Of a DNA stretch of 64,000 nucleotides, positions 1-64,000 are shown piece after piece. The stretch lies in assembly GCA_016218085.1 (NCBI GenBank), contig JACREY010000020.1:124001-188000 (forward strand). The letters run 5' to 3'. Both the position numbers and the translations under genes were made by a program. The notes below the pieces were generated by a model. It did not search any database. It was not told the DNA's origin and was given only the letters and a program-made list of their open reading frames with translations. This DNA comes from Ignavibacteriota bacterium (lineage in GTDB: Bacteria; Bacteroidota; Ignavibacteria; Tepidaquicellales; Tepidaquicellaceae). Position 1 is the stretch's first letter. Each line of letters opens with the position of its first letter.

Positions 1-1731
1 TTGAGCGACACTGAATTCTTTTTCAGAAATGGAACTCATTTCAGGGTTGGTAAAAACAAGTTTTTTTGTTTTACTATCTAACAAAAGAAAAATTACCTCC
101 GAATTAAAAACTTTGTTTAGATTTTTTACGGATTGTCCTATAACTTCATCGAGGTCTTTTGATTTCGATAAATCATCTGCAAGATTATAAAGCGCTACGG
201 CACGTTCTTCTCTTAATAAAACTGATTTTTCCCGCTGGCGTATTTTAGTTGTAAGTATTCCGGTAACAGTTGCAATTATAAGGAACATTATAAACATTAA
301 AATGTCTTCTGTTCTGCTTATAAATAAAGTGAATTTTGGTGGAACAAAGAAATAATTCCATAAAACAGGGCTTAAAATTGCTGAAAGCAACACAGGTCCC
401 GGACCGAAAATTAATGGGAGCATGCTGACAACGAAAAGTAAAATTAGTGCAACTGTTTGATAACCAAGAGTATCGCTGAACGGATAACAAATCGCAGCTA
501 CAAATATCACAATAAGCGATGAAGACAGATATTTGTAAAATCCTGATTGAAGTTTAGGAAATGCAAATATTTTTCCTGTTTTATTTTCATAATTATCTCC
601 TGAGACAACATAAACATCAATCTGACCGCTTTCAGTAAGGATTCTGTCAACAATATCTTTTTGAAACAATCTTGGGAAAAAACCTTTATTTTGTGATTTA
701 CCGATAACTATATGTGTTGCATTTTCATTTTTTGCAACACGGATAATTCCCTTAACGATATCTGTATCGGAAGTTGTTATTACTTCTGCCCCAAGCTCTT
801 TTGCAAGCTCTAGATTTTTATTAAGAAGCTTTTTCTGCTTTTCATCCAGCGGATGAGATGTCTCTACATTTACTGCTATCCAGCTGGCTTCCATAGTGTA
901 AGCAATTCTTCTTGCCCATCTGACGAGGTCAGCTGAGTTCGGGCTTGGACCTATACCTATTAATATTCTCTGAGTAGATTTCCATGGACCGGGAATGCGG
1001 TTTTCCTGCATATAATATCTGACCTGTTTATCCACCCGGTCAGCAGCAAGCCTGAGAGCCATTTCCCTCAATGCACTAAGATTTCCTTTACGGAAGAAAT
1101 TATCGACTGCGTTTTTAGTTTTATCAGCGGTATAAACTTTCCCGTCGTTTAAGCGTTGTATCAGTTCGTCCGGAGAAATATCAATCAATTCGATTTCATC
1201 TGCCGCATCTAGAATGGAATCAGGGACAGTTTCACTGATAATGACACCGGTAATTTTGCTTACAGTATCGGCGAGGCTTTCTATATGCTGTACATTAACG
1301 GCGGTAAGAACATCGATACCGTTTTCAATTAATTCGATAACGTCAAGGTATCTTTTATTATGACGGCTTCCCGGAGCATTAGTATGAGCGAGTTCATCTA
1401 CAACCACTAGTTTTGGTCTCTTATCGAGGATGGTATCAATATCCATTTCTTCGAGAACGAAACCTTTGTATTCGATTTTCTTTCTTGGCAGCTGCGGGAG
1501 ATGGAAGAGTAAAAATTCAGTTTCGGCTCTGCCATGAGTTTCCACATAGCCTATAAGAACGTCAGTTCCGCGTCCACCTGCCTTGCTCGCATCCTGCAAC
1601 ATGGAAAAAGTTTTTCCCACACCGGCACACATACCGATGTAAATTTTAAGCTTGCCTTTTTTTTCTTTTTGCTCGTTCAGTTTGATACGGGCAAGAAGTT
1701 CATCCGGGTTCAGCCTCGATTGTTCTTCCAT
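1..1731 (-). CDS. kdpD: KdpD osmosensitive potassium sensor histidine kinase, C-terminus cut off by the window edge
   Basis: Membrane sensor kinase that controls kdp expression when potassium is low. Translated from the ATG at 1731, 577 residues are visible. A KdpD-type P-loop lies near residues 33-41 (GMCAGVGKT), followed by the conserved VDELAHTN stretch. A Usp-like nucleotide-binding region (GPSPNSADLVRWARR, then TSDTDIVKGIIRVA) and DUF4118 transmembrane segments come next, and the beginning of a GAF-like region is the last part seen. The HisKA and HATPase parts must lie beyond base 1. It starts 2 nt after the kdpC stop, so it is the last visible gene of the kdp operon. A kdpE regulator is not in view. 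Confidence 0.93.
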   Translation of the reverse strand, partial: MEEQSRLNPDELLARIKLNEQKEKKGKLKIYIGMCAGVGKTFSMLQDASKAGGRGTDVLIGYVETHGRAETEFLLFHLPQLPRKKIEYKGFVLEEMDIDTILDKRPKLVVVDELAHTNAPGSRHNKRYLDVIELIENGIDVLTAVNVQHIESLADTVSKITGVIISETVPDSILDAADEIELIDISPDELIQRLNDGKVYTADKTKNAVDNFFRKGNLSALREMALRLAADRVDKQVRYYMQENRIPGPWKSTQRILIGIGPSPNSADLVRWARRIAYTMEASWIAVNVETSHPLDEKQKKLLNKNLELAKELGAEVITTSDTDIVKGIIRVAKNENATHIVIGKSQNKGFFPRLFQKDIVDRILTESGQIDVYVVSGDNYENKTGKIFAFPKLQSGFYKYLSSSLIVIFVAAICYPFSDTLGYQTVALILLFVVSMLPLIFGPGPVLLSAILSPVLWNYFFVPPKFTLFISRTEDILMFIMFLIIATVTGILTTKIRQREKSVLLREERAVALYNLADDLSKSKDLDEVIGQSVKNLNKVFNSEVIFLLLDSKTKKLVFTNPEMSSISEKEFSVAQ

Positions 1732-1733
1732 AA

Positions 1734-2303
1734 TTATAATTTATCTAACTCAATGTTTAAAATAAGTACATTTATTCTTGGTTCTCCAAAAAGCCCAAAT
1801 TGTTTTTGCTCCGTAAGAATATTTATAAGTTCTAATAATTTATTTTTCTTGTCTAATCCAAATCCTCTGGCTGAAGCGATTCTTTCAGCCTGTAACAAAG
1901 CATTTTCAGGGCTTATGTGAGGGTCAATACCGCTGCCGGATGAAAATACTGCATCAGGAGGAATTGCTGTGTTTTCACTCAGTAAATTTCTCCTTATAAA
2001 TGCTTTCTTTAAAGAATCCGACTTATTCCTGAGTTTTAAGCTTGTTGGAGCAAGATTGCTTCCCCCAGACGGCATTGGAAGATAGCTTATTGCTGAAGGT
2101 CTAGGCTGAAAGTAAATTGAACTGTCGAATTTCTGAGCAATTAATTCAGAACTGATTTTTACCCCTCCTATTTCTATAAAACTTCCGCCTGATTTATTCG
2201 GGAAAGCAATTTTTGCTATACCAAATATAAAAAACGGATAGAATAATCCGGTAATAAGCGTCATGAGCAAAAGGAATTTTGCCGAAATAAGAAAAATTTT
2301 CAT
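1734..2303 (-). CDS. kdpC: KdpC subunit of the K+-transporting ATPase
   Basis: Small subunit of the KdpFABC potassium pump, anchored in the cytoplasmic membrane and helping to couple ATP binding in KdpB to transport through KdpA. The 189-residue product has one N-terminal membrane helix and the family motifs YFQPRPSA, SGGSNLAPTS and SGSGIDPHISP, ending with the QAERIASARG region. Length is normal. It follows kdpB by 1 nt and precedes kdpD by 2 nt, so translation is probably coupled. Nothing looks damaged. Confidence 0.95.
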   Translation of the reverse strand: MKIFLISAKFLLLMTLITGLFYPFFIFGIAKIAFPNKSGGSFIEIGGVKISSELIAQKFDSSIYFQPRPSAISYLPMPSGGSNLAPTSLKLRNKSDSLKKAFIRRNLLSENTAIPPDAVFSSGSGIDPHISPENALLQAERIASARGFGLDKKNKLLELINILTEQKQFGLFGEPRINVLILNIELDKL

Positions 2304-2304
2304 A

Positions 2305-4392
2305 TTAAACTATTTTAATTGCATTAATTAATAAATCGATTAACTTAATTCCGACGAAAGGTGCAATTACTCCACCTACTCCGTAAATAAACAAATTAAT
2401 TTTTAATATTTGCTCAGCTCCGAGCGGTCGGTATTTAACTCCCCTCAGAGAGAGCGGAATAAGAAGTATGATTATGATTGCATTAAAAATAACTGCACTC
2501 AGGATTGCACTTTGCGGAGTCTGAAGCTGCATTATATTAAGAACGCTTAGAGGACCTGTATTTTTTTCGAATGCATATAGCACTGCAAATAAAGAAGGCA
2601 GAATCGCAAAATATTTTGCTACATCGTTTGCTATGCTGAATGTTGTTAGCGAACCACGTGTGATAAGAAGCTGTTTACCCACTTCCACTACTTCAATAAG
2701 CTTTGTCGGATTACTGTCGAGGTCGACCATATTTCCCGCTTCTCTTGCGGCTTGTGTGCCTGAATTCATAGCAATTCCCACATCAGCCTGTGCAAGAGCG
2801 GGGGCATCGTTGGTGCCGTCTCCAATCATACCAACAAGATGTCCTTCGCCTTGCTCTTTACGTATTCGTGTGAGTTTATCTTCCGGTTTTGCTTCGGCAA
2901 GGAAATCATCAACACCTGCTTCAGCTGCAATGGCAGCGGCTGTCAGGGGATTATCGCCGGTAATCATAACAGTTTTGATTCCCATTTTTCTTAGTTGTGC
3001 AAATCTTTCTCTGATACCTCCTTTGACGATGTCTTTAAGCCGGATAACGCCAAGTACATTCCTATCTTCAGCTACTACGAGCGGAGTTGCGCCTTCGGAA
3101 GAAACTTTTCTTACAGTATCCCTAACTTCTTCCGGATATTTTCCGTTGCTAAGCTCGATATATCTTTCGATTGCATCTGCCGCGCCTTTTCGGATTTTAC
3201 GAATATTTCCATTTTCATCTTTAATATTAATACCGCTCATTCGGGTTTCTGCTGAAAAGGGAATATAAGTCACGTTAGAAGGAATCATTTCCTTCGGGTG
3301 AACGGAGTATTTTTCCTTTGCCAGCTTTATAATTGACCTGCCTTCGGGAGTTTCATCCGATATGGAAGATAACACTGCTGCATCTGCAAGATTTTCCTGC
3401 CTTACTTCCGGAGCTATGATAAAATCAGTTGCCATTCTGTTGCCAAGTGTAATTGTACCTGTTTTATCTAGAAGAAGTACATCCAGGTCTCCTGCTGCTT
3501 CAATAGCTCTTCCGCTGGTTGCTATTACATTTCTTTTTATAAGCCTGTCCATACCGCTGATGCCTATTGCACTGAGCAATCCGCCAATGGTAGTAGGAAT
3601 TAGGCATACAAGAAGAGCAACGAGAATCGGAATTGAGATATTTCCCGGTTCCTGCAAACCCGAGGCGTTCAGGCTGTATGAATAAAACGGAGGTAATGTG
3701 ACTACTGCAATAAGGAAAATAATAGTGAGTGCGGCAATCATTATTGTTAGGGCGATTTCATTCGGAGTCTTTTGTCTTTTTGCTCCTTCTATCAGGGAAA
3801 TTATTTTATCCATAAAAGTATTTCCCGGTTCAGATGTGATTTTAATTAATACTCTGTCGCTCAGAACTTTTGTACCTCCTGTAACGGCACTTCTGTCTCC
3901 TCCGCTTTCGCGAATAACGGGAGCTGATTCTCCTGTAATAGCAGATTCATCTACACTTGCAACCCCGTCTATTACTTCTCCGTCAGCAGGTATAACGTCA
4001 CCCGCTTCACAGACAACAATATCATTTTTTCTAAGTAATCCGGCTTCAATCAAAGTTTCATTTCCATTCGTAAATTTTCTTGCCACAGTTTGTTTTCTGG
4101 ATTTTCTCAGAAATTCTGCCTGTGCTTTTCCTCTTCCTTCTGCCACTGCTTCGGCAAAGTTTGCAAACAGTACTGTAAACCATAGCCAAATTCCTATCTG
4201 AAGATTGAATGAATTGAATTCCCCTTTGGAAATATCAAGAAATATAATTACTGTCGTGATAAGGGAACCAATTTCAACGATGAACATTACGGGATTTTTT
4301 ACAAGAACTGCGGGATTGAGTTTTTTAAATGAATTAAAAACCGCAGTTTTCACAATTGTTGGTTCAAATAATTTACTTTTTTTATTTTTCAT
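2305..4392 (-). CDS. kdpB: KdpB P-type ATPase subunit of the potassium pump
   Basis: Catalytic P-type ATPase subunit that energises potassium import through KdpA. It shows the TGES actuator motif (AITGESAP), the phosphorylation site DKTGT in [14 protein letters not shown], the nucleotide-domain KGAADA motif and the hinge [10 protein letters not shown]. Membrane helices flank these domains. The reading frame is open to a TTG at 4404, but the ATG at 4392 gives the usual KdpB N-terminus ([11 protein letters not shown]) and has an AGGAG 12 nt upstream, inside the end of kdpA. From this start the protein has 695 residues, normal for the family. The kdpA stop is 1 nt upstream. Confidence 0.95.
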
Positions 4393-4393
4393 T

Positions 4394-6085
4394 TTAAAAT
4401 GCAACTCCTGATTTCATTATTAAATGTTCTACAATCGGACCTAAGCTCAAAGCCGGAAAATGAGTTAAAGCTCCCACTATCAGAATCACACCGATTAACA
4501 GAATTGCAAATATGTAATTATCAGTTGTGAATGTTCCTTTGCTTACCGGTGTTTTATTTTTCTTTACAAGGTTACCTGCTATTGCCATTACAGGTATGAT
4601 TACTCCGAATCTTCCGAGTAGCATAGCTATTCCTAAAGTTATATTATAAAAAACTGTATTTGCATTTAAACCTGCAAACGCACTTCCGTTGTTTCCAGCC
4701 CCTGATGAAAAAGCATAAAGAATTTCGGAAAGTCCGTGCGGCCCTGCATTTCCGAGGCTTGATGTTCCAGTTTCCGAAATGGATGCAACTGAAGCAAAAA
4801 CAAGTATGAGTATATTAGGAATTAAAACGGCTAGCATTGCCATTTTAATATCGAATGCCTCAATTTTCTTGCCGAGATATTCCGGTGTTCGCCCGACCAT
4901 AAGACCTGCGATAAATACAGTTAGAAATACGAATAAAATCATTCCGTATAAACCCGAACCGACTCCGCCAAAGACAATTTCACCTAACATTATATTTATC
5001 AATGCTACCATCCCTGCGAGCGGGGAAAGGCTGCTGTGCATTGTATTAACTGCTCCGCAGGATGTGGCGGTTGTGGAAACAGACCAAATGACACTGTTAA
5101 CGATACCGAATCGTACTTCCTTGCCTTCCATGTTCGAGGCAGTACTGAGTACAGGATTAAAAATATATTCTGAATATAGAGATGTAAATATTCCGCAAAG
5201 GAGAAGAAAAAGCATTACGCCGAACAAAATCCATCCTTCTTTTTTAGAGCCAATCATCAGACCGTAAGTATATGTAAGTGATGCTGATATCAGTATCAGG
5301 CTTAATACTTCAATAAAATTCGAAAACGGAGTGGGATTCTCGAACGGATGAGAGCTGTTTGCATTAAAAAAACCACCGCCATTTGTGCCGAGCTGCTTTA
5401 TTGCAACCTGTGATGCTACAGGACCAAGAGGGATAACCTGCTCAGAACCTTCGATAGTTTTTACGGTTTCATACGGAGCAAAATTCTGGATTACTCCCTG
5501 GCTTAAAAGCATAACTGAAACCAGAATTGAGAGTGGTATTAATATATATAAAGTTGTCCTTGTCATATCCACCCAGAAGTTTCCGAGCTTATCATCAAGT
5601 TTGTTTTTTATTCCACGGATAAGGGTCAACATTACGGCAATGCCTGTTGCTGCACTGAGAAAATTCTGTACCGTAAGTCCAAGCATCTGGGTAAGATAGC
5701 TTAAAGTGGTTTCTCCAGCATAAGATTGCCAGTTAGTATTAGTCATAAAGCTTACAGCAGTATTAAAAGCAAGGTCAGGTGATACATTTTGCAAACCTTG
5801 TGGATTAAGCGGAAGCCAATACTGAATTAACTGCAGGATAAAAAGAAAAGTAAAGCCAAGGAAATTAAATATTAAAACCGACCATAAATATTTTTTCCAA
5901 TTCATTTCTTCACAGCTGTCAATTTTCAGAATTTTATAAATAAAGTTTTCCAATCCGCCGAATAGTTTAGTGCTCAAATTCATTTTTCCCGAAAATACAT
6001 TAAACATATATTTTCCAAGAAGCGGAGTAAGTAGAGTGAGCGCCGCTACAAAAATTAATATCTGAAAAATATCATTTGTCTTCAT
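4394..6085 (-). CDS. kdpA: KdpA potassium-translocating subunit
   Basis: Channel-like subunit of the Kdp pump that binds and moves potassium. The 563-residue protein is strongly hydrophobic, with about ten membrane helices and the four selectivity-loop regions typical of KdpA, for example [44 protein letters not shown] and GNNGSAFAG. Length and motif order match the family. It lies between kdpF and kdpB in a tight minus-strand operon. The last codons of the gene contain the ribosome binding site of kdpB. Confidence 0.96.
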
Positions 6086-6088
6086 TAG

Positions 6089-6178
6089 TTAAAATTTTTC
6101 CGGTTTATAAATAACGTAAAACAGATATGCGATTATCATTACTGATAAAATTAGACCGACTATGTAATCAATATTCAT
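6089..6178 (-). CDS. kdpF: KdpF small membrane subunit (29 residues)
   Basis: A single-helix peptide that stabilises the KdpABC complex in other bacteria. The frame starts at ATG 6178 and stops at 6089-6091, 3 nt before kdpA. The peptide begins MNIDYIVGLILSV, continues as one hydrophobic helix and ends in a short basic tail (YKPEKF), which is the usual KdpF plan. It is first in the kdp operon, so the promoter should lie upstream, in 6179-6500. The gene falls below usual ORF length cut-offs. Position and sequence make the call fairly secure. Confidence 0.85.
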   Translation of the reverse strand: MNIDYIVGLILSVMIIAYLFYVIYKPEKF

Positions 6179-6604
6179 TTTTTTATCCAAAAATAAAAAT
6201 GATTTTATAATCAGAGCATAAAAAGTAGGTAGAATTGTATAAAGATTTTATAAAGAACCGAATACATTAAAAATAATTTTTTCAATGAAAAAAGCTGTTC
6301 AAAGACTGAATACTGATTATTCTCTGTTGTACCCATATCAATCAATTTAATCTAAATCAATCTGAGGTAAACTAATTTTTATTATCTTCGTTTTATTGCT
6401 GCTTTTAAAGCTTCCCCCCATTCTTTCAAAATGAATATTATCCGTGGTACCGGTGAAGTATGATTGATGTGCTGATAAGGAATCCGGTTAATTTTGATGC
6501 TTGTAGAGCTTTTTGAATTGCTAAAAATTGTGTAAAAAACAACATAATTAAAAAAAACAACTTTATTAATAAATATCTATAATCAAAATCAGAAAAGACA
6601 CATT
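6179..6604. other. Intergenic region upstream of kdpF
   Basis: This AT-rich gap of 426 bp must hold the kdp promoter (reading leftwards) and the 3' end of the 481-residue gene transcript, which also reads leftwards. I see a run of ATCAAT-type near-repeats around 6335-6365, but no clear terminator and no motif I can name. A riboswitch or KdpE site cannot be recognised by eye. Confidence 0.5.
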
Positions 6605-8050
6605 TCAATCTAAACTAATTTCAGCCAGTTTTTTTCTAATCCAATCCCTGCTTTCTATGTATATTTCTGTATTCATTCTATTCTTTAACCTTTTGAATCC
6701 TAATTCATCATAATTGATTTTTAATGCGGTCATTTTTTTTGTAAACGATATAAATGATTTGTATTTCTGTAATATATTTTCCGGTATCGCTTTGTCGTAA
6801 TCAAGTATCTGTGATAATGTTTTTGAAATGACAAATACATTATCGAAGTTTTTCAATTCGAAGTGAGCTTTAATTAGCATTACTTTTTTAAAAATATGAA
6901 AATAAAAATCTTTTGCGTTAATATCTTCTGCAAGTTCCTTTGATTCGGAAAAATTACATTTCTCAAAATTCAATTTTGCGTAGCATAAAAGTATAGTATT
7001 TTCCTTGTTTAATGGTGTTAAGAAATCACTGTACTTTTGAATAAACTTCTTTGTCCACTCAATTTCTTCCATATAAAGGCCTGCATTAACTACGTTGATA
7101 AAGAAATGTGTACTCATACCGCCTTCTTCCTCATCTATATATAAACCTCTTTCAATTATTTTGTTTATCCAAATGAAGTATTCTTTATTGAAATCAGTTT
7201 CTCCGCTTTCTATTTTCTCCAGTGTATAATATGCCATTTCTTTAAGTACAAGACTAAGGTCACTTTTTTCAAGATAATTATAGTGAATTAAAATTATTTC
7301 TTTTGTCTTAAAATATAAATCAGCGCCTTCTTTTTTAAGGAACAAAAGCAAAAGATTAAAGAAAATTGAAACAACAGGATAATCATCATAGTTTTTAAGC
7401 TTTACATAATTCATAATTGATTCAATGGTTGGGGAAACGAATTTATAACTAATTTCTTTTTCGTGCCGAAATAGAACAACAAAATATTTTAATACTCTTA
7501 AGACAAAATGCCTTATGAAAATCTCCACTTCATTCCCGAATTCTTTATAATATTCGTAACGTTTGCCCAATGGTTTACGACATGCATAATACTGCCGTAT
7601 ATCCTTTTTAAGAAGGTATTCGTGAAAGAAAAAATAGTTATCTTTAAAAGAGATTTTTTCCAGCAGCCCTTCTATTTCCCTGCATTTACTCTCAAAATGT
7701 TTATCGAGGTGTCTCTTGCTTATCTGGTGTAACGAAAATCTATTTAATTCAAGGGGTTCTTTTTTTAGCTCAAGCTGTGCAAGAAAATCCTCCGCGTGTT
7801 TTCCCATTTGAGAACATATGTCTCTGAATTTTTTATCGGAATATTTCTCTTTCTTGAACAATAAACCAAATAAATGCTCTTTATTTTCTTTACTGCTATC
7901 AAATTCAGGAAAACCGGAATTCAATATATTATAAAATTTTTCAAGTCTTTTACTCTCATTGAAGAAAGGAGAATGAATGTATTTACCGAATTCTTTGAAT
8001 TCCCTGATTGAGAATGATTTTAGAATTTCAAAAAGTTTAATTCTTTCCAT
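6605..8050 (-). CDS. Hypothetical helical protein, 481 residues
   Basis: I do not recognise a named domain. The sequence is rich in Lys, Phe, Glu and Leu and looks almost entirely alpha-helical. It has no signal peptide or membrane helix, so it is probably cytoplasmic. The N-terminus (KLFEILKSFSIREFKEF followed by SPFFN) resembles a type of long uncharacterised helical protein I associate with Bacteroidota and Ignavibacteria; this is recollection, not a search result. The ATG at 8050 is the natural start. It stands alone between the kdp operon and the STAND gene. A TPR-like or HEAT-like scaffold is possible, but clear repeats are not visible. Confidence 0.7.
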   Translation of the reverse strand: MERIKLFEILKSFSIREFKEFGKYIHSPFFNESKRLEKFYNILNSGFPEFDSSKENKEHLFGLLFKKEKYSDKKFRDICSQMGKHAEDFLAQLELKKEPLELNRFSLHQISKRHLDKHFESKCREIEGLLEKISFKDNYFFFHEYLLKKDIRQYYACRKPLGKRYEYYKEFGNEVEIFIRHFVLRVLKYFVVLFRHEKEISYKFVSPTIESIMNYVKLKNYDDYPVVSIFFNLLLLFLKKEGADLYFKTKEIILIHYNYLEKSDLSLVLKEMAYYTLEKIESGETDFNKEYFIWINKIIERGLYIDEEEGGMSTHFFINVVNAGLYMEEIEWTKKFIQKYSDFLTPLNKENTILLCYAKLNFEKCNFSESKELAEDINAKDFYFHIFKKVMLIKAHFELKNFDNVFVISKTLSQILDYDKAIPENILQKYKSFISFTKKMTALKINYDELGFKRLKNRMNTEIYIESRDWIRKKLAEISLD

Positions 8051-8395
8051 AGTGATACTAATAAAAGTAAATGCTTTTTTATGAAAAATAACTAAATGAG
8101 GATTAATTCGTCTGTAAACAACTTCTTTTACAGTAAAATTATTATTAATTAAGTGATTTGTTAGGGAAAAATAATTCCGAAGGCGCTCGACAAATTATCG
8201 GATTTCGTTTACTAAAATATTAATAATCAATAAAATAATTATTAAACCGGGAAAAACACTTCCGACAAATAATTATTTGTAAGTTTGCAAAAAAAAATGG
8301 AATTACATATTTTATAGTAAATAATTAATCTGAAAAAATCTGATAAAGGATTTAATAGTATCGATTAAAAAGTTTTCATAATAAAAGTAACAAAC

Positions 8396-8417
8396 AATAA
8401 TGCATTAATGCATTATT
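8396..8417. repeat. Perfect 22-bp palindrome
   Basis: AATAATGCATTAATGCATTATT reads the same on both strands. It sits 9 nt before the terminator stem. It could be a regulator operator or an extra stem of a small RNA. Confidence 0.6.
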
Positions 8418-8426
8418 GAAAGAAAG

Positions 8427-8457
8427 GCCGGTGTAGTAGGACCACCGGCTTTTTTTT
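8427..8457 (+). terminator. Rho-independent terminator not attached to a gene
   Basis: The 7-bp stem GCCGGTG/CACCGGC (8427-8433 with 8443-8449) and 9-nt loop are followed by eight T. Orientation is plus. No plus-strand gene lies upstream within the window, because kdp and the 481-residue gene are on the other strand. This suggests termination of an unannotated short transcript. Confidence 0.75.
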
Positions 8458-8702
8458 ATATCTTTTATTACTGATTTTCAACTTCTATATCCGGGCTGTC
8501 TTGATAGATTATAAAACTGATTGCTGAAAAAATGATGCAGTATAAAATCGATTTGAATTAATGATTGCGTGTAAAATATTTTTATATTTCAATATTTGCA
8601 GTAGAATTTTACTATTGAATAAATAATCCTTTATAACTATAATATATAAATTAATAATTTTTGCATTTAAAGTTATAATGTAAATTGTAACCCCAATTTT
8701 CC

Positions 8703-11312
8703 GTGCCGTTAAAGCCTAAATATTCAATGACTGTAAGTGGACTTGACAAAAAGAGCATAAGAAAGTTCACTGATAGGGAAATATTTATAAAAACTTTTTA
8801 TGACGCACTAAAATACCAATCTGACAAGCACAAAATTATAGTTTTTTATGGAGTGGGAGGCATAGGAAAAACCTCATTAAGAAAAGAACTAAGCAGGCAG
8901 ATAGAAAATGAATTGAAAGAAATTATCTGGTCTACAATTGACCTTGATATACCTGCATACCGCGACCAGGAAACAGCTCTTTTTATATTAAGAAACACTT
9001 TAAGTCAGAAATATAAAATCCATTTCCCTTCATTTGATTTGGCATATACCCTCTACTGGCAAAAAATTCACCCCCAAACACCTATGACGAAAGACAATTT
9101 TCCGTTATTCAGTGGAACAGGTGTTGTTGCCGGTATTTTCAGGGCGCTTGGCGAAATGCCCTACATAGGCGTAATACCGAAATTATCTAAAGCAATAAAA
9201 GTAAGCGGTAATGTTTTCCGGGAGTGGTGGAAGAAAAGAGGTGAAGAAGAACTTACTATGCTTCATACTCTTGAAGCAAAGGATATTCTTGACCGTATGC
9301 CGATGTTCTGGGCAAGCGATATAAATGAATTTATTGAAAAGAAAAACAGGAAAATTGTAATATTCCTGGATACTTTTGAAGCCCTGTGGGAAAATATGAG
9401 AACGGAAGGCGGATTTTTTCTGAGGGATGACTGGATAAGGGAAATGATAAGCCATCTGCCAAAAGTCTTATGGGTCATTTGCGGGAGAGAAAAACTAAGG
9501 TGGGGAGAACTTGAAGATGATTGGGATAATTATCTCGAGCAGTATTTGATCGGAGGTTTTTCAAACGAAGACTCGCATAAATTTCTTATCGGCTGCGGTA
9601 TAGAAAAGGAAGAAATCAGGAATATTATTATATCCTCAAGCAGGGGAGTCCCGCATTTCATGGATTTGGCAGTTGATACTTATTATGAAATAAAAAATAA
9701 TTTAAGGCGGTCACCTGTTAAAACAGATTTTGCCAAAACCCAGCAAAATGTGATGGCAAGATTTCTGAGATATCTTGAACAAACAGAAATTGATACTCTA
9801 AAAGTAATTTCATGTTCAAGAATGTGGAATCAGGAGATTTTTGACCTGCTTGTAAAAGAATTCAGAACAGGTTATGGAGCTACTCCTATTTCAAACCTGA
9901 GCAGGTTTTCATTTATTACTGAGGGAACAATAACCGGTACCTGGACGATGCACGAACTGATGAGCGACAGCTTGCAGGCAATGCTCGAAGAAAATTCATT
10001 CAGGCAGATTCATAAATTTTTGTTCGGTTATTATAATGTTAAACTTAAAGAGGTAGATGTAAAAAATATTAATGACGAACTGAAAAAAGCTGTGAACGAA
10101 GCTTATTACCACGGGAAGATTTCACTCGGTTTTGAAGAACTCAAGGCTTGGTTTAACCATATCAGCCGTATTTTTGAACGTGCTGGAATATGGAAGACAA
10201 TAACCCCTCTTATCGAGGATTTTATAATTCTGCTTAAAGGTGAAGGAAGCAAATATCTGAAGGAAATTTCGGATTATAACATTTTGCTTTCGAATTTATA
10301 TGAAATACAGGGAAAAATTGATGAATCTCTGCTCCTACTCGAGGAATCATTAAAAATACGCAGGGATTTATTTGGTGAGGAGCATCACGACGTTTCGAAA
10401 GTCATTAATAATATGGCTGTTCATTATGCAAAACAGGGAAAATATGAAGAAGCAGGTCCGTTATTCAAAAAGGCTCTTGAAATAAGTAAAAAAATACTTG
10501 GTGATAACCATCCTGAAATTTGCAATGCAATGAATAATCTTGCAATTGTTTATTCTTTTGAAAAGAATTATGAAATGTCGGAGTCCTTATACAAAATAGC
10601 TTTATCGATAAGAGAGGAAAATTACGGGAAAGAACATCCTGATGTTGCGGCATCACTAAATAACCTGGCAATACTGTATGAGGAGACGGGAAGATTTTCA
10701 GATGCCGCAGACCTTTATGGCAAAGCGCTGTATGTTTGGGAAAAGTCTCTTGGCCCGGAGCATATGAATACAGCAATAGCAATGAATAACCTGGCAAATG
10801 TCTATACTAAAATTGAAAGATATGATGAAGCAGAAGAGTTCTATAAGAAGGCCTCGTTCATATATGAAAAAATATTCGGCGATAAATGCCTGGAATACGG
10901 ATATTCTCTGAATAATCTGGCTGCAATGTATAACAAAAAAGGCGATGTCAAATCATCTCTGGAAACCTACATATCGGTAAAAGAAATTTTTACTGAAAAT
11001 CTGGGTTCATCCGGAAGCGATACTATTAATGCATTAAAAAATATTGCGGAATTGTCTTATTTGAATAAAGATTATTCATTAAGCGAGCACTACTATACGG
11101 AATTACTGGAAATATATTATAAATCAAGGAAAACAGATAATCAGGAATTGATAAACGCAACAATCAATCTTGCAGACATTTATCTTCTGCAGGGAAAACA
11201 GAAAGAAATAAAACTGTTTAAGGAAAAAACGGGTAAAAATCTGGTGAAAAAATTCGGTGTAAACCATCCAACTACTGTATTGCTTGAAAAGCATTTGGTC
11301 AAATTAATCTAA
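8703..11312 (+). CDS. STAND-type NTPase with C-terminal kinesin-light-chain TPR repeats
   Basis: Predicted signal-transduction ATPase of the NB-ARC/NACHT style. The 869-residue protein has a Walker A motif at residues 50-57 (GVGGIGKT), a Walker B-like stretch around 218-225 (IVIFLDTFE), a sensor-like LWVICGREKLRW around 256-267 and a SSRGVPHFMDLAV segment like the GLPL motif of NB-ARC proteins. From about residue 500 onward it is TPR repeats of the kinesin-light-chain type (NNLA...Y...G.Y.EAE.LYKKAL). Such proteins usually stay off until a ligand binds the repeats, then oligomerise; defence and regulatory roles are both known for the class. There is no obvious effector domain. Start is GTG 8703 or the ATG at 8727. 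It overlaps the convergent ATPase gene by 4 bp at the stops. Confidence 0.85.
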   Translation: MPLKPKYSMTVSGLDKKSIRKFTDREIFIKTFYDALKYQSDKHKIIVFYGVGGIGKTSLRKELSRQIENELKEIIWSTIDLDIPAYRDQETALFILRNTLSQKYKIHFPSFDLAYTLYWQKIHPQTPMTKDNFPLFSGTGVVAGIFRALGEMPYIGVIPKLSKAIKVSGNVFREWWKKRGEEELTMLHTLEAKDILDRMPMFWASDINEFIEKKNRKIVIFLDTFEALWENMRTEGGFFLRDDWIREMISHLPKVLWVICGREKLRWGELEDDWDNYLEQYLIGGFSNEDSHKFLIGCGIEKEEIRNIIISSSRGVPHFMDLAVDTYYEIKNNLRRSPVKTDFAKTQQNVMARFLRYLEQTEIDTLKVISCSRMWNQEIFDLLVKEFRTGYGATPISNLSRFSFITEGTITGTWTMHELMSDSLQAMLEENSFRQIHKFLFGYYNVKLKEVDVKNINDELKKAVNEAYYHGKISLGFEELKAWFNHISRIFERAGIWKTITPLIEDFIILLKGEGSKYLKEISDYNILLSNLYEIQGKIDESLLLLEESLKIRRDLFGEEHHDVSKVINNMAVHYAKQGKYEEAGPLFKKALEISKKILGDNHPEICNAMNNLAIVYSFEKNYEMSESLYKIALSIREENYGKEHPDVAASLNNLAILYEETGRFSDAADLYGKALYVWEKSLGPEHMNTAIAMNNLANVYTKIERYDEAEEFYKKASFIYEKIFGDKCLEYGYSLNNLAAMYNKKGDVKSSLETYISVKEIFTENLGSSGSDTINALKNIAELSYLNKDYSLSEHYYTELLEIYYKSRKTDNQELINATINLADIYLLQGKQKEIKLFKEKTGKNLVKKFGVNHPTTVLLEKHLVKLI

Positions 11313-12616
11313 GAAAAACTGATTTCTGAAGCTAGAAATGTCGACAAAGGTATAAAAAATATCTTTACATCATTGAATTCCATCACATTATACAGTCCCT
11401 TATAAATAAAATAACCTTCCTTTAATTTGTTTTTTTTAATAAAATAAATCAAATTGTGCAGTTCCTCATGAAAAACTTTGTCTACAGCTTTTACACTGAA
11501 TGGATAAATATTGCTGTCACTATGCACAATAAAATCCACTTCGTGAGATTGGTTGTCCCTATAAATTACAGGATTGAATTCACTCAACTTTTCATTTACT
11601 GCAGTCAGATACAGGCTGTTGGATGAAAAATTCGCAGTGTTGTTATAATAAAGGGAAGCGGAAGAAAGATAAACTTTCTTTTTCCTCTTCACTTTCTTCT
11701 CGATGTTGGAAATTGTGTAAATTCTATCAATAAGATGGAATTCATCAAGATGAGCGAAAAAAGTCTCAATTGTTGGCTTACTTAAATTAGTAATATCGGA
11801 AAAAGAACTTTCATAAATGAAATCCCCTGAGTGATAAGCAATCTGATTAAAAACTTCAAACAGTTTTTGTAATTCCTTTATACTGAAAAAAACCGGTATA
11901 TCTTCGAAAATGGTTTTTTCTAAAACAGAAGTTTTTATATACTGATTTATTAACATTCTGTCTTCAATATTATATAATTCCGGAAACGAACCTTTTATAA
12001 GAAATCCTTCAAGAAAATCTCTGAATAAATTACCACACAGCGGATTAGGGAATTCCAAATAATACTTTCTGTCTTTAAGTTTCCTCGCATCAAGGTAATC
12101 ATTAAAACCTGCAGGATTTAATACAAATTTATTGATTCCCTCTCTGTGTAATGTTCTATCTGTGTTTTCGTGCTCAGATATTGTTCCGCTTAAAAAAAAT
12201 GAAGATTGTGTGTTCTGGAAATATTTATGAATAACATCCTGCCAGCCTTTTATATAACATACATCATCAAGACAAATACAGGATTGATTATTTTCATTAA
12301 CAAAAAAATCCAAAATCACTTCAAGATTCCTTGGATTTTGCATGGATTTTCTGCTAAAAGAAAAGTAACAGATATTTTTTCCCCGATTCTGGCAATGAAC
12401 TAATAATTGTTTTAATAGTGTTGTTTTGCCGGTTTTCGGCAGCCCTTCAACACAGATTGTGAATCTATCGGAATCTTTCTTGCATCGGATAATTTCTTTT
12501 ATAAGGCTTCTCTCGTATTCAGGTAAATTCCAGCTTTTAACATCAACAGGATACTTATTTCCCATCATTTCATCAAGAAATAATGTATTAAGATTTATCA
12601 TATTTGAGTTTTTCAT
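11309..12616 (-). CDS. P-loop ATPase of the AAA/DUF4143 type with a nuclease-like C-terminus
   Basis: 435 residues from the ATG at 12616 (an in-frame TTG at 12622 is less likely). Walker A is GLPKTGKT at residues 58-65 and a Walker B-like CICLDDV follows at about residue 110. The middle and C-terminal parts resemble the winged-helix and DUF4143 regions found in many archaeal and bacterial ATPases. Near the end, HEVDFIVHSDSN followed by YPFSVKA fits the PD-(D/E)XK-like motif of this family, with Ser where Glu is usual before V-K. The biological role of this family is not established. The gene is convergent with the STAND NTPase, sharing 4 bp, so their 3' ends are antisense to each other. Confidence 0.8.
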   Translation of the reverse strand: MKNSNMINLNTLFLDEMMGNKYPVDVKSWNLPEYERSLIKEIIRCKKDSDRFTICVEGLPKTGKTTLLKQLLVHCQNRGKNICYFSFSRKSMQNPRNLEVILDFFVNENNQSCICLDDVCYIKGWQDVIHKYFQNTQSSFFLSGTISEHENTDRTLHREGINKFVLNPAGFNDYLDARKLKDRKYYLEFPNPLCGNLFRDFLEGFLIKGSFPELYNIEDRMLINQYIKTSVLEKTIFEDIPVFFSIKELQKLFEVFNQIAYHSGDFIYESSFSDITNLSKPTIETFFAHLDEFHLIDRIYTISNIEKKVKRKKKVYLSSASLYYNNTANFSSNSLYLTAVNEKLSEFNPVIYRDNQSHEVDFIVHSDSNIYPFSVKAVDKVFHEELHNLIYFIKKNKLKEGYFIYKGLYNVMEFNDVKIFFIPLSTFLASEISFS

Positions 12617-12770
12617 CTGCAAAAATTTTTCTCGTTTTATTAAAACACAATTTTAAAAACTTATGCTTTATATAAATAATAATTTCAAAAAAGAAATATT
12701 TTGTAGAGTTAAAATTATTTTGAGGATGTAGGACTCAGTAAAAAGCTTTTCTAAATCTTATTCAACATAT

Positions 12771-12813
12771 TTTACTAATTGAGTAATAAATATGTCCGTC
12801 ACTTTACTAATTG
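12771..12813. repeat. Pair of 11-bp direct repeats, candidate enhancer site
   Basis: TTTACTAATTG occurs at 12771-12781 and again at 12803-12813, 32 bp apart, which is about three helical turns. They lie about 150-195 bp upstream of the sigma-54 -24 element, a usual distance for binding sites of enhancer-binding proteins. The role is inferred. Confidence 0.4.
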
Positions 12814-12963
12814 TAGGATTTAATGAAACTTAATTTATTTATTGTTGATTGTCAATACATAATAATAGTAAAACTCTATCATTCGTAGTAATAGTGCTTC
12901 TTTATGATGGAATTTCAGAAAGCAAAATATTTGTTTATTAATTAAATTCGAAGGTTTGTGCTC

Positions 12964-12978
12964 TGGCACAAATATTGC
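12964..12978 (+). promoter_or_regulatory. Sigma-54 (RpoN) promoter
   Basis: TGGCACAAATATTGC matches the -24/-12 consensus TGGCAC-N5-TTGC with every core base and the required GG-N10-GC spacing. It points toward the T9SS gene at 13141, with a predicted start of transcription near 12990. Genes 13141-23640 follow on the same strand with short gaps and could form one operon. Confidence 0.7.
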
Positions 12979-13140
12979 GTGATAAATTCCTGCGAACAAA
13001 AGAATTGAAAAAGTTATTTTTCTGAGACCACCCCACTTTTATATCGCAGTGATTAAAGCTGTATTAATTACTGTATAATAGCTATCCTACTTAATCACAG
13101 TAATAAGTTGAAATTTTTGTAAATTTAAACTTTTTACGTT

Positions 13141-15729
13141 ATGATAAGGGTAAATCTTCTTTCTGCATTATTCTATTTTATTGTTTTTGTCAAAATTTCA
13201 TTTGCTCAGTTCGGATGGACTCCATTAAATTCCGGAACTACAAATAATATTAATTCTGTATTTTTTATAAATAATAATACAGGCTATGTTTCCGGTGACC
13301 AAAGCACAATTCTGAAAACGACAAATTCCGGAAATAACTGGATTGTCTTAAACAGTCCGGTAAGTGCTAATTTATCCTGTATATATTTTATAAATCCGAA
13401 CACAGGATATACAGTAGGTGATATTGGCAGGATATTGAAAACCACAAACGGGGGAATTAACTGGAACCTTTTAAATGCAGGAATTAATAAAAATTTCTAT
13501 TCGGTTTATTTTTTGCAGGAAACCGGTTGGGTAATTGGAGAGGACGGTATTATCCTGAAAACCACTGATGCCGGAAACAGCTGGAATTTGCAAACCTCGG
13601 GTACAAACTTTGTATTGAAGAGCCTTCATTTTCTAAATGCACAGACGGGTTATATTGCGGGAGCAAAAAATACAGGATATCCTGCATTAATTTTAAAAAC
13701 TGTCAACGGTGGAGAAAACTGGTCTGTTCAACTATATCCTTCTTTTAGCGGATTCAGTAAAATATTTTTCGAAAGTCCGCAAAATGGTTTTGTAACAGGT
13801 TCGGAAAACGGAGCAAATGGACTGATAGGTGCAACAACAAATTCAGGAAATAATTGGAATTTTCCCATACAAAATATATCTAATCCGTTAAACGGTTTAC
13901 ATTTCTTCAGTTCTTCCCTCGGTTTTGCAGTTGGTAATAATGGGGTGATTATAACAACTTCAAATGGAGGGAATAACTGGAGTTATGAATCTTCGGGAAC
14001 CGTTTTCAATTTAAATAACATAACTTATTCAGGAACAGCGCTATTTACTGTTGGAAACAATGGTATTGTATTGAAAAAGAATTATGGATGGCTAAAAGCT
14101 CGTCTTGATAATATTTATAAACCGGACTGCGGAAGGATATCAAAAGAGATCATTCAGCTTTCTGACAGTTTATGCTCCGGTACTATTGATTCTGTTTTCT
14201 GGTATATAAATAATCAGCTGAAAGGAAATCAGCATACTATCTCATATGGTTTCCCACAGGGAACTACCTTCATAAAGCTTTTAATAAAAAATAACCAGGG
14301 TTATTCGGATTCTGCATCTGCAACTGTTACAAGATCTGTATATAAAATATCTACTGCAGGACCAATCATCGGCGGCTCAAGCCTGATTGGTGACAGTGTT
14401 TTGTATACTATTTCAACAGGAAATGCCGTTCACAGAATGGATATAAACGGAAACATCCTGTATTCATTGAGTGTAGGCGGAGATATACTTTCTTCCTGTT
14501 CAATCGGTTTTGATACTTCGATTTTTGTTACTTCAACAAATAATAACCTTTACGGTTTTTCAAGGTACGGAGCTCCTCTTTGGCCGGCGTTGCCGCTTGG
14601 CGCTGCCGCTGTGTGTACTCCGACCGTCGATTCGGTTGCAAATATGCTTTATGTAGGTGTTACAAACAACAACTTTTTTGCAATCAACATTAGTTCAGGC
14701 ACAGTTGCTTGGAGCACTTTTGCCGATGCTCCTGTCAGAACCTCTGCTATAATTAGCAATGAAAGAAAATTGTTCTTCGTATCGTCCAGGGGAACACTTT
14801 ATGGGTTTAACCTGTCGGATATGTCAAATCCTCCGGTACCATACTGGACTTTGCAATTAAACGATTCTGTCCTTGTATCTCCGGCTGTTGACAGGTGCGG
14901 AGATATCTTTGTTGGTTCAAGAGGAGGGAAACTATATAAGATTGGGGTAAACGGTAATGCAGCGGAAATTATCTGGCAGGCGGAACTTGGCTCGCCTGTA
15001 ACAACTTCCATTACCATTGACGCAGATAATAATGTATATGCAGGAACTGCAGGAGCTAAACTGTTTTGCGTAAATTCAGGTAACGGATCAGTTAAATGGT
15101 TTTATACATCAAAAGGTCCAATTAATTCTACTCCTGCCATATCCTATGCACAGACGGTATTTTTCGGAAACGATGCCGGGGAAGTAATAGGCCTTGATTC
15201 CGAAAAGAATCTGAAGTTCTATTATCAGGACAGTGCAAAAATCTCGTGTCCTTTCCTTTGCCAGATGGGTACGCTTTACATCGGTTCTGTAACCGGCAAG
15301 GTGCTTGCGTTTTATGATTCTGTTGAAACGCTTAGCTACACCGGCATTAGGGGAGGCGGCAAAAGCGTTCCGGTATGGGGCGTGTTTCAAAACAATCCAA
15401 GAAGAACAGGTATTCAGGATTCAAATTGCAGGATAACCGGTATCAATAATTTAATCACTTTACCCGGAAAATATGAATTGAAACAGAATTATCCGAATCC
15501 GTTCAATCCTGATACTAAAATAGGTTTCGTAATCGGCAGAACTGTAAATGTAAGAATTAAAATTTATGATATAACAGGACGGGAAATCGATGTGCTAATA
15601 AACAAAAAAATGGAAAAAGGCACTTATGAGTTGACCTGGCACGCTGTCAATATGCCAAGCGGAGTTTATTTTTATAAAATTGAGGCAGGTGAATACAGAG
15701 AAACCAAGAAAATGATAATTTTAAAATAA
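13141..15729 (+). CDS. Exported T9SS protein with YCF48-type repeats and a PQQ-like propeller
   Basis: 862 residues. A signal peptide covers about residues 1-22 (ends SFAQ). Residues 25-310 hold YCF48/BNR-like repeats with the recurring pattern FxNxxTGYxxGxxxxILKTTNxGxNW. A short PKD-like segment follows, then about 400-740 form a second propeller with PQQ-like repeats (VYAGTAGAKLFCVNSGNGSVKW). The last 85 residues are a T9SS type A sorting domain starting at ELKQNYPNPFNP. The product should be exported by Sec, then moved across the outer membrane and attached to the surface or released. It is the first gene behind the sigma-54 promoter and lies 11 bp before the next T9SS gene. Confidence 0.88.
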   Translation: MIRVNLLSALFYFIVFVKISFAQFGWTPLNSGTTNNINSVFFINNNTGYVSGDQSTILKTTNSGNNWIVLNSPVSANLSCIYFINPNTGYTVGDIGRILKTTNGGINWNLLNAGINKNFYSVYFLQETGWVIGEDGIILKTTDAGNSWNLQTSGTNFVLKSLHFLNAQTGYIAGAKNTGYPALILKTVNGGENWSVQLYPSFSGFSKIFFESPQNGFVTGSENGANGLIGATTNSGNNWNFPIQNISNPLNGLHFFSSSLGFAVGNNGVIITTSNGGNNWSYESSGTVFNLNNITYSGTALFTVGNNGIVLKKNYGWLKARLDNIYKPDCGRISKEIIQLSDSLCSGTIDSVFWYINNQLKGNQHTISYGFPQGTTFIKLLIKNNQGYSDSASATVTRSVYKISTAGPIIGGSSLIGDSVLYTISTGNAVHRMDINGNILYSLSVGGDILSSCSIGFDTSIFVTSTNNNLYGFSRYGAPLWPALPLGAAAVCTPTVDSVANMLYVGVTNNNFFAINISSGTVAWSTFADAPVRTSAIISNERKLFFVSSRGTLYGFNLSDMSNPPVPYWTLQLNDSVLVSPAVDRCGDIFVGSRGGKLYKIGVNGNAAEIIWQAELGSPVTTSITIDADNNVYAGTAGAKLFCVNSGNGSVKWFYTSKGPINSTPAISYAQTVFFGNDAGEVIGLDSEKNLKFYYQDSAKISCPFLCQMGTLYIGSVTGKVLAFYDSVETLSYTGIRGGGKSVPVWGVFQNNPRRTGIQDSNCRITGINNLITLPGKYELKQNYPNPFNPDTKIGFVIGRTVNVRIKIYDITGREIDVLINKKMEKGTYELTWHAVNMPSGVYFYKIEAGEYRETKKMIILK

Positions 15730-15740
15730 ATAATTTTAAA

Positions 15741-18700
15741 ATGAAAAAACTAACGATTTCTTTATTCGTTTTAGTATTTTCAGTGCTTTACCTTTTAAAT
15801 CTGCATGGACAGGAAAAAAAACCTGCGATTTTCAAGACAAAAAGTGAATGTGAAATACTGAATTACATAAACGAAGGAGAAAAATTATCGCCCCCAGCGA
15901 AATATTCAAGTACAATTCAATCTGCACAAACTGGACAATGGGACCAGACTTCGACCTGGATTGGCGGAATTATTCCTTCGTCAAGTGATAATGTTGAAAT
16001 TAAACCAGGTCATACGGTATATATTGACACAACAAATCAGCAGTGCAAAGATCTTGATATAGCATCAACAGGAAGCATTGTTATAAATCCGAATATAAGA
16101 TTTTATATTTATGGTAATATTTTAAATAATGGAACGATTAACGGAACTGCATCGGGATGCCACCTGCAATTTTGCGGTTCTGCTTCTTCCCAGATTTTTA
16201 CTAACAAAGGTACTGTTACAGTTCCTTTACAAAGTTTAAGCGTGAATAATCCGAACGGATTGTCAATAAGCTCTACAACAGGTCAAATTAAAGTTTTACG
16301 TGTAAATCTATTTTGGGGAACAATAACAGGCAGCAGCATTATTACAATAGGAAACGGTGGAACAACATACGGAACCGTTCAGAGAGGAGCTCAGGGTTCT
16401 ACATTTCCTGCAGGTTCTTTTGATGTTAGTCCGGTTTTTAATGTTGGTTCAGGAGGACTAAATTTATTGTATACGATTTCAAGTACTGCAATAGATATGG
16501 GTTTTGAAGTTCCTTCTCTTTCGGGAGGAAATCCTGCTGTCGGAAATGTCAATTACATATTTACGAATTTTGTGACCAATATGACAGGAAGTGTAACTGT
16601 AATAGACAGTATTAATCTTGCTGCAACTACATTTTCCGTTGGTGCCAATACACTAACACTTAATAAAAAAATAAATTATTACGGTGGTATTTTGTCCGGC
16701 GGTACAACTTCAAATTTGACAGTGAACGGAACAAATCCGTTATCTGTATCAGTTTTTGACGGACTGAATAATTTTACAGTAAATAATTCAGGAGGTGTCA
16801 CACTGGATACTTCTCTTACAGTTTATGGAACACTAACATTGACAAGTGGACAGCTCACAAACAGGTCATATCTTTCTATGGGGAATTCCGCTACAATCTC
16901 AAGAGCACAGGGTTATTTATCCTCAAGCCCGATTTTTGGTACTTATATTAATCTGGTTTATACAGGTTCTTCAGGAATAACTATGGGATATGAAGTACCG
17001 GTATCTTCAACAGTTTTGAGAAACCTGACAGTTAATAACACATCAGGAGTCACGCAGATTCAAACCCCCGGTCCCGTAACTGAAGTATTTGCAATGCAAA
17101 GTTTTGAAAATTCTACTTTCCCTCCGACAGGCTGGGTAAACACAAGGATTTCCGGTAATAAGGACTGGGTAAGGTACAGCGGGGATTATTTGGTACCGGG
17201 AGGTGCAAATTCAACCACTTATAATGCATTATTATATAACAATATTAAGGGTACAAAAACAGATTTAATAACACCGGCATTTGACTGCAGTAATGCTTCC
17301 GGTGCTACTTTGACTTTTTATCATAAGCAGGCAGCCTGGTCTATCGACCAGGACTCCCTTGCATTGTATGTTTCAAGCGACGGTGGTACCTGTTGGACAA
17401 GGATTTATACTTACCAATCTTCAGTAACCACCTGGTCGTTCAGAAGCTGGAATCTTGCCAATTATGTTTCACTTACAAATAATATGAAAATAAAATTTCG
17501 CGGATGTGCTGAATACGGATATGGTATAGGAATTGATGAAGTGTATATTACCAAAACAGGTGTGTCAACACCTTCTACCGTTACAGTAAACGGCACTTTT
17601 ACACTTACTAACAGTTCTTATTCCATAGGTAATAATACTTTAGTTCTTAACAGTAGCATTGTGAAAAGCGGTACCAACTTTATTACTGGAGGTGCTTCAT
17701 CAAATTTAAGAATCGGTGGATCTACCAGCGGTTCTACATTGCCTCCGGTTAATAACGGTCTGTATAATTTTACAGTAAACAGGTCAAACGGTATAACACT
17801 TGGTGGTCCTGTAAATACAACAACATTAACTTTAACATCCGGTAAGGTTACTTCAAGTTCTGTGAATTTATTAACTGTGACTGGAACGACAACATCAAGC
17901 GTTTCCGTAAGCAACGGTTGGGTAAATGGTCCGCTTGCAATAACATTACCGGCATCTCTTTCCTCCGGATATACTTACAGAATTCCGGTTGGGAAATCTA
18001 CTTCAAACAGGCTGGAACTGATTTATCCGACTACCACAACAGGTGGGAGCGTTGTTGTTAAAGCTGAAGTCTTCGATTCCAAAACAAACGGTTCGTGCGG
18101 AAATCAGATTGCGACACTGGATTCTACTAGATACTGGACATTAAACATAATATCAGGAGCATCTAATTTCTTAAATACACGCATAAGGCTGACTCAAAGC
18201 GGTTTGACAAATGCAAAAGCAGTTGCAATTTCGACAGAAGGCCTCACTGGCACATATCATTATTTGGGAAGATGGGTGTCCGGAAGCACTATAAGAACCC
18301 AGAATTTTATTGGTTTAAGTACTTCGTACTATTATTTAACAACCGGAACGGCTGATAATAATTATGGTACCGGAAGTACTTATTCGGGAAATTTGTGCTT
18401 TGCTAATTCGTTAATTACCGGTGTATCTCATCCGGTATTCGAATGGTATGACCCTGTGGTTTTGGGGCATACTCTTATTTCTGATGGCCAGTGGACAGGT
18501 GGGGGAGATGACGGTTATTTCAGAATACCAGATATCGGATTTAATTTCAGCTTTTGCGGAAATACATACAGAACCAATAATGTTTATATCGGATCTAACG
18601 GATATCTTACATTTGGTTCCGGTTCAAGTTCCTTATCATATTCGGATATGTTTCCATCGACATCTGTCAATCCTGCAAATACCATTGCCGCCTGTTTAAG

Positions 18701-19625
18701 GGATCTTGATTGCAGGAGTGCTTTATACAGTGACTGCAAGGTTTATTACGGCGGTGATAACAGTACATATTTTGCTGTAACATTTGTACGATCTCATGCA
18801 TATAATCAGATTAATGATTACATAACTTTTCAGATAATAATTTTCTACAACGGAAATTACCGCTTTCAATACAAAGCTGATGAATATCTACACGGAGGTT
18901 CTGTTGATATAGAAAATTCTTGCAGTGTGGGCTGGCAAAATCTTGACAGAACAAAAGGCGTTCAATACAGATATAACGGAATCGGAGGTCCTCTGTTTTC
19001 CAGTGCTTCTAATCTGTTATCAAATCTGGCTCTTGAATTCGGCAATAATTTGGGAAGCCTTCCTGTTGAACTTGCTTCTTTCAGCTATCAGGTGAGCGGC
19101 AGGGATGTTAAGCTGAACTGGGAAACCGCAAAGGAACAAAACAATGCTGGGTTTGAAATTTTCAGGAAATCTTCCGATGAAGATATTTGGCTGAAAACCG
19201 GTTTTGTAAAAGGAAACGGAACAATCAATACGCAGTCGGTTTATTTGTATTATGATAAAAACCTGAAAAGTGGAAAATACAGTTACAAAATTAAGCAGAT
19301 GGATTATAATGGAAATTTCCGGGAATATGAGCTGGGAAATGAAGTCAGTATTGGAATCCCTTCGAAATATTCACTTTCACAGAATTATCCTAATCCGTTT
19401 AATTCTGAAACCCGGATTCATTTTGAAATCTGCAAGCTAAGCAGCGTCGTCCTGAAAATATATGATGTAACAGGCAGGGAAATCAAAACACTTATAGAAG
19501 AAAAATTAAAGCCGGATTATTATGATGTAAAATGGAATGCAACGAATTATTCCAGCGGTGTATTTTTCATCACATTAAAAGCAGGCGATTTTTTTGAAAC
19601 AAAAAAAATGGTTTTAATAAAATAA
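15741..19625 (+). CDS. Giant exported T9SS protein with an adhesin-like jelly-roll domain
   Basis: 1294 residues with a signal peptide (about 1-23, LLNLHGQ). The start of the mature part (QWDQTSTWIGGIIPSSSDNV) is typical of large Bacteroidota surface proteins with parallel beta repeats. Ser/Thr/Gly-rich beta repeats follow to about residue 450. A MAM-like or cleaved-adhesin jelly-roll domain spans about 455-610 (FENSTFPPTGW ... FRGCAEYGYGIGIDEVYI). More beta repeats follow, then a region starting SLPVELASFSYQ that commonly precedes the sorting domain, and the T9SS tail (SLSQNYPNPFN). Likely a surface adhesin or outer-layer protein. It sits in the sigma-54 operon. Confidence 0.86.
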   Translation: MKKLTISLFVLVFSVLYLLNLHGQEKKPAIFKTKSECEILNYINEGEKLSPPAKYSSTIQSAQTGQWDQTSTWIGGIIPSSSDNVEIKPGHTVYIDTTNQQCKDLDIASTGSIVINPNIRFYIYGNILNNGTINGTASGCHLQFCGSASSQIFTNKGTVTVPLQSLSVNNPNGLSISSTTGQIKVLRVNLFWGTITGSSIITIGNGGTTYGTVQRGAQGSTFPAGSFDVSPVFNVGSGGLNLLYTISSTAIDMGFEVPSLSGGNPAVGNVNYIFTNFVTNMTGSVTVIDSINLAATTFSVGANTLTLNKKINYYGGILSGGTTSNLTVNGTNPLSVSVFDGLNNFTVNNSGGVTLDTSLTVYGTLTLTSGQLTNRSYLSMGNSATISRAQGYLSSSPIFGTYINLVYTGSSGITMGYEVPVSSTVLRNLTVNNTSGVTQIQTPGPVTEVFAMQSFENSTFPPTGWVNTRISGNKDWVRYSGDYLVPGGANSTTYNALLYNNIKGTKTDLITPAFDCSNASGATLTFYHKQAAWSIDQDSLALYVSSDGGTCWTRIYTYQSSVTTWSFRSWNLANYVSLTNNMKIKFRGCAEYGYGIGIDEVYITKTGVSTPSTVTVNGTFTLTNSSYSIGNNTLVLNSSIVKSGTNFITGGASSNLRIGGSTSGSTLPPVNNGLYNFTVNRSNGITLGGPVNTTTLTLTSGKVTSSSVNLLTVTGTTTSSVSVSNGWVNGPLAITLPASLSSGYTYRIPVGKSTSNRLELIYPTTTTGGSVVVKAEVFDSKTNGSCGNQIATLDSTRYWTLNIISGASNFLNTRIRLTQSGLTNAKAVAISTEGLTGTYHYLGRWVSGSTIRTQNFIGLSTSYYYLTTGTADNNYGTGSTYSGNLCFANSLITGVSHPVFEWYDPVVLGHTLISDGQWTGGGDDGYFRIPDIGFNFSFCGNTYRTNNVYIGSNGYLTFGSGSSSLSYSDMFPSTSVNPANTIAACLRDLDCRSALYSDCKVYYGGDNSTYFAVTFVRSHAYNQINDYITFQIIIFYNGNYRFQYKADEYLHGGSVDIENSCSVGWQNLDRTKGVQYRYNGIGGPLFSSASNLLSNLALEFGNNLGSLPVELASFSYQVSGRDVKLNWETAKEQNNAGFEIFRKSSDEDIWLKTGFVKGNGTINTQSVYLYYDKNLKSGKYSYKIKQMDYNGNFREYELGNEVSIGIPSKYSLSQNYPNPFNSETRIHFEICKLSSVVLKIYDVTGREIKTLIEEKLKPDYYDVKWNATNYSSGVFFITLKAGDFFETKKMVLIK

Positions 19626-19685
19626 TTATAAAATAATTTCACCCCATTGATAAAAATAATTTTAAAACATTATTAAAAAATAAAA

Positions 19686-20822
19686 ATGCTTGTCAACGCA
19701 AAAAGATATTTGGAGCAGTCTGCTCATAGTGAACAAAGGGGTAAAGTAAGTGAATCAAAAAATTATCTGAAAAAAGCCTTAAAGGTAACTACTGCCGAAT
19801 ACGGTGAAGTTCATCCCGATGTATATAAAGTTCTCAGCAACTTAGCCGTTCATTATGCAGTTCAGGGAAAGTATGCCGAAGCGGAACCGATTTTCATCCG
19901 GGCTCTGGAAATCGGAAGGAAAACACTGAAAGAGGACGACCCCGGTATTTGCAATGCACTGAGCAATCTTGCAAACCTGTATACATACTGGAACAGATTC
20001 GATGATGCCGAAACCCTGCATAAAAAAGCCTTGGAAATCAGAATAAAAGCTTATGGTGATAATCACACCGAAGTAGCAACATCATATAATAATCTTGCAA
20101 TCCTTTATGAAAACCAGGAAAAATACTTTGATGCAGAAACTTTATACCAGAAAGCCCTGAATATCTGGCTGACTAATGAGAACCAGAAAATTATGTACGT
20201 AGCTCTTGCAAAAAACAATCTTGCAAACATATATCTTAAAGAAGGGAAATTTGACGAAGCAGAAGCCTTATACAAGGAGGCAATAAATATCGGCAAAACC
20301 AAATATATATGGGAAAACAGCGAGTTTACCGCTTTTCTGAATAACTTTGCTTATTTGTACATTAAAAAGGGTAATTTTGAAAAAGCAGAAGAAATATTAA
20401 AAGAACTGCTTGGAATTTATAAAAAATATAAAGGACTGAATAATATCAATCTTGCCCTAGCATATGAAAATCTTGCCGACATTTATGAATATAGAAAAGA
20501 ATATTTTAAAAGCGGAAATTATTTTAGAAAGACGCTCGATGTTTATTTTAAACTGAAGGATTACCGCAATTCAAAGGCTATAATATCTTTAATAAATAAG
20601 CTTTCTTATGTTTATTCGGTTCAGGAGAAGAAAGATGAATTGGCAAAGACATTAAAGAATTACCAGAAAATACTGGAAGGAGGATTGCCCGAAGATAATG
20701 AAATCCTGATTTATATTGCTGATTGTATAAAGGAACTCCCTAATCAAAGTAATATTTCCAAGAATACTTTTACAGTCCATAATATAATAATTGTTATAAC
20801 GGCTTTTTGCCATTATTTGTAA
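19686..20822 (+). CDS. Cytoplasmic kinesin-light-chain-type TPR protein
   Basis: 378 residues made almost wholly of TPR repeats from residue 1 to about 340, with no signal peptide. The repeats closely resemble the TPR domain of the STAND NTPase at 8703-11312: compare DVYKVLSNLAVHYAVQGKY here with DVSKVINNMAVHYAKQGKY there. It is therefore probably a free paralogue of that domain. The C-terminus ends in a short hydrophobic stretch (NIIIVITAFCHYL), which could touch the membrane or another protein. The histidine kinase gene starts 13 bp downstream, so a scaffold or adaptor role with that kinase is a reasonable guess. Confidence 0.8.
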   Translation: MLVNAKRYLEQSAHSEQRGKVSESKNYLKKALKVTTAEYGEVHPDVYKVLSNLAVHYAVQGKYAEAEPIFIRALEIGRKTLKEDDPGICNALSNLANLYTYWNRFDDAETLHKKALEIRIKAYGDNHTEVATSYNNLAILYENQEKYFDAETLYQKALNIWLTNENQKIMYVALAKNNLANIYLKEGKFDEAEALYKEAINIGKTKYIWENSEFTAFLNNFAYLYIKKGNFEKAEEILKELLGIYKKYKGLNNINLALAYENLADIYEYRKEYFKSGNYFRKTLDVYFKLKDYRNSKAIISLINKLSYVYSVQEKKDELAKTLKNYQKILEGGLPEDNEILIYIADCIKELPNQSNISKNTFTVHNIIIVITAFCHYL

Positions 20823-20835
20823 AATATCTGACAAA

Positions 20836-23640
20836 ATGAAATTAAACAAAAAAGATATCAGGCTGAGCAAACTAATAACACTGAAAATGCTGGGAGTTTT
20901 CGCTTTGCTGTCGGGTTTATGGATATTGCTTTCCAATAAAATTATATCTCTGACTCTTAATTTATCGGGCGAGTTAACTAAAATATTTTTATATAACGGT
21001 TGGTTATATACGATAGTGACAGGCTTGATTTTTTATTTTCTGATTTCAAAATTTAATATGCATATTTATGAAGAAACAAGCCTGGTTTCCGGAAAAAAAG
21101 TGGATAGGCATATCAAGAAATGGCCCTGGTATTTGATAATATTAATACTGCTTTTTTCTCTTGGAATTTTTCAGGTCGACTCACTATTCTACAAGATACA
21201 AAAGGCTGAATACAAGGAAGAAAGTGAAAACGAGCTTAAGTCAATATCAGCTCTGAAAATTAATTACCTCGAAAGCTGGAAAAATGAAAGATTTAAAAAT
21301 TCGGATATATTGTTGTCGAATGCAATAGTGCATGGAAAATTGGAAAACTGTCTCTTGAACCGGAATAATTCCGGCGATTTAAGCGATTTAAGAGACCTTT
21401 TCCTGAAAGCACTTTCAGACAGTAATTACAATTCTGTATCCCTGCTTGATATAAACGGAAATTCATTGCTGAATTCATCGAAAGATCCTGATGTTAAAAG
21501 CAAGAATGAAAAAAATGATTTACAAAAATATTATAAATATAAAAAACAGTATTTATCAGATTTTCAGTTAGCTGATACTGAAACAAAAGAGTATTGCTTG
21601 GATCTTTTTGTCCCTGTTTTCAAATGCCACGGCTGCGATTCCTCATTAATCGGTGCAGTATTGTTTATAATAAATCCCGACAAACATTTATTTCCTTACT
21701 TAAAAAGCTGGCCCACAAACAGCTTAACAGCCGAATCAATTTTATTGAAATGTGAAAATGATTCAGTATCCTTTCTAAGTCCCCCGGCTTTTTTAGATAT
21801 TAATGAATCATTTTCTAAAAGACATATTTTAAATTCGGAACTTGCAGGTTTGTATCTGCAGGACGGAAAAAATATCACGGTCGAGGCAAAAGATTACAGG
21901 GACAAGAAAATCCTGGCATCGGTGCAGAAAATATCGGGATCAGACTGGTATATGGTAACAAAAATTGACCAGGAAGAAATCTATTCGGATTTGCTGAAAT
22001 CGGCCAAACTCTTTACGGTTCTGGTTGTAGTAATAATATTAATCGGGGGAATCTCAATAATACTCTACTGGAGAAAGCATATTGCCAAACACTATAAGAA
22101 GCAGTATGAAACCGAACTTGAAAAACTTGCTATTGCAAAAAATTTCGAATATATGTCAAAATATGCCAATGATATTATTTTCCTGACAGATGAAAACTGG
22201 AATATTGTCGAGGTTAATGAAAAAGCCGAATCCATATATGGATATTCAAGAAGTGAATTTCTGGAAATGAAAATTTACGAGTTAAGGAATCAGGAGCAGA
22301 AAGGTTTATTCGATGAGCAGATGAATGTTTTAAATAAGACAGGTGGAATACTCCTTGAGACAATTCACAACAGAAAAGACGGTACTTCGTTTTATGTGGA
22401 AAGCAGTATAAGAAAATTCAAAATTGACGATAATGTATTTTATCAGGGTGTTCTGCGCGATATTACAGAACGAAAAACAGCAGAGATAGAACTGAAAAAA
22501 GCAAAAGACAAAGCCGAAGAAATGAGCAAACTGAAATCCAACTTCCTGATGAATATGGGACACGAATTAAGAACTCCGCTTAACGGTATTTTAGGATATG
22601 CGGATCTGCTGAGTGAAGCAATTGAAGATACCAGACAAAAGGAAATGGCTGATATGATTTATCAGGGCGGGAAAAGGTTAAACAGAACAATGAATTCCAT
22701 TATGGACCTTACTGTAATAGAATCAACAGAAATTAAATTAAACCTGAAAACTTTAAACCTTGCAGAAATTGTCAAAGAAAATATTAATAATTTCTGCGAA
22801 GTTGCAAAAGAAAAAAATCTTGTTCTGAACTGTAGTTTTGATGAAGGAATTTATGCGAAGCTTGATTCCGGTGCGGTTAACAGAATTACATACAACCTTA
22901 TTCATAATGCAATTACTTATACAAAGGAAGGATGTATAAAGATAAATGTAGGAAGTATAGCCGAAGAAGGAAATGATTATGCTTTTTTACGGGTAACCGA
23001 TACGGGTATTGGAATTCCAGAAGAATATTTCGGTGTAATTTTCGAACCGTTCAGACAGGTCAGCGAAGGGATAGACAGGGATTTTGAAGGAGCCGGCCTG
23101 GGATTGACCATAACGAAAAAATATACTGAACTGATGAACGGTAAAATCAGGCTGAAAAGTAATGTCGGATTTGGTTCGGAATTTACTGCTCTTTTTCCTC
23201 TGGTAAAAAAAGATTTTTCACTGGCTGAGGAAATGAAAAAAGTTACTATAAAAGCAAATGAGATAATCAATAAAAGAGAAAAGAGAATATTGATTCTGAA
23301 CGGAAATGACGATATTTTAAATTCAAAATCAAATATTTTAAAATGTATTTGCAAAACTGAAACTGTTGATTCGGAAAAGGAAGCACTTGAAATTGCAAAG
23401 AAAATGCAATTTGATGCAATTCTGATGGAACTGGGTTCTAAGAATACTCACAGGCTAGATATTGCATCTTCATTAAGGGAAATTAAAGGATATGAAGAGA
23501 TTCCTATCCTAGCAGTTTCTGATTCAGGATTCGCTGAAAGCAGGGAAACCTGCCTGCGAAAAGGATGCTCGCATTATTTAACGAAACCGTTTCAGTTTTC
23601 GGAACTAATGCAGCTGGTTAATCAGCTTTTGGGGAACTGA
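20836..23640 (+). CDS. Membrane hybrid histidine kinase with a degenerate receiver domain
   Basis: 934 residues. Three N-terminal membrane helices (about 18-40, 55-75, 92-115) precede an extracytoplasmic Cache-like sensor region (about 120-390). A fourth helix (about 392-413), a PAS domain (about 430-545), HisKA with His576 in HELRTPLNG, and HATPase_c (N box NLIHNA, later GTGIGIPEE and EGAGLGLTI) follow. The kinase core looks intact. The C-terminal receiver (about 815-930) has lost the acidic pair (NG in ILILNGNDD), and the phosphoacceptor position is Glu865 in DAILMELG; the Ser of LAVSDS and Lys917 remain. Phosphorelay through this receiver is unlikely. It is the last gene of the T9SS-TPR operon. 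Confidence 0.88.
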   Translation: MKLNKKDIRLSKLITLKMLGVFALLSGLWILLSNKIISLTLNLSGELTKIFLYNGWLYTIVTGLIFYFLISKFNMHIYEETSLVSGKKVDRHIKKWPWYLIILILLFSLGIFQVDSLFYKIQKAEYKEESENELKSISALKINYLESWKNERFKNSDILLSNAIVHGKLENCLLNRNNSGDLSDLRDLFLKALSDSNYNSVSLLDINGNSLLNSSKDPDVKSKNEKNDLQKYYKYKKQYLSDFQLADTETKEYCLDLFVPVFKCHGCDSSLIGAVLFIINPDKHLFPYLKSWPTNSLTAESILLKCENDSVSFLSPPAFLDINESFSKRHILNSELAGLYLQDGKNITVEAKDYRDKKILASVQKISGSDWYMVTKIDQEEIYSDLLKSAKLFTVLVVVIILIGGISIILYWRKHIAKHYKKQYETELEKLAIAKNFEYMSKYANDIIFLTDENWNIVEVNEKAESIYGYSRSEFLEMKIYELRNQEQKGLFDEQMNVLNKTGGILLETIHNRKDGTSFYVESSIRKFKIDDNVFYQGVLRDITERKTAEIELKKAKDKAEEMSKLKSNFLMNMGHELRTPLNGILGYADLLSEAIEDTRQKEMADMIYQGGKRLNRTMNSIMDLTVIESTEIKLNLKTLNLAEIVKENINNFCEVAKEKNLVLNCSFDEGIYAKLDSGAVNRITYNLIHNAITYTKEGCIKINVGSIAEEGNDYAFLRVTDTGIGIPEEYFGVIFEPFRQVSEGIDRDFEGAGLGLTITKKYTELMNGKIRLKSNVGFGSEFTALFPLVKKDFSLAEEMKKVTIKANEIINKREKRILILNGNDDILNSKSNILKCICKTETVDSEKEALEIAKKMQFDAILMELGSKNTHRLDIASSLREIKGYEEIPILAVSDSGFAESRETCLRKGCSHYLTKPFQFSELMQLVNQLLGN

Positions 23641-23677
23641 TAAAATTACGAATGGGAAAAAAGATTGGGGTGATAAT

Positions 23678-23723
23678 GGAGGCAACGGCAGAAAAGAATA
23701 TTTTTGCTTAATGCCGTTCCTCC
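23678..23723. repeat. Long imperfect hairpin after the kinase gene
   Basis: GGAGGCAACGGCA (23678-23690) pairs with TGCCGTTCCTCC (23712-23723) with a single bulged C and a 21-nt loop. No T-run follows on either strand, so it is not a classic terminator. It could be a REP-like element or an RNA 3'-end stabiliser. Confidence 0.55.
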
Positions 23724-23803
23724 GTTAGTAATAATAAAGTTTCGGAAAAAATTTATAAAAAAAATTTATTCATTGAATTAATTAAAATAAAGGAGATAAT
23801 AAT

Positions 23804-24193
23804 ATGGATAAAGTAAAAGTAAGCACCATTGAAGAACTTGAAAATGCCCGCAAAAACAAAATTGGCGAAATAGTTGTAACCGGTGAATTAATTAGCACTG
23901 TAAAAAGGGCTACAACGTTGAAAAAGGTATTTTACTGGTTGATCATTGTTTTGTTGTTTCTGGGAATCAATTTTATGATTTCGTCAAAGATTCTGGATTT
24001 CTATTCAATATTTCAGCTGAATTCGATTGGAATAAAGCGCTCACTCGGATTGGTTCTGGCAGTTTTGCTTGCCGCAGTTCTTTTTATCTTTGGAATAAAA
24101 TCCTCTAAGGTTAGTAGTTATAAGCTCTCTTACATCGATAGATTTTTTAAAGGAAACGATTACCTTTCTCTCTATAAAGTATGGTATTTCTGA
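23804..24193 (+). CDS. Small membrane protein of unknown function
   Basis: 129 residues. A polar N-terminus of about 40 residues (KVSTIEELENARKNKIGEIVVTG) is followed by two predicted membrane helices at about 43-62 and 77-99 and a short basic tail. I recognise no family. The N-terminal part looks like a small folded cytoplasmic segment. It has a strong ribosome binding site (AAAGGAG 7 nt before ATG), uncommon in this window. It stands alone behind the kinase operon and a hairpin, and could be independently expressed. Confidence 0.65.
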   Translation: MDKVKVSTIEELENARKNKIGEIVVTGELISTVKRATTLKKVFYWLIIVLLFLGINFMISSKILDFYSIFQLNSIGIKRSLGLVLAVLLAAVLFIFGIKSSKVSSYKLSYIDRFFKGNDYLSLYKVWYF

Positions 24194-24430
24194 TCTGTTA
24201 AATCCGAAAGCAAGTATTATTATCAAATTATATCTAGTTCAATCGCATTAATTAAACAGGTTATTAATAATTACTTACTAAATACCTCCGTCCTGTATAC
24301 CTTAGTGAATAGAGAAAGTCAGAGATATATTCATAAAACTAATTTTTTAAAACAGGGAATTTACGTTGTCTTTTGAATTTGAAATTAAATTCAGGTATGA
24401 ATATTATTTTTCCGGTTTAACTAAATCGTA
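24194..24430. other. Intergenic, nothing recognised
   Basis: AT-rich stretch between the small membrane protein and the terminator of the RRM gene. I see no gene, repeat or named motif in it. Confidence 0.5.
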
Positions 24431-24468
24431 AAAAAAATCCCGGGAACAGCGGTGCTGTTGCCGGGATT
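24431..24468 (-). terminator. Terminator of the RRM gene
   Basis: Read on the minus strand, a long stem (AATCCCGG, one mismatch, AACAGC; triplet loop) ends in seven T (24437-24431). It lies just downstream of the RRM protein stop and is the clearest factor-independent terminator in the window. Confidence 0.88.
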
Positions 24469-24490
24469 GAAATCAGTTTCTATATAAAAA

Positions 24491-24778
24491 TTAATATGAA
24501 GATCTGAATCTGCGTGGTCTGTTTCCGGAATTTTCAGTCTTTGGTTTTGCAACGTTGACTGTTAAAGGTCTTCCGTTAAACATCTGCCCGTTCAGGTTTT
24601 TAATTGCTTTGTCTGCTTCGTCTGAATCCGGCATTTCTATGAATCCGAATCCTTTCAAAGTTTTTGTGTAATTATCCCTGATAAGGTTGATGCTGTCAAC
24701 TTTACCGAATTCTTCAAACAATGTTCTTACTTCGTTTTCAGATGTTTCTCTGGAAATATTTCCTACGTAAATGTTCAT
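24491..24778 (-). CDS. RNA-binding protein with one RRM domain
   Basis: 95 residues. The RRM fold spans residues 2-80, with RNP2 IYVGNI near the start and RNP1 KGFGFIEM at about residues 42-49. The tail is short and basic (RPRRFRSSY). Such glycine-poor single-RRM proteins in cyanobacteria and Bacteroidota bind single-stranded RNA and are often cold-induced. The ATG at 24778 has a CAGGAG box about 9 nt upstream. It has its own terminator. The DEAD-box helicase gene lies upstream on the same strand, about 310 bp away. Confidence 0.93.
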   Translation of the reverse strand: MNIYVGNISRETSENEVRTLFEEFGKVDSINLIRDNYTKTLKGFGFIEMPDSDEADKAIKNLNGQMFNGRPLTVNVAKPKTENSGNRPRRFRSSY

Positions 24779-25089
24779 TTTTTACTCCTGTCCTCATGGA
24801 CTAAATTTAATATGCGCCTGCTGAACCTGCATTTGCATAAGATTAATAAAATTAGAATAAAGTAAGCTAAATAATTAAGCGGCTTTAATAAATAAAGGAT
24901 TTCATTTACGAGAAATTGAATGAATTATTCGAAGAAATGAGATTCTTGTAATTAAAGTACAAATGTCAAACTTTCTTTTTTCTGTATTTAAAATAGGTAA
25001 ATAATATGCTAATAGCAACGTACTATCGGTTATTATTTATGAAGCTGATAATTTTGGCTTTTCTAATGCAAATTATTTCAGAATGCTTG
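24779..25089. other. Leader region of the RRM gene
   Basis: 311 bp between the helicase stop and the RRM start, AT-rich. It should hold the RRM promoter and possibly a long 5' leader, as is common for cold-shock-type genes. I see only weak inverted repeats (TATGC/GCATA near 24812-24841) and no named motif. Confidence 0.4.
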
Positions 25090-26421
25090 TTATTTGCTGA
25101 ATTTTGACCTTTTTCTTCCTGTTTCTTTGAAACCTCCTGATTTTCCGCGTCTGTGGTTTTTCTTTTTACGCCTGAAATCACGCCAGTCCTTTTCTTCATT
25201 CTTCGGTCTGCCCTTGCTTTCTCCAAAACGCTTTTTCTCTTTAAAGAACTTTCCTTCTCCCTGTTTTCTTTTTTCTTTCTGTTCGATTGGAATCCTTTTT
25301 TCTGCCTCGGCAAGGAACTTTTCTTCCACCGTGTTAAGCTTTATGATTCCTTTATAATTAAAGAGTATTTGTCTGAAAAATTTCTGCTCTTCTCCGTTTG
25401 TTACAAGAGATATAGCTTCACCTTTTTTGCCGGCTCGTGCCGTTCTTCCAACCCTGTGCGTGTATGAGTCGACATCCTTTGGAATTTCATAATTATACAC
25501 ATGGCTGATATCTTCTATGTGTAATCCTCTCGACGCAACGTCCGTTGCAATCAGAATATTAAATTTTTTATGTTTGAAATCATTTGTCACTCTTTCCCTC
25601 TGGCTTTGAGACATGTCTCCGTGAAGGCACTTTGCTTGAATACCGGATTTTGTAAGTTTATCAGCAAGTTTTGAAGTAACATGCTTTCGATTACAGAATA
25701 CAAGCGAAAGGTCCCTTTCCTTTTTCAGAAGATGTATAAGAAGCGAAAGTTTCTGGTTCTGAGTGGTCTGGTAATATGTTTGTTGAAGAAATTCAGGCTC
25801 GACTGATGCTTTCAAAATTACGTGTACGGGATTATAGAGGTATTTTTTGCTTAGCTCTGTAATTTCCTTCGATACCGTGGCGCTGAACAGCATTGTCTGT
25901 AGGTTATCGGAAGGAATATTCTTCAGTATTTTTTCGATATCACGGATAAATCCCATATCCAGCATTCTGTCTGCTTCGTCAAAAACTAAATATTTAATTT
26001 TATTCAGTTGTATCACTTTTCTGTCAATCAGGTCAATCAGCCTTCCCGGTGTCGCCACTATAATATTTGTCCGTCTGATTTTCCTTATCTGATTCTCGAT
26101 TGAAACTCCGCCGTATACAGCTGTTACCCCGAGATTCTTTCCTTTTGAAAATTTATGAAATTCATCCGCAACCTGGGTGCATAGCTCCCTCGTAGGAACA
26201 AGCACGAGCGCGCATAAACCGTCTTTAAAATTAATTTTTTCTATTACCGGCACCGCAAAGCTGATAGTTTTGCCCGATCCTGTTTCTGACTGAGCAAGCA
26301 CGTCCCTGCCTTCCATAATGGCCGGAATAATTTTCTTCTGGATGGGAGTTGCCGTTGTGATTCCGTTTTTTTCTAATAATGTAATTATATTTTTGCTTAA
26401 CTTTAATAATTCTGTTTTCAT
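25090..26421 (-). CDS. DEAD-box ATP-dependent RNA helicase, RhlE-like
   Basis: 443 residues. All core motifs are present in order: Q motif (TPIQKKIIPAI), motif I (AQSETGSGKT), Ia (PTREL), II (DEAD in VFDEADRMLDMGF), III (SAT), V (IATDVASRGLHIEDI) and VI (HRVGRTARAG). A long Lys/Arg/Gly-rich tail from about residue 365 should bind RNA nonspecifically. The role is unwinding of structured RNA in ribosome assembly or mRNA decay, in the cytoplasm. The next gene downstream on the same strand is the RRM protein, so the two may act together. Exact subgroup (RhlE, CsdA, DbpA) is not settled by eye. Confidence 0.93.
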   Translation of the reverse strand: MKTELLKLSKNIITLLEKNGITTATPIQKKIIPAIMEGRDVLAQSETGSGKTISFAVPVIEKINFKDGLCALVLVPTRELCTQVADEFHKFSKGKNLGVTAVYGGVSIENQIRKIRRTNIIVATPGRLIDLIDRKVIQLNKIKYLVFDEADRMLDMGFIRDIEKILKNIPSDNLQTMLFSATVSKEITELSKKYLYNPVHVILKASVEPEFLQQTYYQTTQNQKLSLLIHLLKKERDLSLVFCNRKHVTSKLADKLTKSGIQAKCLHGDMSQSQRERVTNDFKHKKFNILIATDVASRGLHIEDISHVYNYEIPKDVDSYTHRVGRTARAGKKGEAISLVTNGEEQKFFRQILFNYKGIIKLNTVEEKFLAEAEKRIPIEQKEKRKQGEGKFFKEKKRFGESKGRPKNEEKDWRDFRRKKKNHRRGKSGGFKETGRKRSKFSK

Positions 26422-26578
26422 GATATTAAATTTTTATTATACTGCTCAGGAGAGAATAAGTGAATTTACCTGAATATTACTTCTGTGCAGGTAATTATAA
26501 AGTACGAAACATAAATGACAAATAGTCTGCAATAATTTATGCTTGTTTTCAATATATGCGTAAAAAATAATAGATTTG

Positions 26579-26610
26579 AAAAAAAAGCCGGAGATATAAT
26601 TTCCCGGCTT
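26579..26610 (-). terminator. Terminator of the 153-residue lipoprotein gene
   Basis: On the minus strand the stem AAGCCGG/CCGGCTT (26604-26610 with 26585-26591) runs into eight T (26586-26579). It follows the lipoprotein stop at 26626 by about 16 nt. Confidence 0.8.
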
Positions 26611-26625
26611 CTTTTTAATATTTTA

Positions 26626-27087
26626 TTATTTTGTCTGTAAATAATCAAATGTGGCGTCTGAATTTATTTTTAATTTTATAAGTTTACAGGCATCAATATT
26701 GGTAAATGTAATGTGTCCGCCTGCTCCGTCAGTTATTTTCATGTCAAACATGCAAGTCTTGCCGAATTCTGGCGGCAGGGTTACCCGGATTGTCGAACCG
26801 TTTTCAAAAAGATTGTTCGGTAATATATCGTTTCCCCAGTGATTTTCTTCAGCAGGAGAAACAAATACATCTACCAGTGTCAGGCCTGTGTTATTGGATA
26901 CATCAAAAAATAATTCATCGGTCTGGCTTTCTGTTTTTGTCTCTGTCTTTGATTCTGTTTTTGTTTCTGTAGTCTTTGTTGGAGCTTTTTCGTTTGTCTG
27001 GCTTGTTTCCTTTCCTTTACCGCATCCCGATATGATAATGAACATTGCAATTATCAAAACAAATGCCTGGATTGAGTGTTTTTTCAT
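26626..27087 (-). CDS. Lipoprotein with a Thr/Glu/Lys repeat linker and a beta-sandwich-like domain
   Basis: 153 residues. A lipoprotein signal ends in ISGC, placing the lipidated Cys near residue 22. A low-complexity linker of TETKTES-type repeats (about residues 28-57) follows. The C-terminal domain (NNTGLTLVDVFVSPAEENHWG ... LPPE) resembles a small beta domain seen in many exported bacterial proteins, with function unknown. Likely anchored in the outer membrane or periplasmic face. It has its own terminator and stands alone. Confidence 0.78.
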   Translation of the reverse strand: MKKHSIQAFVLIIAMFIIISGCGKGKETSQTNEKAPTKTTETKTESKTETKTESQTDELFFDVSNNTGLTLVDVFVSPAEENHWGNDILPNNLFENGSTIRVTLPPEFGKTCMFDMKITDGAGGHITFTNIDACKLIKLKINSDATFDYLQTK

Positions 27088-27173
27088 TTGCGTAATTTTA
27101 GTTGATGAATAAGTTGAGTATTCTAACTAAAATATTGTAAATTAAGTTCAATATTTTAAAAATATTGATTTTA

Positions 27174-27896
27174 TTACCTGTTATTTCTCAGCCATTCGCT
27201 AAGAGCATTGACTGACGATTCGAACTGGAATGCGTCATATACTACTGAAAAGTTTTGCTTGTCGCAGATTTTTTTATATGAATATTTTGCGGTTTCAAGC
27301 TTCGTGCTTTCAAATGAAAGCAGGTTAAGCAGCTCTTTTATTTGTGCTGCTGAAAAATAATTTTCATCTAATGCGGTTATTATTATATCCTTTTTTGTAT
27401 TCTCAAATGATTTTGATGTAATGCTGTTTTTTAAAGTATTGAAATTATCTTCTCTGATTACACTGTATTTACATTCATCGTTTTCATTGATTTTTGCAGG
27501 ATTACAGACTGTGCAGTTTTTACAGCATTCGCAATTACAGGTGCATTTATGGCTTCCGGTAAACGAATGGTTAAAAGTAATTTTTTTATAAATGAGAAAT
27601 TTATTGTACTCATCTATTACTGCAAAAACTATAAAACCATCAGGTATGTAAATGTAATCCGAAAAAATCACATTGTTCAGTGCAGGGCTGTTATTATCGG
27701 AAAAAACTTTAATGAAGTGCTTTTCACCCGTAATCTGCTCGATGCTCATTTCCGGTGCTGGGGTACTGTATGGAACATTATCAAATAAAATATAAAAACT
27801 TCGCCCGTCATGGATGGACAGGTTCAGGCTTGAAAAACAAAATGAATATCCTGTTGAAATAAATAATATTGCAAGAATTAAAAATGATTTTTTCAT
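27174..27896 (-). CDS. Exported DUF4476-like protein with a cysteine cluster
   Basis: 240 residues with a signal peptide (about 1-20). The centre has a dense Cys cluster (KCTCNCECCKNCTVC, about residues 117-131), which could bind metal or form disulfides. The C-terminal 95 residues (DNFNTLKNSITSKSFENTKK ... LNLLSFESTKLETAKYSYKKI) fit DUF4476, a helical domain of unknown function common in Bacteroidota exported proteins. The N-terminal part may be a beta domain. It lies just upstream of the lipoprotein gene on the same strand, with an 86-bp gap. Confidence 0.75.
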   Translation of the reverse strand: MKKSFLILAILFISTGYSFCFSSLNLSIHDGRSFYILFDNVPYSTPAPEMSIEQITGEKHFIKVFSDNNSPALNNVIFSDYIYIPDGFIVFAVIDEYNKFLIYKKITFNHSFTGSHKCTCNCECCKNCTVCNPAKINENDECKYSVIREDNFNTLKNSITSKSFENTKKDIIITALDENYFSAAQIKELLNLLSFESTKLETAKYSYKKICDKQNFSVVYDAFQFESSVNALSEWLRNNR

Positions 27897-28021
27897 GATT
27901 TAATATTTAAATTATCGGCTACGGAATAAAATATGCCATTTGGTATTAATTTACACTGAATAATTTTATTCATTATCTTAACAATATTGAATTTATCATA
28001 CCGAAGTTGTATTTTGCACTG

Positions 28022-29101
28022 ATGATTATTAAAGATAACATTAAACTGGTCTTCGGTAATAATCTTGAAGCCAAAGGTAACTCTTTCGGCTTCCCGAAAT
28101 CCGTTTCAGGTGAGGTTGTCTTTAATACTGCCATGACTGGCTATCCTGAATCCCTTACGGATCCTTCGTATAAAGGACAAATTCTGATACTTACTTATCC
28201 GCTTATAGGCAATTACGGCGTTCCATCTTATGAATTTGAGAATAAAATTCCGGCAAATTTCGAATCTGATAGAATCCATATCTCAGGACTTGTAATTTCG
28301 GATTATTCCATCGACAACAGCCACTGGAAATCAAACAAATCACTTTCCGACTGGCTTATTGAAAATGAAATTCCCGCTATGTACGGAGTTGATACCCGAA
28401 TGCTGACAAAGATTATCCGGGAGAAAGGAGTGATGGAAGGACAAATAATTTATGAAAATAAAATACCCGAAGATGCTTTCGTAGGAAATCTGGTTGAACA
28501 GGTAAGCACAAAGGAAAAGATTGTTTACGGGAACGGTAAATATAAAATTCTGCTCGTGGACTGCGGAGTAAAAAATAATATTATCCGAAGACTGCTTGCA
28601 AGGGATACAACAGTTATAAGAGTGCCCTGGAATTATGATTTTTCAAATGAGGAATATGACGGGCTTTTTGTGTCGAATGGCCCAGGCGACCCTAAAAAAT
28701 GCGACCGGACAATAAATAATTTAAACAAAGCAATAAACCGGGATAAACCTGTATTTGGTATCTGTCTCGGTAACCAGCTCCTCTGCCTTGCCTCAGGAGG
28801 AGATACTTATAAGCTGAAATATGGACACAGAAGCCATAATCAGCCCGTTATTCAGAACGGAACAAATAAATGTTATATTACTTCGCAAAATCACGGATAT
28901 GCAGTCGATACGAATTCAATCGGAAAAGATTGGAGCCCTTATTTTACAAACCTGAATGATGAATCGAACGAAGGACTGATTCATAAAAGCAAAATGATTT
29001 TTTCCACGCAGTTTCATCCCGAAGCTTCGAGCGGTCCGACTGATACGGATTTTCTTTTTGATAATTTTCTCGATAATGTTAAAAAGTACAAGGCCGGATG
29101 A
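28022..29101 (+). CDS. carA: Carbamoyl-phosphate synthase small (glutaminase) subunit
   Basis: Hydrolyses glutamine and passes ammonia to CarB for carbamoyl phosphate, used in pyrimidine and arginine synthesis. The N-terminal CPSase domain (GYPESLTDPSYKGQILILTYPLIGNYG) is followed by a class I glutamine amidotransferase domain with the nucleophile Cys in GICLGNQLL and the His-Glu pair in FHPEASSGP. The frame is open to a TTG at 28007, but the ATG at 28022 gives the usual start and 359 residues. The last codons overlap carB by 4 bp (ATGA), a sign of translational coupling. Confidence 0.95.
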   Translation: MIIKDNIKLVFGNNLEAKGNSFGFPKSVSGEVVFNTAMTGYPESLTDPSYKGQILILTYPLIGNYGVPSYEFENKIPANFESDRIHISGLVISDYSIDNSHWKSNKSLSDWLIENEIPAMYGVDTRMLTKIIREKGVMEGQIIYENKIPEDAFVGNLVEQVSTKEKIVYGNGKYKILLVDCGVKNNIIRRLLARDTTVIRVPWNYDFSNEEYDGLFVSNGPGDPKKCDRTINNLNKAINRDKPVFGICLGNQLLCLASGGDTYKLKYGHRSHNQPVIQNGTNKCYITSQNHGYAVDTNSIGKDWSPYFTNLNDESNEGLIHKSKMIFSTQFHPEASSGPTDTDFLFDNFLDNVKKYKAG

Positions 29102-32100
29102 AAAACGGGATAAAAAAAATATTGTTGCTTGGGTCGGGAGCCCTGAAAATTGGTGAAGCAGGAGAATTTGATTACTCCGGCTCTCAGGCTCTTAAAGCCC
29201 TTAAGGAAGAAGGAATCCAAACAGTACTGATTAATCCCAACATTGCCACCGTACAAACATCAGAAGGAATTGCCGATAAAATTTATTTTCTTCCTGTCAC
29301 TCCTCAGTTTGTTGAAAAAATTATAGAAAAGGAGAAACCTGACGGTGTATTGCTTTCATTCGGCGGTCAGACTGCATTGAATTGCGGAATAGAATCATTC
29401 AGGCAGGGAATTTTTAAAAAATATAATGTCAGAATTCTCGGAACGCCTATTGAAGCTGTAATCAATACGGAAGACAGAAAAGAGTTTGTAAAGAAACTTG
29501 ACGAAATCGAAGTTAAAACAATAAAGAGTTACGCAGTTACTAACCTTAAGGAAGCAAGGCAGGCGGCAAAAAAACTCGGATATCCGGTCATTATACGAGC
29601 GGGTTTTGCGCTCGGAGGCCAGGGGAGCGGATTCTGCTCCAATGAAACCGAGCTTAATGAACTTGCAACAAAATCCTTTTCTTATGTTAATCAGATATTG
29701 ATTGAAAAGTCCCTAAAAGGATGGAAGGAAATTGAATACGAAGTTGTCCGCGATAAGTACGATAACTGCATAACCGTCTGCAATATGGAGAACTTTGACC
29801 CGCTCGGAATACATACCGGTGAAAGCATTGTAGTTGCGCCATCGCAGACTCTTACAAACAGCGAATATCACAAGTTAAGGGAAATTGCAATAAAGATTAT
29901 CAGGCATATCGGGGTAATAGGTGAGTGCAACGTACAATATGCACTCGACCCTGAATCCGAGGATTACAGGGTGATAGAAGTTAATGCAAGACTATCACGT
30001 TCTAGTGCCCTTGCTTCAAAAGCTACGGGCTATCCGCTTGCATTTGTTGCCGCAAAACTTGCACTGGGGTATGGATTGCATGAACTGAAAAATGCTGTAA
30101 CTAAAACAACCACAGCCTGCTTTGAGCCTGCACTCGATTATATTGTCTGCAAAATTCCGCGGTGGGATTTGGGAAAATTTAAAGGTGTGACAAAACAAAT
30201 CGGCAGCAGTATGAAAAGCGTAGGAGAGGTGATGTCAATCGGCAGAACATTCGAAGAGGCAATCCAGAAAGGCCTCCGTATGATTGGACAAGGAATGCAC
30301 GGATTTGTCGGAAACAGAGACCTCGAACTGGAGGATATCGATTCTCTCGAAAATGAACTTAGCAACCCGACCGATACAAGAATATTTGTGATCGCTGAAG
30401 CGTTCAGGAGGAATCTTACTTTTGACAGAATTCACGAACTAACAAAAATAGATAAATGGTTTCTGTACAAGCTTAAGAATATTTACGAGCTATCGGTGAT
30501 ACTGAAGGAAAATAGTTCGGTAGAAATGCTTTCCGATGATTTATTTTTGGATTTAAAAAAAGCTGGCTTTTCCGATTTTCAAATTGCAAAATTTTTAAAT
30601 GATAGAGATGATGTAACTGATTACTCCCTGTTAGTCAGAACTGATAGAATTTCCCGCGGCATTACACCGTTTGTAAAACAAATTGATACTCTTGCCGCTG
30701 AATATCCTGCAAAAACGAATTATCTGTATGTTACATATCACGGTACTGAGCATGATGTTGATTTCGAAAACGATAAGAAAATTATTGTACTTGGCTCCGG
30801 CGCATACTGCATAGGCAGCAGTGTTGAATTTGATTGGTGCTCGGTTAATGCACTGAACACAATCCGCTCGAATGGATACAAGGGAATTATGATTAACTAC
30901 AATCCGGAAACCGTAAGCACGGATTATGATGTTTGCGACAGACTTTATTTCGATGAGTTATCATTTGAACGGGTTATGGATATAGTTACTTTTGAAAATC
31001 CCGAAGGAGTTATCGTTTCAACAGGCGGACAAATTCCGAATATTCTTGCGCCCCGTTTAAGCAATGCAGGTGTTAAAATTCTCGGTACTTCAGCTAAGTC
31101 TATAGATACTGCAGAAGACAGAAATAAATTCTCTACATTATGCGATAAACTCGATGTTGACCAGCCTAAATGGAGCGAACTTACCTCAGTAAAAGATATT
31201 AAAAAATTTGTTGAAGAAGTCGGCTACCCCGTTCTTGTGCGCCCATCTTATGTACTTTCGGGTGCGGCAATGAATATTGTATCGAATGAATCCGAGCTCG
31301 AACATTTTCTTGCCCTTGCATCTAAAGTCTCTAAAAGATATCCCGTAGTAGTTTCCGAGTTTATAGAAAATGCTAAGGAAATTGAAATTGATGCCGTAGC
31401 ACAGAACGGCGAAATAATTGCTTATGCGATTTCAGAGCATATAGAATTTGCAGGTGTTCATTCCGGAGATGCAACAATTGTTTTTCCAGCGCAAAAACTT
31501 TATATTGAAACCATTCGCCGCATTAAAAAAATTACGCGTGAAATTTCCCGTTCACTTTATATTTCAGGTCCATTCAATATTCAATTCCTTGCAAAAGATA
31601 ATTATATTAAAGTAATTGAGTGCAATCTTCGTGCATCGCGTAGCTTCCCGTTTGTTTCAAAAGTTTTGAAAGTAAATTTTATCGAGCTTGCAACCGAAAT
31701 TATGATTGGACTTAAAGTTTCTAAGCCGGTAAAATCGATTTTTGACCTGGATTATGTCGGAATAAAAGCTCCCCAGTTTTCTTTTTCGAGACTGCAGAAA
31801 GCCGACCCTATGCTCGGAGTCGAAATGGCTTCTACAGGTGAAGTAGGGTGCCTGGGTGAGGATTATTATGAGGCAGTTCTCAAATCAATGCTCTCGGTCG
31901 GATATACAATCCCTCAAAATAATATTTTATTATCGACGGGAGACGCCCGCTCCTCAATTGAATTTCTTGACAGTTCGCGAATGCTGATTGAAAACGGGTT
32001 TAGGCTTTTTGCTTCTCCCGAAACTCATGATTTCTTGAAGTCAAATAATATTAAATCCGAAAAACTGTATCTTCCCGGCGATAATAAAAAACCTGAAATA

Positions 32101-32316
32101 ATTGAATATATTAAATCCAAGAAGATCGACCTTGTTATAAATATTCCGAAATCACTCAGCAGGGATGTTCTTAATACCGATTATCTGATTCGCAGAACCG
32201 CAATTGATTTCAACATACCGCTTTTAACAAATTCCCGTCTTGCAAGCGCATTCATTTTTGCTTTTTGCAAACTGAACTTTGACTGCCTTTCAATTAAATC
32301 CTGGCAGGAATTCTAA
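29098..32316 (+). CDS. carB: Carbamoyl-phosphate synthase large subunit
   Basis: 1072 residues, normal length. Two homologous ATP-grasp halves form carbamate and then carbamoyl phosphate from bicarbonate, ammonia and two ATP. The N-terminal motif LLLGSGALKIGEAGEFDYSG and its partner VLGSGAYCIGSSVEFDWC mark the two halves. An oligomerisation domain lies between them, and an MGS-like allosteric domain closes the protein (from about residue 945). It overlaps carA by 4 bp. The stop is only 3 bp from the stop of the convergent glycosyltransferase gene, leaving no room for a terminator. Confidence 0.96.
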   Translation: MKNGIKKILLLGSGALKIGEAGEFDYSGSQALKALKEEGIQTVLINPNIATVQTSEGIADKIYFLPVTPQFVEKIIEKEKPDGVLLSFGGQTALNCGIESFRQGIFKKYNVRILGTPIEAVINTEDRKEFVKKLDEIEVKTIKSYAVTNLKEARQAAKKLGYPVIIRAGFALGGQGSGFCSNETELNELATKSFSYVNQILIEKSLKGWKEIEYEVVRDKYDNCITVCNMENFDPLGIHTGESIVVAPSQTLTNSEYHKLREIAIKIIRHIGVIGECNVQYALDPESEDYRVIEVNARLSRSSALASKATGYPLAFVAAKLALGYGLHELKNAVTKTTTACFEPALDYIVCKIPRWDLGKFKGVTKQIGSSMKSVGEVMSIGRTFEEAIQKGLRMIGQGMHGFVGNRDLELEDIDSLENELSNPTDTRIFVIAEAFRRNLTFDRIHELTKIDKWFLYKLKNIYELSVILKENSSVEMLSDDLFLDLKKAGFSDFQIAKFLNDRDDVTDYSLLVRTDRISRGITPFVKQIDTLAAEYPAKTNYLYVTYHGTEHDVDFENDKKIIVLGSGAYCIGSSVEFDWCSVNALNTIRSNGYKGIMINYNPETVSTDYDVCDRLYFDELSFERVMDIVTFENPEGVIVSTGGQIPNILAPRLSNAGVKILGTSAKSIDTAEDRNKFSTLCDKLDVDQPKWSELTSVKDIKKFVEEVGYPVLVRPSYVLSGAAMNIVSNESELEHFLALASKVSKRYPVVVSEFIENAKEIEIDAVAQNGEIIAYAISEHIEFAGVHSGDATIVFPAQKLYIETIRRIKKITREISRSLYISGPFNIQFLAKDNYIKVIECNLRASRSFPFVSKVLKVNFIELATEIMIGLKVSKPVKSIFDLDYVGIKAPQFSFSRLQKADPMLGVEMASTGEVGCLGEDYYEAVLKSMLSVGYTIPQNNILLSTGDARSSIEFLDSSRMLIENGFRLFASPETHDFLKSNNIKSEKLYLPGDNKKPEIIEYIKSKKIDLVINIPKSLSRDVLNTDYLIRRTAIDFNIPLLTNSRLASAFIFAFCKLNFDCLSIKSWQEF

Positions 32317-32319
32317 ATG

Positions 32320-33288
32320 TCAATAATGCGTTGTTGCATCCCATACAACTTTTTTCTTTGTTTTGTGATATACGCTGACTGACCTGATTATCGCAAAGAA
32401 ATTTATAAATGAATCTATCGCAAGCCTGAATATACTTGCAAATCCATATTTTGCCCCGTACCACCCTGATGTGAATATAAACCTGTGCACACCCTTCGAC
32501 ACCATAAAAAGTAAATTGAAAATCATAAGAAACCAAAGTGCCGGATTTATGTTTCCTGTTATAAGTGAATTATCGATATTAAAAGCGGAACTGATTCCCA
32601 GATAAATGAAATATAAAAGAATTACATTTGATAAAAATGTTGACCAGAAACTAATTAGCGGTTTCCTGTCCCTGAATAGAAAATATTTAGTTCTTAAGTT
32701 TCCGTTCCATTTGTGTGCTTTCCAGTTCTGCAGACAGATTCCTGCTATCCAGCGAGACCTTTGCTTTACCGCAGGCCAGAATTTATTCGGAAAAAATTCT
32801 GCTGTTGCTATTCTTGTCGAGTTTTTGTCACCGTCGAGTTTTACATTAAAAAATCCTGTCTTAAGTTCGAGCTGATAAAACCTCATACCGAGTTCGTAAT
32901 CTTCTGTCAAATTTACATCGTTGAAAATGCCTTCTGTCTTGCTTTCCGGTCTAATTACCAAAGGCTCGTCTTCGATGCTTAATAAATTCTTATTGCTTGT
33001 CTCATTTTCCCGGCTTAAAATGGATATTTGTGTTTCGTTTAGTTTTTCAATTAACTTATTAATAATTGCATTAGCGCTGTTCAACTTGTCTTTAAGCTCG
33101 GTTTTATCTGATGTTAATTTAGTATCTGCTCTATCGGCATCAAGTTCCTTATTGAATTCATCAAATAAAATTTTTGAAATATCATTTTTTTGTTGCGATG
33201 TTCCATTATTAATATCAGTATTTTCTTTCGCGGGCTTATTTTCTCTTTCAATAAATCTTTTTACATAATCTATATTAATATTTCTCAT
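32320..33288 (-). CDS. C-terminal half of a split NfrB-like family-2 glycosyltransferase
   Basis: 322 residues. The first 120 residues are polar and low in complexity, with a probable coiled coil at about 40-95. From residue 125 the protein is the second half of a GT2 catalytic domain: TED at 128-130 (catalytic base region, in NLTEDYELG) and QRSRW at 176-180 (the QxxRW motif of processive or NfrB-type transferases). Membrane helices follow at about 210-232, 245-265 and near 295-310. It lacks the nucleotide-sugar DxD motif, which is on the upstream gene at 33317-34480. The two genes are separated by 28 bp on the same strand and presumably form one enzyme. Substrate unknown. Confidence 0.82.
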   Translation of the reverse strand: MRNINIDYVKRFIERENKPAKENTDINNGTSQQKNDISKILFDEFNKELDADRADTKLTSDKTELKDKLNSANAIINKLIEKLNETQISILSRENETSNKNLLSIEDEPLVIRPESKTEGIFNDVNLTEDYELGMRFYQLELKTGFFNVKLDGDKNSTRIATAEFFPNKFWPAVKQRSRWIAGICLQNWKAHKWNGNLRTKYFLFRDRKPLISFWSTFLSNVILLYFIYLGISSAFNIDNSLITGNINPALWFLMIFNLLFMVSKGVHRFIFTSGWYGAKYGFASIFRLAIDSFINFFAIIRSVSVYHKTKKKVVWDATTHY

Positions 33289-33316
33289 TTGTTTTCTTTT
33301 TTGTATATTTATTTGC

Positions 33317-34480
33317 TTATAAAAATATTTTTATTTCGTTTTTATTCTTTGTAAAGCTGATTGGATTATATTCCTGTAATTTACTTGAAGAATTTGATGT
33401 TTTATTATCTGATTTTCTTAAATCTTCCTGCAATCTTAATGGATTTTCTGAATTCCCTGATGAATAGTGTGAATTACTTGCATAATAATACAATCCGAAA
33501 CCTGAAATTACAAAAAGTATAAAGCCTATTGTAAAGGATATTATAGCCCATTTATTAGTTCTTGAAAAAACCGATGGCTTGGTTTTAAGCGCTTCAAAAG
33601 GATTATCCTTGTAATGAGTATTATTGAAATAATCATTTTCTTTTTGCAATTCTAAATTCTGAAAATAATCATTATTTACTTCTACTATTCTACCGAAAGG
33701 GTCAATATATGCTTTCCTTTCATGCTTTTCGACATATTCGGCTTTAGCTAAGGTTTCGGCGTTGTGCTTTTCGATGCAGTACATTGATTTTCTGTGAAAT
33801 CCCATTCCTGTTCCTGAAAACGGAAGAAATGTTTTTAATTCCTGCCTTATTATCATATCTTTAGTATGAGTCTCTGCAAATGCATCGCAGTAAGTTCTGT
33901 GTATCATATTACCGAGCTGACTCTTAATCGGAACTACAGGAATCTGAATTCCGTGATATCCTTTATATCCTATTAGATAATTGTAAAGCTTTAATGCCCG
34001 CGGATGAATGAAATCCTCCGCATCGTGTACAAGGATTATTTCAAACTCTCCGAATTGTTTTTCGAATTCGCTGATGGCTGAATATAAACAATTTAAATTA
34101 TCCGCCTTTGTAGAGGGACCGTTCTGAGGATTTATAACCATCTTTACCCTTCTGTCGGATTCGGATATTTGGCTTACTACATCTATCGTCTTTTGGTCGT
34201 TTGGATATACACCGACAAAAAATCTGTAGTTAGTGTATTTTAAATTGTTTACTGCGAAACTTAATGTCCTGCCTATTACACCTGATTCATTCCACGCACC
34301 AAGCATTATCGCTATCGGCTTTTCCGGTTTATCGTACATTTCGGAAAAATCAGGAAGGCTGTTCTTATGCTTTCGCTTTAATACCCAGTATAATAAATCT
34401 ACATAAAGGTCATCGAGCCCGCTAATGGTCAGCATTATCGTGGTTATCCAAATTAGTATCTGGAGTATATCAAAAATCAT
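33317..34480 (-). CDS. N-terminal half of a split NfrB-like family-2 glycosyltransferase
   Basis: 387 residues. An N-terminal membrane helix (about 3-20) runs into GLDDLYVDLLYW, a signature of bacteriophage N4 adsorption protein B (NfrB)-like transferases. The GT-A half follows: LGAWNES (64), KAD at 125-127, DAED at 153-156 (metal and sugar-nucleotide site) and FSGTGMGF near 221-228. The normal next motifs, TED and QxxRW, are absent. Instead the protein continues with a polar stretch, a second membrane helix (311-331) and a Ser/Asn-rich tail, then stops. The missing motifs are in the next gene. Probable role: transfer of a sugar to a surface polymer at the inner membrane. Confidence 0.83.
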   Translation of the reverse strand: MIFDILQILIWITTIMLTISGLDDLYVDLLYWVLKRKHKNSLPDFSEMYDKPEKPIAIMLGAWNESGVIGRTLSFAVNNLKYTNYRFFVGVYPNDQKTIDVVSQISESDRRVKMVINPQNGPSTKADNLNCLYSAISEFEKQFGEFEIILVHDAEDFIHPRALKLYNYLIGYKGYHGIQIPVVPIKSQLGNMIHRTYCDAFAETHTKDMIIRQELKTFLPFSGTGMGFHRKSMYCIEKHNAETLAKAEYVEKHERKAYIDPFGRIVEVNNDYFQNLELQKENDYFNNTHYKDNPFEALKTKPSVFSRTNKWAIISFTIGFILFVISGFGLYYYASNSHYSSGNSENPLRLQEDLRKSDNKTSNSSSKLQEYNPISFTKNKNEIKIFL

Positions 34481-34840
34481 AATTGGTATATTTTCAATTT
34501 AATTAAAAATTCATTTGGATGAATTCTATTCATCCACATAAATAAATAATCACATTAATCTGAAAACTGTCTATCGAAATTTTTCGATTTGTTTGTTCGG
34601 AGTGAAATGAAGCTTGTTTTAACTTTTCCATTGCAACCGTATATTATTCACAAGATTAAAGAACTATTTACCATTACCTATCCCCAAGTAATTAAGTTCA
34701 TTCCTTGAAATTGAATTAACTATTTAAAAGTTCCGTGAAATTAATGCTTTTATAGAATAATTGTCCACAAATAAAATATTGGAATTGCAATAATAATAGT
34801 TTTTTTATAGGTTTAATTTAATAATCTAAAACAAATAGCC
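34481..34840. other. Divergent promoter region between glycosyltransferase and TPR genes
   Basis: 360 bp, AT-rich. It contains a perfect inverted repeat GGATGAAT-TCT-ATTCATCC at 34517-34535, 37 bp from the glycosyltransferase start, which could be an operator or a leader hairpin. No gene fits here. Confidence 0.45.
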
Positions 34841-35683
34841 GTGATAAAAAATTTTACTTTATTTTTTATATCTGTTTTAATCACTTCTTCCGCATATTCA
34901 CAACTAAAAGGAATAACTTCATACGATAATGCATATAGAAATATGATGTCCGGTGATTTTGAAAAGGCAATAAGCTTTTATAATGAATATCTCCTTTCTT
35001 ATCCTTCCGATTCCAGAGCCTATGACGAAAGGGGGAGGTGCTATGAAAACCTGCACAAGTATGACAATGCCATAAAAGATTATTCAACAGCTCTTTCGTT
35101 ATCTCCGTACACAGGGCTTTATTATAATGACAGGGGATATGCATACCTGAAATCAGAGATGACGGAAAATTCCATAAGTGATTTTACACTGTCGGTAAAT
35201 TATAACCCGAACAGTCCGGACGGATATGAAGGCAGGGTACAGGCGTACCTTGATCTTGGGAAAAACGAACTGGCACTGTCGGATATTAATAAAGCGATTC
35301 TACTGTCGCCCGAAAACCATTTATATCTAGTTACCAGAGCAGCTATATATTCTTTGCTTGATGATACTGCAAAAATGTATTCCGATCTTGAAAAAATTTT
35401 GAGCTTTTATCCGGGCTCTTTTTTTGCTTCGTATAAATCCCAGATTGTGGTTCTTCAGCTTGATAATTTTACTACCGGTATTCAGAACCTTTCAAGGGCA
35501 ATCGAAGAATCTCCGGGAGTAAGGCTTAATTACTTCAAGAGAGGATTCAATTATTATTTGCTAAGAAAATTCGATGCTGCAATAAGAGATTTCGAAAAAT
35601 GCATAAGTTTATCGGCAGAAACGGATAAAGTTGCTGTTTTATCATACAGGTTGATTGAAAATTCAAAATCTTATAAAGAGTAA
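34841..35683 (+). CDS. Exported TPR protein
   Basis: 280 residues from a GTG start. A signal peptide covers about residues 1-20 (ends SSAYSQ). The rest is about six TPR repeats (AFNEYLLSYP-like helical pairs, for example DERGRCYENLHKYDNAIKDY and NDRGYAYLKSEMTENSISD). TPR proteins of this kind act as periplasmic scaffolds. There is no T9SS tail or lipobox, so a periplasmic place is likely. The gene is followed by a DUF6132 gene 56 bp later. No specific partner is evident. Confidence 0.8.
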   Translation: MIKNFTLFFISVLITSSAYSQLKGITSYDNAYRNMMSGDFEKAISFYNEYLLSYPSDSRAYDERGRCYENLHKYDNAIKDYSTALSLSPYTGLYYNDRGYAYLKSEMTENSISDFTLSVNYNPNSPDGYEGRVQAYLDLGKNELALSDINKAILLSPENHLYLVTRAAIYSLLDDTAKMYSDLEKILSFYPGSFFASYKSQIVVLQLDNFTTGIQNLSRAIEESPGVRLNYFKRGFNYYLLRKFDAAIRDFEKCISLSAETDKVAVLSYRLIENSKSYKE

Positions 35684-35739
35684 TACCGGTGTTGTACTTT
35701 TTTATATAGTTGCTAATAACAACTATAATTATTATATTT

Positions 35740-35976
35740 ATGTTAAAAAAGAATATGTCAAAAATAATTAAAAATAATATAATTTTGTTAATCGGACTGG
35801 GTATAGGAATGCTGGTAGGTTTTCTTTATTGGAATTTTATCGGATGCTCAACCGGATCATGTCCACTGACTTCTAATTGGTTTATAATGATTTTATATGG
35901 TGGTATGATGGGAGGATTGATAGGCAATATGATGGATGAAAAAATAAAAAAAAGCAAAACAAAAACTAATCAATAA
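35740..35976 (+). CDS. Small membrane protein of the DUF6132 type
   Basis: 78 residues from the ATG at 35740; an upstream TTG (35710) would only add a hydrophobic, unlikely extension. Two membrane helices flank a short loop with the conserved pattern GCSTGSCPLTSN, which is the hallmark of DUF6132. The two Cys may bind metal or form a redox pair, but function is unknown. Members of this family are often found near sulfur or redox genes, and here an Fe-S cluster gene set begins 124 bp downstream. Confidence 0.75.
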   Translation: MLKKNMSKIIKNNIILLIGLGIGMLVGFLYWNFIGCSTGSCPLTSNWFIMILYGGMMGGLIGNMMDEKIKKSKTKTNQ

Positions 35977-36099
35977 TTCATTTCCAATTTTTTTCATAAT
36001 TTCATAATTATAATTACTCTGAATTCGGAACTTAATAATTACTTTTAATTGTTTTTAAATACGACTATATTAGTCCAGTTTTAAACGTTTAATTAATTA

Positions 36100-36501
36100 A
36101 TGGTTAAATTTTCAAAGAAAATAGAATATTCCCTTATTGCATTACGTTACATCGCAGGTGCAAAAGATGAAGTGATTACGGCAAAAGAGATATCAAATAA
36201 GTATAATATTCCCCACGAACTCCTTGCTAAGATTTTACAGAAACTTAAAAAAGAGAATATTCTTTCTTCAAACCAGGGAGTAAACGGGGGTTACAAACTC
36301 TCAAAGCCTCTGAACGAAATTTCGCTTTCTGAGCTTATAGATAAAATCGAAGGTAAAACCGCTATTGTGGAATGCCTTCACACGGATAATGTATCTGAGT
36401 GCTTTATTTCCGATTCGTGCAGTATAAAGGACCCGATTAATAAGATGCAGATTGAACTTGAAAACCTTTTGAAAACAAAAATGGTATCGGATTTTATATA
36501 A
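36100..36501 (+). CDS. Rrf2-family transcription regulator, IscR-like
   Basis: 133 residues. A winged helix-turn-helix domain (KFSKKIEYSLIALRYIA, ITAKEISNKYNIPHELLAKILQKL) is followed by a Cys triad in ECLHTDNVSECFISDSC, spaced C-x8-C-x5-C. In the family such Cys hold an Fe-S cluster that senses iron-sulfur status, nitric oxide or redox stress. Spacing is nearer to NsrR/RsrR-like members than to E. coli IscR (x5, x5). Its stop overlaps the cysteine desulfurase start by 1 bp (TAATG), so it very likely regulates that operon. Confidence 0.9.
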   Translation: MVKFSKKIEYSLIALRYIAGAKDEVITAKEISNKYNIPHELLAKILQKLKKENILSSNQGVNGGYKLSKPLNEISLSELIDKIEGKTAIVECLHTDNVSECFISDSCSIKDPINKMQIELENLLKTKMVSDFI

Positions 36502-37658
36502 TGAAAACCCCGGTATATCTGGATTATAATTCTACAACTCCCGTTGACCCTGAAATTCTGGAAGCGATGATTCCTTATTTCACAGGAAAATTCGGAAATG
36601 CAGCCAGCAAAAGCCATAAGTTCGGAATGGAAGCTGAAGCAGCGGTGGAATTTGCAAGAAAACAGGTTGCCGATTTAATCAACGCCAATTCTAATGAAAT
36701 AATTTTTACAGGCAGTGCTACGGAATCAATTAATCTTGCTCTGAAAGGAATTGCAGAAAGTTATAACGGAAAAAAAATTCATATAATATCAGATGAAATA
36801 GAACATAAGGCGGTTCTTGACTCGCTTGAATACCTGGAAGGATTTGGCGTTGAAGTAACTTATCTAAAACCCGACAGGTTCGGTTTCATAAATCCTGTTG
36901 ATGTAAAAAACGCTATAAAAGATAATACTGTTATGGTCTCCGTAATGACGGCAAATAATGAAATCGGCACAATTCAGCCTATATCTGAAATTTCGGAGAT
37001 ATGCAGTGAAAGAAATGTTCTTTTTCATACCGATGCAACACAGGCTGCGGGGAAAATACCGCTGAACGTGGTTTTACAGGGATTTGATATGATGAGCTTT
37101 TGCGCACATAAAATGTACGGTCCTAAAGGAACAGGCGCCCTATATGTTAAGAATAAAAATCCAAAAATTAAAATTATTGAACAGATAAGCGGGGGCGGTC
37201 ACGAAAAAGGACTCAGAAGCGGAACGTTAAACGTACCTGCAATTGTTGGATTTGGAAAGGCCTGTGAAGTTTGCAGCAGGAAAATGTTTGAAGAATACAA
37301 GGAACAGACAGTATTAAGGGACAGGATTATAAATAACCTGCTCAGAAAAATTGAATATACTTCGCTGAACGGGGATGAAATTAAAAGACTTCCCAATAAT
37401 GTTAACATAGTTTTTGAAAAAACTGACAGCATCACGCTGATGTCGGAAGTTAAAGAATTGGCTATCTCTACAGGAAGCGCCTGCTCATCAGCCTCACCCG
37501 GACTCTCACACGTGCTCAGTGCAATCGGCAGGACTGATGAGGAATCCCGATGCTCTGTAAGAATCGGAATCGGCAGGTATACCACAGGCGAGGAAATAGA
37601 TTTTGCAATCGACAAATTAATCGGTGCAGTAAATAAAATAAGAAGTAAATTTTTTTAA
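36501..37658 (+). CDS. iscS: Cysteine desulfurase, IscS/NifS type
   Basis: 385 residues. Pyridoxal-phosphate enzyme that takes sulfur from cysteine for Fe-S clusters and thiolated tRNA. The PLP Lys is in FCAHKMYGPKG, cofactor-contact residues are in HTDATQAAGK, and the mobile loop with the active Cys is STGSACSSASPG. Length and motif order fit group I desulfurases. It overlaps the Rrf2 gene by 1 bp and precedes the A-type carrier by 14 bp. An iscU scaffold gene, usually next, is missing from this neighbourhood. Confidence 0.95.
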   Translation: MKTPVYLDYNSTTPVDPEILEAMIPYFTGKFGNAASKSHKFGMEAEAAVEFARKQVADLINANSNEIIFTGSATESINLALKGIAESYNGKKIHIISDEIEHKAVLDSLEYLEGFGVEVTYLKPDRFGFINPVDVKNAIKDNTVMVSVMTANNEIGTIQPISEISEICSERNVLFHTDATQAAGKIPLNVVLQGFDMMSFCAHKMYGPKGTGALYVKNKNPKIKIIEQISGGGHEKGLRSGTLNVPAIVGFGKACEVCSRKMFEEYKEQTVLRDRIINNLLRKIEYTSLNGDEIKRLPNNVNIVFEKTDSITLMSEVKELAISTGSACSSASPGLSHVLSAIGRTDEESRCSVRIGIGRYTTGEEIDFAIDKLIGAVNKIRSKFF

Positions 37659-37672
37659 TTAAAGAATAAAAT

Positions 37673-38035
37673 ATGGAAGAGACAAAACAATTCATTCCCG
37701 GAGTTACCGAAGACGTAAACGTTACGGATACGGCTATTCAGGAAATTAAGAAAATAAAAAAAGAAAACAATATACCCGAAGAATATACTTTGAGAGTCGG
37801 GGTAAGGGGCGGTGGATGCTCGGGGTTATCATATTCACTCGGATTCGATGCAGAGACTGGCCCGACGGATAACATAATCGAAAAAGACGGAGTAACAATA
37901 GCAATAGATATGAAGAGCTGGCTGTTTCTTACGGGAACAGAAATAGATTTTATTGACGGAGAAAAAGGAAAAGGATTCGTATTTAATAATCCCAACGCGC
38001 AGCGCTCTTGTGGCTGCGGAAGTTCAAGCTGTTAA
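37673..38035 (+). CDS. A-type iron-sulfur carrier protein (IscA/ErpA family)
   Basis: 120 residues. Carries or transfers Fe-S clusters to target enzymes. It has the family motif RGGGCSGLSYSLGFD and the C-terminal CGCGSSSC, which together supply the three ligand Cys. The N-terminus (about 15 residues) is a little longer than in E. coli IscA. It sits directly behind iscS in the same operon. Whether it is functionally IscA, ErpA or SufA cannot be told from sequence. Confidence 0.93.
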   Translation: MEETKQFIPGVTEDVNVTDTAIQEIKKIKKENNIPEEYTLRVGVRGGGCSGLSYSLGFDAETGPTDNIIEKDGVTIAIDMKSWLFLTGTEIDFIDGEKGKGFVFNNPNAQRSCGCGSSSC

Positions 38036-38069
38036 TGATTTTCCGGTAAGAATTTTTTAAATAAAAGTT

Positions 38070-38828
38070 GTGAATAAAAAATTTTCAAGGAGGAATTTTA
38101 TATTTACATCCGCAATTGGGATTTCCTCATTTGCGGTTTTACCTGTGTTTAATAATATTTTTAATAATAAAAACCCTTTAAAGAAAGGAGCATTTAAAAA
38201 AATGGCATATGAATGGAAATTTAACAAGAGACCGTATTCTGATGAAGAGGCAAAGACTCTGCTGAAAGATGTTATGTCACCCGAAACAACCGACTGGCAC
38301 TACAATACTCACCACAAAGGTTACGTCACCTTTTTAAACAATATAGAAAACGAGATTCCGAATGCCGATAAATCTAAGGCAAACGGAAACTACAGCCAGA
38401 TTGGCGAATTGAAAAGACGCTTTACCTGGAACCACGGTGGAGCACTTCTTCACGACGTGTACTGGGAAGTTCTGGGCGGAGATGGAGATCCGAACAAAGG
38501 TCCCGATGTATTAAAAGCAATCGAACAGGAATTCGGCAGCTTCGATAACTGGAAAGCAGAATTCAAGGCAACTGCTGTTGCTGCCAAGCTCTCAGGCTGG
38601 GGAGTTCTTGTATTTGACAGGCTTTACAGCGGTAGGCTTCTTAATATCCTCGTTGACGAGCATCACTACGGTGCAATATGGGGCGGAATTCCGCTTATTC
38701 CCTGCGACGTATTCGAACACGCATACTATCATAAAGATGGTGCCGCAAGAGCAAAATATATTGATAACTTTATTAATAACTTGCACTGGGGCAGAATAAA
38801 TGATAGATTTGTAAAATATGTTAAATAA
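38070..38828 (+). CDS. Fe/Mn superoxide dismutase with a probable Tat signal
   Basis: 252 residues from a GTG start. Converts superoxide to oxygen and hydrogen peroxide. The N-terminus has a twin-arginine motif (FSRRNFIF, residues 5-12) and a hydrophobic stretch, which predicts export of a folded enzyme. Metal ligands should be His77, His128 (LLHDVYW), Asp213 and His217 (DVFEHAYY). The last motif has Phe where most members have Trp (DxWEH), and LLHDVYW resembles archaeal forms. An internal ATG at 38202 would give a cytoplasmic version without signal. It lies 34 bp behind the A-type carrier, and superoxide attack on Fe-S clusters gives the pairing biological sense. Confidence 0.9.
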   Translation: MNKKFSRRNFIFTSAIGISSFAVLPVFNNIFNNKNPLKKGAFKKMAYEWKFNKRPYSDEEAKTLLKDVMSPETTDWHYNTHHKGYVTFLNNIENEIPNADKSKANGNYSQIGELKRRFTWNHGGALLHDVYWEVLGGDGDPNKGPDVLKAIEQEFGSFDNWKAEFKATAVAAKLSGWGVLVFDRLYSGRLLNILVDEHHYGAIWGGIPLIPCDVFEHAYYHKDGAARAKYIDNFINNLHWGRINDRFVKYVK

Positions 38829-38845
38829 ATATTTTACGGAATAAA

Positions 38846-39400
38846 GTGAAAAAATACTATTTATTGTTTATTGCTCTGGCTCTTTTATTATCAGCTTGCG
38901 GAAAAAAAGATGATGCAAATAAGGTGATAAATTCTGCAAAAGGCGAATTCAGATGGATGGAATCAATTTCTCCGGATAAAATTCCCGTTATGCAGATAAA
39001 AGGAATGATTAACGGAAAACCTGTTAATATTGAATATGTTAACTTCGAAAAATGGCGGGGAAGCGGCGATAATGTTATTAACTTCAGCGATAAAAAACCT
39101 AAACAGAACTGCGGTTTTATCGAAAACGATATGGCTTTCCATTTAACGCGAGCCAGCGGCGATTTTGACGAAGGTGAGTTTGTGAAGGAAAATTTCAATA
39201 AAAATATTGACGGCTATTCAGCGGAATTTCATTACTATTCTGATAATACAATAAAAAAAGTTTCAGTACCCTGGAACTGCGTACTGAAGATTACGGAAAT
39301 CGATGATAAAGTGGTTAAGGGAAAGATTGCTGTTTGCTTTAAAGATGAAGCTAAAAGCTGGCTTGCCGGAACATTCGAAGCAGTTAGATGCAATAATTAA
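38846..39400 (+). CDS. Hypothetical lipoprotein, 184 residues
   Basis: A lipoprotein signal ends in LLSACGKK (Cys about residue 18), so the product should be anchored on the periplasmic side or outer membrane. The start is GTG 38846, 17 bp after the superoxide dismutase stop. The mature part is a mix of beta strands (MQIKGMINGKPVNIEYV, FHLTRASGDFDEGEF, CVLKITEIDDKVVKGKI) with three Cys in the mature domain and no known motif. A second lipoprotein gene follows after a hairpin. I assign no function. Confidence 0.72.
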   Translation: MKKYYLLFIALALLLSACGKKDDANKVINSAKGEFRWMESISPDKIPVMQIKGMINGKPVNIEYVNFEKWRGSGDNVINFSDKKPKQNCGFIENDMAFHLTRASGDFDEGEFVKENFNKNIDGYSAEFHYYSDNTIKKVSVPWNCVLKITEIDDKVVKGKIAVCFKDEAKSWLAGTFEAVRCNN

Positions 39401-39417
39401 TTTTTGAATATATGTAA

Positions 39418-39450
39418 ATGTCATTCCTGCCTCAAGCGGGAATGGCATTT
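39418..39450. repeat. Hairpin between the two lipoprotein genes, REP- or terminator-like
   Basis: ATGTCATTCC (39418-39427) pairs with GGAATGGCAT (39439-39448) with one G-T pair, and four T follow on the plus strand. It resembles intergenic ATTCC/GGAAT hairpins common in bacterial genomes. It may weaken read-through between genes. Confidence 0.6.
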
Positions 39451-39482
39451 TCTATAAAGATTATAAAATTAAAATAAAACAC

Positions 39483-39998
39483 ATGAAGAAGTTATTAATG
39501 CTTTTACTCGCTTTTTCATTTCTTGCATTGTATGGATGCGGAAATAAAGATGAAAACAAAGAAGTTAAGAAAGACGAAAAAACCACCGAACAAAGCAAAC
39601 CGGATGACGTAAAAAATGAAAACACCACTGCTGGTGATGTAAAAAAAGATAATTCTGATCCGAACGGGCTCGGTCTGACAACAGGACTCCCGCAGGATTT
39701 TCCCAAGGATATACCCCAGCCGAATAATTCAACCTGCAACGGATTCCTGAGTTCATCAGACGGTACCGTTGTTACATTTGAATCCAAGGATAACCTTAAA
39801 AGCGTTGTCGATTTTTACAGAACCAACATGGAGAAAAACGGTTATCAGAAACAGGAAGGAAATGAATACTTCGAAAATGAAAACGGCGCTATGCTGGGCT
39901 TTAAGAAAAGCGGTAAGGAAGCCCCAAGAGAAGTAGGATTCCTTATCGGAGTCAATAAAGAAAATAAAATTACACAGATAGTTATCACTTATAAATAA
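39483..39998 (+). CDS. Hypothetical lipoprotein, 171 residues
   Basis: A lipoprotein signal ends in LYGCGNK (Cys about residue 19). A charged Lys/Glu/Asp/Thr-rich linker (about residues 22-58) follows. The C-terminal domain (about 65-171) has features such as FPKDIPQPNNSTCNGFLSSSDG and VDFYRTNMEKNGY, which resemble small alpha/beta domains in other exported proteins where a squeezed peptide is compared over a hairpin; I do not recognise the family with certainty. The ferredoxin gene follows after 1 bp, so it is in the same transcript. Confidence 0.72.
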   Translation: MKKLLMLLLAFSFLALYGCGNKDENKEVKKDEKTTEQSKPDDVKNENTTAGDVKKDNSDPNGLGLTTGLPQDFPKDIPQPNNSTCNGFLSSSDGTVVTFESKDNLKSVVDFYRTNMEKNGYQKQEGNEYFENENGAMLGFKKSGKEAPREVGFLIGVNKENKITQIVITYK

Positions 39999-39999
39999 A

Positions 40000-40302
40000 A
40001 TGCCTCAAGTAATATTTTTACCTGACGGTGTTACTGTTGATGCGCAGGCAGGAAAAAGCCTGCTTGACCTTGCATTTGAAAATGATATCTTAATTGAACA
40101 TAACTGCGGAGGACTTTGTGCCTGCACTTCTTGCCGTGTGATTATTAGAGAGGGTTTAAACCTTATTCAGAATAAATCAGAAGAGGAGAACCACCTTCTG
40201 TCGGAGGCAGGATTCACAGGAGAAGAAAACAGACTCAGCTGCTGCTGTAAAATACTAAATGCAGGTGTTAAAAAAATTATTGTTGAGATTCCTAAAACCT
40301 GA
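40000..40302 (+). CDS. fdx: [2Fe-2S] ferredoxin of the Isc (adrenodoxin) type
   Basis: 100 residues. Electron carrier for Fe-S cluster assembly in Isc systems. Cluster ligands are Cys36, Cys42, Cys45 (HNCGGLCACTSC) and Cys81 (LSCCCKI), in the pattern C-x5-C-x2-C-x35-C, as in E. coli Fdx (ending VEIP). Extra Cys at 40, 82 and 83 are also present. It starts 1 bp after the lipoprotein stop. Its place in the same gene run as iscS and the A-type carrier supports an Isc role, although several genes lie between. Confidence 0.92.
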   Translation: MPQVIFLPDGVTVDAQAGKSLLDLAFENDILIEHNCGGLCACTSCRVIIREGLNLIQNKSEEENHLLSEAGFTGEENRLSCCCKILNAGVKKIIVEIPKT

Positions 40303-40311
40303 ATTTCCTTA

Positions 40312-41301
40312 ATGAACCGAAAAGGAAAATATAAAATTTTAATAACGCGTACCGATAAACTCGGTGACGTTATACTTGCACTTCCGCTCATTGCCGAAAC
40401 AAAGAGGCTTTTCCCTGATTCCGAAATCCATTTTCTTGTAAGAAGTTATGTCAGGGACCTGATTGAAAACTATTCTCCTGTTGATAAATTGATTATTCTT
40501 GAAGATATTGAAGAAAAAAATTCTATAAAAGCTTTCCTCAAAAATGAAAATTATGATATGGCTGTTAATGTTTTTCCCCGCTATTATATCGCCCGTGATA
40601 TTTTTCTTGCCGGGATAAAGACAAGGATTGGCTCGGGTTACAGATGGTATTCTTTCCTTTATAATAAAAAACTCTTTGAACATCGGAAATATGCTGAAAG
40701 GCACGAGTCGGAATACAATATTGACTTGCTGAAAACAATTTCAGACGGGGTGGAATACAATAAAAAGTTTTTCTTTGGATATTCACCAAAAGAAAAATCA
40801 ATGCTTGAAGGAAAACTCAGCTTTGGCTTTTCGGATAAGTTCATAATAGTTCATCCGGGCAGCAAGGGCTCGGCTAAAGACTGGCCCAGGGAAAATTTCG
40901 GATTGCTTGCAGACAAGCTCCTGACTGAATATGAATACCTGAAAATAATTCTGACAGGAACAAAAGAAGAGGAAATTATAATTAAAGGTATTCTTGATTC
41001 AGTACCGGAAAAAAGAAAGTCCGGAATGATTTCGCTTTCAGGAATGCTGAACCTGCGTGAACTGATGATTTTGATTGATAATTCGAAGTTATTCATTTCC
41101 AACTCAACCGGTCCGATTCACATTGCAGGAGCCCTTAATAAAAATATTATCGGCTTTTATCCGAATGAGGCACCAATGAACGAAACCCGCTGGCGACCCC
41201 TGAGCAAAAATGCTGTAATTCTTAAACCCGATGCGCCGGGAGGGAGTATGGACGAAATTAAGGTCGAAAAAGTGATTTCAGAAACAAAAAAATTTATGTA
41301 A
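40312..41301 (+). CDS. Glycosyltransferase family 9 (heptosyltransferase-like)
   Basis: 329 residues. GT-B enzyme that adds a heptose or related sugar to the lipopolysaccharide core from an activated nucleotide sugar at the inner face of the membrane. Motifs seen are ITRTDKLGDVILALPLI at the N-terminus, IIVHPGSKGSAKDWPRENF at the start of the C-terminal half, and SNSTGPIHIAGAL near the end, all typical of family 9. It follows ferredoxin by 9 bp. The sugar specificity cannot be read from sequence. Confidence 0.88.
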   Translation: MNRKGKYKILITRTDKLGDVILALPLIAETKRLFPDSEIHFLVRSYVRDLIENYSPVDKLIILEDIEEKNSIKAFLKNENYDMAVNVFPRYYIARDIFLAGIKTRIGSGYRWYSFLYNKKLFEHRKYAERHESEYNIDLLKTISDGVEYNKKFFFGYSPKEKSMLEGKLSFGFSDKFIIVHPGSKGSAKDWPRENFGLLADKLLTEYEYLKIILTGTKEEEIIIKGILDSVPEKRKSGMISLSGMLNLRELMILIDNSKLFISNSTGPIHIAGALNKNIIGFYPNEAPMNETRWRPLSKNAVILKPDAPGGSMDEIKVEKVISETKKFM

Positions 41302-41352
41302 ATTAAGAAACAAAAACAGAAATTTAATGTTTAAATTATAAATAGAAAAAAT

Positions 41353-42183
41353 ATGAAAAAGATAATCTTAATAGTGTTACTGGGAATTTTATTAATATCG
41401 TCTCTCACTTATGCAGATGATACAATTAAAACTGCGAAGGAATACAGGAAAATAAACAATAGAGCTTTTACGACCGGGGAAAAATTATTCTTTGAGATTA
41501 ATTATGGATTTGTTACAGCAGGAACTGCTACTCTGGAAATTGCCCCGGATTACCAGATGATAAACGGAAGAAAGTGCTTCGATATATACGCAAATGTAAG
41601 CTCTAACGAAAGCTTCGAATGGGTATATAAGTTTACGGAAAGACTTAAAAGCTACATCGATGCCGAAGGGATATTCCCGTGGAGGTTTGAGCAGACTATC
41701 AACGAACCGAATTACAGCAAGATTTATGAAGCGAATTTTGACCAGGATAACCTGAAAGTGAAAATTGCTTCAACCGTAAAAGGTGACAAAAAACCCGATG
41801 AAGAGTATAATATTCAGCAGTATGTTCAGGATATTATGAGTGCATTTTATTTTGCAAGGACTTTCGATTATTCCGCTTCCAAGGCCGGCGATGTATATTA
41901 TATACCTTATTTTCACAAAAATTCAACCGTATCCCTCCCTGTTAAATTCCTTGGAAGGGAAAAAATCGAAGTTTCTGCAGGTGAATTCAAATGCATTATG
42001 CTCCAGCCAAATGTGAAAGAAGGAGACCTGGCTTCAAAAGCAGATGATATAGTAGTTTGGGTAACCGATGATGCTATTAGAATGCCTGTAAAAGTACAGG
42101 TTAGCATTATCATTGGTTCGGTAAAAGTTGAACTTACTAAATATTCAGGCCTGGCAGGTCCGCTTAATTCAAAGGTGAACTAA
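41353..42183 (+). CDS. Exported DUF3108-family protein
   Basis: 276 residues with a signal peptide (about 1-20, ends SLTYA). The mature protein (GEKLFFEINYGFVTAGTATLEI, then RFEQTINEPNYS and AGEFKCIMLQP) fits DUF3108, which is linked to outer-membrane or periplasmic lipid handling in other bacteria, though its function is not proven. No catalytic residues are evident. The queE start lies 3 nt behind its stop. Confidence 0.85.
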   Translation: MKKIILIVLLGILLISSLTYADDTIKTAKEYRKINNRAFTTGEKLFFEINYGFVTAGTATLEIAPDYQMINGRKCFDIYANVSSNESFEWVYKFTERLKSYIDAEGIFPWRFEQTINEPNYSKIYEANFDQDNLKVKIASTVKGDKKPDEEYNIQQYVQDIMSAFYFARTFDYSASKAGDVYYIPYFHKNSTVSLPVKFLGREKIEVSAGEFKCIMLQPNVKEGDLASKADDIVVWVTDDAIRMPVKVQVSIIIGSVKVELTKYSGLAGPLNSKVN

Positions 42184-42186
42184 GTT

Positions 42187-42918
42187 TTGAAAATTTCAGA
42201 ATTATTTTATTCGATTCAGGGGGAGGGTAAGCGTACAGGTTACCCTTCCTTCTTTATAAGGACTAATCTCTGCAACCTCAGGTGCAAATTCAAAAGCGGC
42301 AATCTCTGCGATACCCCCTATACAAGCTGGGATTTTGAAAATCCTTCCAATCTCGGTGATCTGAGCATTTTTGAAATTATTAAAGAATATAAAAAGCATT
42401 ATCCCGCCGATATCGTTATTACCGGCGGCGAACCGACTATTCAGGGAAAAGAACTTATATCGCTTTGCCATGAAATAAAACAGCTGGACAAAAATATATT
42501 TATCACTCTCGAAACAAACGGAACTTTCTTCGATGAATATGCACTGAACGTTGACATCGCCAGTATCAGTCCGAAACTGAAAACATCAGTTCCGTTCAAA
42601 ACCGAATTCGAAAAAGGACACGAAAAAAACCGGATTAATTATAAATCACTTAAATCATATCAAGAACTTCACGAAATCGGAAATCTTGATATTCAGTGGA
42701 AATTCGTGGTAACGGGAAGGGATGATATGGAAGAAATTCAAAACCTCCAGAAGCAAATCGGATTCGATAATGAAGATGTCTTCCTGATGCCGGAAGGCAT
42801 TTCCGAAAATAACCTGTCAGAAAAAAGATTAATGGTTGTAGAGCTCTGCAAGGAGTATCACTATAACTATACCGACCGACTGCACATTACTCTATGGGGC
42901 AATAAAAGGGGTGTGTGA
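42187..42918 (+). CDS. queE: 7-carboxy-7-deazaguanine synthase, radical SAM
   Basis: 243 residues from a TTG start. Converts 6-carboxy-tetrahydropterin to 7-carboxy-7-deazaguanine in queuosine biosynthesis. N-terminal SELFYSIQGEGKRTG and FIRTNLCNLRC are typical, and TGGEP and LETNGT motifs follow. The cluster Cys are 29, 33 and 41, in the pattern C-x3-C-x7-C, not the usual C-x3-C-x2-C, with KFKSGNL inserted before CDTPYTSW. This is an uncommon variant, though deviant spacings are known in QueE. Its stop abuts the stop of the convergent PAP2 gene with no gap. Confidence 0.88.
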   Translation: MKISELFYSIQGEGKRTGYPSFFIRTNLCNLRCKFKSGNLCDTPYTSWDFENPSNLGDLSIFEIIKEYKKHYPADIVITGGEPTIQGKELISLCHEIKQLDKNIFITLETNGTFFDEYALNVDIASISPKLKTSVPFKTEFEKGHEKNRINYKSLKSYQELHEIGNLDIQWKFVVTGRDDMEEIQNLQKQIGFDNEDVFLMPEGISENNLSEKRLMVVELCKEYHYNYTDRLHITLWGNKRGV

Positions 42919-43740
42919 TTAAAATCCGACAGATATATCAATTCTGTTCTCAAAACCATTAAATTCTACATTAATATTTCGCTTTAAATTTATTTTATCA
43001 GTAAAATAATTTACTGCATCTGAAATAATAAATGAAGTCAGTATTAACCCTGTTGATATCGATTTCTGATTTATATCTTCTCTTCCATCTTCTCTGAATA
43101 AACTGTTCTTTCCTTTTATAATCTCTTTTCTTAAAGAATAAACAATCGCGGCACTTCCGCTTCCGATAAGCATTCCCGCCAGCACGTCCGATGGATAATG
43201 AACCCCTAAATAAATTCTTCCTAGTGCAATAACGGTTGAGTAAAAATAAACAACCGAGATAAGCACTGGCTCATCGGGATAACGCAGTGTCAGCGAAGTC
43301 GCCATCGAAAACGAAATTGCACTGTGACCAGACGGAAATGAATACCTGTCAAGTAAAAATCTGCTTTTGTCATAATGCACATTTGACAGGGTTTTAAACG
43401 GCCTGTCTCTTTTGAATATATTCTTTAGTCCGAATGTGATTCCTGCTGAAAGCCCTTCGGATAATGCAGTCAGCACAGCCGTGTTCTCATCGTAATAATT
43501 TTTCTGCGACCGCGAATATGCAAATAGCCCCGCAGGTACTAAAGTGGATGTGAATAAAATTGATTTGTCCGTGACCGGTATTACGGTGTTTAGTAACCCG
43601 CACTGCAGGTTGTTTATAGAACGGAATATCTTTACATCTGCATTATCTGGATCCGGAGGAATCAGATCTCTTCTCTGCGCAAAAAGAGAAATATTTAAAA
43701 TAAAAAGTAATGCAAGAATATTGAATATTCTATATCGCAT
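42919..43740 (-). CDS. Membrane PAP2-family phosphatase
   Basis: 273 residues with an N-terminal signal or anchor. The catalytic signature is intact: KNIFKRDRP (motif 1), SFPSGHS (motif 2) and [13 protein letters not shown] (motif 3, nucleophilic His in the last). Enzymes of this family dephosphorylate lipids such as undecaprenyl pyrophosphate, phosphatidate or phosphatidylglycerophosphate; the substrate here is unknown. Its start overlaps the end of cysK by 11 bp, so it lies in the cysK transcript. Confidence 0.87.
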
Positions 43741-44701
43741 TGTTTTGCTTTAACCATTCTTCATTGTGGAATTTGCTCAGGTATCTCTCTCCGATATCGC
43801 ATACTATAAAAACTACTACGCCTTTTTCATCCAATCCCTTGGCTATATCGAACGCAACCTTTGCAAATGTTCCTGTTGATGCGCCGCAGAAAATTCCTTC
43901 CCTGCGTGTAAGTTCACGGCAGTAATGAATCGAGTCTTTATCATTCACTTCTACAACCCTGTCAATCAAATCGAAATCCATTATTTCGGGAATTATATCA
44001 AGCCCTATACCTTCCACAAGGTAAGGTGCAACTTCTCCTGTCGTTCCTTCCTCTTTATATTTTTTTGCAATCGAGCCAATCATATCGGCAGCAATTACCT
44101 GTATGTCGGGATTCTTTTCCTTCAGGTATTTTGCAGTTCCTGTAATCGTTCCGCCTGTTCCTAGTCCTGCAACAAAGTGAGTTATCTTTCCTTCAGTCGC
44201 TTCCCATATTTCAGGACCGGTTGTTTTATAATGTGCATCCGGATTTGCAAAATTTGTGTATTGACCTGTGTAAAATGAATTCGGAGTACTTTCTGCAATC
44301 GAAATCGCCTTGTTAATGTAATATTCAGGAGAGTCGTGCGGAACGGATTTCGGAACAACTATCACTTCCGAACCGAGTGCTTTCAGGTAATTCTGTTTTT
44401 CCTTGCTGACTTTGTCTGTCACTACTATTATTGATTTGTATCCTTTTACCGCCGCAGTCAAAGCAAGCCCTATTCCGGTGTTTCCGCTCGTAGCTTCGAT
44501 TATTGTCCCGCCGGGTTTAATCTTTCCTTCCTGCTCGGCTTTTTCTATCATAGCCAGACCAATCCTGTCTTTTACGCTCCCGCCCGGATTGAAAGATTCC
44601 ATTTTTCCGAATACCGTAGCCTTAAATCCCTTTGTTAACTCATTTAATTTTATCAGAGGTGTATTGCCTATTAATTCGAGGACGTTATTATAATACTTCA
44701 T
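43730..44701 (-). CDS. cysK: Cysteine synthase (O-acetylserine sulfhydrylase)
   Basis: 323 residues. PLP enzyme that makes cysteine from O-acetylserine and sulfide. The PLP Lys is in [12 protein letters not shown], the phosphate-binding loop is ATSGNTGIG, and [14 protein letters not shown] is the family glycine loop. Length is normal. It lies 35 bp downstream of lysS and overlaps the PAP2 gene by 11 bp. Cystathionine beta-synthase-type enzymes look similar, but no CBS domain is attached. Confidence 0.93.
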
Positions 44702-44736
44702 AAAATGGATTTTTATTTTTCATTAATCATTTCTTG

Positions 44737-46305
44737 TTACGAAGTCGGCTTCATCAGCGGAAATAATATCACGTCCCTTATGTTTACGGAATTTGTAAGC
44801 AGCATTACCAGCCTGTCTACTCCAAGACCGACTCCGGTGGTCGGAGGCATACCTACTTCTATTGCCCTTATGAAATCCTCGTCCATAGGATGGGTTTCTT
44901 CTTCGCCGCCCCTTCCTCTTTCAACCTGCTCTTCGAGCAGTTTTCTCTGCAATACAGGGTCATTAAGCTCGGTATATGAATTTCCCATTTCCCATTTGTT
45001 TATGTACGGCTCGAACCTCTCTACGAAAATTACCTGCTCCGGGTCATTCTTCATTTCTTCAAGCTGAGTGAGTGAATATTCCCTCAATGGCTTGCATAGC
45101 GGAGTTGTATCTATAGGATGGTCAATAATAAATGTCGGCTGAACCAGGTCTTCCTCGCATGTTTCCTCGAAAAGCGCTGCGACGACAAGCCCTTTGCTGT
45201 GAGACATCTTCGGGTCGAATTCAATTTCATTTTCCTTCATGAACTTTATCAAATCATCTTTGCTCGTTGTTATTACGTCAAGTCCCGTTTTTTTCAGTAT
45301 TGCATCCGTCATTTTCAGCCTCTTCCACGGGCGCTTGAAATCCAGCTCTGTTCCCTGGTATTTTATATTTGTTTTCCCGTGTACCGCCAGGCACGCTTTT
45401 TCCACGACCTCTTCGAATAAATTCATGCTGTCATTGTAATCTCCGTATGCCTGGTACCACTCAACCTGAGTGAATTCGGGATTGTGCGTCCTGTCGATGC
45501 CTTCATTTCTGAAATCCTTTACAAACTCGAATACCCTGTTAAATCCGCCCACAATAAGCCTCTTCAGGAAGAGTTCATTCGATATTCTAAGGTATAATTT
45601 CAGGTCGAGCGCATTATGATGAGTTGCAAAAGGCCTTGCATTCGCACCGCCGTAAATTGTCTGCAGTGTCGGGGTTTCTACTTCGAAAAAATTGTAGTTT
45701 TCTAGTGTGCTCTTGATTGTCCTGATAATCTTTGATCTGTTTATGAAAGTCTCTTTAACGTGGTCATTCACTATCAGGTCGATATATCTCTGCCTGTACC
45801 TCAGCTCAACATCAGCAAATGCATCGTGGATAATCTTTTCACCCGATTCGGTAATCTCTTCCTTCACAACTGGAAGGGGATATAATGTCTTTGTCAGAAG
45901 CTGGAATTCATTTGTGTGTATCGAAACCTCGCCCGTCTTTGTCCTGAATACAAATCCTTTCACTCCGATTATATCTCCGATATCCAGGAGCTTCAATATG
46001 CTGTAAGCAGTATCACCGACATCGTCCTTCTTGATGTAAAGCTGTATCCTTCCGCTCTCATCCTTGATGTGGCAGAATGTTGCCTTTCCCATCTTTCTGA
46101 TTGCAACTATCCTTCCCGCTACCGATACTGTCGCTTCCTTCTGTTTTTCCTTTTCTTCTTCGCTTTCGGGATCTTTGAAATTCTTTATTATTTCCGCTGA
46201 TGTAGTGCTGACATCATACCTGTGCGGATATGGATTTATTCCGAGTTTTTTAATCTCTTCAAGCTCCTCGAGCCTTCTCTTAATTAATTCGTTTTGTTCT
46301 GTCAC
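44737..46305 (-). CDS. lysS: Lysyl-tRNA synthetase, class II
   Basis: 522 residues from a GTG start. Charges tRNA-Lys. An OB-fold anticodon-binding domain (about 50-170; VSVAGRIVAIRKMGKATFCHIKD) precedes the class II catalytic core with motif 2 FRNEGIDRTHNPEFTQ and motif 3 GVGLGVDRLVML. The C-terminus is normal for the family. It is in a minus-strand gene run with scpA, scpB and the pseudouridine synthase, with a 94-bp gap before it. Confidence 0.96.
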   Translation of the reverse strand: MTEQNELIKRRLEELEEIKKLGINPYPHRYDVSTTSAEIIKNFKDPESEEEKEKQKEATVSVAGRIVAIRKMGKATFCHIKDESGRIQLYIKKDDVGDTAYSILKLLDIGDIIGVKGFVFRTKTGEVSIHTNEFQLLTKTLYPLPVVKEEITESGEKIIHDAFADVELRYRQRYIDLIVNDHVKETFINRSKIIRTIKSTLENYNFFEVETPTLQTIYGGANARPFATHHNALDLKLYLRISNELFLKRLIVGGFNRVFEFVKDFRNEGIDRTHNPEFTQVEWYQAYGDYNDSMNLFEEVVEKACLAVHGKTNIKYQGTELDFKRPWKRLKMTDAILKKTGLDVITTSKDDLIKFMKENEIEFDPKMSHSKGLVVAALFEETCEEDLVQPTFIIDHPIDTTPLCKPLREYSLTQLEEMKNDPEQVIFVERFEPYINKWEMGNSYTELNDPVLQRKLLEEQVERGRGGEEETHPMDEDFIRAIEVGMPPTTGVGLGVDRLVMLLTNSVNIRDVILFPLMKPTS

Positions 46306-46399
46306 GTCTTCTTGTTTATAAAGTTTATAAAGTTCTTAAAGTTTTTGCCCTTACTCAGCGGAATCTGTGAAATCAAATAAATCAGTGATACGGAATCAG

Positions 46400-47116
46400 T
46401 TAATCAGTTATAAGTGATTTTACTTCCACTGCAGTTAAAAATCTCCATCCGCCGGGCTTAAGCCCGGACAGGTCTAGCTTTCCGTATGTGCTCCTGTGAA
46501 GCTTCCTTACGAAATAGCCGTAATGCTCGAACATATTTCTCACCTGCCTGTTGCGGCCTTCGTGTATTGTAATGCTTACATTAGTAAAATCATTCCGCTT
46601 CGGAAAAGATATTTTAGCCGGGCTTGTTTTCCTGCCTTCAATCCTTATTCCGTTCTCAAGCTTAACCTTGTGCCTTTCTTCCAGCGGTCTTGATATCGAA
46701 ACAATATATGTTTTGTTTACCCTGAACTTCGGATGCATAAGCTTGTTTGCAAAGTCACCGTCATTTGTCAGCAGCATGAGTCCGGTTGTATCATAATCAA
46801 GCCTTCCAACCGGGAAAATCCTGTCCCTTATGTTAATTAAGTCAACCACCGTCTTCCTGTGCTTCTCGTCGCTTACGCTTGAGATCACTCCTTCGGGCTT
46901 GTATAGTATTATGTATATCTTTTTTGTGCTGACCTTTACCGGAACTCCGTCAACGCTCACTTTATCTTTCGCAGGATTCACCTTGAACCCCGGCTCTGAA
47001 ATAGAAATACCGTTTATTGTGACCCTTCCCTGCAATATGTATTCGTCTACAGTGCGCCTCGCAATGTCGCTGTGCATTGCAATAAACTTATTTATCCTTA
47101 CAAACTCTGTTTCCAT
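46400..47116 (-). CDS. RluB/RsuA-family pseudouridine synthase
   Basis: 238 residues. Converts uridine to pseudouridine in ribosomal RNA. An S4 RNA-binding domain occupies about residues 5-60, followed by the catalytic domain with the active Asp in VGRLDYDTTGLMLLTNDGD and the substrate loop GRNRQVRNMF. These are RluB/RsuA group motifs; the exact target (16S or 23S rRNA) cannot be told. It starts 1 nt after scpB ends, so it is translationally linked, a common arrangement. Confidence 0.92.
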   Translation of the reverse strand: METEFVRINKFIAMHSDIARRTVDEYILQGRVTINGISISEPGFKVNPAKDKVSVDGVPVKVSTKKIYIILYKPEGVISSVSDEKHRKTVVDLINIRDRIFPVGRLDYDTTGLMLLTNDGDFANKLMHPKFRVNKTYIVSISRPLEERHKVKLENGIRIEGRKTSPAKISFPKRNDFTNVSITIHEGRNRQVRNMFEHYGYFVRKLHRSTYGKLDLSGLKPGGWRFLTAVEVKSLITD

Positions 47117-47117
47117 T

Positions 47118-47942
47118 TTATGCCTTGTCTTCTTCTTTTTGTTCTTCGGGATTGATTTCTTCTTCGGGATTTATTATGCCGGTATTTTCCGGATTTCCCG
47201 CACTTTCTTCTTCGGTTACTTCTTCTGCAATATTTTCATCAGTTGTTTCTTCTTTAATATCTTTTTCCTTATCCAATTCCTCGGTTTCATAAAGCGAAGT
47301 GCCCTGCGGATTAACCGTACCAGCGCTGAAAAGATTCGATTCAGTATTAACCGAATTGAATAAATCAATATCCGCTTCCGTTATACCGTCTATCTTTTCA
47401 TTCTTTAAAATTTCATTTATCTCCCTCAGCTTCGGAAGGTCTTCAAGCGCATTCAGCCCCAGCACTTTCAGGAAGTTACTTGTCGTTCCGTAAAGAATAG
47501 GCCTTCCCGGACCGCTTGCCCTTCCTTTAATCGTTATCAAGTCTCTCTCGAGCAGTGAATTCACAATGTAATCAACATTAACACCCCTGATAAACTCAAT
47601 ATCCGAGCGCGTTATCGGCTGCTTGTATGCAATTATTGCAAGAGTCTCGATGGCAGAAGGAGAGAGCTTCTTTCTCTGTGTTTCAGTGTACAGCTTACCT
47701 ACAAAGTGCGAAAATTTCTTTCTTGTTGCAAACTGATATCCGCCCGCTATCTTTATAATTTCAAATGCGCTGTCGCCGTTTGCATACTCGATGTTCAGTG
47801 CGCTTATTATCTCCTCGATTTCGGCAGCCTTGCTCTCAATCTTGAAACTGTCGAGAATTTCCTTTATCTGCTTCGCTGTTATCTCTTCCTGCGATGCAAA
47901 TATTATCGCTTCGACTATATTTTTTAATCCTGCGTTAAACAA
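47118..47942 (-). CDS. scpB: Segregation and condensation protein B
   Basis: 274 residues. Partner of ScpA and SMC in chromosome condensation and segregation. Two winged-helix regions cover about residues 5-170 (NIVEAIIFASQEEITAKQIKEIL, then SAIETLAIIAYKQPITRSDIEFIRG and GRPILYGTT). A Glu-rich acidic tail of about 90 residues follows, longer than in many homologues. The start is a TTG at 47942, overlapping the end of scpA by 8 bp; no ATG fits as well. Confidence 0.92.
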   Translation of the reverse strand: MFNAGLKNIVEAIIFASQEEITAKQIKEILDSFKIESKAAEIEEIISALNIEYANGDSAFEIIKIAGGYQFATRKKFSHFVGKLYTETQRKKLSPSAIETLAIIAYKQPITRSDIEFIRGVNVDYIVNSLLERDLITIKGRASGPGRPILYGTTSNFLKVLGLNALEDLPKLREINEILKNEKIDGITEADIDLFNSVNTESNLFSAGTVNPQGTSLYETEELDKEKDIKEETTDENIAEEVTEEESAGNPENTGIINPEEEINPEEQKEEDKA

Positions 47943-48729
47943 TTTCTATCCCTGCCTTTGCTAATGTAAATTTTGAAAGATTTTCCCTGTCAACGTAAAT
48001 ACTGATATATCCTTCCAGCGCAAGCTGAAGTATCGATAGGAATGTGCAGATTACCAGCATCCTTTCGTCCATATTCGTAATCAACTCGTGGAAATCAATC
48101 TCCGAATGAGACTTAAAAAACTCCAGAAGAAATTCTCTCTGCAGTTCGGGTGTTACATTCAGCAGTTCAATCGGATGTACTATTTCTTTCCTTACGCTCA
48201 GCACTGCATTCCTGTATCCCTTAATCAGATTAAAAATTGTCAGGTTCTTCAGGCTCGGGTCAATTTCAAATTCGGTTTCGAATTCCTTCTCATCATTATC
48301 GAAATATGATCTGGAATAAATTTTCCTTGCCTCGTCTTCAAATTTTGAAATCTCCATACTCGCATCCTTGAACCTCTTGTACTCAAGCAGCTTTCTTATA
48401 AGCGTCAGTCTCGGATCTTCTTCGTCTTCCTCACCCGCTTCTGCCACGCTCGGAATCAGCATCCTTGCCTTTATCTTCATCAGCTCCGAAGCCATCAATA
48501 GAAATTCTCCCGCCACTTCAATATCCAGCGAAGTCATATAATTTATGTAATCGAGAAAATCTTTTGTTATCTTTGCAATGGGAATGTTGTAAATGTTCAG
48601 TTCGTCTTCCTTCACAAAATGCAAAAGAATATCCAGCGGACCTTCGTATTCCGTTAACTTAGCCCAGTATTCCCTCGTTTTCTGGGCTGCTGCTTCTTCC
48701 GTATTTATCGTATCCATCTGATTTTTCAT
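47935..48729 (-). CDS. scpA: Segregation and condensation protein A
   Basis: Kleisin-type partner of SMC. The N-terminal domain (KLTEYEGPLDILLHFVKEDEL) and the AGEFLLMASELMKIKARML motif are characteristic, and a C-terminal winged helix (LQLALEGYISIYVDRENLSKFTLAK) ends the protein. The frame is open to a TTG at 48762, but the ATG at 48729 (or 48717) gives the natural start, with about 264 residues. It is the first gene of the minus-strand run scpA-scpB-pseudouridine synthase-lysS-cysK-PAP2. Confidence 0.9.
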   Translation of the reverse strand: MKNQMDTINTEEAAAQKTREYWAKLTEYEGPLDILLHFVKEDELNIYNIPIAKITKDFLDYINYMTSLDIEVAGEFLLMASELMKIKARMLIPSVAEAGEEDEEDPRLTLIRKLLEYKRFKDASMEISKFEDEARKIYSRSYFDNDEKEFETEFEIDPSLKNLTIFNLIKGYRNAVLSVRKEIVHPIELLNVTPELQREFLLEFFKSHSEIDFHELITNMDERMLVICTFLSILQLALEGYISIYVDRENLSKFTLAKAGIEIV

Positions 48730-48914
48730 ATGAATATAAAATATAATAAAGATAGACTGCAATTGAAATGGAATAGAAAATTATTTTGACTCCGGAAAGC
48801 CATTTCCGGCCGAATTTCGATAATCCCTCAAATTATCTTTTTTTGCGCATTTTCAGGATATAACTATTTCATATTTTGCGTTGATTATTATATATTTTTT
48901 TGATAAAATATATA

Positions 48915-48935
48915 AATTATCAGCATTTGATAATT
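48915..48935. promoter_or_regulatory. Inverted repeat upstream of the T9SS gene cluster
   Basis: AATTATCA-GCATT-TGATAATT is a perfect 8-bp inverted repeat, 29 bp before the start of the first tandem T9SS gene and in the divergent region toward scpA. It may be an operator or a leader hairpin. Confidence 0.4.
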
Positions 48936-48964
48936 ACCGGCTTACATAAATTTTCGGAGGGTTT

Positions 48965-50266
48965 ATGAGGAAAATAGTATTACTGATTTTTTTATTATAC
49001 TTAATTCTATTTAGTCAAAATTTATTCTCTCAATGGACTTCTATTTATACTGGCTCTGGTACACAGCATTTCGAAGTATTTTTCACGAATCCTAATACAG
49101 GCTGGACTGGGGGAGATGGCAGCAAAGTTTTCAAAACAACAAATTGTGGATTGAACTGGAGTCTGATATTCAGCCCGGGTTCTGATAATATTTATTGTAT
49201 GTATTTCATTGATTCCTCGATAGGTTGGGCAGGAAGATTTTCAGGGACTGTTCTTAAAACGACAAACGGTGGATTTAACTGGAGCAGCATAACAGCTGCA
49301 TCTAATAAAAGAATTTTTGATGTTTTCTTCATAAATGCAAACACAGGATGGTGCGTAGGTGATGAAGGAACTCTAAGAAAATCAACAGATGGTGGAAATT
49401 CGTGGTTCAATCCAAGTTCAAATTTTTTCCAGTATGAAGCATATTCTGTTTATTTTCTTAATGCTCAAACCGGCTTTTCCTGCGGTTTATTTAATATAGC
49501 AAAGACCACAGATGGGGGTAGTAATTGGAATTGTATTTATAATCCACAGATTTATTTCAGAGATTTATTTTTTCTGAATAACAATATCGGTTGGGCATTT
49601 GGAGGTTTGCTTATAAATGGTAATACTGTAGGATTATATGTAATGAAGACTATCAACAGTGGAGAGAATTGGAATTTTATTTTTGTTGACTCACTTTATT
49701 CCGGTTATCATAATACAGTTAAGGAATCATGTTTCCTGAATGAAAATCTCGGCTATTTAATCGGTCTTGGTGGATATATGCCGCCTCCCGGTTCACAGTA
49801 TTCAATAATGAAAAAAACAACCAATGGTGGAATTAATTGGACGAGCATTACAGATACATATTCAAGCAATCTTGAAGCTATAAAATTTGTAAACCAACAA
49901 ACTGGTTTTGTAGTCGGAAATGGATCTTTTCAAGGAGTGATTTTTAAAACCACAAATGGTGGTGTGTCTTTTGTAAGTAAAATCTCAAATTCGGTACCGG
50001 AACACTTCTCCCTCTCCCAGAACTACCCGAATCCGTTTAATCCGATAACGAACATTAAGTTTAAAGTTTCAAGTTATAAAGTTGTAAAGCTGATAGTAAA
50101 TGACTTGCTTGGCAGGGAAGTGCAAACACTCGTTAACGAGAAACTGAAACCCGGCGAGTATGAAATCTCTTTTAACGGGAGTGATTTACCTAGCGGTGTG
50201 TACTTTTATTCTTTGTATACACAGGGTAATATAATTGAAACAAAAAAAATGTTAATGATTAAATAA
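48965..50266 (+). CDS. Exported T9SS protein with YCF48-type repeats
   Basis: 433 residues. A signal peptide covers about 1-22 (ends NLFSQ). About seven YCF48/BNR-like repeats with T-T-N-G-G-x-N-W ends form a propeller from about 25 to 340. The last 90 residues are the T9SS sorting domain, beginning FSLSQNYPNPFNP and ending in a basic MLMIK. A GGAGG box precedes the ATG by 4 nt. It is the first of three tandem paralogues separated by only 7 bp; product probably surface-attached. YCF48 in plants assists photosystem II, but in these surface proteins the repeat is just a structural module. Confidence 0.87.
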   Translation: MRKIVLLIFLLYLILFSQNLFSQWTSIYTGSGTQHFEVFFTNPNTGWTGGDGSKVFKTTNCGLNWSLIFSPGSDNIYCMYFIDSSIGWAGRFSGTVLKTTNGGFNWSSITAASNKRIFDVFFINANTGWCVGDEGTLRKSTDGGNSWFNPSSNFFQYEAYSVYFLNAQTGFSCGLFNIAKTTDGGSNWNCIYNPQIYFRDLFFLNNNIGWAFGGLLINGNTVGLYVMKTINSGENWNFIFVDSLYSGYHNTVKESCFLNENLGYLIGLGGYMPPPGSQYSIMKKTTNGGINWTSITDTYSSNLEAIKFVNQQTGFVVGNGSFQGVIFKTTNGGVSFVSKISNSVPEHFSLSQNYPNPFNPITNIKFKVSSYKVVKLIVNDLLGREVQTLVNEKLKPGEYEISFNGSDLPSGVYFYSLYTQGNIIETKKMLMIK

Positions 50267-50273
50267 TATTATT

Positions 50274-51464
50274 ATGAAAAAAATTACTGTTTTTTTATTA
50301 ATAGTACTTTTCGGATTTCAACCATTATATTCACAGTGGCAGCAATTAAACGGAATTTCTCCTATATGGGTAAAAAGCCTTGCCTCAAGCGGAAATAATA
50401 TCTTTGCAGGAAATTTTATTCTACTTGGTGATGAGAAATATAATACCGGATTGGGAGTGTGGGTTTCTACAAATAACGGCGAGAACTGGAATATTACCTC
50501 TTTAAATATTGCTTCTTCAAGTTTGCATTTCAAAGGATCAAGATTATTTTCCTGTTCTGGAAGCTTGTTCTATACAGATAATAACGGAACTAACTGGATA
50601 AATCCTATGTCCGGTCTACAGGTTGTATCTGTAAGCTCAAATAATTCTTATGTCTTTTGTTGCGGTAATAGCGGTCTGTATGTATCATCGAATAACGGTG
50701 TCAATTGGACAAGCCACCTCACAAATCAGCTTAATTACCTTCTTGTAAAAGACAATTATGTTTATACAGGTAATTCTTCTTCATTGAGAATATCATCCGA
50801 TAATGGAGCAAACTGGGCTCAGACATCAGTCGACGGGAAAGTAATTAATTCTCTTGCTTCAAACGGTTCGGATATTTTTGCAGGCACCATTAACGGTTTG
50901 TACAGGTCAACTAATAATGGCACAAACTGGAATCTGATTTCCGCTGCTAATCTGAATGTACAGGCAATTCTCGCTTTTGATTCGAATCTTTTAATTGGTG
51001 AATTTTATGGAAACGGAATTTATAAATCTACAAATCTCGGTGTTAACTGGATTCAAAGAAATGAAGGTTTCCCTGCGGGTACAGCATTGCACGTTTTATA
51101 TAAAACTCAGTACTATGTGTTTGCTGGAGGACCTTCCGGCCTCTGGAGAAGAAATCTGCAGAATGTTTTATTAGTAAATACGAATACTGAAAATATTCCG
51201 GAAAAATTCTCCCTATCCCAAAACTATCCGAATCCGTTTAATCCTTCGACAAATATCAAATTTCGAATAAAAAATAACAAATATACGACACTAAAAATAT
51301 ATGATGTCCTCGGAAAAGAAGTTGCAACTCTTGTAAACGAAAAACTGAAACCCGGAGAGTATGAAGTTACATTCGACGGAAGTGAATTGCCCAGCGGTGT
51401 GTATTTCTATAAACTAACTACTGACGATTTCACTGAAACAAAAAAAATGTTAATGATAAAATAA
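50274..51464 (+). CDS. Exported T9SS protein with BNR/YCF48-like repeats
   Basis: 396 residues with a signal peptide ending PLYSQ (about residue 20). The body has repeated S(T/S)NNGxNW motifs, which are sialidase Asp-box/BNR-like propeller blades, from about residue 25 to 305. It ends in a T9SS sorting domain with FSLSQNYPNPFNP and MLMIK. The DNA of the sorting domain is nearly the same as in the next gene. The start lies 7 bp after the previous stop. No enzymatic site is visible, so a binding or structural surface role is more likely. Confidence 0.85.
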   Translation: MKKITVFLLIVLFGFQPLYSQWQQLNGISPIWVKSLASSGNNIFAGNFILLGDEKYNTGLGVWVSTNNGENWNITSLNIASSSLHFKGSRLFSCSGSLFYTDNNGTNWINPMSGLQVVSVSSNNSYVFCCGNSGLYVSSNNGVNWTSHLTNQLNYLLVKDNYVYTGNSSSLRISSDNGANWAQTSVDGKVINSLASNGSDIFAGTINGLYRSTNNGTNWNLISAANLNVQAILAFDSNLLIGEFYGNGIYKSTNLGVNWIQRNEGFPAGTALHVLYKTQYYVFAGGPSGLWRRNLQNVLLVNTNTENIPEKFSLSQNYPNPFNPSTNIKFRIKNNKYTTLKIYDVLGKEVATLVNEKLKPGEYEVTFDGSELPSGVYFYKLTTDDFTETKKMLMIK

Positions 51465-51471
51465 TTTTATT

Positions 51472-53628
51472 ATGAAAAAATTTATTATTTTCTTTTTAGT
51501 TTTTTATTCATTATTTATTACTCATTATTCATTCTCCCAGAGCGGGTGGTATTGGAAATCTCCGTATCCTCAGGGAAATCCGATTCGAAAAATATTTATA
51601 ACAACTGATAATAAAGTTTTTGCTATTGGCGATTGCGGAACAATTATGACATCAACAAATAACGGAGCTAACTGGAATTTTTTTAACAAACTTTGCGGAG
51701 TAACGGGTAATTTTAATAGTTATTACGTTTTAAATAATAACGAAATCTTTCTCGGAAGCACAAACGGGATGATAATTAAAACTACAAATAGTGGAGCGAA
51801 CTGGTTTGTTTTGTATAATTTTATGACAGGACAATATTCCGGATATATACTCTCTTTAGATTTCAGAAACAGCTTAACCGGCTATGTCCTGATGGATAAC
51901 AATTTATACAAAACTATAAACGGAGGAAATAACTGGAGCTCAATATATTATTTTTCCGGATTCCCAATTGATGATATGAGATTTGTAAGTCCAGATACAG
52001 GTTTTGTATGTGCCAGTTTAGTCATTGATAAAAGAGGCATTTTTGAACTTGGAGTCCTGAAAACAGTTAACGGAGGTATAAACTGGACTCAGGTGTACTC
52101 ATTTTACTCAGGCATTACAAGTGATTTTAAATTTTTCAATTCTACGACCGGAATGCTTATTTACAATAATGGATTTCTGATTACCTCAAATGGAGGTGTA
52201 AACTGGAATACAAATTATAATATGAATTTATCATCTACGATAGATTCATATTTTGCTTTTAATCCGCTTGTTTTTTATGCGGGATGTGACGGTAATGCAT
52301 TTAATATTACAACTAATGGCGGTGTTAATTGGGTTTCGAAGCCGGTTCCGTTTTATACATCTTTTTCTATGGGTTTTGCTAATCAGAATTCTGGCTTTGT
52401 TCTTGGCTGGAATAATATGATATATCGTACATCTAATGCAGGGAGTAACTGGACGTTACTCACAGAAAGAAATGGAAGTGGAACTGCAGCAAATAATCTA
52501 CACGACCATTTTTTCTTTAATAATTACACAGGATTTGTTGCCGGCTGGAACGGACTTATTAAAAAAACAACAGATATGGGTGAGACTTGGATAACTGCCA
52601 TTACTCCTGATTCTTATCATTCGAAATCTATATACTTTATTAATAGCAATACCGGATTTGCGAGTGGAGCTTACAACGGATATGGTCGAATTCTTAAATC
52701 AACAGATGCTGGTTTGAGCTGGTCTGTTTTCAAATTATTTACGTCACAGTCTTTTGATTTTATACGGTTCGTTAATCAGAATACAGGTTTTTTGGCAAGC
52801 AATTATGGGGCTATTTACAAAACTACCGACAGCGGATATAACTGGACTCTCATCGATAGTTCGCTGTATTATGGTATCCGCTCGCTTGTGTTTATTAATG
52901 TTAATACAGGATTTGCAGTTGGAAACCAGAACAATTTGACTTCCAAAATTATAAAAACAACCAACTCTGGATTGAACTGGCAGACCGTTTATACAGGTTC
53001 TAATCTTTCAAAGCTTACTTTTGTAAATGAACTTACAGGTTATATTACAGGAACAGGTGCTCTTAAAACAACCGATGGCGGTACGAACTGGTTCAGGATT
53101 TTGAATTCTGATTATCATTATGGAATAGAATTCAGCAATCCGAATACAGGATACCTTGTCGGAATGTATGGAAGCGTTTGGAGAACAACTAATGGTGGTG
53201 CATTATGGAATGGACTGGAATGCCCAAGTGGTAAAGCCTTATTTGGTGCAAAGTTTTTTAATGATTCAGTTGGAATAATATACGGGGAATATGGTACTAT
53301 TTTGAAGACATATAACGGAGGTGGAAATATAATTTCAGGAATCAAAAATTATAATATTACCCCCTCTTCTTTCTCCCTCTCCCAGAACTACCCGAACCCG
53401 TTTAATCCGACTACAAATATCAAATTTCGAATAACAAATAACAAATATACGACACTAATAGTATATGATGTCCTCGGAAAAGAAGTTGCAACTCTCGTTA
53501 AGGAGAAACTGAAACCCGGCGAGTATGAAGTGATCTTCGACGGCAGCACTCTGTCAAGCGGAGTATATTTCTATAAACTGACATCGGGCGATTTCAATGA
53601 AACAAAGAAAATGTTATTAATTAAATAA
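51472..53628 (+). CDS. Large exported T9SS protein with many YCF48-type repeats
   Basis: 718 residues. The N-terminus has a hydrophobic signal ending SFSQ. Roughly a dozen YCF48-type repeats (for example NTGFVAGWNGLIKKTTDMGETW and NTGFLASNYGAIYKTTDSGYNW) run from about residue 25 to 620, enough for two propellers. The T9SS sorting domain begins FSLSQNYPNPFNP near residue 635. It starts 7 bp after the previous gene and is clearly paralogous. Likely anchored on the cell surface. It is the last of the closely spaced trio. Confidence 0.86.
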   Translation: MKKFIIFFLVFYSLFITHYSFSQSGWYWKSPYPQGNPIRKIFITTDNKVFAIGDCGTIMTSTNNGANWNFFNKLCGVTGNFNSYYVLNNNEIFLGSTNGMIIKTTNSGANWFVLYNFMTGQYSGYILSLDFRNSLTGYVLMDNNLYKTINGGNNWSSIYYFSGFPIDDMRFVSPDTGFVCASLVIDKRGIFELGVLKTVNGGINWTQVYSFYSGITSDFKFFNSTTGMLIYNNGFLITSNGGVNWNTNYNMNLSSTIDSYFAFNPLVFYAGCDGNAFNITTNGGVNWVSKPVPFYTSFSMGFANQNSGFVLGWNNMIYRTSNAGSNWTLLTERNGSGTAANNLHDHFFFNNYTGFVAGWNGLIKKTTDMGETWITAITPDSYHSKSIYFINSNTGFASGAYNGYGRILKSTDAGLSWSVFKLFTSQSFDFIRFVNQNTGFLASNYGAIYKTTDSGYNWTLIDSSLYYGIRSLVFINVNTGFAVGNQNNLTSKIIKTTNSGLNWQTVYTGSNLSKLTFVNELTGYITGTGALKTTDGGTNWFRILNSDYHYGIEFSNPNTGYLVGMYGSVWRTTNGGALWNGLECPSGKALFGAKFFNDSVGIIYGEYGTILKTYNGGGNIISGIKNYNITPSSFSLSQNYPNPFNPTTNIKFRITNNKYTTLIVYDVLGKEVATLVKEKLKPGEYEVIFDGSTLSSGVYFYKLTSGDFNETKKMLLIK

Positions 53629-53672
53629 TAAAATCTCTTTGCAGTAACAAAATTTTAAATACGGAGGAAAAA

Positions 53673-55319
53673 ATGAAAAGTAAATTCACAACAATTATAA
53701 TTCTGTTTTTTGTTTTTATAAATTGTTTTGGAGCATATATTCTTCGCTATAGTATTCTTGATCCTAATAACATCAGGTCCAATTTTTTTAATCATGGATT
53801 CTTTGACCAAGGCAGAGCTTCTTGGGTTCCGGGATTCGAATGGCCTAAGGGTTCAGGAAAAAATGCAATATTTACAACGGGGATAAATCTTACTGCAAGA
53901 ATAAACGGAGAGCTTAGACAGGCAGTCAGTTCGTACGACGGGGAATTTGTAGAAGGCATCTGTAATAGTGGCTCAGTTATTACGAATCCGAATTTCAAAA
54001 TATATAAAGTTTCAAGAGGGGATAAATATACAACAAACCCATATTGGGCGAACTGGGGATTAATGGTTCCTTACGGCGCACCATACACAGATGTTAACCG
54101 TAACGGCAAGTATGAACCTGAAATCGATATTCCCGGTGTACAGGATGCCGCTTCAACTATCTTTATGTGTTTTACGGATGCAGATAGCTCAACACGTTAT
54201 GGTAATGAGGGAGGATTCGGCGGTGGAACAAATCCCCTTTATGCTGAAATACATCTCACTGCATGGGCATATTCAGACTGGTCTTTCGAAGATATGCAGT
54301 TCATTAAATATGAAATCATAAACAAAGGAAATTTTCCTTGGAATAATACTTTCTTTACAATTTTTTCAGACCCGGATATCGGTGAAACCTGGGATGACTA
54401 TATAGGCTGTGATACAGTCAGAAAATTAGGCTACAGTTATAATGCAACAAATTTTGACAGTATTTATGGAGCTAATCCTCCGGCAGTTGGTTTTGTTTTT
54501 CTTAAAGGTTTGACAGATAAAACCCTTATAGCAAATCCGGAACTCGGAATGACTTCATTCTGCAATCTTTTGAGTCCTGTTTTTCCTGGTGTGAATTGTG
54601 AAGATGGTTCAGGATATGCTTATTTATATATGAAAGGATTTAAAGGCGATTCCTCAAGCTGGCTTGATGTTTCTCACCCTTTAGGTGGAAATCATTATAA
54701 GAGAACTAAATTCTGCTATTATGGCGACCCGGAATCAAATTCCGGCTGGACAGAATTCAATGGAAGTATTCATAATTGCGACCACGGCATGAATGATACG
54801 GGTACAGTTGTAGCACCGAATATCCCGGGCGATAGAAGAATTATCATGAGTTCAGGCTCAGAAAATCTTACTGTTAATCCGGGAGATACTCAAACTGTCT
54901 ATCTCTGTCAGCTGATAGCTCAGGGAACAAGCAACCTCAACTCCGTATCTAAACTTAAAAAACTTTCAGACCGGGCCCAATATTTTTATAATATGAATTT
55001 TGGTATCACTATTAATACAATTATTTCAAAAAGTCTGCCTGAGGCTTATTCATTATCGCAGAATTATCCTAATCCTTTTAATCCTAAAACAACTATAAAA
55101 TTTACGATTCCTCCCAATCAAACGGAAACATCCAGAAATGTGGAACTTGCTGTTACTGATATAACCGGAAAAACAGTGGCAACATTGGTAAACAGAATTT
55201 TACCTGCAGGTGAGTATGAAATAATTTTTGACGGAACAGGATTGTCTTCGGGAATTTATTTTTGCACACTTAATGCGCACAATGTTCAGATTACTCGAAA
55301 AATGTTGATGATTAAATAG
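53673..55319 (+). CDS. Exported T9SS protein, central domain not recognised
   Basis: 548 residues with a signal peptide (about 1-21, ends NCFGA). The central part has many acidic and aromatic residues (DVNRNGKYEPEIDIPGVQDA, then DPDIGETWDDYIGCD), which may bind calcium, and the motif DRRIIMSSGSENLTVNPGDTQ that often precedes sorting domains in this group. The T9SS domain begins YSLSQNYPNPFNP. No YCF48 repeats are seen. The ATG has a GGAGG 5 nt upstream. The TAG stop falls inside a strong hairpin. Confidence 0.82.
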   Translation: MKSKFTTIIILFFVFINCFGAYILRYSILDPNNIRSNFFNHGFFDQGRASWVPGFEWPKGSGKNAIFTTGINLTARINGELRQAVSSYDGEFVEGICNSGSVITNPNFKIYKVSRGDKYTTNPYWANWGLMVPYGAPYTDVNRNGKYEPEIDIPGVQDAASTIFMCFTDADSSTRYGNEGGFGGGTNPLYAEIHLTAWAYSDWSFEDMQFIKYEIINKGNFPWNNTFFTIFSDPDIGETWDDYIGCDTVRKLGYSYNATNFDSIYGANPPAVGFVFLKGLTDKTLIANPELGMTSFCNLLSPVFPGVNCEDGSGYAYLYMKGFKGDSSSWLDVSHPLGGNHYKRTKFCYYGDPESNSGWTEFNGSIHNCDHGMNDTGTVVAPNIPGDRRIIMSSGSENLTVNPGDTQTVYLCQLIAQGTSNLNSVSKLKKLSDRAQYFYNMNFGITINTIISKSLPEAYSLSQNYPNPFNPKTTIKFTIPPNQTETSRNVELAVTDITGKTVATLVNRILPAGEYEIIFDGTGLSSGIYFCTLNAHNVQITRKMLMIK

Positions 55320-55336
55320 TCCGCTATGGCGGACTA
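55317..55336. repeat. Strong hairpin at the stop codon of the T9SS gene
   Basis: TAGTCCGC-TATG-GCGGACTA is a perfect 8-bp stem (55317-55324 with 55329-55336). Its first three bases are the stop codon. No T-run follows. A second CCGCCGTGG-type hairpin lies just behind (about 55348-55365). These look like REP-like elements similar to those at 61.8-62.4 kb. Confidence 0.6.
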
Positions 55337-55482
55337 CTTAATCAGAAATCCGCCGTGGAGGATTAATGATGAATCGCTTTTCTATTAATCATTAATCATT
55401 ACTCATCATATTGCAACTTCTTCATTTTTTATTCACTGCCGAATTCCTATCTTAAATCATCACTGAATATTCGTCTTATTCT

Positions 55483-56982
55483 ATGAAAAAATTTAAGATT
55501 CAACTACATACTCAGATTCTAATTGGCCTGATTCTCGGTGCCGTATTCGGCTCTGTGTTTCATATGAGCCCGGATAAAATCGAAATCATTGCTAAATCAG
55601 GGAGTGAAAAAATTTCCGGCTACAGTGAAGTCAGTTTTCTGAAAAGGGATTCAACACTTGCCGCTTTTAATTCCGGCGAACAGATGCTGATAATTAAATT
55701 CCTGAAAAGTTTTACGGATAAAAAAGTAAAAGACTCGATAAAGGTAAAAGTAACATTAAAGAATAATGAAATAAAAGAATATTCGGGAGTTACTGAAATT
55801 ATAAAAGTAAAATCACTCGGTGCTGTTATTAAACCCATAGGTGATATTTTTGTCAGGTTGCTAAATATGATTGCCGTACCGTTGGTATTTGCATCGCTTC
55901 TTGTCGGTGCCGCTTCACTTTCTGACCTGCGGAATGTGGCACGCATCGGAGGGAAGACAATTTCCATTTTTATGGTTACTACTGTAATCGCAATTACTAT
56001 CGGACTTGTGTCTGCAAATCTTTTTCAGCCGGGGCATTTTATGCCGCCAGAAACGAAAACTCTTCTGCTCCAGACCTTCAGCGATGAAGCATCTTCAAAA
56101 ATCGAACAGAATGTATCCGTAAATATAATAGATTTCTTCGTAAACCTTGTTCCGAAAAATCCCTTTAAAGCAATTGCAGACGGAGATTTTCTGCAGGTGG
56201 TTTTCTTTTCCATACTTACAGGAATTTTTCTTACGCAGGTTCCGAAGGATAAATCGCACAGCATAATTAATTTCTTTGACGGACTCAGCAGTGCAATGAT
56301 TTTGCTCGTGGAAAAAGTAATGCTCATTGCACCTTTCGCAGTATTCGCGCTGATCTCGGCTACCGTGGCGGAATTCGGATTCAGCATTTTGCAGACTCTT
56401 TTGATGTATGTTATTACCGTTCTCGCGGGAATCTTATGCCTGATACTGTTTTTGTATCCGGCTTTGATTAAATTATTAGCGCGTCAGAAAGTTATACCCG
56501 TCTATAAAGCTTTGAGGCAGGTTATGATTGTTGCTTTTTCAACAAGCTCCTCTGCAGCAACGCTTCCGCTCGAAATAGAAGTTGCCGAAAAAAAACTCGG
56601 TGTGTCGAATAAAATCGCGAGCTTTGTGCTTCCGTTGGGTGCAACTGTCAATATGGACGGAACTGCCCTCTATCAGGCGGTTGCCGCAATGTTCATTGCT
56701 CAGGTTTATGGAATAGAACTCGATATTACAAAACAGATTACAATAGTAATCACTTCAGTGCTTGCTTCCATTGGTACCGCGCCCGTTCCGGGAGTAGGTC
56801 TGATTATGCTTATTATCGTCCTGCGCTCGGTCGGTATTCCTGAAGAGGGGATTGCTCTTATTCTCGGAGTCGACAGGGTTCTGGATATGGCGCGAACTGT
56901 TCCGAATATTGTTTCCGATTCCCTTACTGCGCTAACTGTTGCAAGAAGTGAAGGGGAGCTTTGTGAAATTAAACCCGATTAA
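55483..56982 (+). CDS. Dicarboxylate/amino acid:cation symporter (DAACS family) with an extra loop
   Basis: 499 residues. Inner-membrane, elevator-type symporter for dicarboxylates or acidic amino acids with sodium or protons. Signature motifs are present: SSSAATLP (serine-rich hairpin), PLGATVNMDGTALYQ and a C-terminal APVPGVG and GVDRVLDMARTVPN region. Between the first helix (about 9-28) and the second (about 117-140) there is an insert of about 80 polar residues (30-110), normally a short loop. It is probably on the periplasmic side. Substrate cannot be assigned. The DUF4846 gene starts 1 nt after its stop. Confidence 0.88.
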   Translation: MKKFKIQLHTQILIGLILGAVFGSVFHMSPDKIEIIAKSGSEKISGYSEVSFLKRDSTLAAFNSGEQMLIIKFLKSFTDKKVKDSIKVKVTLKNNEIKEYSGVTEIIKVKSLGAVIKPIGDIFVRLLNMIAVPLVFASLLVGAASLSDLRNVARIGGKTISIFMVTTVIAITIGLVSANLFQPGHFMPPETKTLLLQTFSDEASSKIEQNVSVNIIDFFVNLVPKNPFKAIADGDFLQVVFFSILTGIFLTQVPKDKSHSIINFFDGLSSAMILLVEKVMLIAPFAVFALISATVAEFGFSILQTLLMYVITVLAGILCLILFLYPALIKLLARQKVIPVYKALRQVMIVAFSTSSSAATLPLEIEVAEKKLGVSNKIASFVLPLGATVNMDGTALYQAVAAMFIAQVYGIELDITKQITIVITSVLASIGTAPVPGVGLIMLIIVLRSVGIPEEGIALILGVDRVLDMARTVPNIVSDSLTALTVARSEGELCEIKPD

Positions 56983-56983
56983 A

Positions 56984-57826
56984 ATGCCATATCGTAAATC
57001 AATTATATTTCTGTTAACGGTTTTTATCCTGCCTTCTTTTTCCTGCGGGAAGACTCCCGTAAAAAATTCAGTATCAGTCGGCAGGGATTCAAGCGGAAAC
57101 ACCGTCAGGACACGCTTTTCCGTCCCATCGGGATATATAAAAGTTACTCCGAAAAAAAATTCATTTGCCGATTACCTGCAGAATCTTCCTCTTAAACGCG
57201 ACGGAGCGAAAGTTTATTATTACGACGGCAGAGAAAAAACCAAAGATGTTCACGCCGGAGTAGTTGACATCGATATCGGCAAAAAGGACCTACAGCAGTG
57301 CGCCGATGCTATTATGCGCCTGCGCGCAGAATATCTTTACGGACAGGAGCTTTATGATGATATACATTTCAATTTTACAAGCGGTTTCAATGCAGAGTAT
57401 TCAAAGTGGCGCGAAGGATACAGGATAATTATAAACGGAAATAAAGTCAGCTGGTCTAAAAAATTCGGTGAGTCTACAACCTACGAAGAGTTCCGCTCTT
57501 ATCTCGATATTGTTTTTACTTATGCGGGAACGCTTTCTCTTGAAAAAGAACTTAAACCGAAAAAAATTTCCGAAATGGAAATCGGCGATGTCTTCATAAA
57601 AGGCGGCTCACCCGGTCACGCAGTTATTGTGGTCGATATGGCTGTGAACGAAAAAACGGGAGAAAAGATTTTCCTCCTCGCCCAGAGCTATATGCCTGCG
57701 CAGAATATCCATATCCTGAAAAACCCTGTGAATCCTGACCTCTCGCCGTGGTACTCATCTGACTTCGGAGAAACCCTCGAAACTCCTGAGTGGAGTTTTA
57801 AAAATTATCAGTTGAAATATTTTTAA
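56984..57826 (+). CDS. DUF4846-family lipoprotein
   Basis: 280 residues from the ATG at 56984, 1 nt after the symporter stop. An upstream in-frame start (56939) lies inside the symporter and is unlikely. The N-terminus has a lipobox-like end (PSFSCGK, Cys about residue 20). The mature part is DUF4846-like: GYIKVTPKKNSFADYLQNLP, an acidic DVDIG, and a C-terminal GGSPGHAVIVVDMA, with FGETLETPEWSFKNY at the end. The His and acidic residues may form a catalytic site, but the function is unproven. It is translationally linked with the symporter. Confidence 0.82.
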   Translation: MPYRKSIIFLLTVFILPSFSCGKTPVKNSVSVGRDSSGNTVRTRFSVPSGYIKVTPKKNSFADYLQNLPLKRDGAKVYYYDGREKTKDVHAGVVDIDIGKKDLQQCADAIMRLRAEYLYGQELYDDIHFNFTSGFNAEYSKWREGYRIIINGNKVSWSKKFGESTTYEEFRSYLDIVFTYAGTLSLEKELKPKKISEMEIGDVFIKGGSPGHAVIVVDMAVNEKTGEKIFLLAQSYMPAQNIHILKNPVNPDLSPWYSSDFGETLETPEWSFKNYQLKYF

Positions 57827-57870
57827 ATCTGTTATTAATGAAAAATTAATAATATGCTTTTATAATAATT

Positions 57871-59082
57871 TCACTTTATTAATAACATTTTTTTTGTTTC
57901 CGAATATTTTTTTGTGGATAGTCTGTAAAAATATATTCCACTTGGTAAATCATTTCCGTTAAAATCAATATTGTACACCCCCGAGGTGAGTTTTTTATTT
58001 ATCAATGTTTTAATCTCTTTTCCATTAATTCCAAAAATTTTTAATGATGTAAACTCACTTTCTTTGATGTAAAATTTTATCTTTGTTTCTGAATTAAAAG
58101 GATTTGGATAATTTTGATATAAATTATATTCAGATAAAAGATATACTGATTTTTCAATATCTACAAGCCCGCCTGTAATAGTTTTAAATATTGTTCCTGA
58201 TGATCCGCATACATAACCGGTGTTAATATCTGTAAAGAAAACTCTATATAGATAATTAGTAAAAGATAAGTTTTGTGAGACCCAGTTGACTCCGGAATTT
58301 GTACTTTTATACAATTGTCCAAAACCTCCGGTAATATATCCTGTTTGTGGATTTGTAAAATAAATCGAAACTCCAAAAACTTGTGAATTTAAAATATTCC
58401 AATTATTTCCACTATTAGTAGTTTTTATAAGTACATCGCCAATTATATATCCGGTACTTTTATTAATAAAATAAATCTGATAAAAGTTGTAACTACTATT
58501 AATAGTTTGTAAATTCCAATTATTCCCGCCATCTACGGTTTTTATTACTTTACCTAACTCTCCGGTACTGTAACCTGTATCAATAGATGTAAAAAAAACT
58601 GAATTAAAATGTAAATCAGGAGATGGTGAGGTTTTTGAGACCCAATTTAATCCGCAATTTGTAGTTTTTAATATAGTACCATATCTTCCAACACAATAAC
58701 CAGTTAAAGAATCCGTAAAAAAAAGGGAATTTAAAAATTCTGTCGTTCCTGTTAAATTAGATATCCAGTTTATTCCTCCATTTGTTGATTTACTAATTTT
58801 CCCTCCAACACCTGCAATAAATCCAGTGTTTTCATTTAGAAATAAAACTGAAAATATTGTATTTCCTGGAATGCATGAATATGGTACCCAATTGTTTCCG
58901 CTATCTGTTGTCTTAAATACAGTCCCGGTACTTCCTCCAACAAAACCTGTACTTGGATTAATGAAATATATTGAACGGAGTGCTTGTGTTGTATTTGTAT
59001 TTAACAGAAACCATCCGGTTTGTGAGTAGCAATAAATGGATAAATAAAAAATAATAAAAAACACAAAAAAATATTTTTTCAT
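57871..59082 (-). CDS. Exported T9SS protein with YCF48-type repeats
   Basis: 403 residues with a signal peptide (about 1-20, ends YCYSQ). About seven YCF48-type repeats (TGFVGGSTGTVFKTTDSGNNW and relatives) span residues 25-305. The T9SS domain begins LYQNYPNPFNSET and ends MLLIK. Its third position is very AT-rich, more so than the tandem trio. It faces the opposite direction to the other T9SS genes and stands alone between the DUF4846 and cdaA genes. Confidence 0.86.
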   Translation of the reverse strand: MKKYFFVFFIIFYLSIYCYSQTGWFLLNTNTTQALRSIYFINPSTGFVGGSTGTVFKTTDSGNNWVPYSCIPGNTIFSVLFLNENTGFIAGVGGKISKSTNGGINWISNLTGTTEFLNSLFFTDSLTGYCVGRYGTILKTTNCGLNWVSKTSPSPDLHFNSVFFTSIDTGYSTGELGKVIKTVDGGNNWNLQTINSSYNFYQIYFINKSTGYIIGDVLIKTTNSGNNWNILNSQVFGVSIYFTNPQTGYITGGFGQLYKSTNSGVNWVSQNLSFTNYLYRVFFTDINTGYVCGSSGTIFKTITGGLVDIEKSVYLLSEYNLYQNYPNPFNSETKIKFYIKESEFTSLKIFGINGKEIKTLINKKLTSGVYNIDFNGNDLPSGIYFYRLSTKKYSETKKMLLIK

Positions 59083-59189
59083 AAAAATGTATTTTAGAAT
59101 TTTCTAAAGGATATCATTTAAGGAAAAGAAGAGAATTAACATTATTTTTATATTAAATATAATATAATTGTTTTCAATAATTATTACAA

Positions 59190-59217
59190 TTGACATCTTT
59201 TACTTGCATATTATACC
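59190..59217 (+). promoter_or_regulatory. Candidate promoter of cdaA
   Basis: TTGACA (59190-59195), a 16-bp spacer and TATACC (59212-59217), about 36 bp before the cdaA ATG. The -35 is a consensus match, the -10 only partial. Prediction by eye. Confidence 0.35.
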
Positions 59218-59252
59218 TTTCTATAATTTTTTATTTTCACTAAATTTAAACG

Positions 59253-60074
59253 ATGGAATTATTCAAAATCGGATTCATATCGGTTAAGTTTGTGGACGTG
59301 ATAGATATTTTAATCGTCTCATACGTATTCTTTAAATTGTATAAAGTAATGCGCGGGACTATTGCGTTCCAGATTTTCATCTCGCTTCTGCTGATAATCG
59401 GATTTTCACTTCTTGCTCAGTTGTTTAACCTTCAGATATTGGGATGGCTGCTCGGCAAGCTTACCGATATATGGGTAATTGCATTTATAATTCTCTTTCA
59501 GCCTGAAATCCGCAGGATACTGCTGCTCATTGGAAAGACGCGCCTGGCAAGGCTTTTCATGAAAATAGACATCAACGAAAACATCACCGAAGTCGTGGAT
59601 GCCTGCTTCGACTTTCAGCGCAAGGGCTGGGGTGCGCTGATTGTTATCACGCGCACTATGGGAATAGAAAACATCGTCGATACGGGAGAGCGGCTCGATT
59701 CAAAAATAAATAAAGAACTTCTCGTATCAATATTTTATCCTAAATCTCCTTTGCACGACGGGGCAGTAATTATCAATAACAATAAAATAGAAGCCGCACG
59801 CTGTCTGCTACCGCTTTCCGAAACCCAGCTTATGAAAAACCGCAGTCTCGGCACAAGGCACCGCGCAGGTCTTGGCATATCCGAGCAGTCTGATGCCATC
59901 GCTATCATTGTTTCGGAAGAAACATCCGTAATCTCCATCGCCGAAGACGGCCAGCTATATCCGCTTCCGAATATCAGCGACCTGAAAGACAAGCTGAAAG
60001 ACGTGATGAGCAGCGCAAGCGTTACAAAGAATATCAAGACCATTCTCGAATCATCCGAAAAAGTCAACGATTAA
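59253..60074 (+). CDS. cdaA: Diadenylate cyclase CdaA, makes c-di-AMP
   Basis: 273 residues. Three N-terminal membrane helices (about 12-32, 40-60 and 65-85) are followed by a DisA_N (DAC) domain, with the catalytic DGA motif in PLHDGAVII and the second signature LGTRHRAGLG. It joins two ATP to c-di-AMP, a second messenger that controls potassium and osmolyte transport and cell-wall homeostasis. The layout equals the membrane CdaA class. The pcm gene follows 6 bp later. A CdaR regulator is not next to it. Confidence 0.94.
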   Translation: MELFKIGFISVKFVDVIDILIVSYVFFKLYKVMRGTIAFQIFISLLLIIGFSLLAQLFNLQILGWLLGKLTDIWVIAFIILFQPEIRRILLLIGKTRLARLFMKIDINENITEVVDACFDFQRKGWGALIVITRTMGIENIVDTGERLDSKINKELLVSIFYPKSPLHDGAVIINNNKIEAARCLLPLSETQLMKNRSLGTRHRAGLGISEQSDAIAIIVSEETSVISIAEDGQLYPLPNISDLKDKLKDVMSSASVTKNIKTILESSEKVND

Positions 60075-60080
60075 AGATAA

Positions 60081-60731
60081 ATGTCAATCTCATTACAATC
60101 CCTTAAAAGAAAAGAGCTTGTCGAAAAATTAATTCGTTCCGGAATTAAGGATAAAAAAGTTCTCGAAGCAATCGGCACTGTGAAAAGGGAATTCTTCGTG
60201 AATGATGAATTCAAAAGATACGCTTACGATAATAACGCACTGCCTATAAACTGCAGCCAGACTATCTCCCAGCCATATACGGTTGCCTTTATGACCGAGC
60301 TTCTCGAAATAAAAGAAGGAAATAAAATTCTTGAAATAGGCACCGGGTCAGGATACCAGGCAGCTGTGCTTAAAGAACTTGGGGCAGACGTTTACTCAAT
60401 AGAGAAATACGAAGAGTTGTATCTCAAAGCAAAGAGTACTCTCGAAAACCAGAATTACAAAGTCACTCTGAAATGCGGAGACGGCTCAAAGGGTTGGGCT
60501 GAATTTGCACCTTACGACGGAATCATAGTCACGGCAGGCAGTCCGAAAATTCCGGATGTCTATCTGGACCAGCTTCTTCCGTTAGGAAGACTTGTAATCC
60601 CTGTCGGAGACAGCGCCGTGCAGAAAATCTGGCAGGTGAAAAAAGGCAGTCGCGAAGGGGATAAACCGGAAATCAAAAAATTCAGCGACTTCAAATTTGT
60701 TCCTCTCCAGTGGGAAGAAGGGTGGAAGTAG
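60081..60731 (+). CDS. pcm: Protein-L-isoaspartate O-methyltransferase
   Basis: 216 residues. Repairs isoaspartyl residues in aged proteins by methylation with SAM. Motif I is ILEIGTGSGYQAAVL, and the conserved PINCSQTISQPYTVAFM and LQWEEGW at the C-terminus are typical. Length is normal. It starts 6 bp behind cdaA and overlaps the next frame at its 3' end, so the three genes are probably co-transcribed. Confidence 0.93.
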   Translation: MSISLQSLKRKELVEKLIRSGIKDKKVLEAIGTVKREFFVNDEFKRYAYDNNALPINCSQTISQPYTVAFMTELLEIKEGNKILEIGTGSGYQAAVLKELGADVYSIEKYEELYLKAKSTLENQNYKVTLKCGDGSKGWAEFAPYDGIIVTAGSPKIPDVYLDQLLPLGRLVIPVGDSAVQKIWQVKKGSREGDKPEIKKFSDFKFVPLQWEEGWK

Positions 60732-61350
60732 CACCCTGGAAAAAGATTTTTACAAAACAATAAAATCTTTCTCATCCTTCGAGCTTAAAATCCAGAAATC
60801 AACTTTCATAGCACAGGCATTTCCGTTTGCAAATCCAGAAGACTTCGAAAAAGTAAAATCCGAAGTCAGGAAAAAATATTTCGACTTGGCGCATAATCCG
60901 TTTGCCTGGAGGGCGGGACTCGATGAAAATCATTTCCGCTTCAACGACGACGGCGAGCCGTCAGGGTCGGCAGGCAAACCGGTACTGGATGCAATCGACA
61001 AGTTCGGGCTCACTGATATAATTATTTTCATCTCGAGATATTTCGGCGGAGTGAAGCTCGGAGTCGGCGGACTCAAGCGCGCATTTTTCGATGCGGCTGA
61101 AGGATGCCTGCAAAATGCAGAGATTATCGAAAAATACATTTACATCTGTGCATCGGTTACGTTTGATTATAAATTCATCGGAAGTGTGATGAACTACATC
61201 GAAAAAAATTCAATCAATATAATAGAAAATAAATCCGGCACAGATGTAAACCTCATCTGCGACATCCGCAAATCCGCATACCCCGCATTCGAAGACTTCC
61301 TCCGAAACCTCACATCGGGGAAGTATGACCTGCAACAGTTTCAACACTAA
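60697..61350 (+). CDS. YigZ/IMPACT-family protein
   Basis: 217 residues if the TTG at 60697 is used, which overlaps pcm by 35 bp; a shorter start near 60736 (CTG) would give about 204 residues, nearer the family norm. It shows the YigZ motif HFRFNDDGEPSGSAGKPVL and FGGVKLGVGGLKRAF. Some members are linked to translation control or act on proline dipeptides, but no firm function is known. It is the last gene of the cdaA-pcm group; beyond it lies the repeat-rich region. Confidence 0.82.
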   Translation: MFLSSGKKGGSSTLEKDFYKTIKSFSSFELKIQKSTFIAQAFPFANPEDFEKVKSEVRKKYFDLAHNPFAWRAGLDENHFRFNDDGEPSGSAGKPVLDAIDKFGLTDIIIFISRYFGGVKLGVGGLKRAFFDAAEGCLQNAEIIEKYIYICASVTFDYKFIGSVMNYIEKNSINIIENKSGTDVNLICDIRKSAYPAFEDFLRNLTSGKYDLQQFQH

Positions 61351-61454
61351 GTCACGAAGACACAAAGAATCGCTTTCTCTGATAATTGTACCGTTGTACT
61401 CTGTTGAAAAAACTAAATCCCTAATAAATCAGCAATAAGCGAAAAAGTAAAAAA

Positions 61455-61578
61455 TTTTGTACCAGTTTTGTACCAGTTTTGTTACTTTTCTTTAAAATTG
61501 AGCCGGAATCGCAGAAAATATTCCGAAAAAGTACAGATTTTGTACCATTTTGTACCAAAAACACGATTGGGTGTACCA
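61455..61578. repeat. Iteron-like TTTTGTACCA motifs
   Basis: Exact copies at 61455-61464, 61466-61475, 61538-61547 and 61548-61557. Within each pair the spacing is 10-11 bp, one helical turn. A fifth core TGTACCA lies at 61572-61578. The array resembles arm-type binding sites of tyrosine integrases or iterons, but no such gene is near. Confidence 0.65.
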
Positions 61579-61821
61579 ATTTTTTAATACCAGTATGTCA
61601 AAGAACAATAGCCATATTAATATATGGGTAATTGATTTAATTGTCAATGTTAAATTTTAAATGTAAAATTCGAAAAGCATTGACGAAGTGGAGCACAGAG
61701 GATTAACAGAGAGACAGGGAGGAGAGATTTTCTAAAAATGCGGATAAAGCCTCTGTCTTTTTGTTTTATTGTAAGTCATTTATAGCTGGGGGGATTAGAA
61801 AGATATTTTGTGTTAACAAGC

Positions 61822-61859
61822 GGAGCCCGCCACGGCGGATTATAAACTTGGTAACGAGG
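61822..61859. repeat. GGAG-led REP-like repeat, copy 1 (38 bp)
   Basis: Begins with GGAG, then a CCGCC-AC-GGCGG hairpin and an AT-rich tail. An exact 38-bp copy is at 62405-62442, and a degenerate one near 62601-62632. Confidence 0.7.
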
Positions 61860-61869
61860 GAAAAAACTG

Positions 61870-61897
61870 AAACTCCGCAGGAGTTTCCTGTTAATAG
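61870..61897. repeat. Variable-stem hairpin with conserved CCTGTTAATAG tail
   Basis: AAACTCC-GCA-GGAGTTT followed by CCTGTTAATAG. Related units: 61917-61941, 62011-62040 and 62061-62090 (inverted), 62637-62664. Stems differ but stay paired. Confidence 0.7.
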
Positions 61898-61916
61898 AAG
61901 TTGAGTCTGACAATTT

Positions 61917-61941
61917 AAATCCCCGTAGGGGTTTCCTGTTA
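61917..61941. repeat. Variable-stem hairpin, second unit
   Basis: CCCC-GTA-GGGG core flanked by AAAT and TTT, with the CCTGTTA tail. Same design as the unit at 61870. Confidence 0.6.
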
Positions 61942-62010
61942 CGTTATCGGGCAATCCTCGCCACGGCGAGTCCGAGACCTACGGGGTTGTTCTTTTCTAT
62001 TTTGTTTTTT

Positions 62011-62091
62011 CTATTAACAGGAAACCCGCTCTGCGGGTTTTAAAGAAAAAATCAAAACGTCTATTAACAGGAAACCCGCTCTGCGGGTTTT
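62011..62091. repeat. Two tandem inverted units of the variable-stem hairpin
   Basis: Two identical 31-bp copies (62011-62041 and 62061-62091, 50 bp apart) each carry CTATTAACAGG followed by the stem AAACCCGC-TCT-GCGGGTTT. They are in opposite orientation to the 61870 unit. The T-runs could also end transcription. Confidence 0.7.
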
Positions 62092-62105
62092 TTATGTTCT
62101 TATTT

Positions 62106-62241
62106 GTAGCCCATGGCTTCAGCCATGGGTAGAGATACAAAAACACACCAAACCATTTCAATGGTTTGCCATCCTATAAACCGTTGAAACGGTTTAAACT
62201 TTGTTTCGATTCGTTTCCCCACGGCTGAAGCCGTGGGCTAC
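62106..62241. repeat. GTAG-type REP pair in inverted orientation (BIME-like)
   Basis: GTAG plus the hairpin CCCATGGCT-TC-AGCCATGGG (62106-62129) is mirrored by CCCACGGCT-GA-AGCCGTGGG plus CTAC (62218-62241). Two smaller hairpins (AAACCATT/AATGGTTT and AAACCGTT/AACGGTTT) lie between. The layout matches bacterial interspersed mosaic elements linked to RAYT (TnpA-REP) transposases. Confidence 0.75.
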
Positions 62242-62252
62242 ATTGAAGAGCA

Positions 62253-62370
62253 AGAGCGCAATGTACGTTCCCAACGGGGACGTTGGGAACGAGGAGAAGA
62301 AAAGTACAAGAGCGAGATCCCCGCTAAGAACATGCGGGGATGACAATATTGTTTGGAGGGCTTTAGAGCA
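62253..62370. repeat. 118-bp direct repeat, copy 1
   Basis: Identical to 62454-62571 except for one base (C to T at about 62311). It contains two hairpins: CGTTCCCAAC/GTTGGGAACG and ATCCCCGC/GCGGGGAT. Confidence 0.85.
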
Positions 62371-62404
62371 AGAGCGCAATGTGCGTTATCCACCGCGGCG
62401 GACT

Positions 62405-62442
62405 GGAGCCCGCCACGGCGGATTATAAACTTGGTAACGAGG
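62405..62442. repeat. GGAG-led REP-like repeat, copy 2
   Basis: Exact 38-bp copy of 61822-61859, located between the two 118-bp repeats. Confidence 0.8.
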
Positions 62443-62453
62443 ATAAAAATGGA

Positions 62454-62571
62454 AGAGCGCAATGTACGTTCCCAACGGGGACGTTGGGAACGAGGAGAAG
62501 AAAAGTACAAGAGCGAGATCCTCGCTAAGAACATGCGGGGATGACAATATTGTTTGGAGGGCTTTAGAGCA
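62454..62571. repeat. 118-bp direct repeat, copy 2
   Basis: Second copy of 62253-62370, 201 bp downstream. The single C to T change turns one stem pair into a G-T pair. Confidence 0.85.
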
Positions 62572-62636
62572 AAAACACAAAGAACTTATTGTGCGCTAAC
62601 AGCCACGGCAGATTATAAACCAGGCAACTAGAACAG

Positions 62637-62664
62637 AAACTCCGTAGGAGTTTCTTGTTAATAG
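62637..62664. repeat. Variable-stem hairpin near the end of the array
   Basis: AAACTCC-GTA-GGAGTTT followed by CTTGTTAATAG. With its flank (62636-62681) it differs from 61869-61914 at only three positions. Confidence 0.7.
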
Positions 62665-62740
62665 AAGTTGAGTCAGACAATAACAAATCTGTTACGCGGG
62701 TTTAGTTTATCCTATTCCACTTTTTTGGACATTAATCAAT

Positions 62741-62802
62741 ATTCGTTAAATTAAATTCATACAAAATCACGATTCGTTAAAATAATTCTATTCAAAACCA
62801 CA
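62741..62802. repeat. Imperfect 31-bp tandem repeat upstream of rpsL
   Basis: Two units of 31 bp begin with ATTCGTTAAA (62741 and 62772) and agree at 24 of 31 positions by eye. Three-turn spacing suggests a protein-binding site. Confidence 0.5.
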
Positions 62803-62822
62803 ACGAAACACCACTTTTTTTC

Positions 62823-62851
62823 GTGTTTTTAAAATAATTCAATAAAAACAC
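62823..62851. promoter_or_regulatory. Perfect 9-bp inverted repeat upstream of rpsL
   Basis: GTGTTTTTA (62823-62831) pairs with TAAAAACAC (62843-62851) over an 11-nt loop. It lies about 75 bp before the predicted -35 element. Role unknown. Confidence 0.45.
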
Positions 62852-62925
62852 TAAAATCCGCTCAAATTTGATGTTTCCGCGCGCTATGCACTTTAAATAT
62901 CTCTAACTTGCTATATTTATTAATC

Positions 62926-62954
62926 TTGACTAAAATTACTATTTTTCGTATTTT
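62926..62954 (+). promoter_or_regulatory. Candidate promoter of the rpsL operon
   Basis: TTGACT, 17-bp spacer, TATTTT, about 45 bp before the rpsL start. Spacing is ideal; the -10 is a partial match. Confidence 0.45.
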
Positions 62955-63000
62955 TATTGTTTACAAGAAAAATTTTTAAAAACTATAAATATATTTATTT

Positions 63001-63390
63001 TTGCCAACATTAAATCAATTAGTTAGAAAAGGTAGAAGAGACAAAGTTTATAAGAGCAAAGCTCCTGCTATGGATGCCTGTCCTCAGAAAAGAGGTGTAT
63101 GCACGAGGGTTTACACAACCACGCCTAAGAAACCCAATTCAGCTTTAAGAAAAGTTGCAAGGGTCAGGTTGACTAATGGAATTGAAGTAACAGCTTACAT
63201 TCCCGGTGAAGGTCACAATCTGCAAGAACACTCAATCGTGCTTATCAGGGGCGGCAGGGTGAAAGATTTGCCCGGTGTAAGGTATCATATCATCAGAGGT
63301 GCTATCGATACAGCCGGAGTAGCCAACAGGAAAAAAGCCCGTTCGAAATACGGCGCCAAGAAAGCTAAAGACGCTTCTGTTGCAAAATAA
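63001..63390 (+). CDS. rpsL: Small ribosomal subunit protein uS12
   Basis: 129 residues, nearly universal sequence ([31 protein letters not shown], with the KPNSAL and GGRVKDLPG regions conserved). It forms part of the decoding centre of the 30S subunit; changes in it can give streptomycin resistance. Lys at the KKPNS position is wild type. The start is TTG ([12 protein letters not shown]), uncommon for a highly expressed ribosomal gene, and no ATG fits. No strong ribosome binding site is visible. It is the first gene of a str-type operon. Confidence 0.97.
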
Positions 63391-63424
63391 ATTATAAATT
63401 TTAACTTAGAATTAAAGTTCACAA

Positions 63425-63892
63425 ATGAGACGTAAAAGAGCAGAAAAAAGAATCAGAATACCTGACCATAAATATAATGATGTACTGGTTGGAAGATTCA
63501 TCAATAACCTTATGAAAGAAGGCGAAAAAGCCGTAGCTCAGAAAATAATGTATGCGGCATTCGGAATAATAGAAGAGAAGACAAAATCGGACCCTCTGGA
63601 AGTTTTCAATAAGGCAATCACAAACGTTCAGCCATCAATTGAAGTTCGTTCAAGAAGAGTTGGCGGCTCGAACTACCAGATTCCGACTGAAGTCAGACCG
63701 GACAGAAGAATTGCACTCGCTATCAAATGGATTCTTACTTATACAAGGGCAAGGAATGAAAAGACGATGGCACTAAGGCTTGCAAACGAACTTATGGCAG
63801 CGGCAGTAGGCGAAGGCAGTTCAGTGAAGAAAAAAGAAGACGTACACAGAATGGCAGACGCCAACAAGGCATTTGCACATTTCAAGTGGTAA
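63425..63892 (+). CDS. rpsG: Small ribosomal subunit protein uS7
   Basis: 155 residues. Primary binding protein of the 16S rRNA 3' domain that nucleates the 30S head. It has the conserved motifs PDHKYNDVLVGRFINNLMKEGEK, VGGSNYQIPTEVRPDRR and ANKAFAHFKW. It follows rpsL by 34 bp in the usual str order, so fusA would be expected next beyond the window. ATG start. Confidence 0.97.
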   Translation: MRRKRAEKRIRIPDHKYNDVLVGRFINNLMKEGEKAVAQKIMYAAFGIIEEKTKSDPLEVFNKAITNVQPSIEVRSRRVGGSNYQIPTEVRPDRRIALAIKWILTYTRARNEKTMALRLANELMAAAVGEGSSVKKKEDVHRMADANKAFAHFKW

Positions 63893-63944
63893 ATTAATTT
63901 TTTTTATAATTATAAGCGGTTTAATTACTGCATCAGTTTTCACA

Positions 63945-63969
63945 TTACCCCGGTCTCAAATCGGGGTAA
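63945..63969 (+). terminator. Hairpin after rpsG, terminator or attenuator-like
   Basis: TTACCCCG (63945-63952) pairs with CGGGGTAA (63962-63969), followed by a short run of T within ATTTTGAC. It may reduce read-through into the next str gene. The T-run is weak. Confidence 0.5.
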
Positions 63970-64000
63970 ATTTTGACTGCAAAAAGAAATAAAACAAAAC

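Follow-up and report, generated by a model that had tools for sequence, protein, structure and literature searches.

Two adjacent genes on the reverse strand of the window (the whole 64,000-nucleotide stretch of Ignavibacteriota DNA analysed here), which we call A and B, very probably encode two obligate subunits of one NfrB-type membrane polysaccharide synthase, as judged from profile comparisons and structure prediction. The motifs of GT2 glycosyltransferases (DxD, TED, and QxxRW) are all present and invariant in these proteins, but they are shared out over the two chains (Table 1). A first-pass annotation of the window had assigned KAD and DAED to A, and TED, QRSRW, and the C-terminal helices to B, and we re-found these motifs at the same coordinates. 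TED and QxxRW were not found in gene A; in B, which has three hydrophobic helices, there is no catalytic DxD, and the literal D-x-D strings (LDAD and LDGD) lie away from the catalytic position. Also present were the extra pieces that the annotation had described at the break, namely a helix with a Ser/Asn-rich tail in A, which we find to be rich in Lys as well, and a coiled-coil-like head in B, which comprises 116 residues.

Table 1 Features of the A/B gene pair, in window coordinates.
Feature	Position	Strand	Basis
Gene A, N-terminal half of NfrB-type GT2 plus tail, 387 aa	33317..34480	-	ORF
Gene B, head plus C-terminal half of GT2, 322 aa	32320..33288	-	ORF
Catalytic part of A, residues 1-240, with the N-terminal membrane helix and the donor-binding side of the GT-A fold	33761..34480	-	Own profile
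KAD motif, A 125-127	34100..34108	-	Invariant in 17 A sequences
DAED, DxD-type donor/metal site, A 153-156	34013..34024	-	D153, E155, and D156 invariant in 17 A sequences
A linker past the break, residues 241-311	33548..33760	-	Recurring YFxN...NxTxYxDxPFxxL, alignment consensus
A membrane helix, residues 312-330	33491..33547	-	Hydropathy 2.31
A Ser/Asn/Lys-rich tail, residues 331-387, putatively periplasmic	33320..33490	-	
Intergenic gap between A and B, 28 bp; B in frame +1 of A	33289..33316	-	
B head, residues 1-116, helical/coiled-coil, shortened, without transposase-derived domain	32941..33288	-	
B catalytic half, residues 117-322, with C-terminal membrane helices	32323..32940	-	Own profile
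TED motif, B 128-130	32899..32907	-	Invariant in 19 B sequences
QRSRW (QxxRW), B 176-180	32749..32763	-	Q176, R179, and W180 invariant in 19 B sequences

A search against the NfrB family, as proposed in the first-pass annotation, gave matches at complementary positions of a single profile. Gene A matched NCBIfam NF011305 at positions 3-239 (E 2.5e-68) and gene B at positions 241-453 (E 5e-36), so the domain has been cut with no part missing or doubled. The scores were 231 bits for A and 125 bits for B against a curated cut-off of 409, and thus neither chain reaches the cut-off alone. Gene A also matched PF13641 over positions 2-181 of 230 (E 2.4e-26). For structure prediction with AlphaFold we used the orthologous pair of a related genome (G008), the genes of which are in the same frame and were joined with the stop read as a residue. 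The catalytic blocks of the joined model mostly had pLDDT values of 85-97 (pTM 0.67), and the model aligned with E. coli BcsA (VIA-align Z 23.6, rmsd 3.6, 361 residues) over the model range 1-741, which includes both halves; given that the chain was artificially joined and that the alignment is rich in single-chain relatives, the model tests complementarity, not two-chain assembly. The GTG motif is followed by a helix, and the break falls between this helix and the TED segment; no solved structure was found by sequence for the fused homologue. The model shows the halves to be complementary parts of one BcsA-like fold.

The same break was recovered in related genomes, where the first-pass annotation had proposed to look for it: 16 intact adjacent A/B pairs are found in 11 Ignavibacteria genomes of six genera, a recurrence far above chance, and matches to A and to B occur in the same genomes. 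Two further genera hold damaged or contig-broken pairs (frameshifted copies in g5, parts on separate contigs in g6). The expectation that relatives normally carry both halves in one chain was borne out, as outside the clade each relative with both halves visible is a single chain. In the sister family (f2) the single chain measures 444 aa and has 2-4 residues at the break point; in genus g16 of the same family it measures 485 aa, with a loop of 40 residues at that place. This loop aligns with the first part of the A linker, which suggests a long-loop intermediate. Among 45 wider loci (from other Ignavibacteria, Aminicenantes, Kazan, Sphingomonas, and others), 44 were single-chain and one lay at a contig edge, and a 395-genome sample of the phylum yielded no further split outside the clade. 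A tree built from both halves places the split proteins in one cluster, with g16 as their sister and with moderate support (bootstrap 71-90). The first-pass annotation had considered that fused relatives might reveal a recent error; fused relatives do exist, but the split is an old, clade-specific trait of one Ignavibacteria family.

Some of the related genomes hold irregular copies. Both split pairs of G005 (L055 and L058) are frameshifted, which points to either poor MAG assembly or decay. In G006 the catalytic A is at the end of a contig, and a SPOR-membrane protein that has no catalytic half instead precedes two of the B genes. Such genes stand before B at L050:4537-5643 (-) and L051:2103-2804 (-) of G006; they combine the motif of the A tail with a membrane helix and an end resembling SPOR, and the L050 gene additionally has a B-type coiled-coil head. 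The SPOR-membrane genes before B may possibly encode a third subunit.

The genome from which the window derives holds a further, complete pair on another contig (copy 1), consisting of A′ (462 aa) and B′ (L005:5456-7297, 613 aa). Copy 1 has an operon-like order of TPR/outer-membrane-type gene, A′, and B′. The TPR gene (L005:2382-4028) overlaps A′ by 4 nt; its C-terminus resembles an outer-membrane barrel when read from sequence, though Pfam and NCBIfam give the barrel no support, and we regard the gene as a candidate NfrA-like partner. A TPR/outer-membrane-type partner gene is absent beside the window copy, which sits by itself, flanked by a TPR gene and a carB-like gene; these flanks differ in relatives. 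The TPR protein encoded at 34841-35683 (+) of the window is divergent from gene A, and no barrel was seen in it. Paralogous to copy 1, the pair in the window is a second copy and has lost the SPOR and transposase-derived pieces described below; this type of copy, which also occurs in G008, G020, G026, and G027, retains the membrane helix and a shorter head.

Both sides of the break are under strong purifying selection, with dN/dS of 0.012-0.036 for the catalytic halves (0.036 for that of A against the G020 orthologue and 0.029 for that of B against the G008 orthologue) compared with 0.05-0.40 for tails and heads (0.26-0.28 for the window-type B head), although the exact ratios are rough because synonymous sites are near saturation in several of these comparisons. 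The SPOR tail and head of copy 1 have dN/dS of 0.05-0.13 and are thus themselves under selection. A and B have a common history: their distance matrices are strongly correlated across the 16 pairs (Mantel r 0.936, p 1e-4), part of which is explained by shared ancestry alone. We found no full-length NfrB-type gene in the same genome. Complementarity, adjacency, selection, phylogenies, the lack of a full-length copy, and the single predicted fold together uphold the earlier proposal that the two proteins make one transferase. The accompanying proposal that they assemble through the added pieces goes further than this evidence, as the halves have a large natural interface of their own, tail and head are both variable and lost in some copies, and the G003 lineage has neither the membrane helix nor SPOR.

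The piece added to A is in most cases a SPOR domain (PF05036), which we detected after the membrane helix in 11 of 17 A proteins, with a best E of 2.1e-8 and several matches below the Pfam cut-off. In A′ it lies at 403-457 (E 3e-4), while the window A has no PF05036 match and its Ser/Asn/Lys-rich tail occupies the place of the SPOR domain. SPOR proteins bind peptidoglycan (PMC7642682), and by the predicted topology the SPOR domain of A would be periplasmic. The A lineage of G003 has neither the membrane helix nor the SPOR domain, and the tail is therefore dispensable for the split enzyme.

The piece added to B appears to derive from a transposase. B′ starts with DUF772, the N-terminal domain of IS5-family transposases (E 3.6e-9), and DUF772 matches above the Pfam cut-off were also obtained for B of G003, G004, G005, G014, and G018. 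A profile built from nine B heads matched an IS5-type transposase in G006 (E 4.8e-22). The DUF772 and DDE parts of the G006 transposase at L146:888-1899 (-) are in different frames, and it is either inactive or frameshifting. A tblastn search of plasmids with the B head returned 186 records, and among the matches listed the best ones were all annotated as IS5-family transposases. Across 43 relatives, the head was found only on B genes and in the transposase-like remnants of G006. The deep split genera g3, g4, g11, and g14 have it, as do g1 and g5, whereas g8 and the window-type copies do not; most simply read, this means that the split ancestor already had the head. The predicted fold of the B′ head (pLDDT 74.7) gave no convincing PDB match (best Foldseek E 1.5, VIA Z 4.1), and its transposase origin thus rests on sequence, by which the B′ head is identified as a putatively domesticated IS5-family transposase N-terminal domain. 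An IS5-family element probably took part in the fission and supplied the start of the downstream gene. This account does not cover the SPOR tail of A.

Taken together, these observations outline how the enzyme may work and how it may have arisen. Of the GT-A domain, A would provide the half for the donor sugar (KAD and DxED) and B the acceptor/catalytic half (TED and QxxRW), to which B adds the C-terminal membrane helices. Encoded side by side with only a few bases between their genes, the two proteins would meet at the inner membrane and thereby complete the active site. We infer that the pair physically assembles and is active. The product is likely a polysaccharide exported via a TPR partner, by analogy with NfrB and given the TPR outer-membrane-type gene before copy 1. 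As for origin, an ancestral single chain would first have gained a longer loop at the break, still seen in g16, and then have been cut there; the new downstream gene would have started with the IS5-family transposase N-terminal domain, the upstream half would have acquired the membrane helix and the periplasmic SPOR domain, and the window pair would later have lost the SPOR and transposase-derived pieces. This order of events is one that we infer from sequence.

The break could in principle have no counterpart in the living cell, and the use of MAG assemblies and the frameshifts in the G005 copies are what a sequencing error, assembly error, or recent pseudogene would lead one to expect. The same break with distinct starts and tails was nonetheless found in independent assemblies of six genera, with strong purifying selection on both sides, and we reject this explanation on the grounds of conservation and dN/dS, its probability being negligible. 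Only slightly more credible is the joining of the two frames in translation by programmed frameshift, stop read-through, or ribosome hopping, which would give one chain after all. The two genes are only 6-60 bp apart, they share a reading frame in 7 of the 16 pairs, and those of the window would be joined if the ribosome shifted by +1 at the stop; yet the frame offset from A to B varies between genomes, being 0, +1, and +2 in 7, 6, and 3 of the 16 pairs, respectively, which excludes a conserved frameshift or read-through, so that we rejected both. Some of the gaps moreover contain two stops, and in a joined product the membrane helix, mostly along with the SPOR domain, would land inside the cytoplasmic domain. 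A loss of enzyme function, with A, B, or both retained as pseudo-enzymes that serve in, for example, regulation or scaffolding, would fit the large non-catalytic additions and the G006 SPOR-membrane protein that precedes B with no catalytic half. We consider it improbable, as every catalytic motif is invariant in both halves, selection is tightest on the catalytic halves (dN/dS below 0.04, versus the higher values of tails and heads), and the genome has no other NfrB-type enzyme.

The finding that several genomes hold two A/B pairs, with more than one candidate B for each A, counts against the two-subunit reading, as do the arrangement of the A and B genes in G006 and the only moderate bootstrap support for the split clade. 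Within that reading, the pair may assemble while the split is functionless, the outcome of neutral fission after insertion of a mobile element that is hard to reverse by refusion. We give this a substantial chance that falls somewhat short of even, and as a special case of the two-subunit reading its probability is contained in, and not added to, that of the latter. It agrees with the transposase-derived head on B, with the rapid evolution of heads and tails and their loss in some lineages, and with the G003 lineage; against it, the SPOR tail and head of copy 1 are under selection and are kept in several genera. Control by assembly of the two halves is possible. In its most specific form, which is speculative and to our minds rather unlikely, the active site would exist only when two tethered halves meet, with A linked to peptidoglycan by its SPOR domain and B gathered in the cytoplasm through its coiled coils and the domain domesticated from a transposase. 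Polymer would then be made only at certain places or times, for example at the division site, and the IS5 insertion would have made the two genes.

If two subunits of one synthase are indeed encoded here, a naturally occurring split shared by the whole clade, together with its fused sister lineages and what looks like a long-loop intermediate, provides a rare view of gene fission. The SPOR tail and domesticated IS5 domain at the cut suggest how the cut arose, and they also suggest a testable control of a polymer synthase by assembly. The A/B split could further serve as a natural template for split-enzyme design.

The closest known system is NfrB, a c-di-GMP-activated glycosyltransferase of E. 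coli in the N4 glycan receptor pathway (PMC8669472, PMC8669469), which acts with the TPR-barrel protein NfrA (PMC8669472). By profile, the A/B pair has the same layout of GT2 domain and membrane helices as NfrB (PRK14716), and copy 1 is preceded by a TPR gene of putative outer-membrane type. NfrB is however one chain with a C-terminal MshEN c-di-GMP domain, whereas the A/B pair consists of two chains, many members of which differ further by the added SPOR tail or transposase-derived head. MshEN was not found in A or B with Pfam or NCBIfam, B ends at the last membrane helices, and no GGDEF gene was found in the genome; NfrB-type control by c-di-GMP is therefore unlikely. BcsA-type cellulose synthase, with which the joint A/B model aligns, shares only about 12% identity with the pair, in which no PilZ domain was found and the glycosyltransferase domain is spread over two proteins. 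Our literature search, which took in few subscription journals, returned no split GT2 and no GT-A enzyme cut within its catalytic domain, between DxD and TED. Alg13/Alg14 and EpsE/EpsF are glycosyltransferases encoded as two genes whose products share one active site and that are one protein in single-chain relatives (PMC8993221). They resemble A/B in building one active site from two genes, but they are of the GT1/GT28-type with a GT-B fold cut between the N- and C-terminal domains, whereas A/B is, by profile and fold, of the GT2 type with a GT-A fold, and its cut falls within the domain, between DxD and TED. Another parallel is the split cox2 of Campsomeris, in which the gene of a membrane enzyme became complementary genes and a mobile element is suspected (PMC5374615); that case is mitochondrial and involves a nuclease-type element, whereas A/B is a bacterial glycosyltransferase with a putative transposase domain fused to one of its halves.
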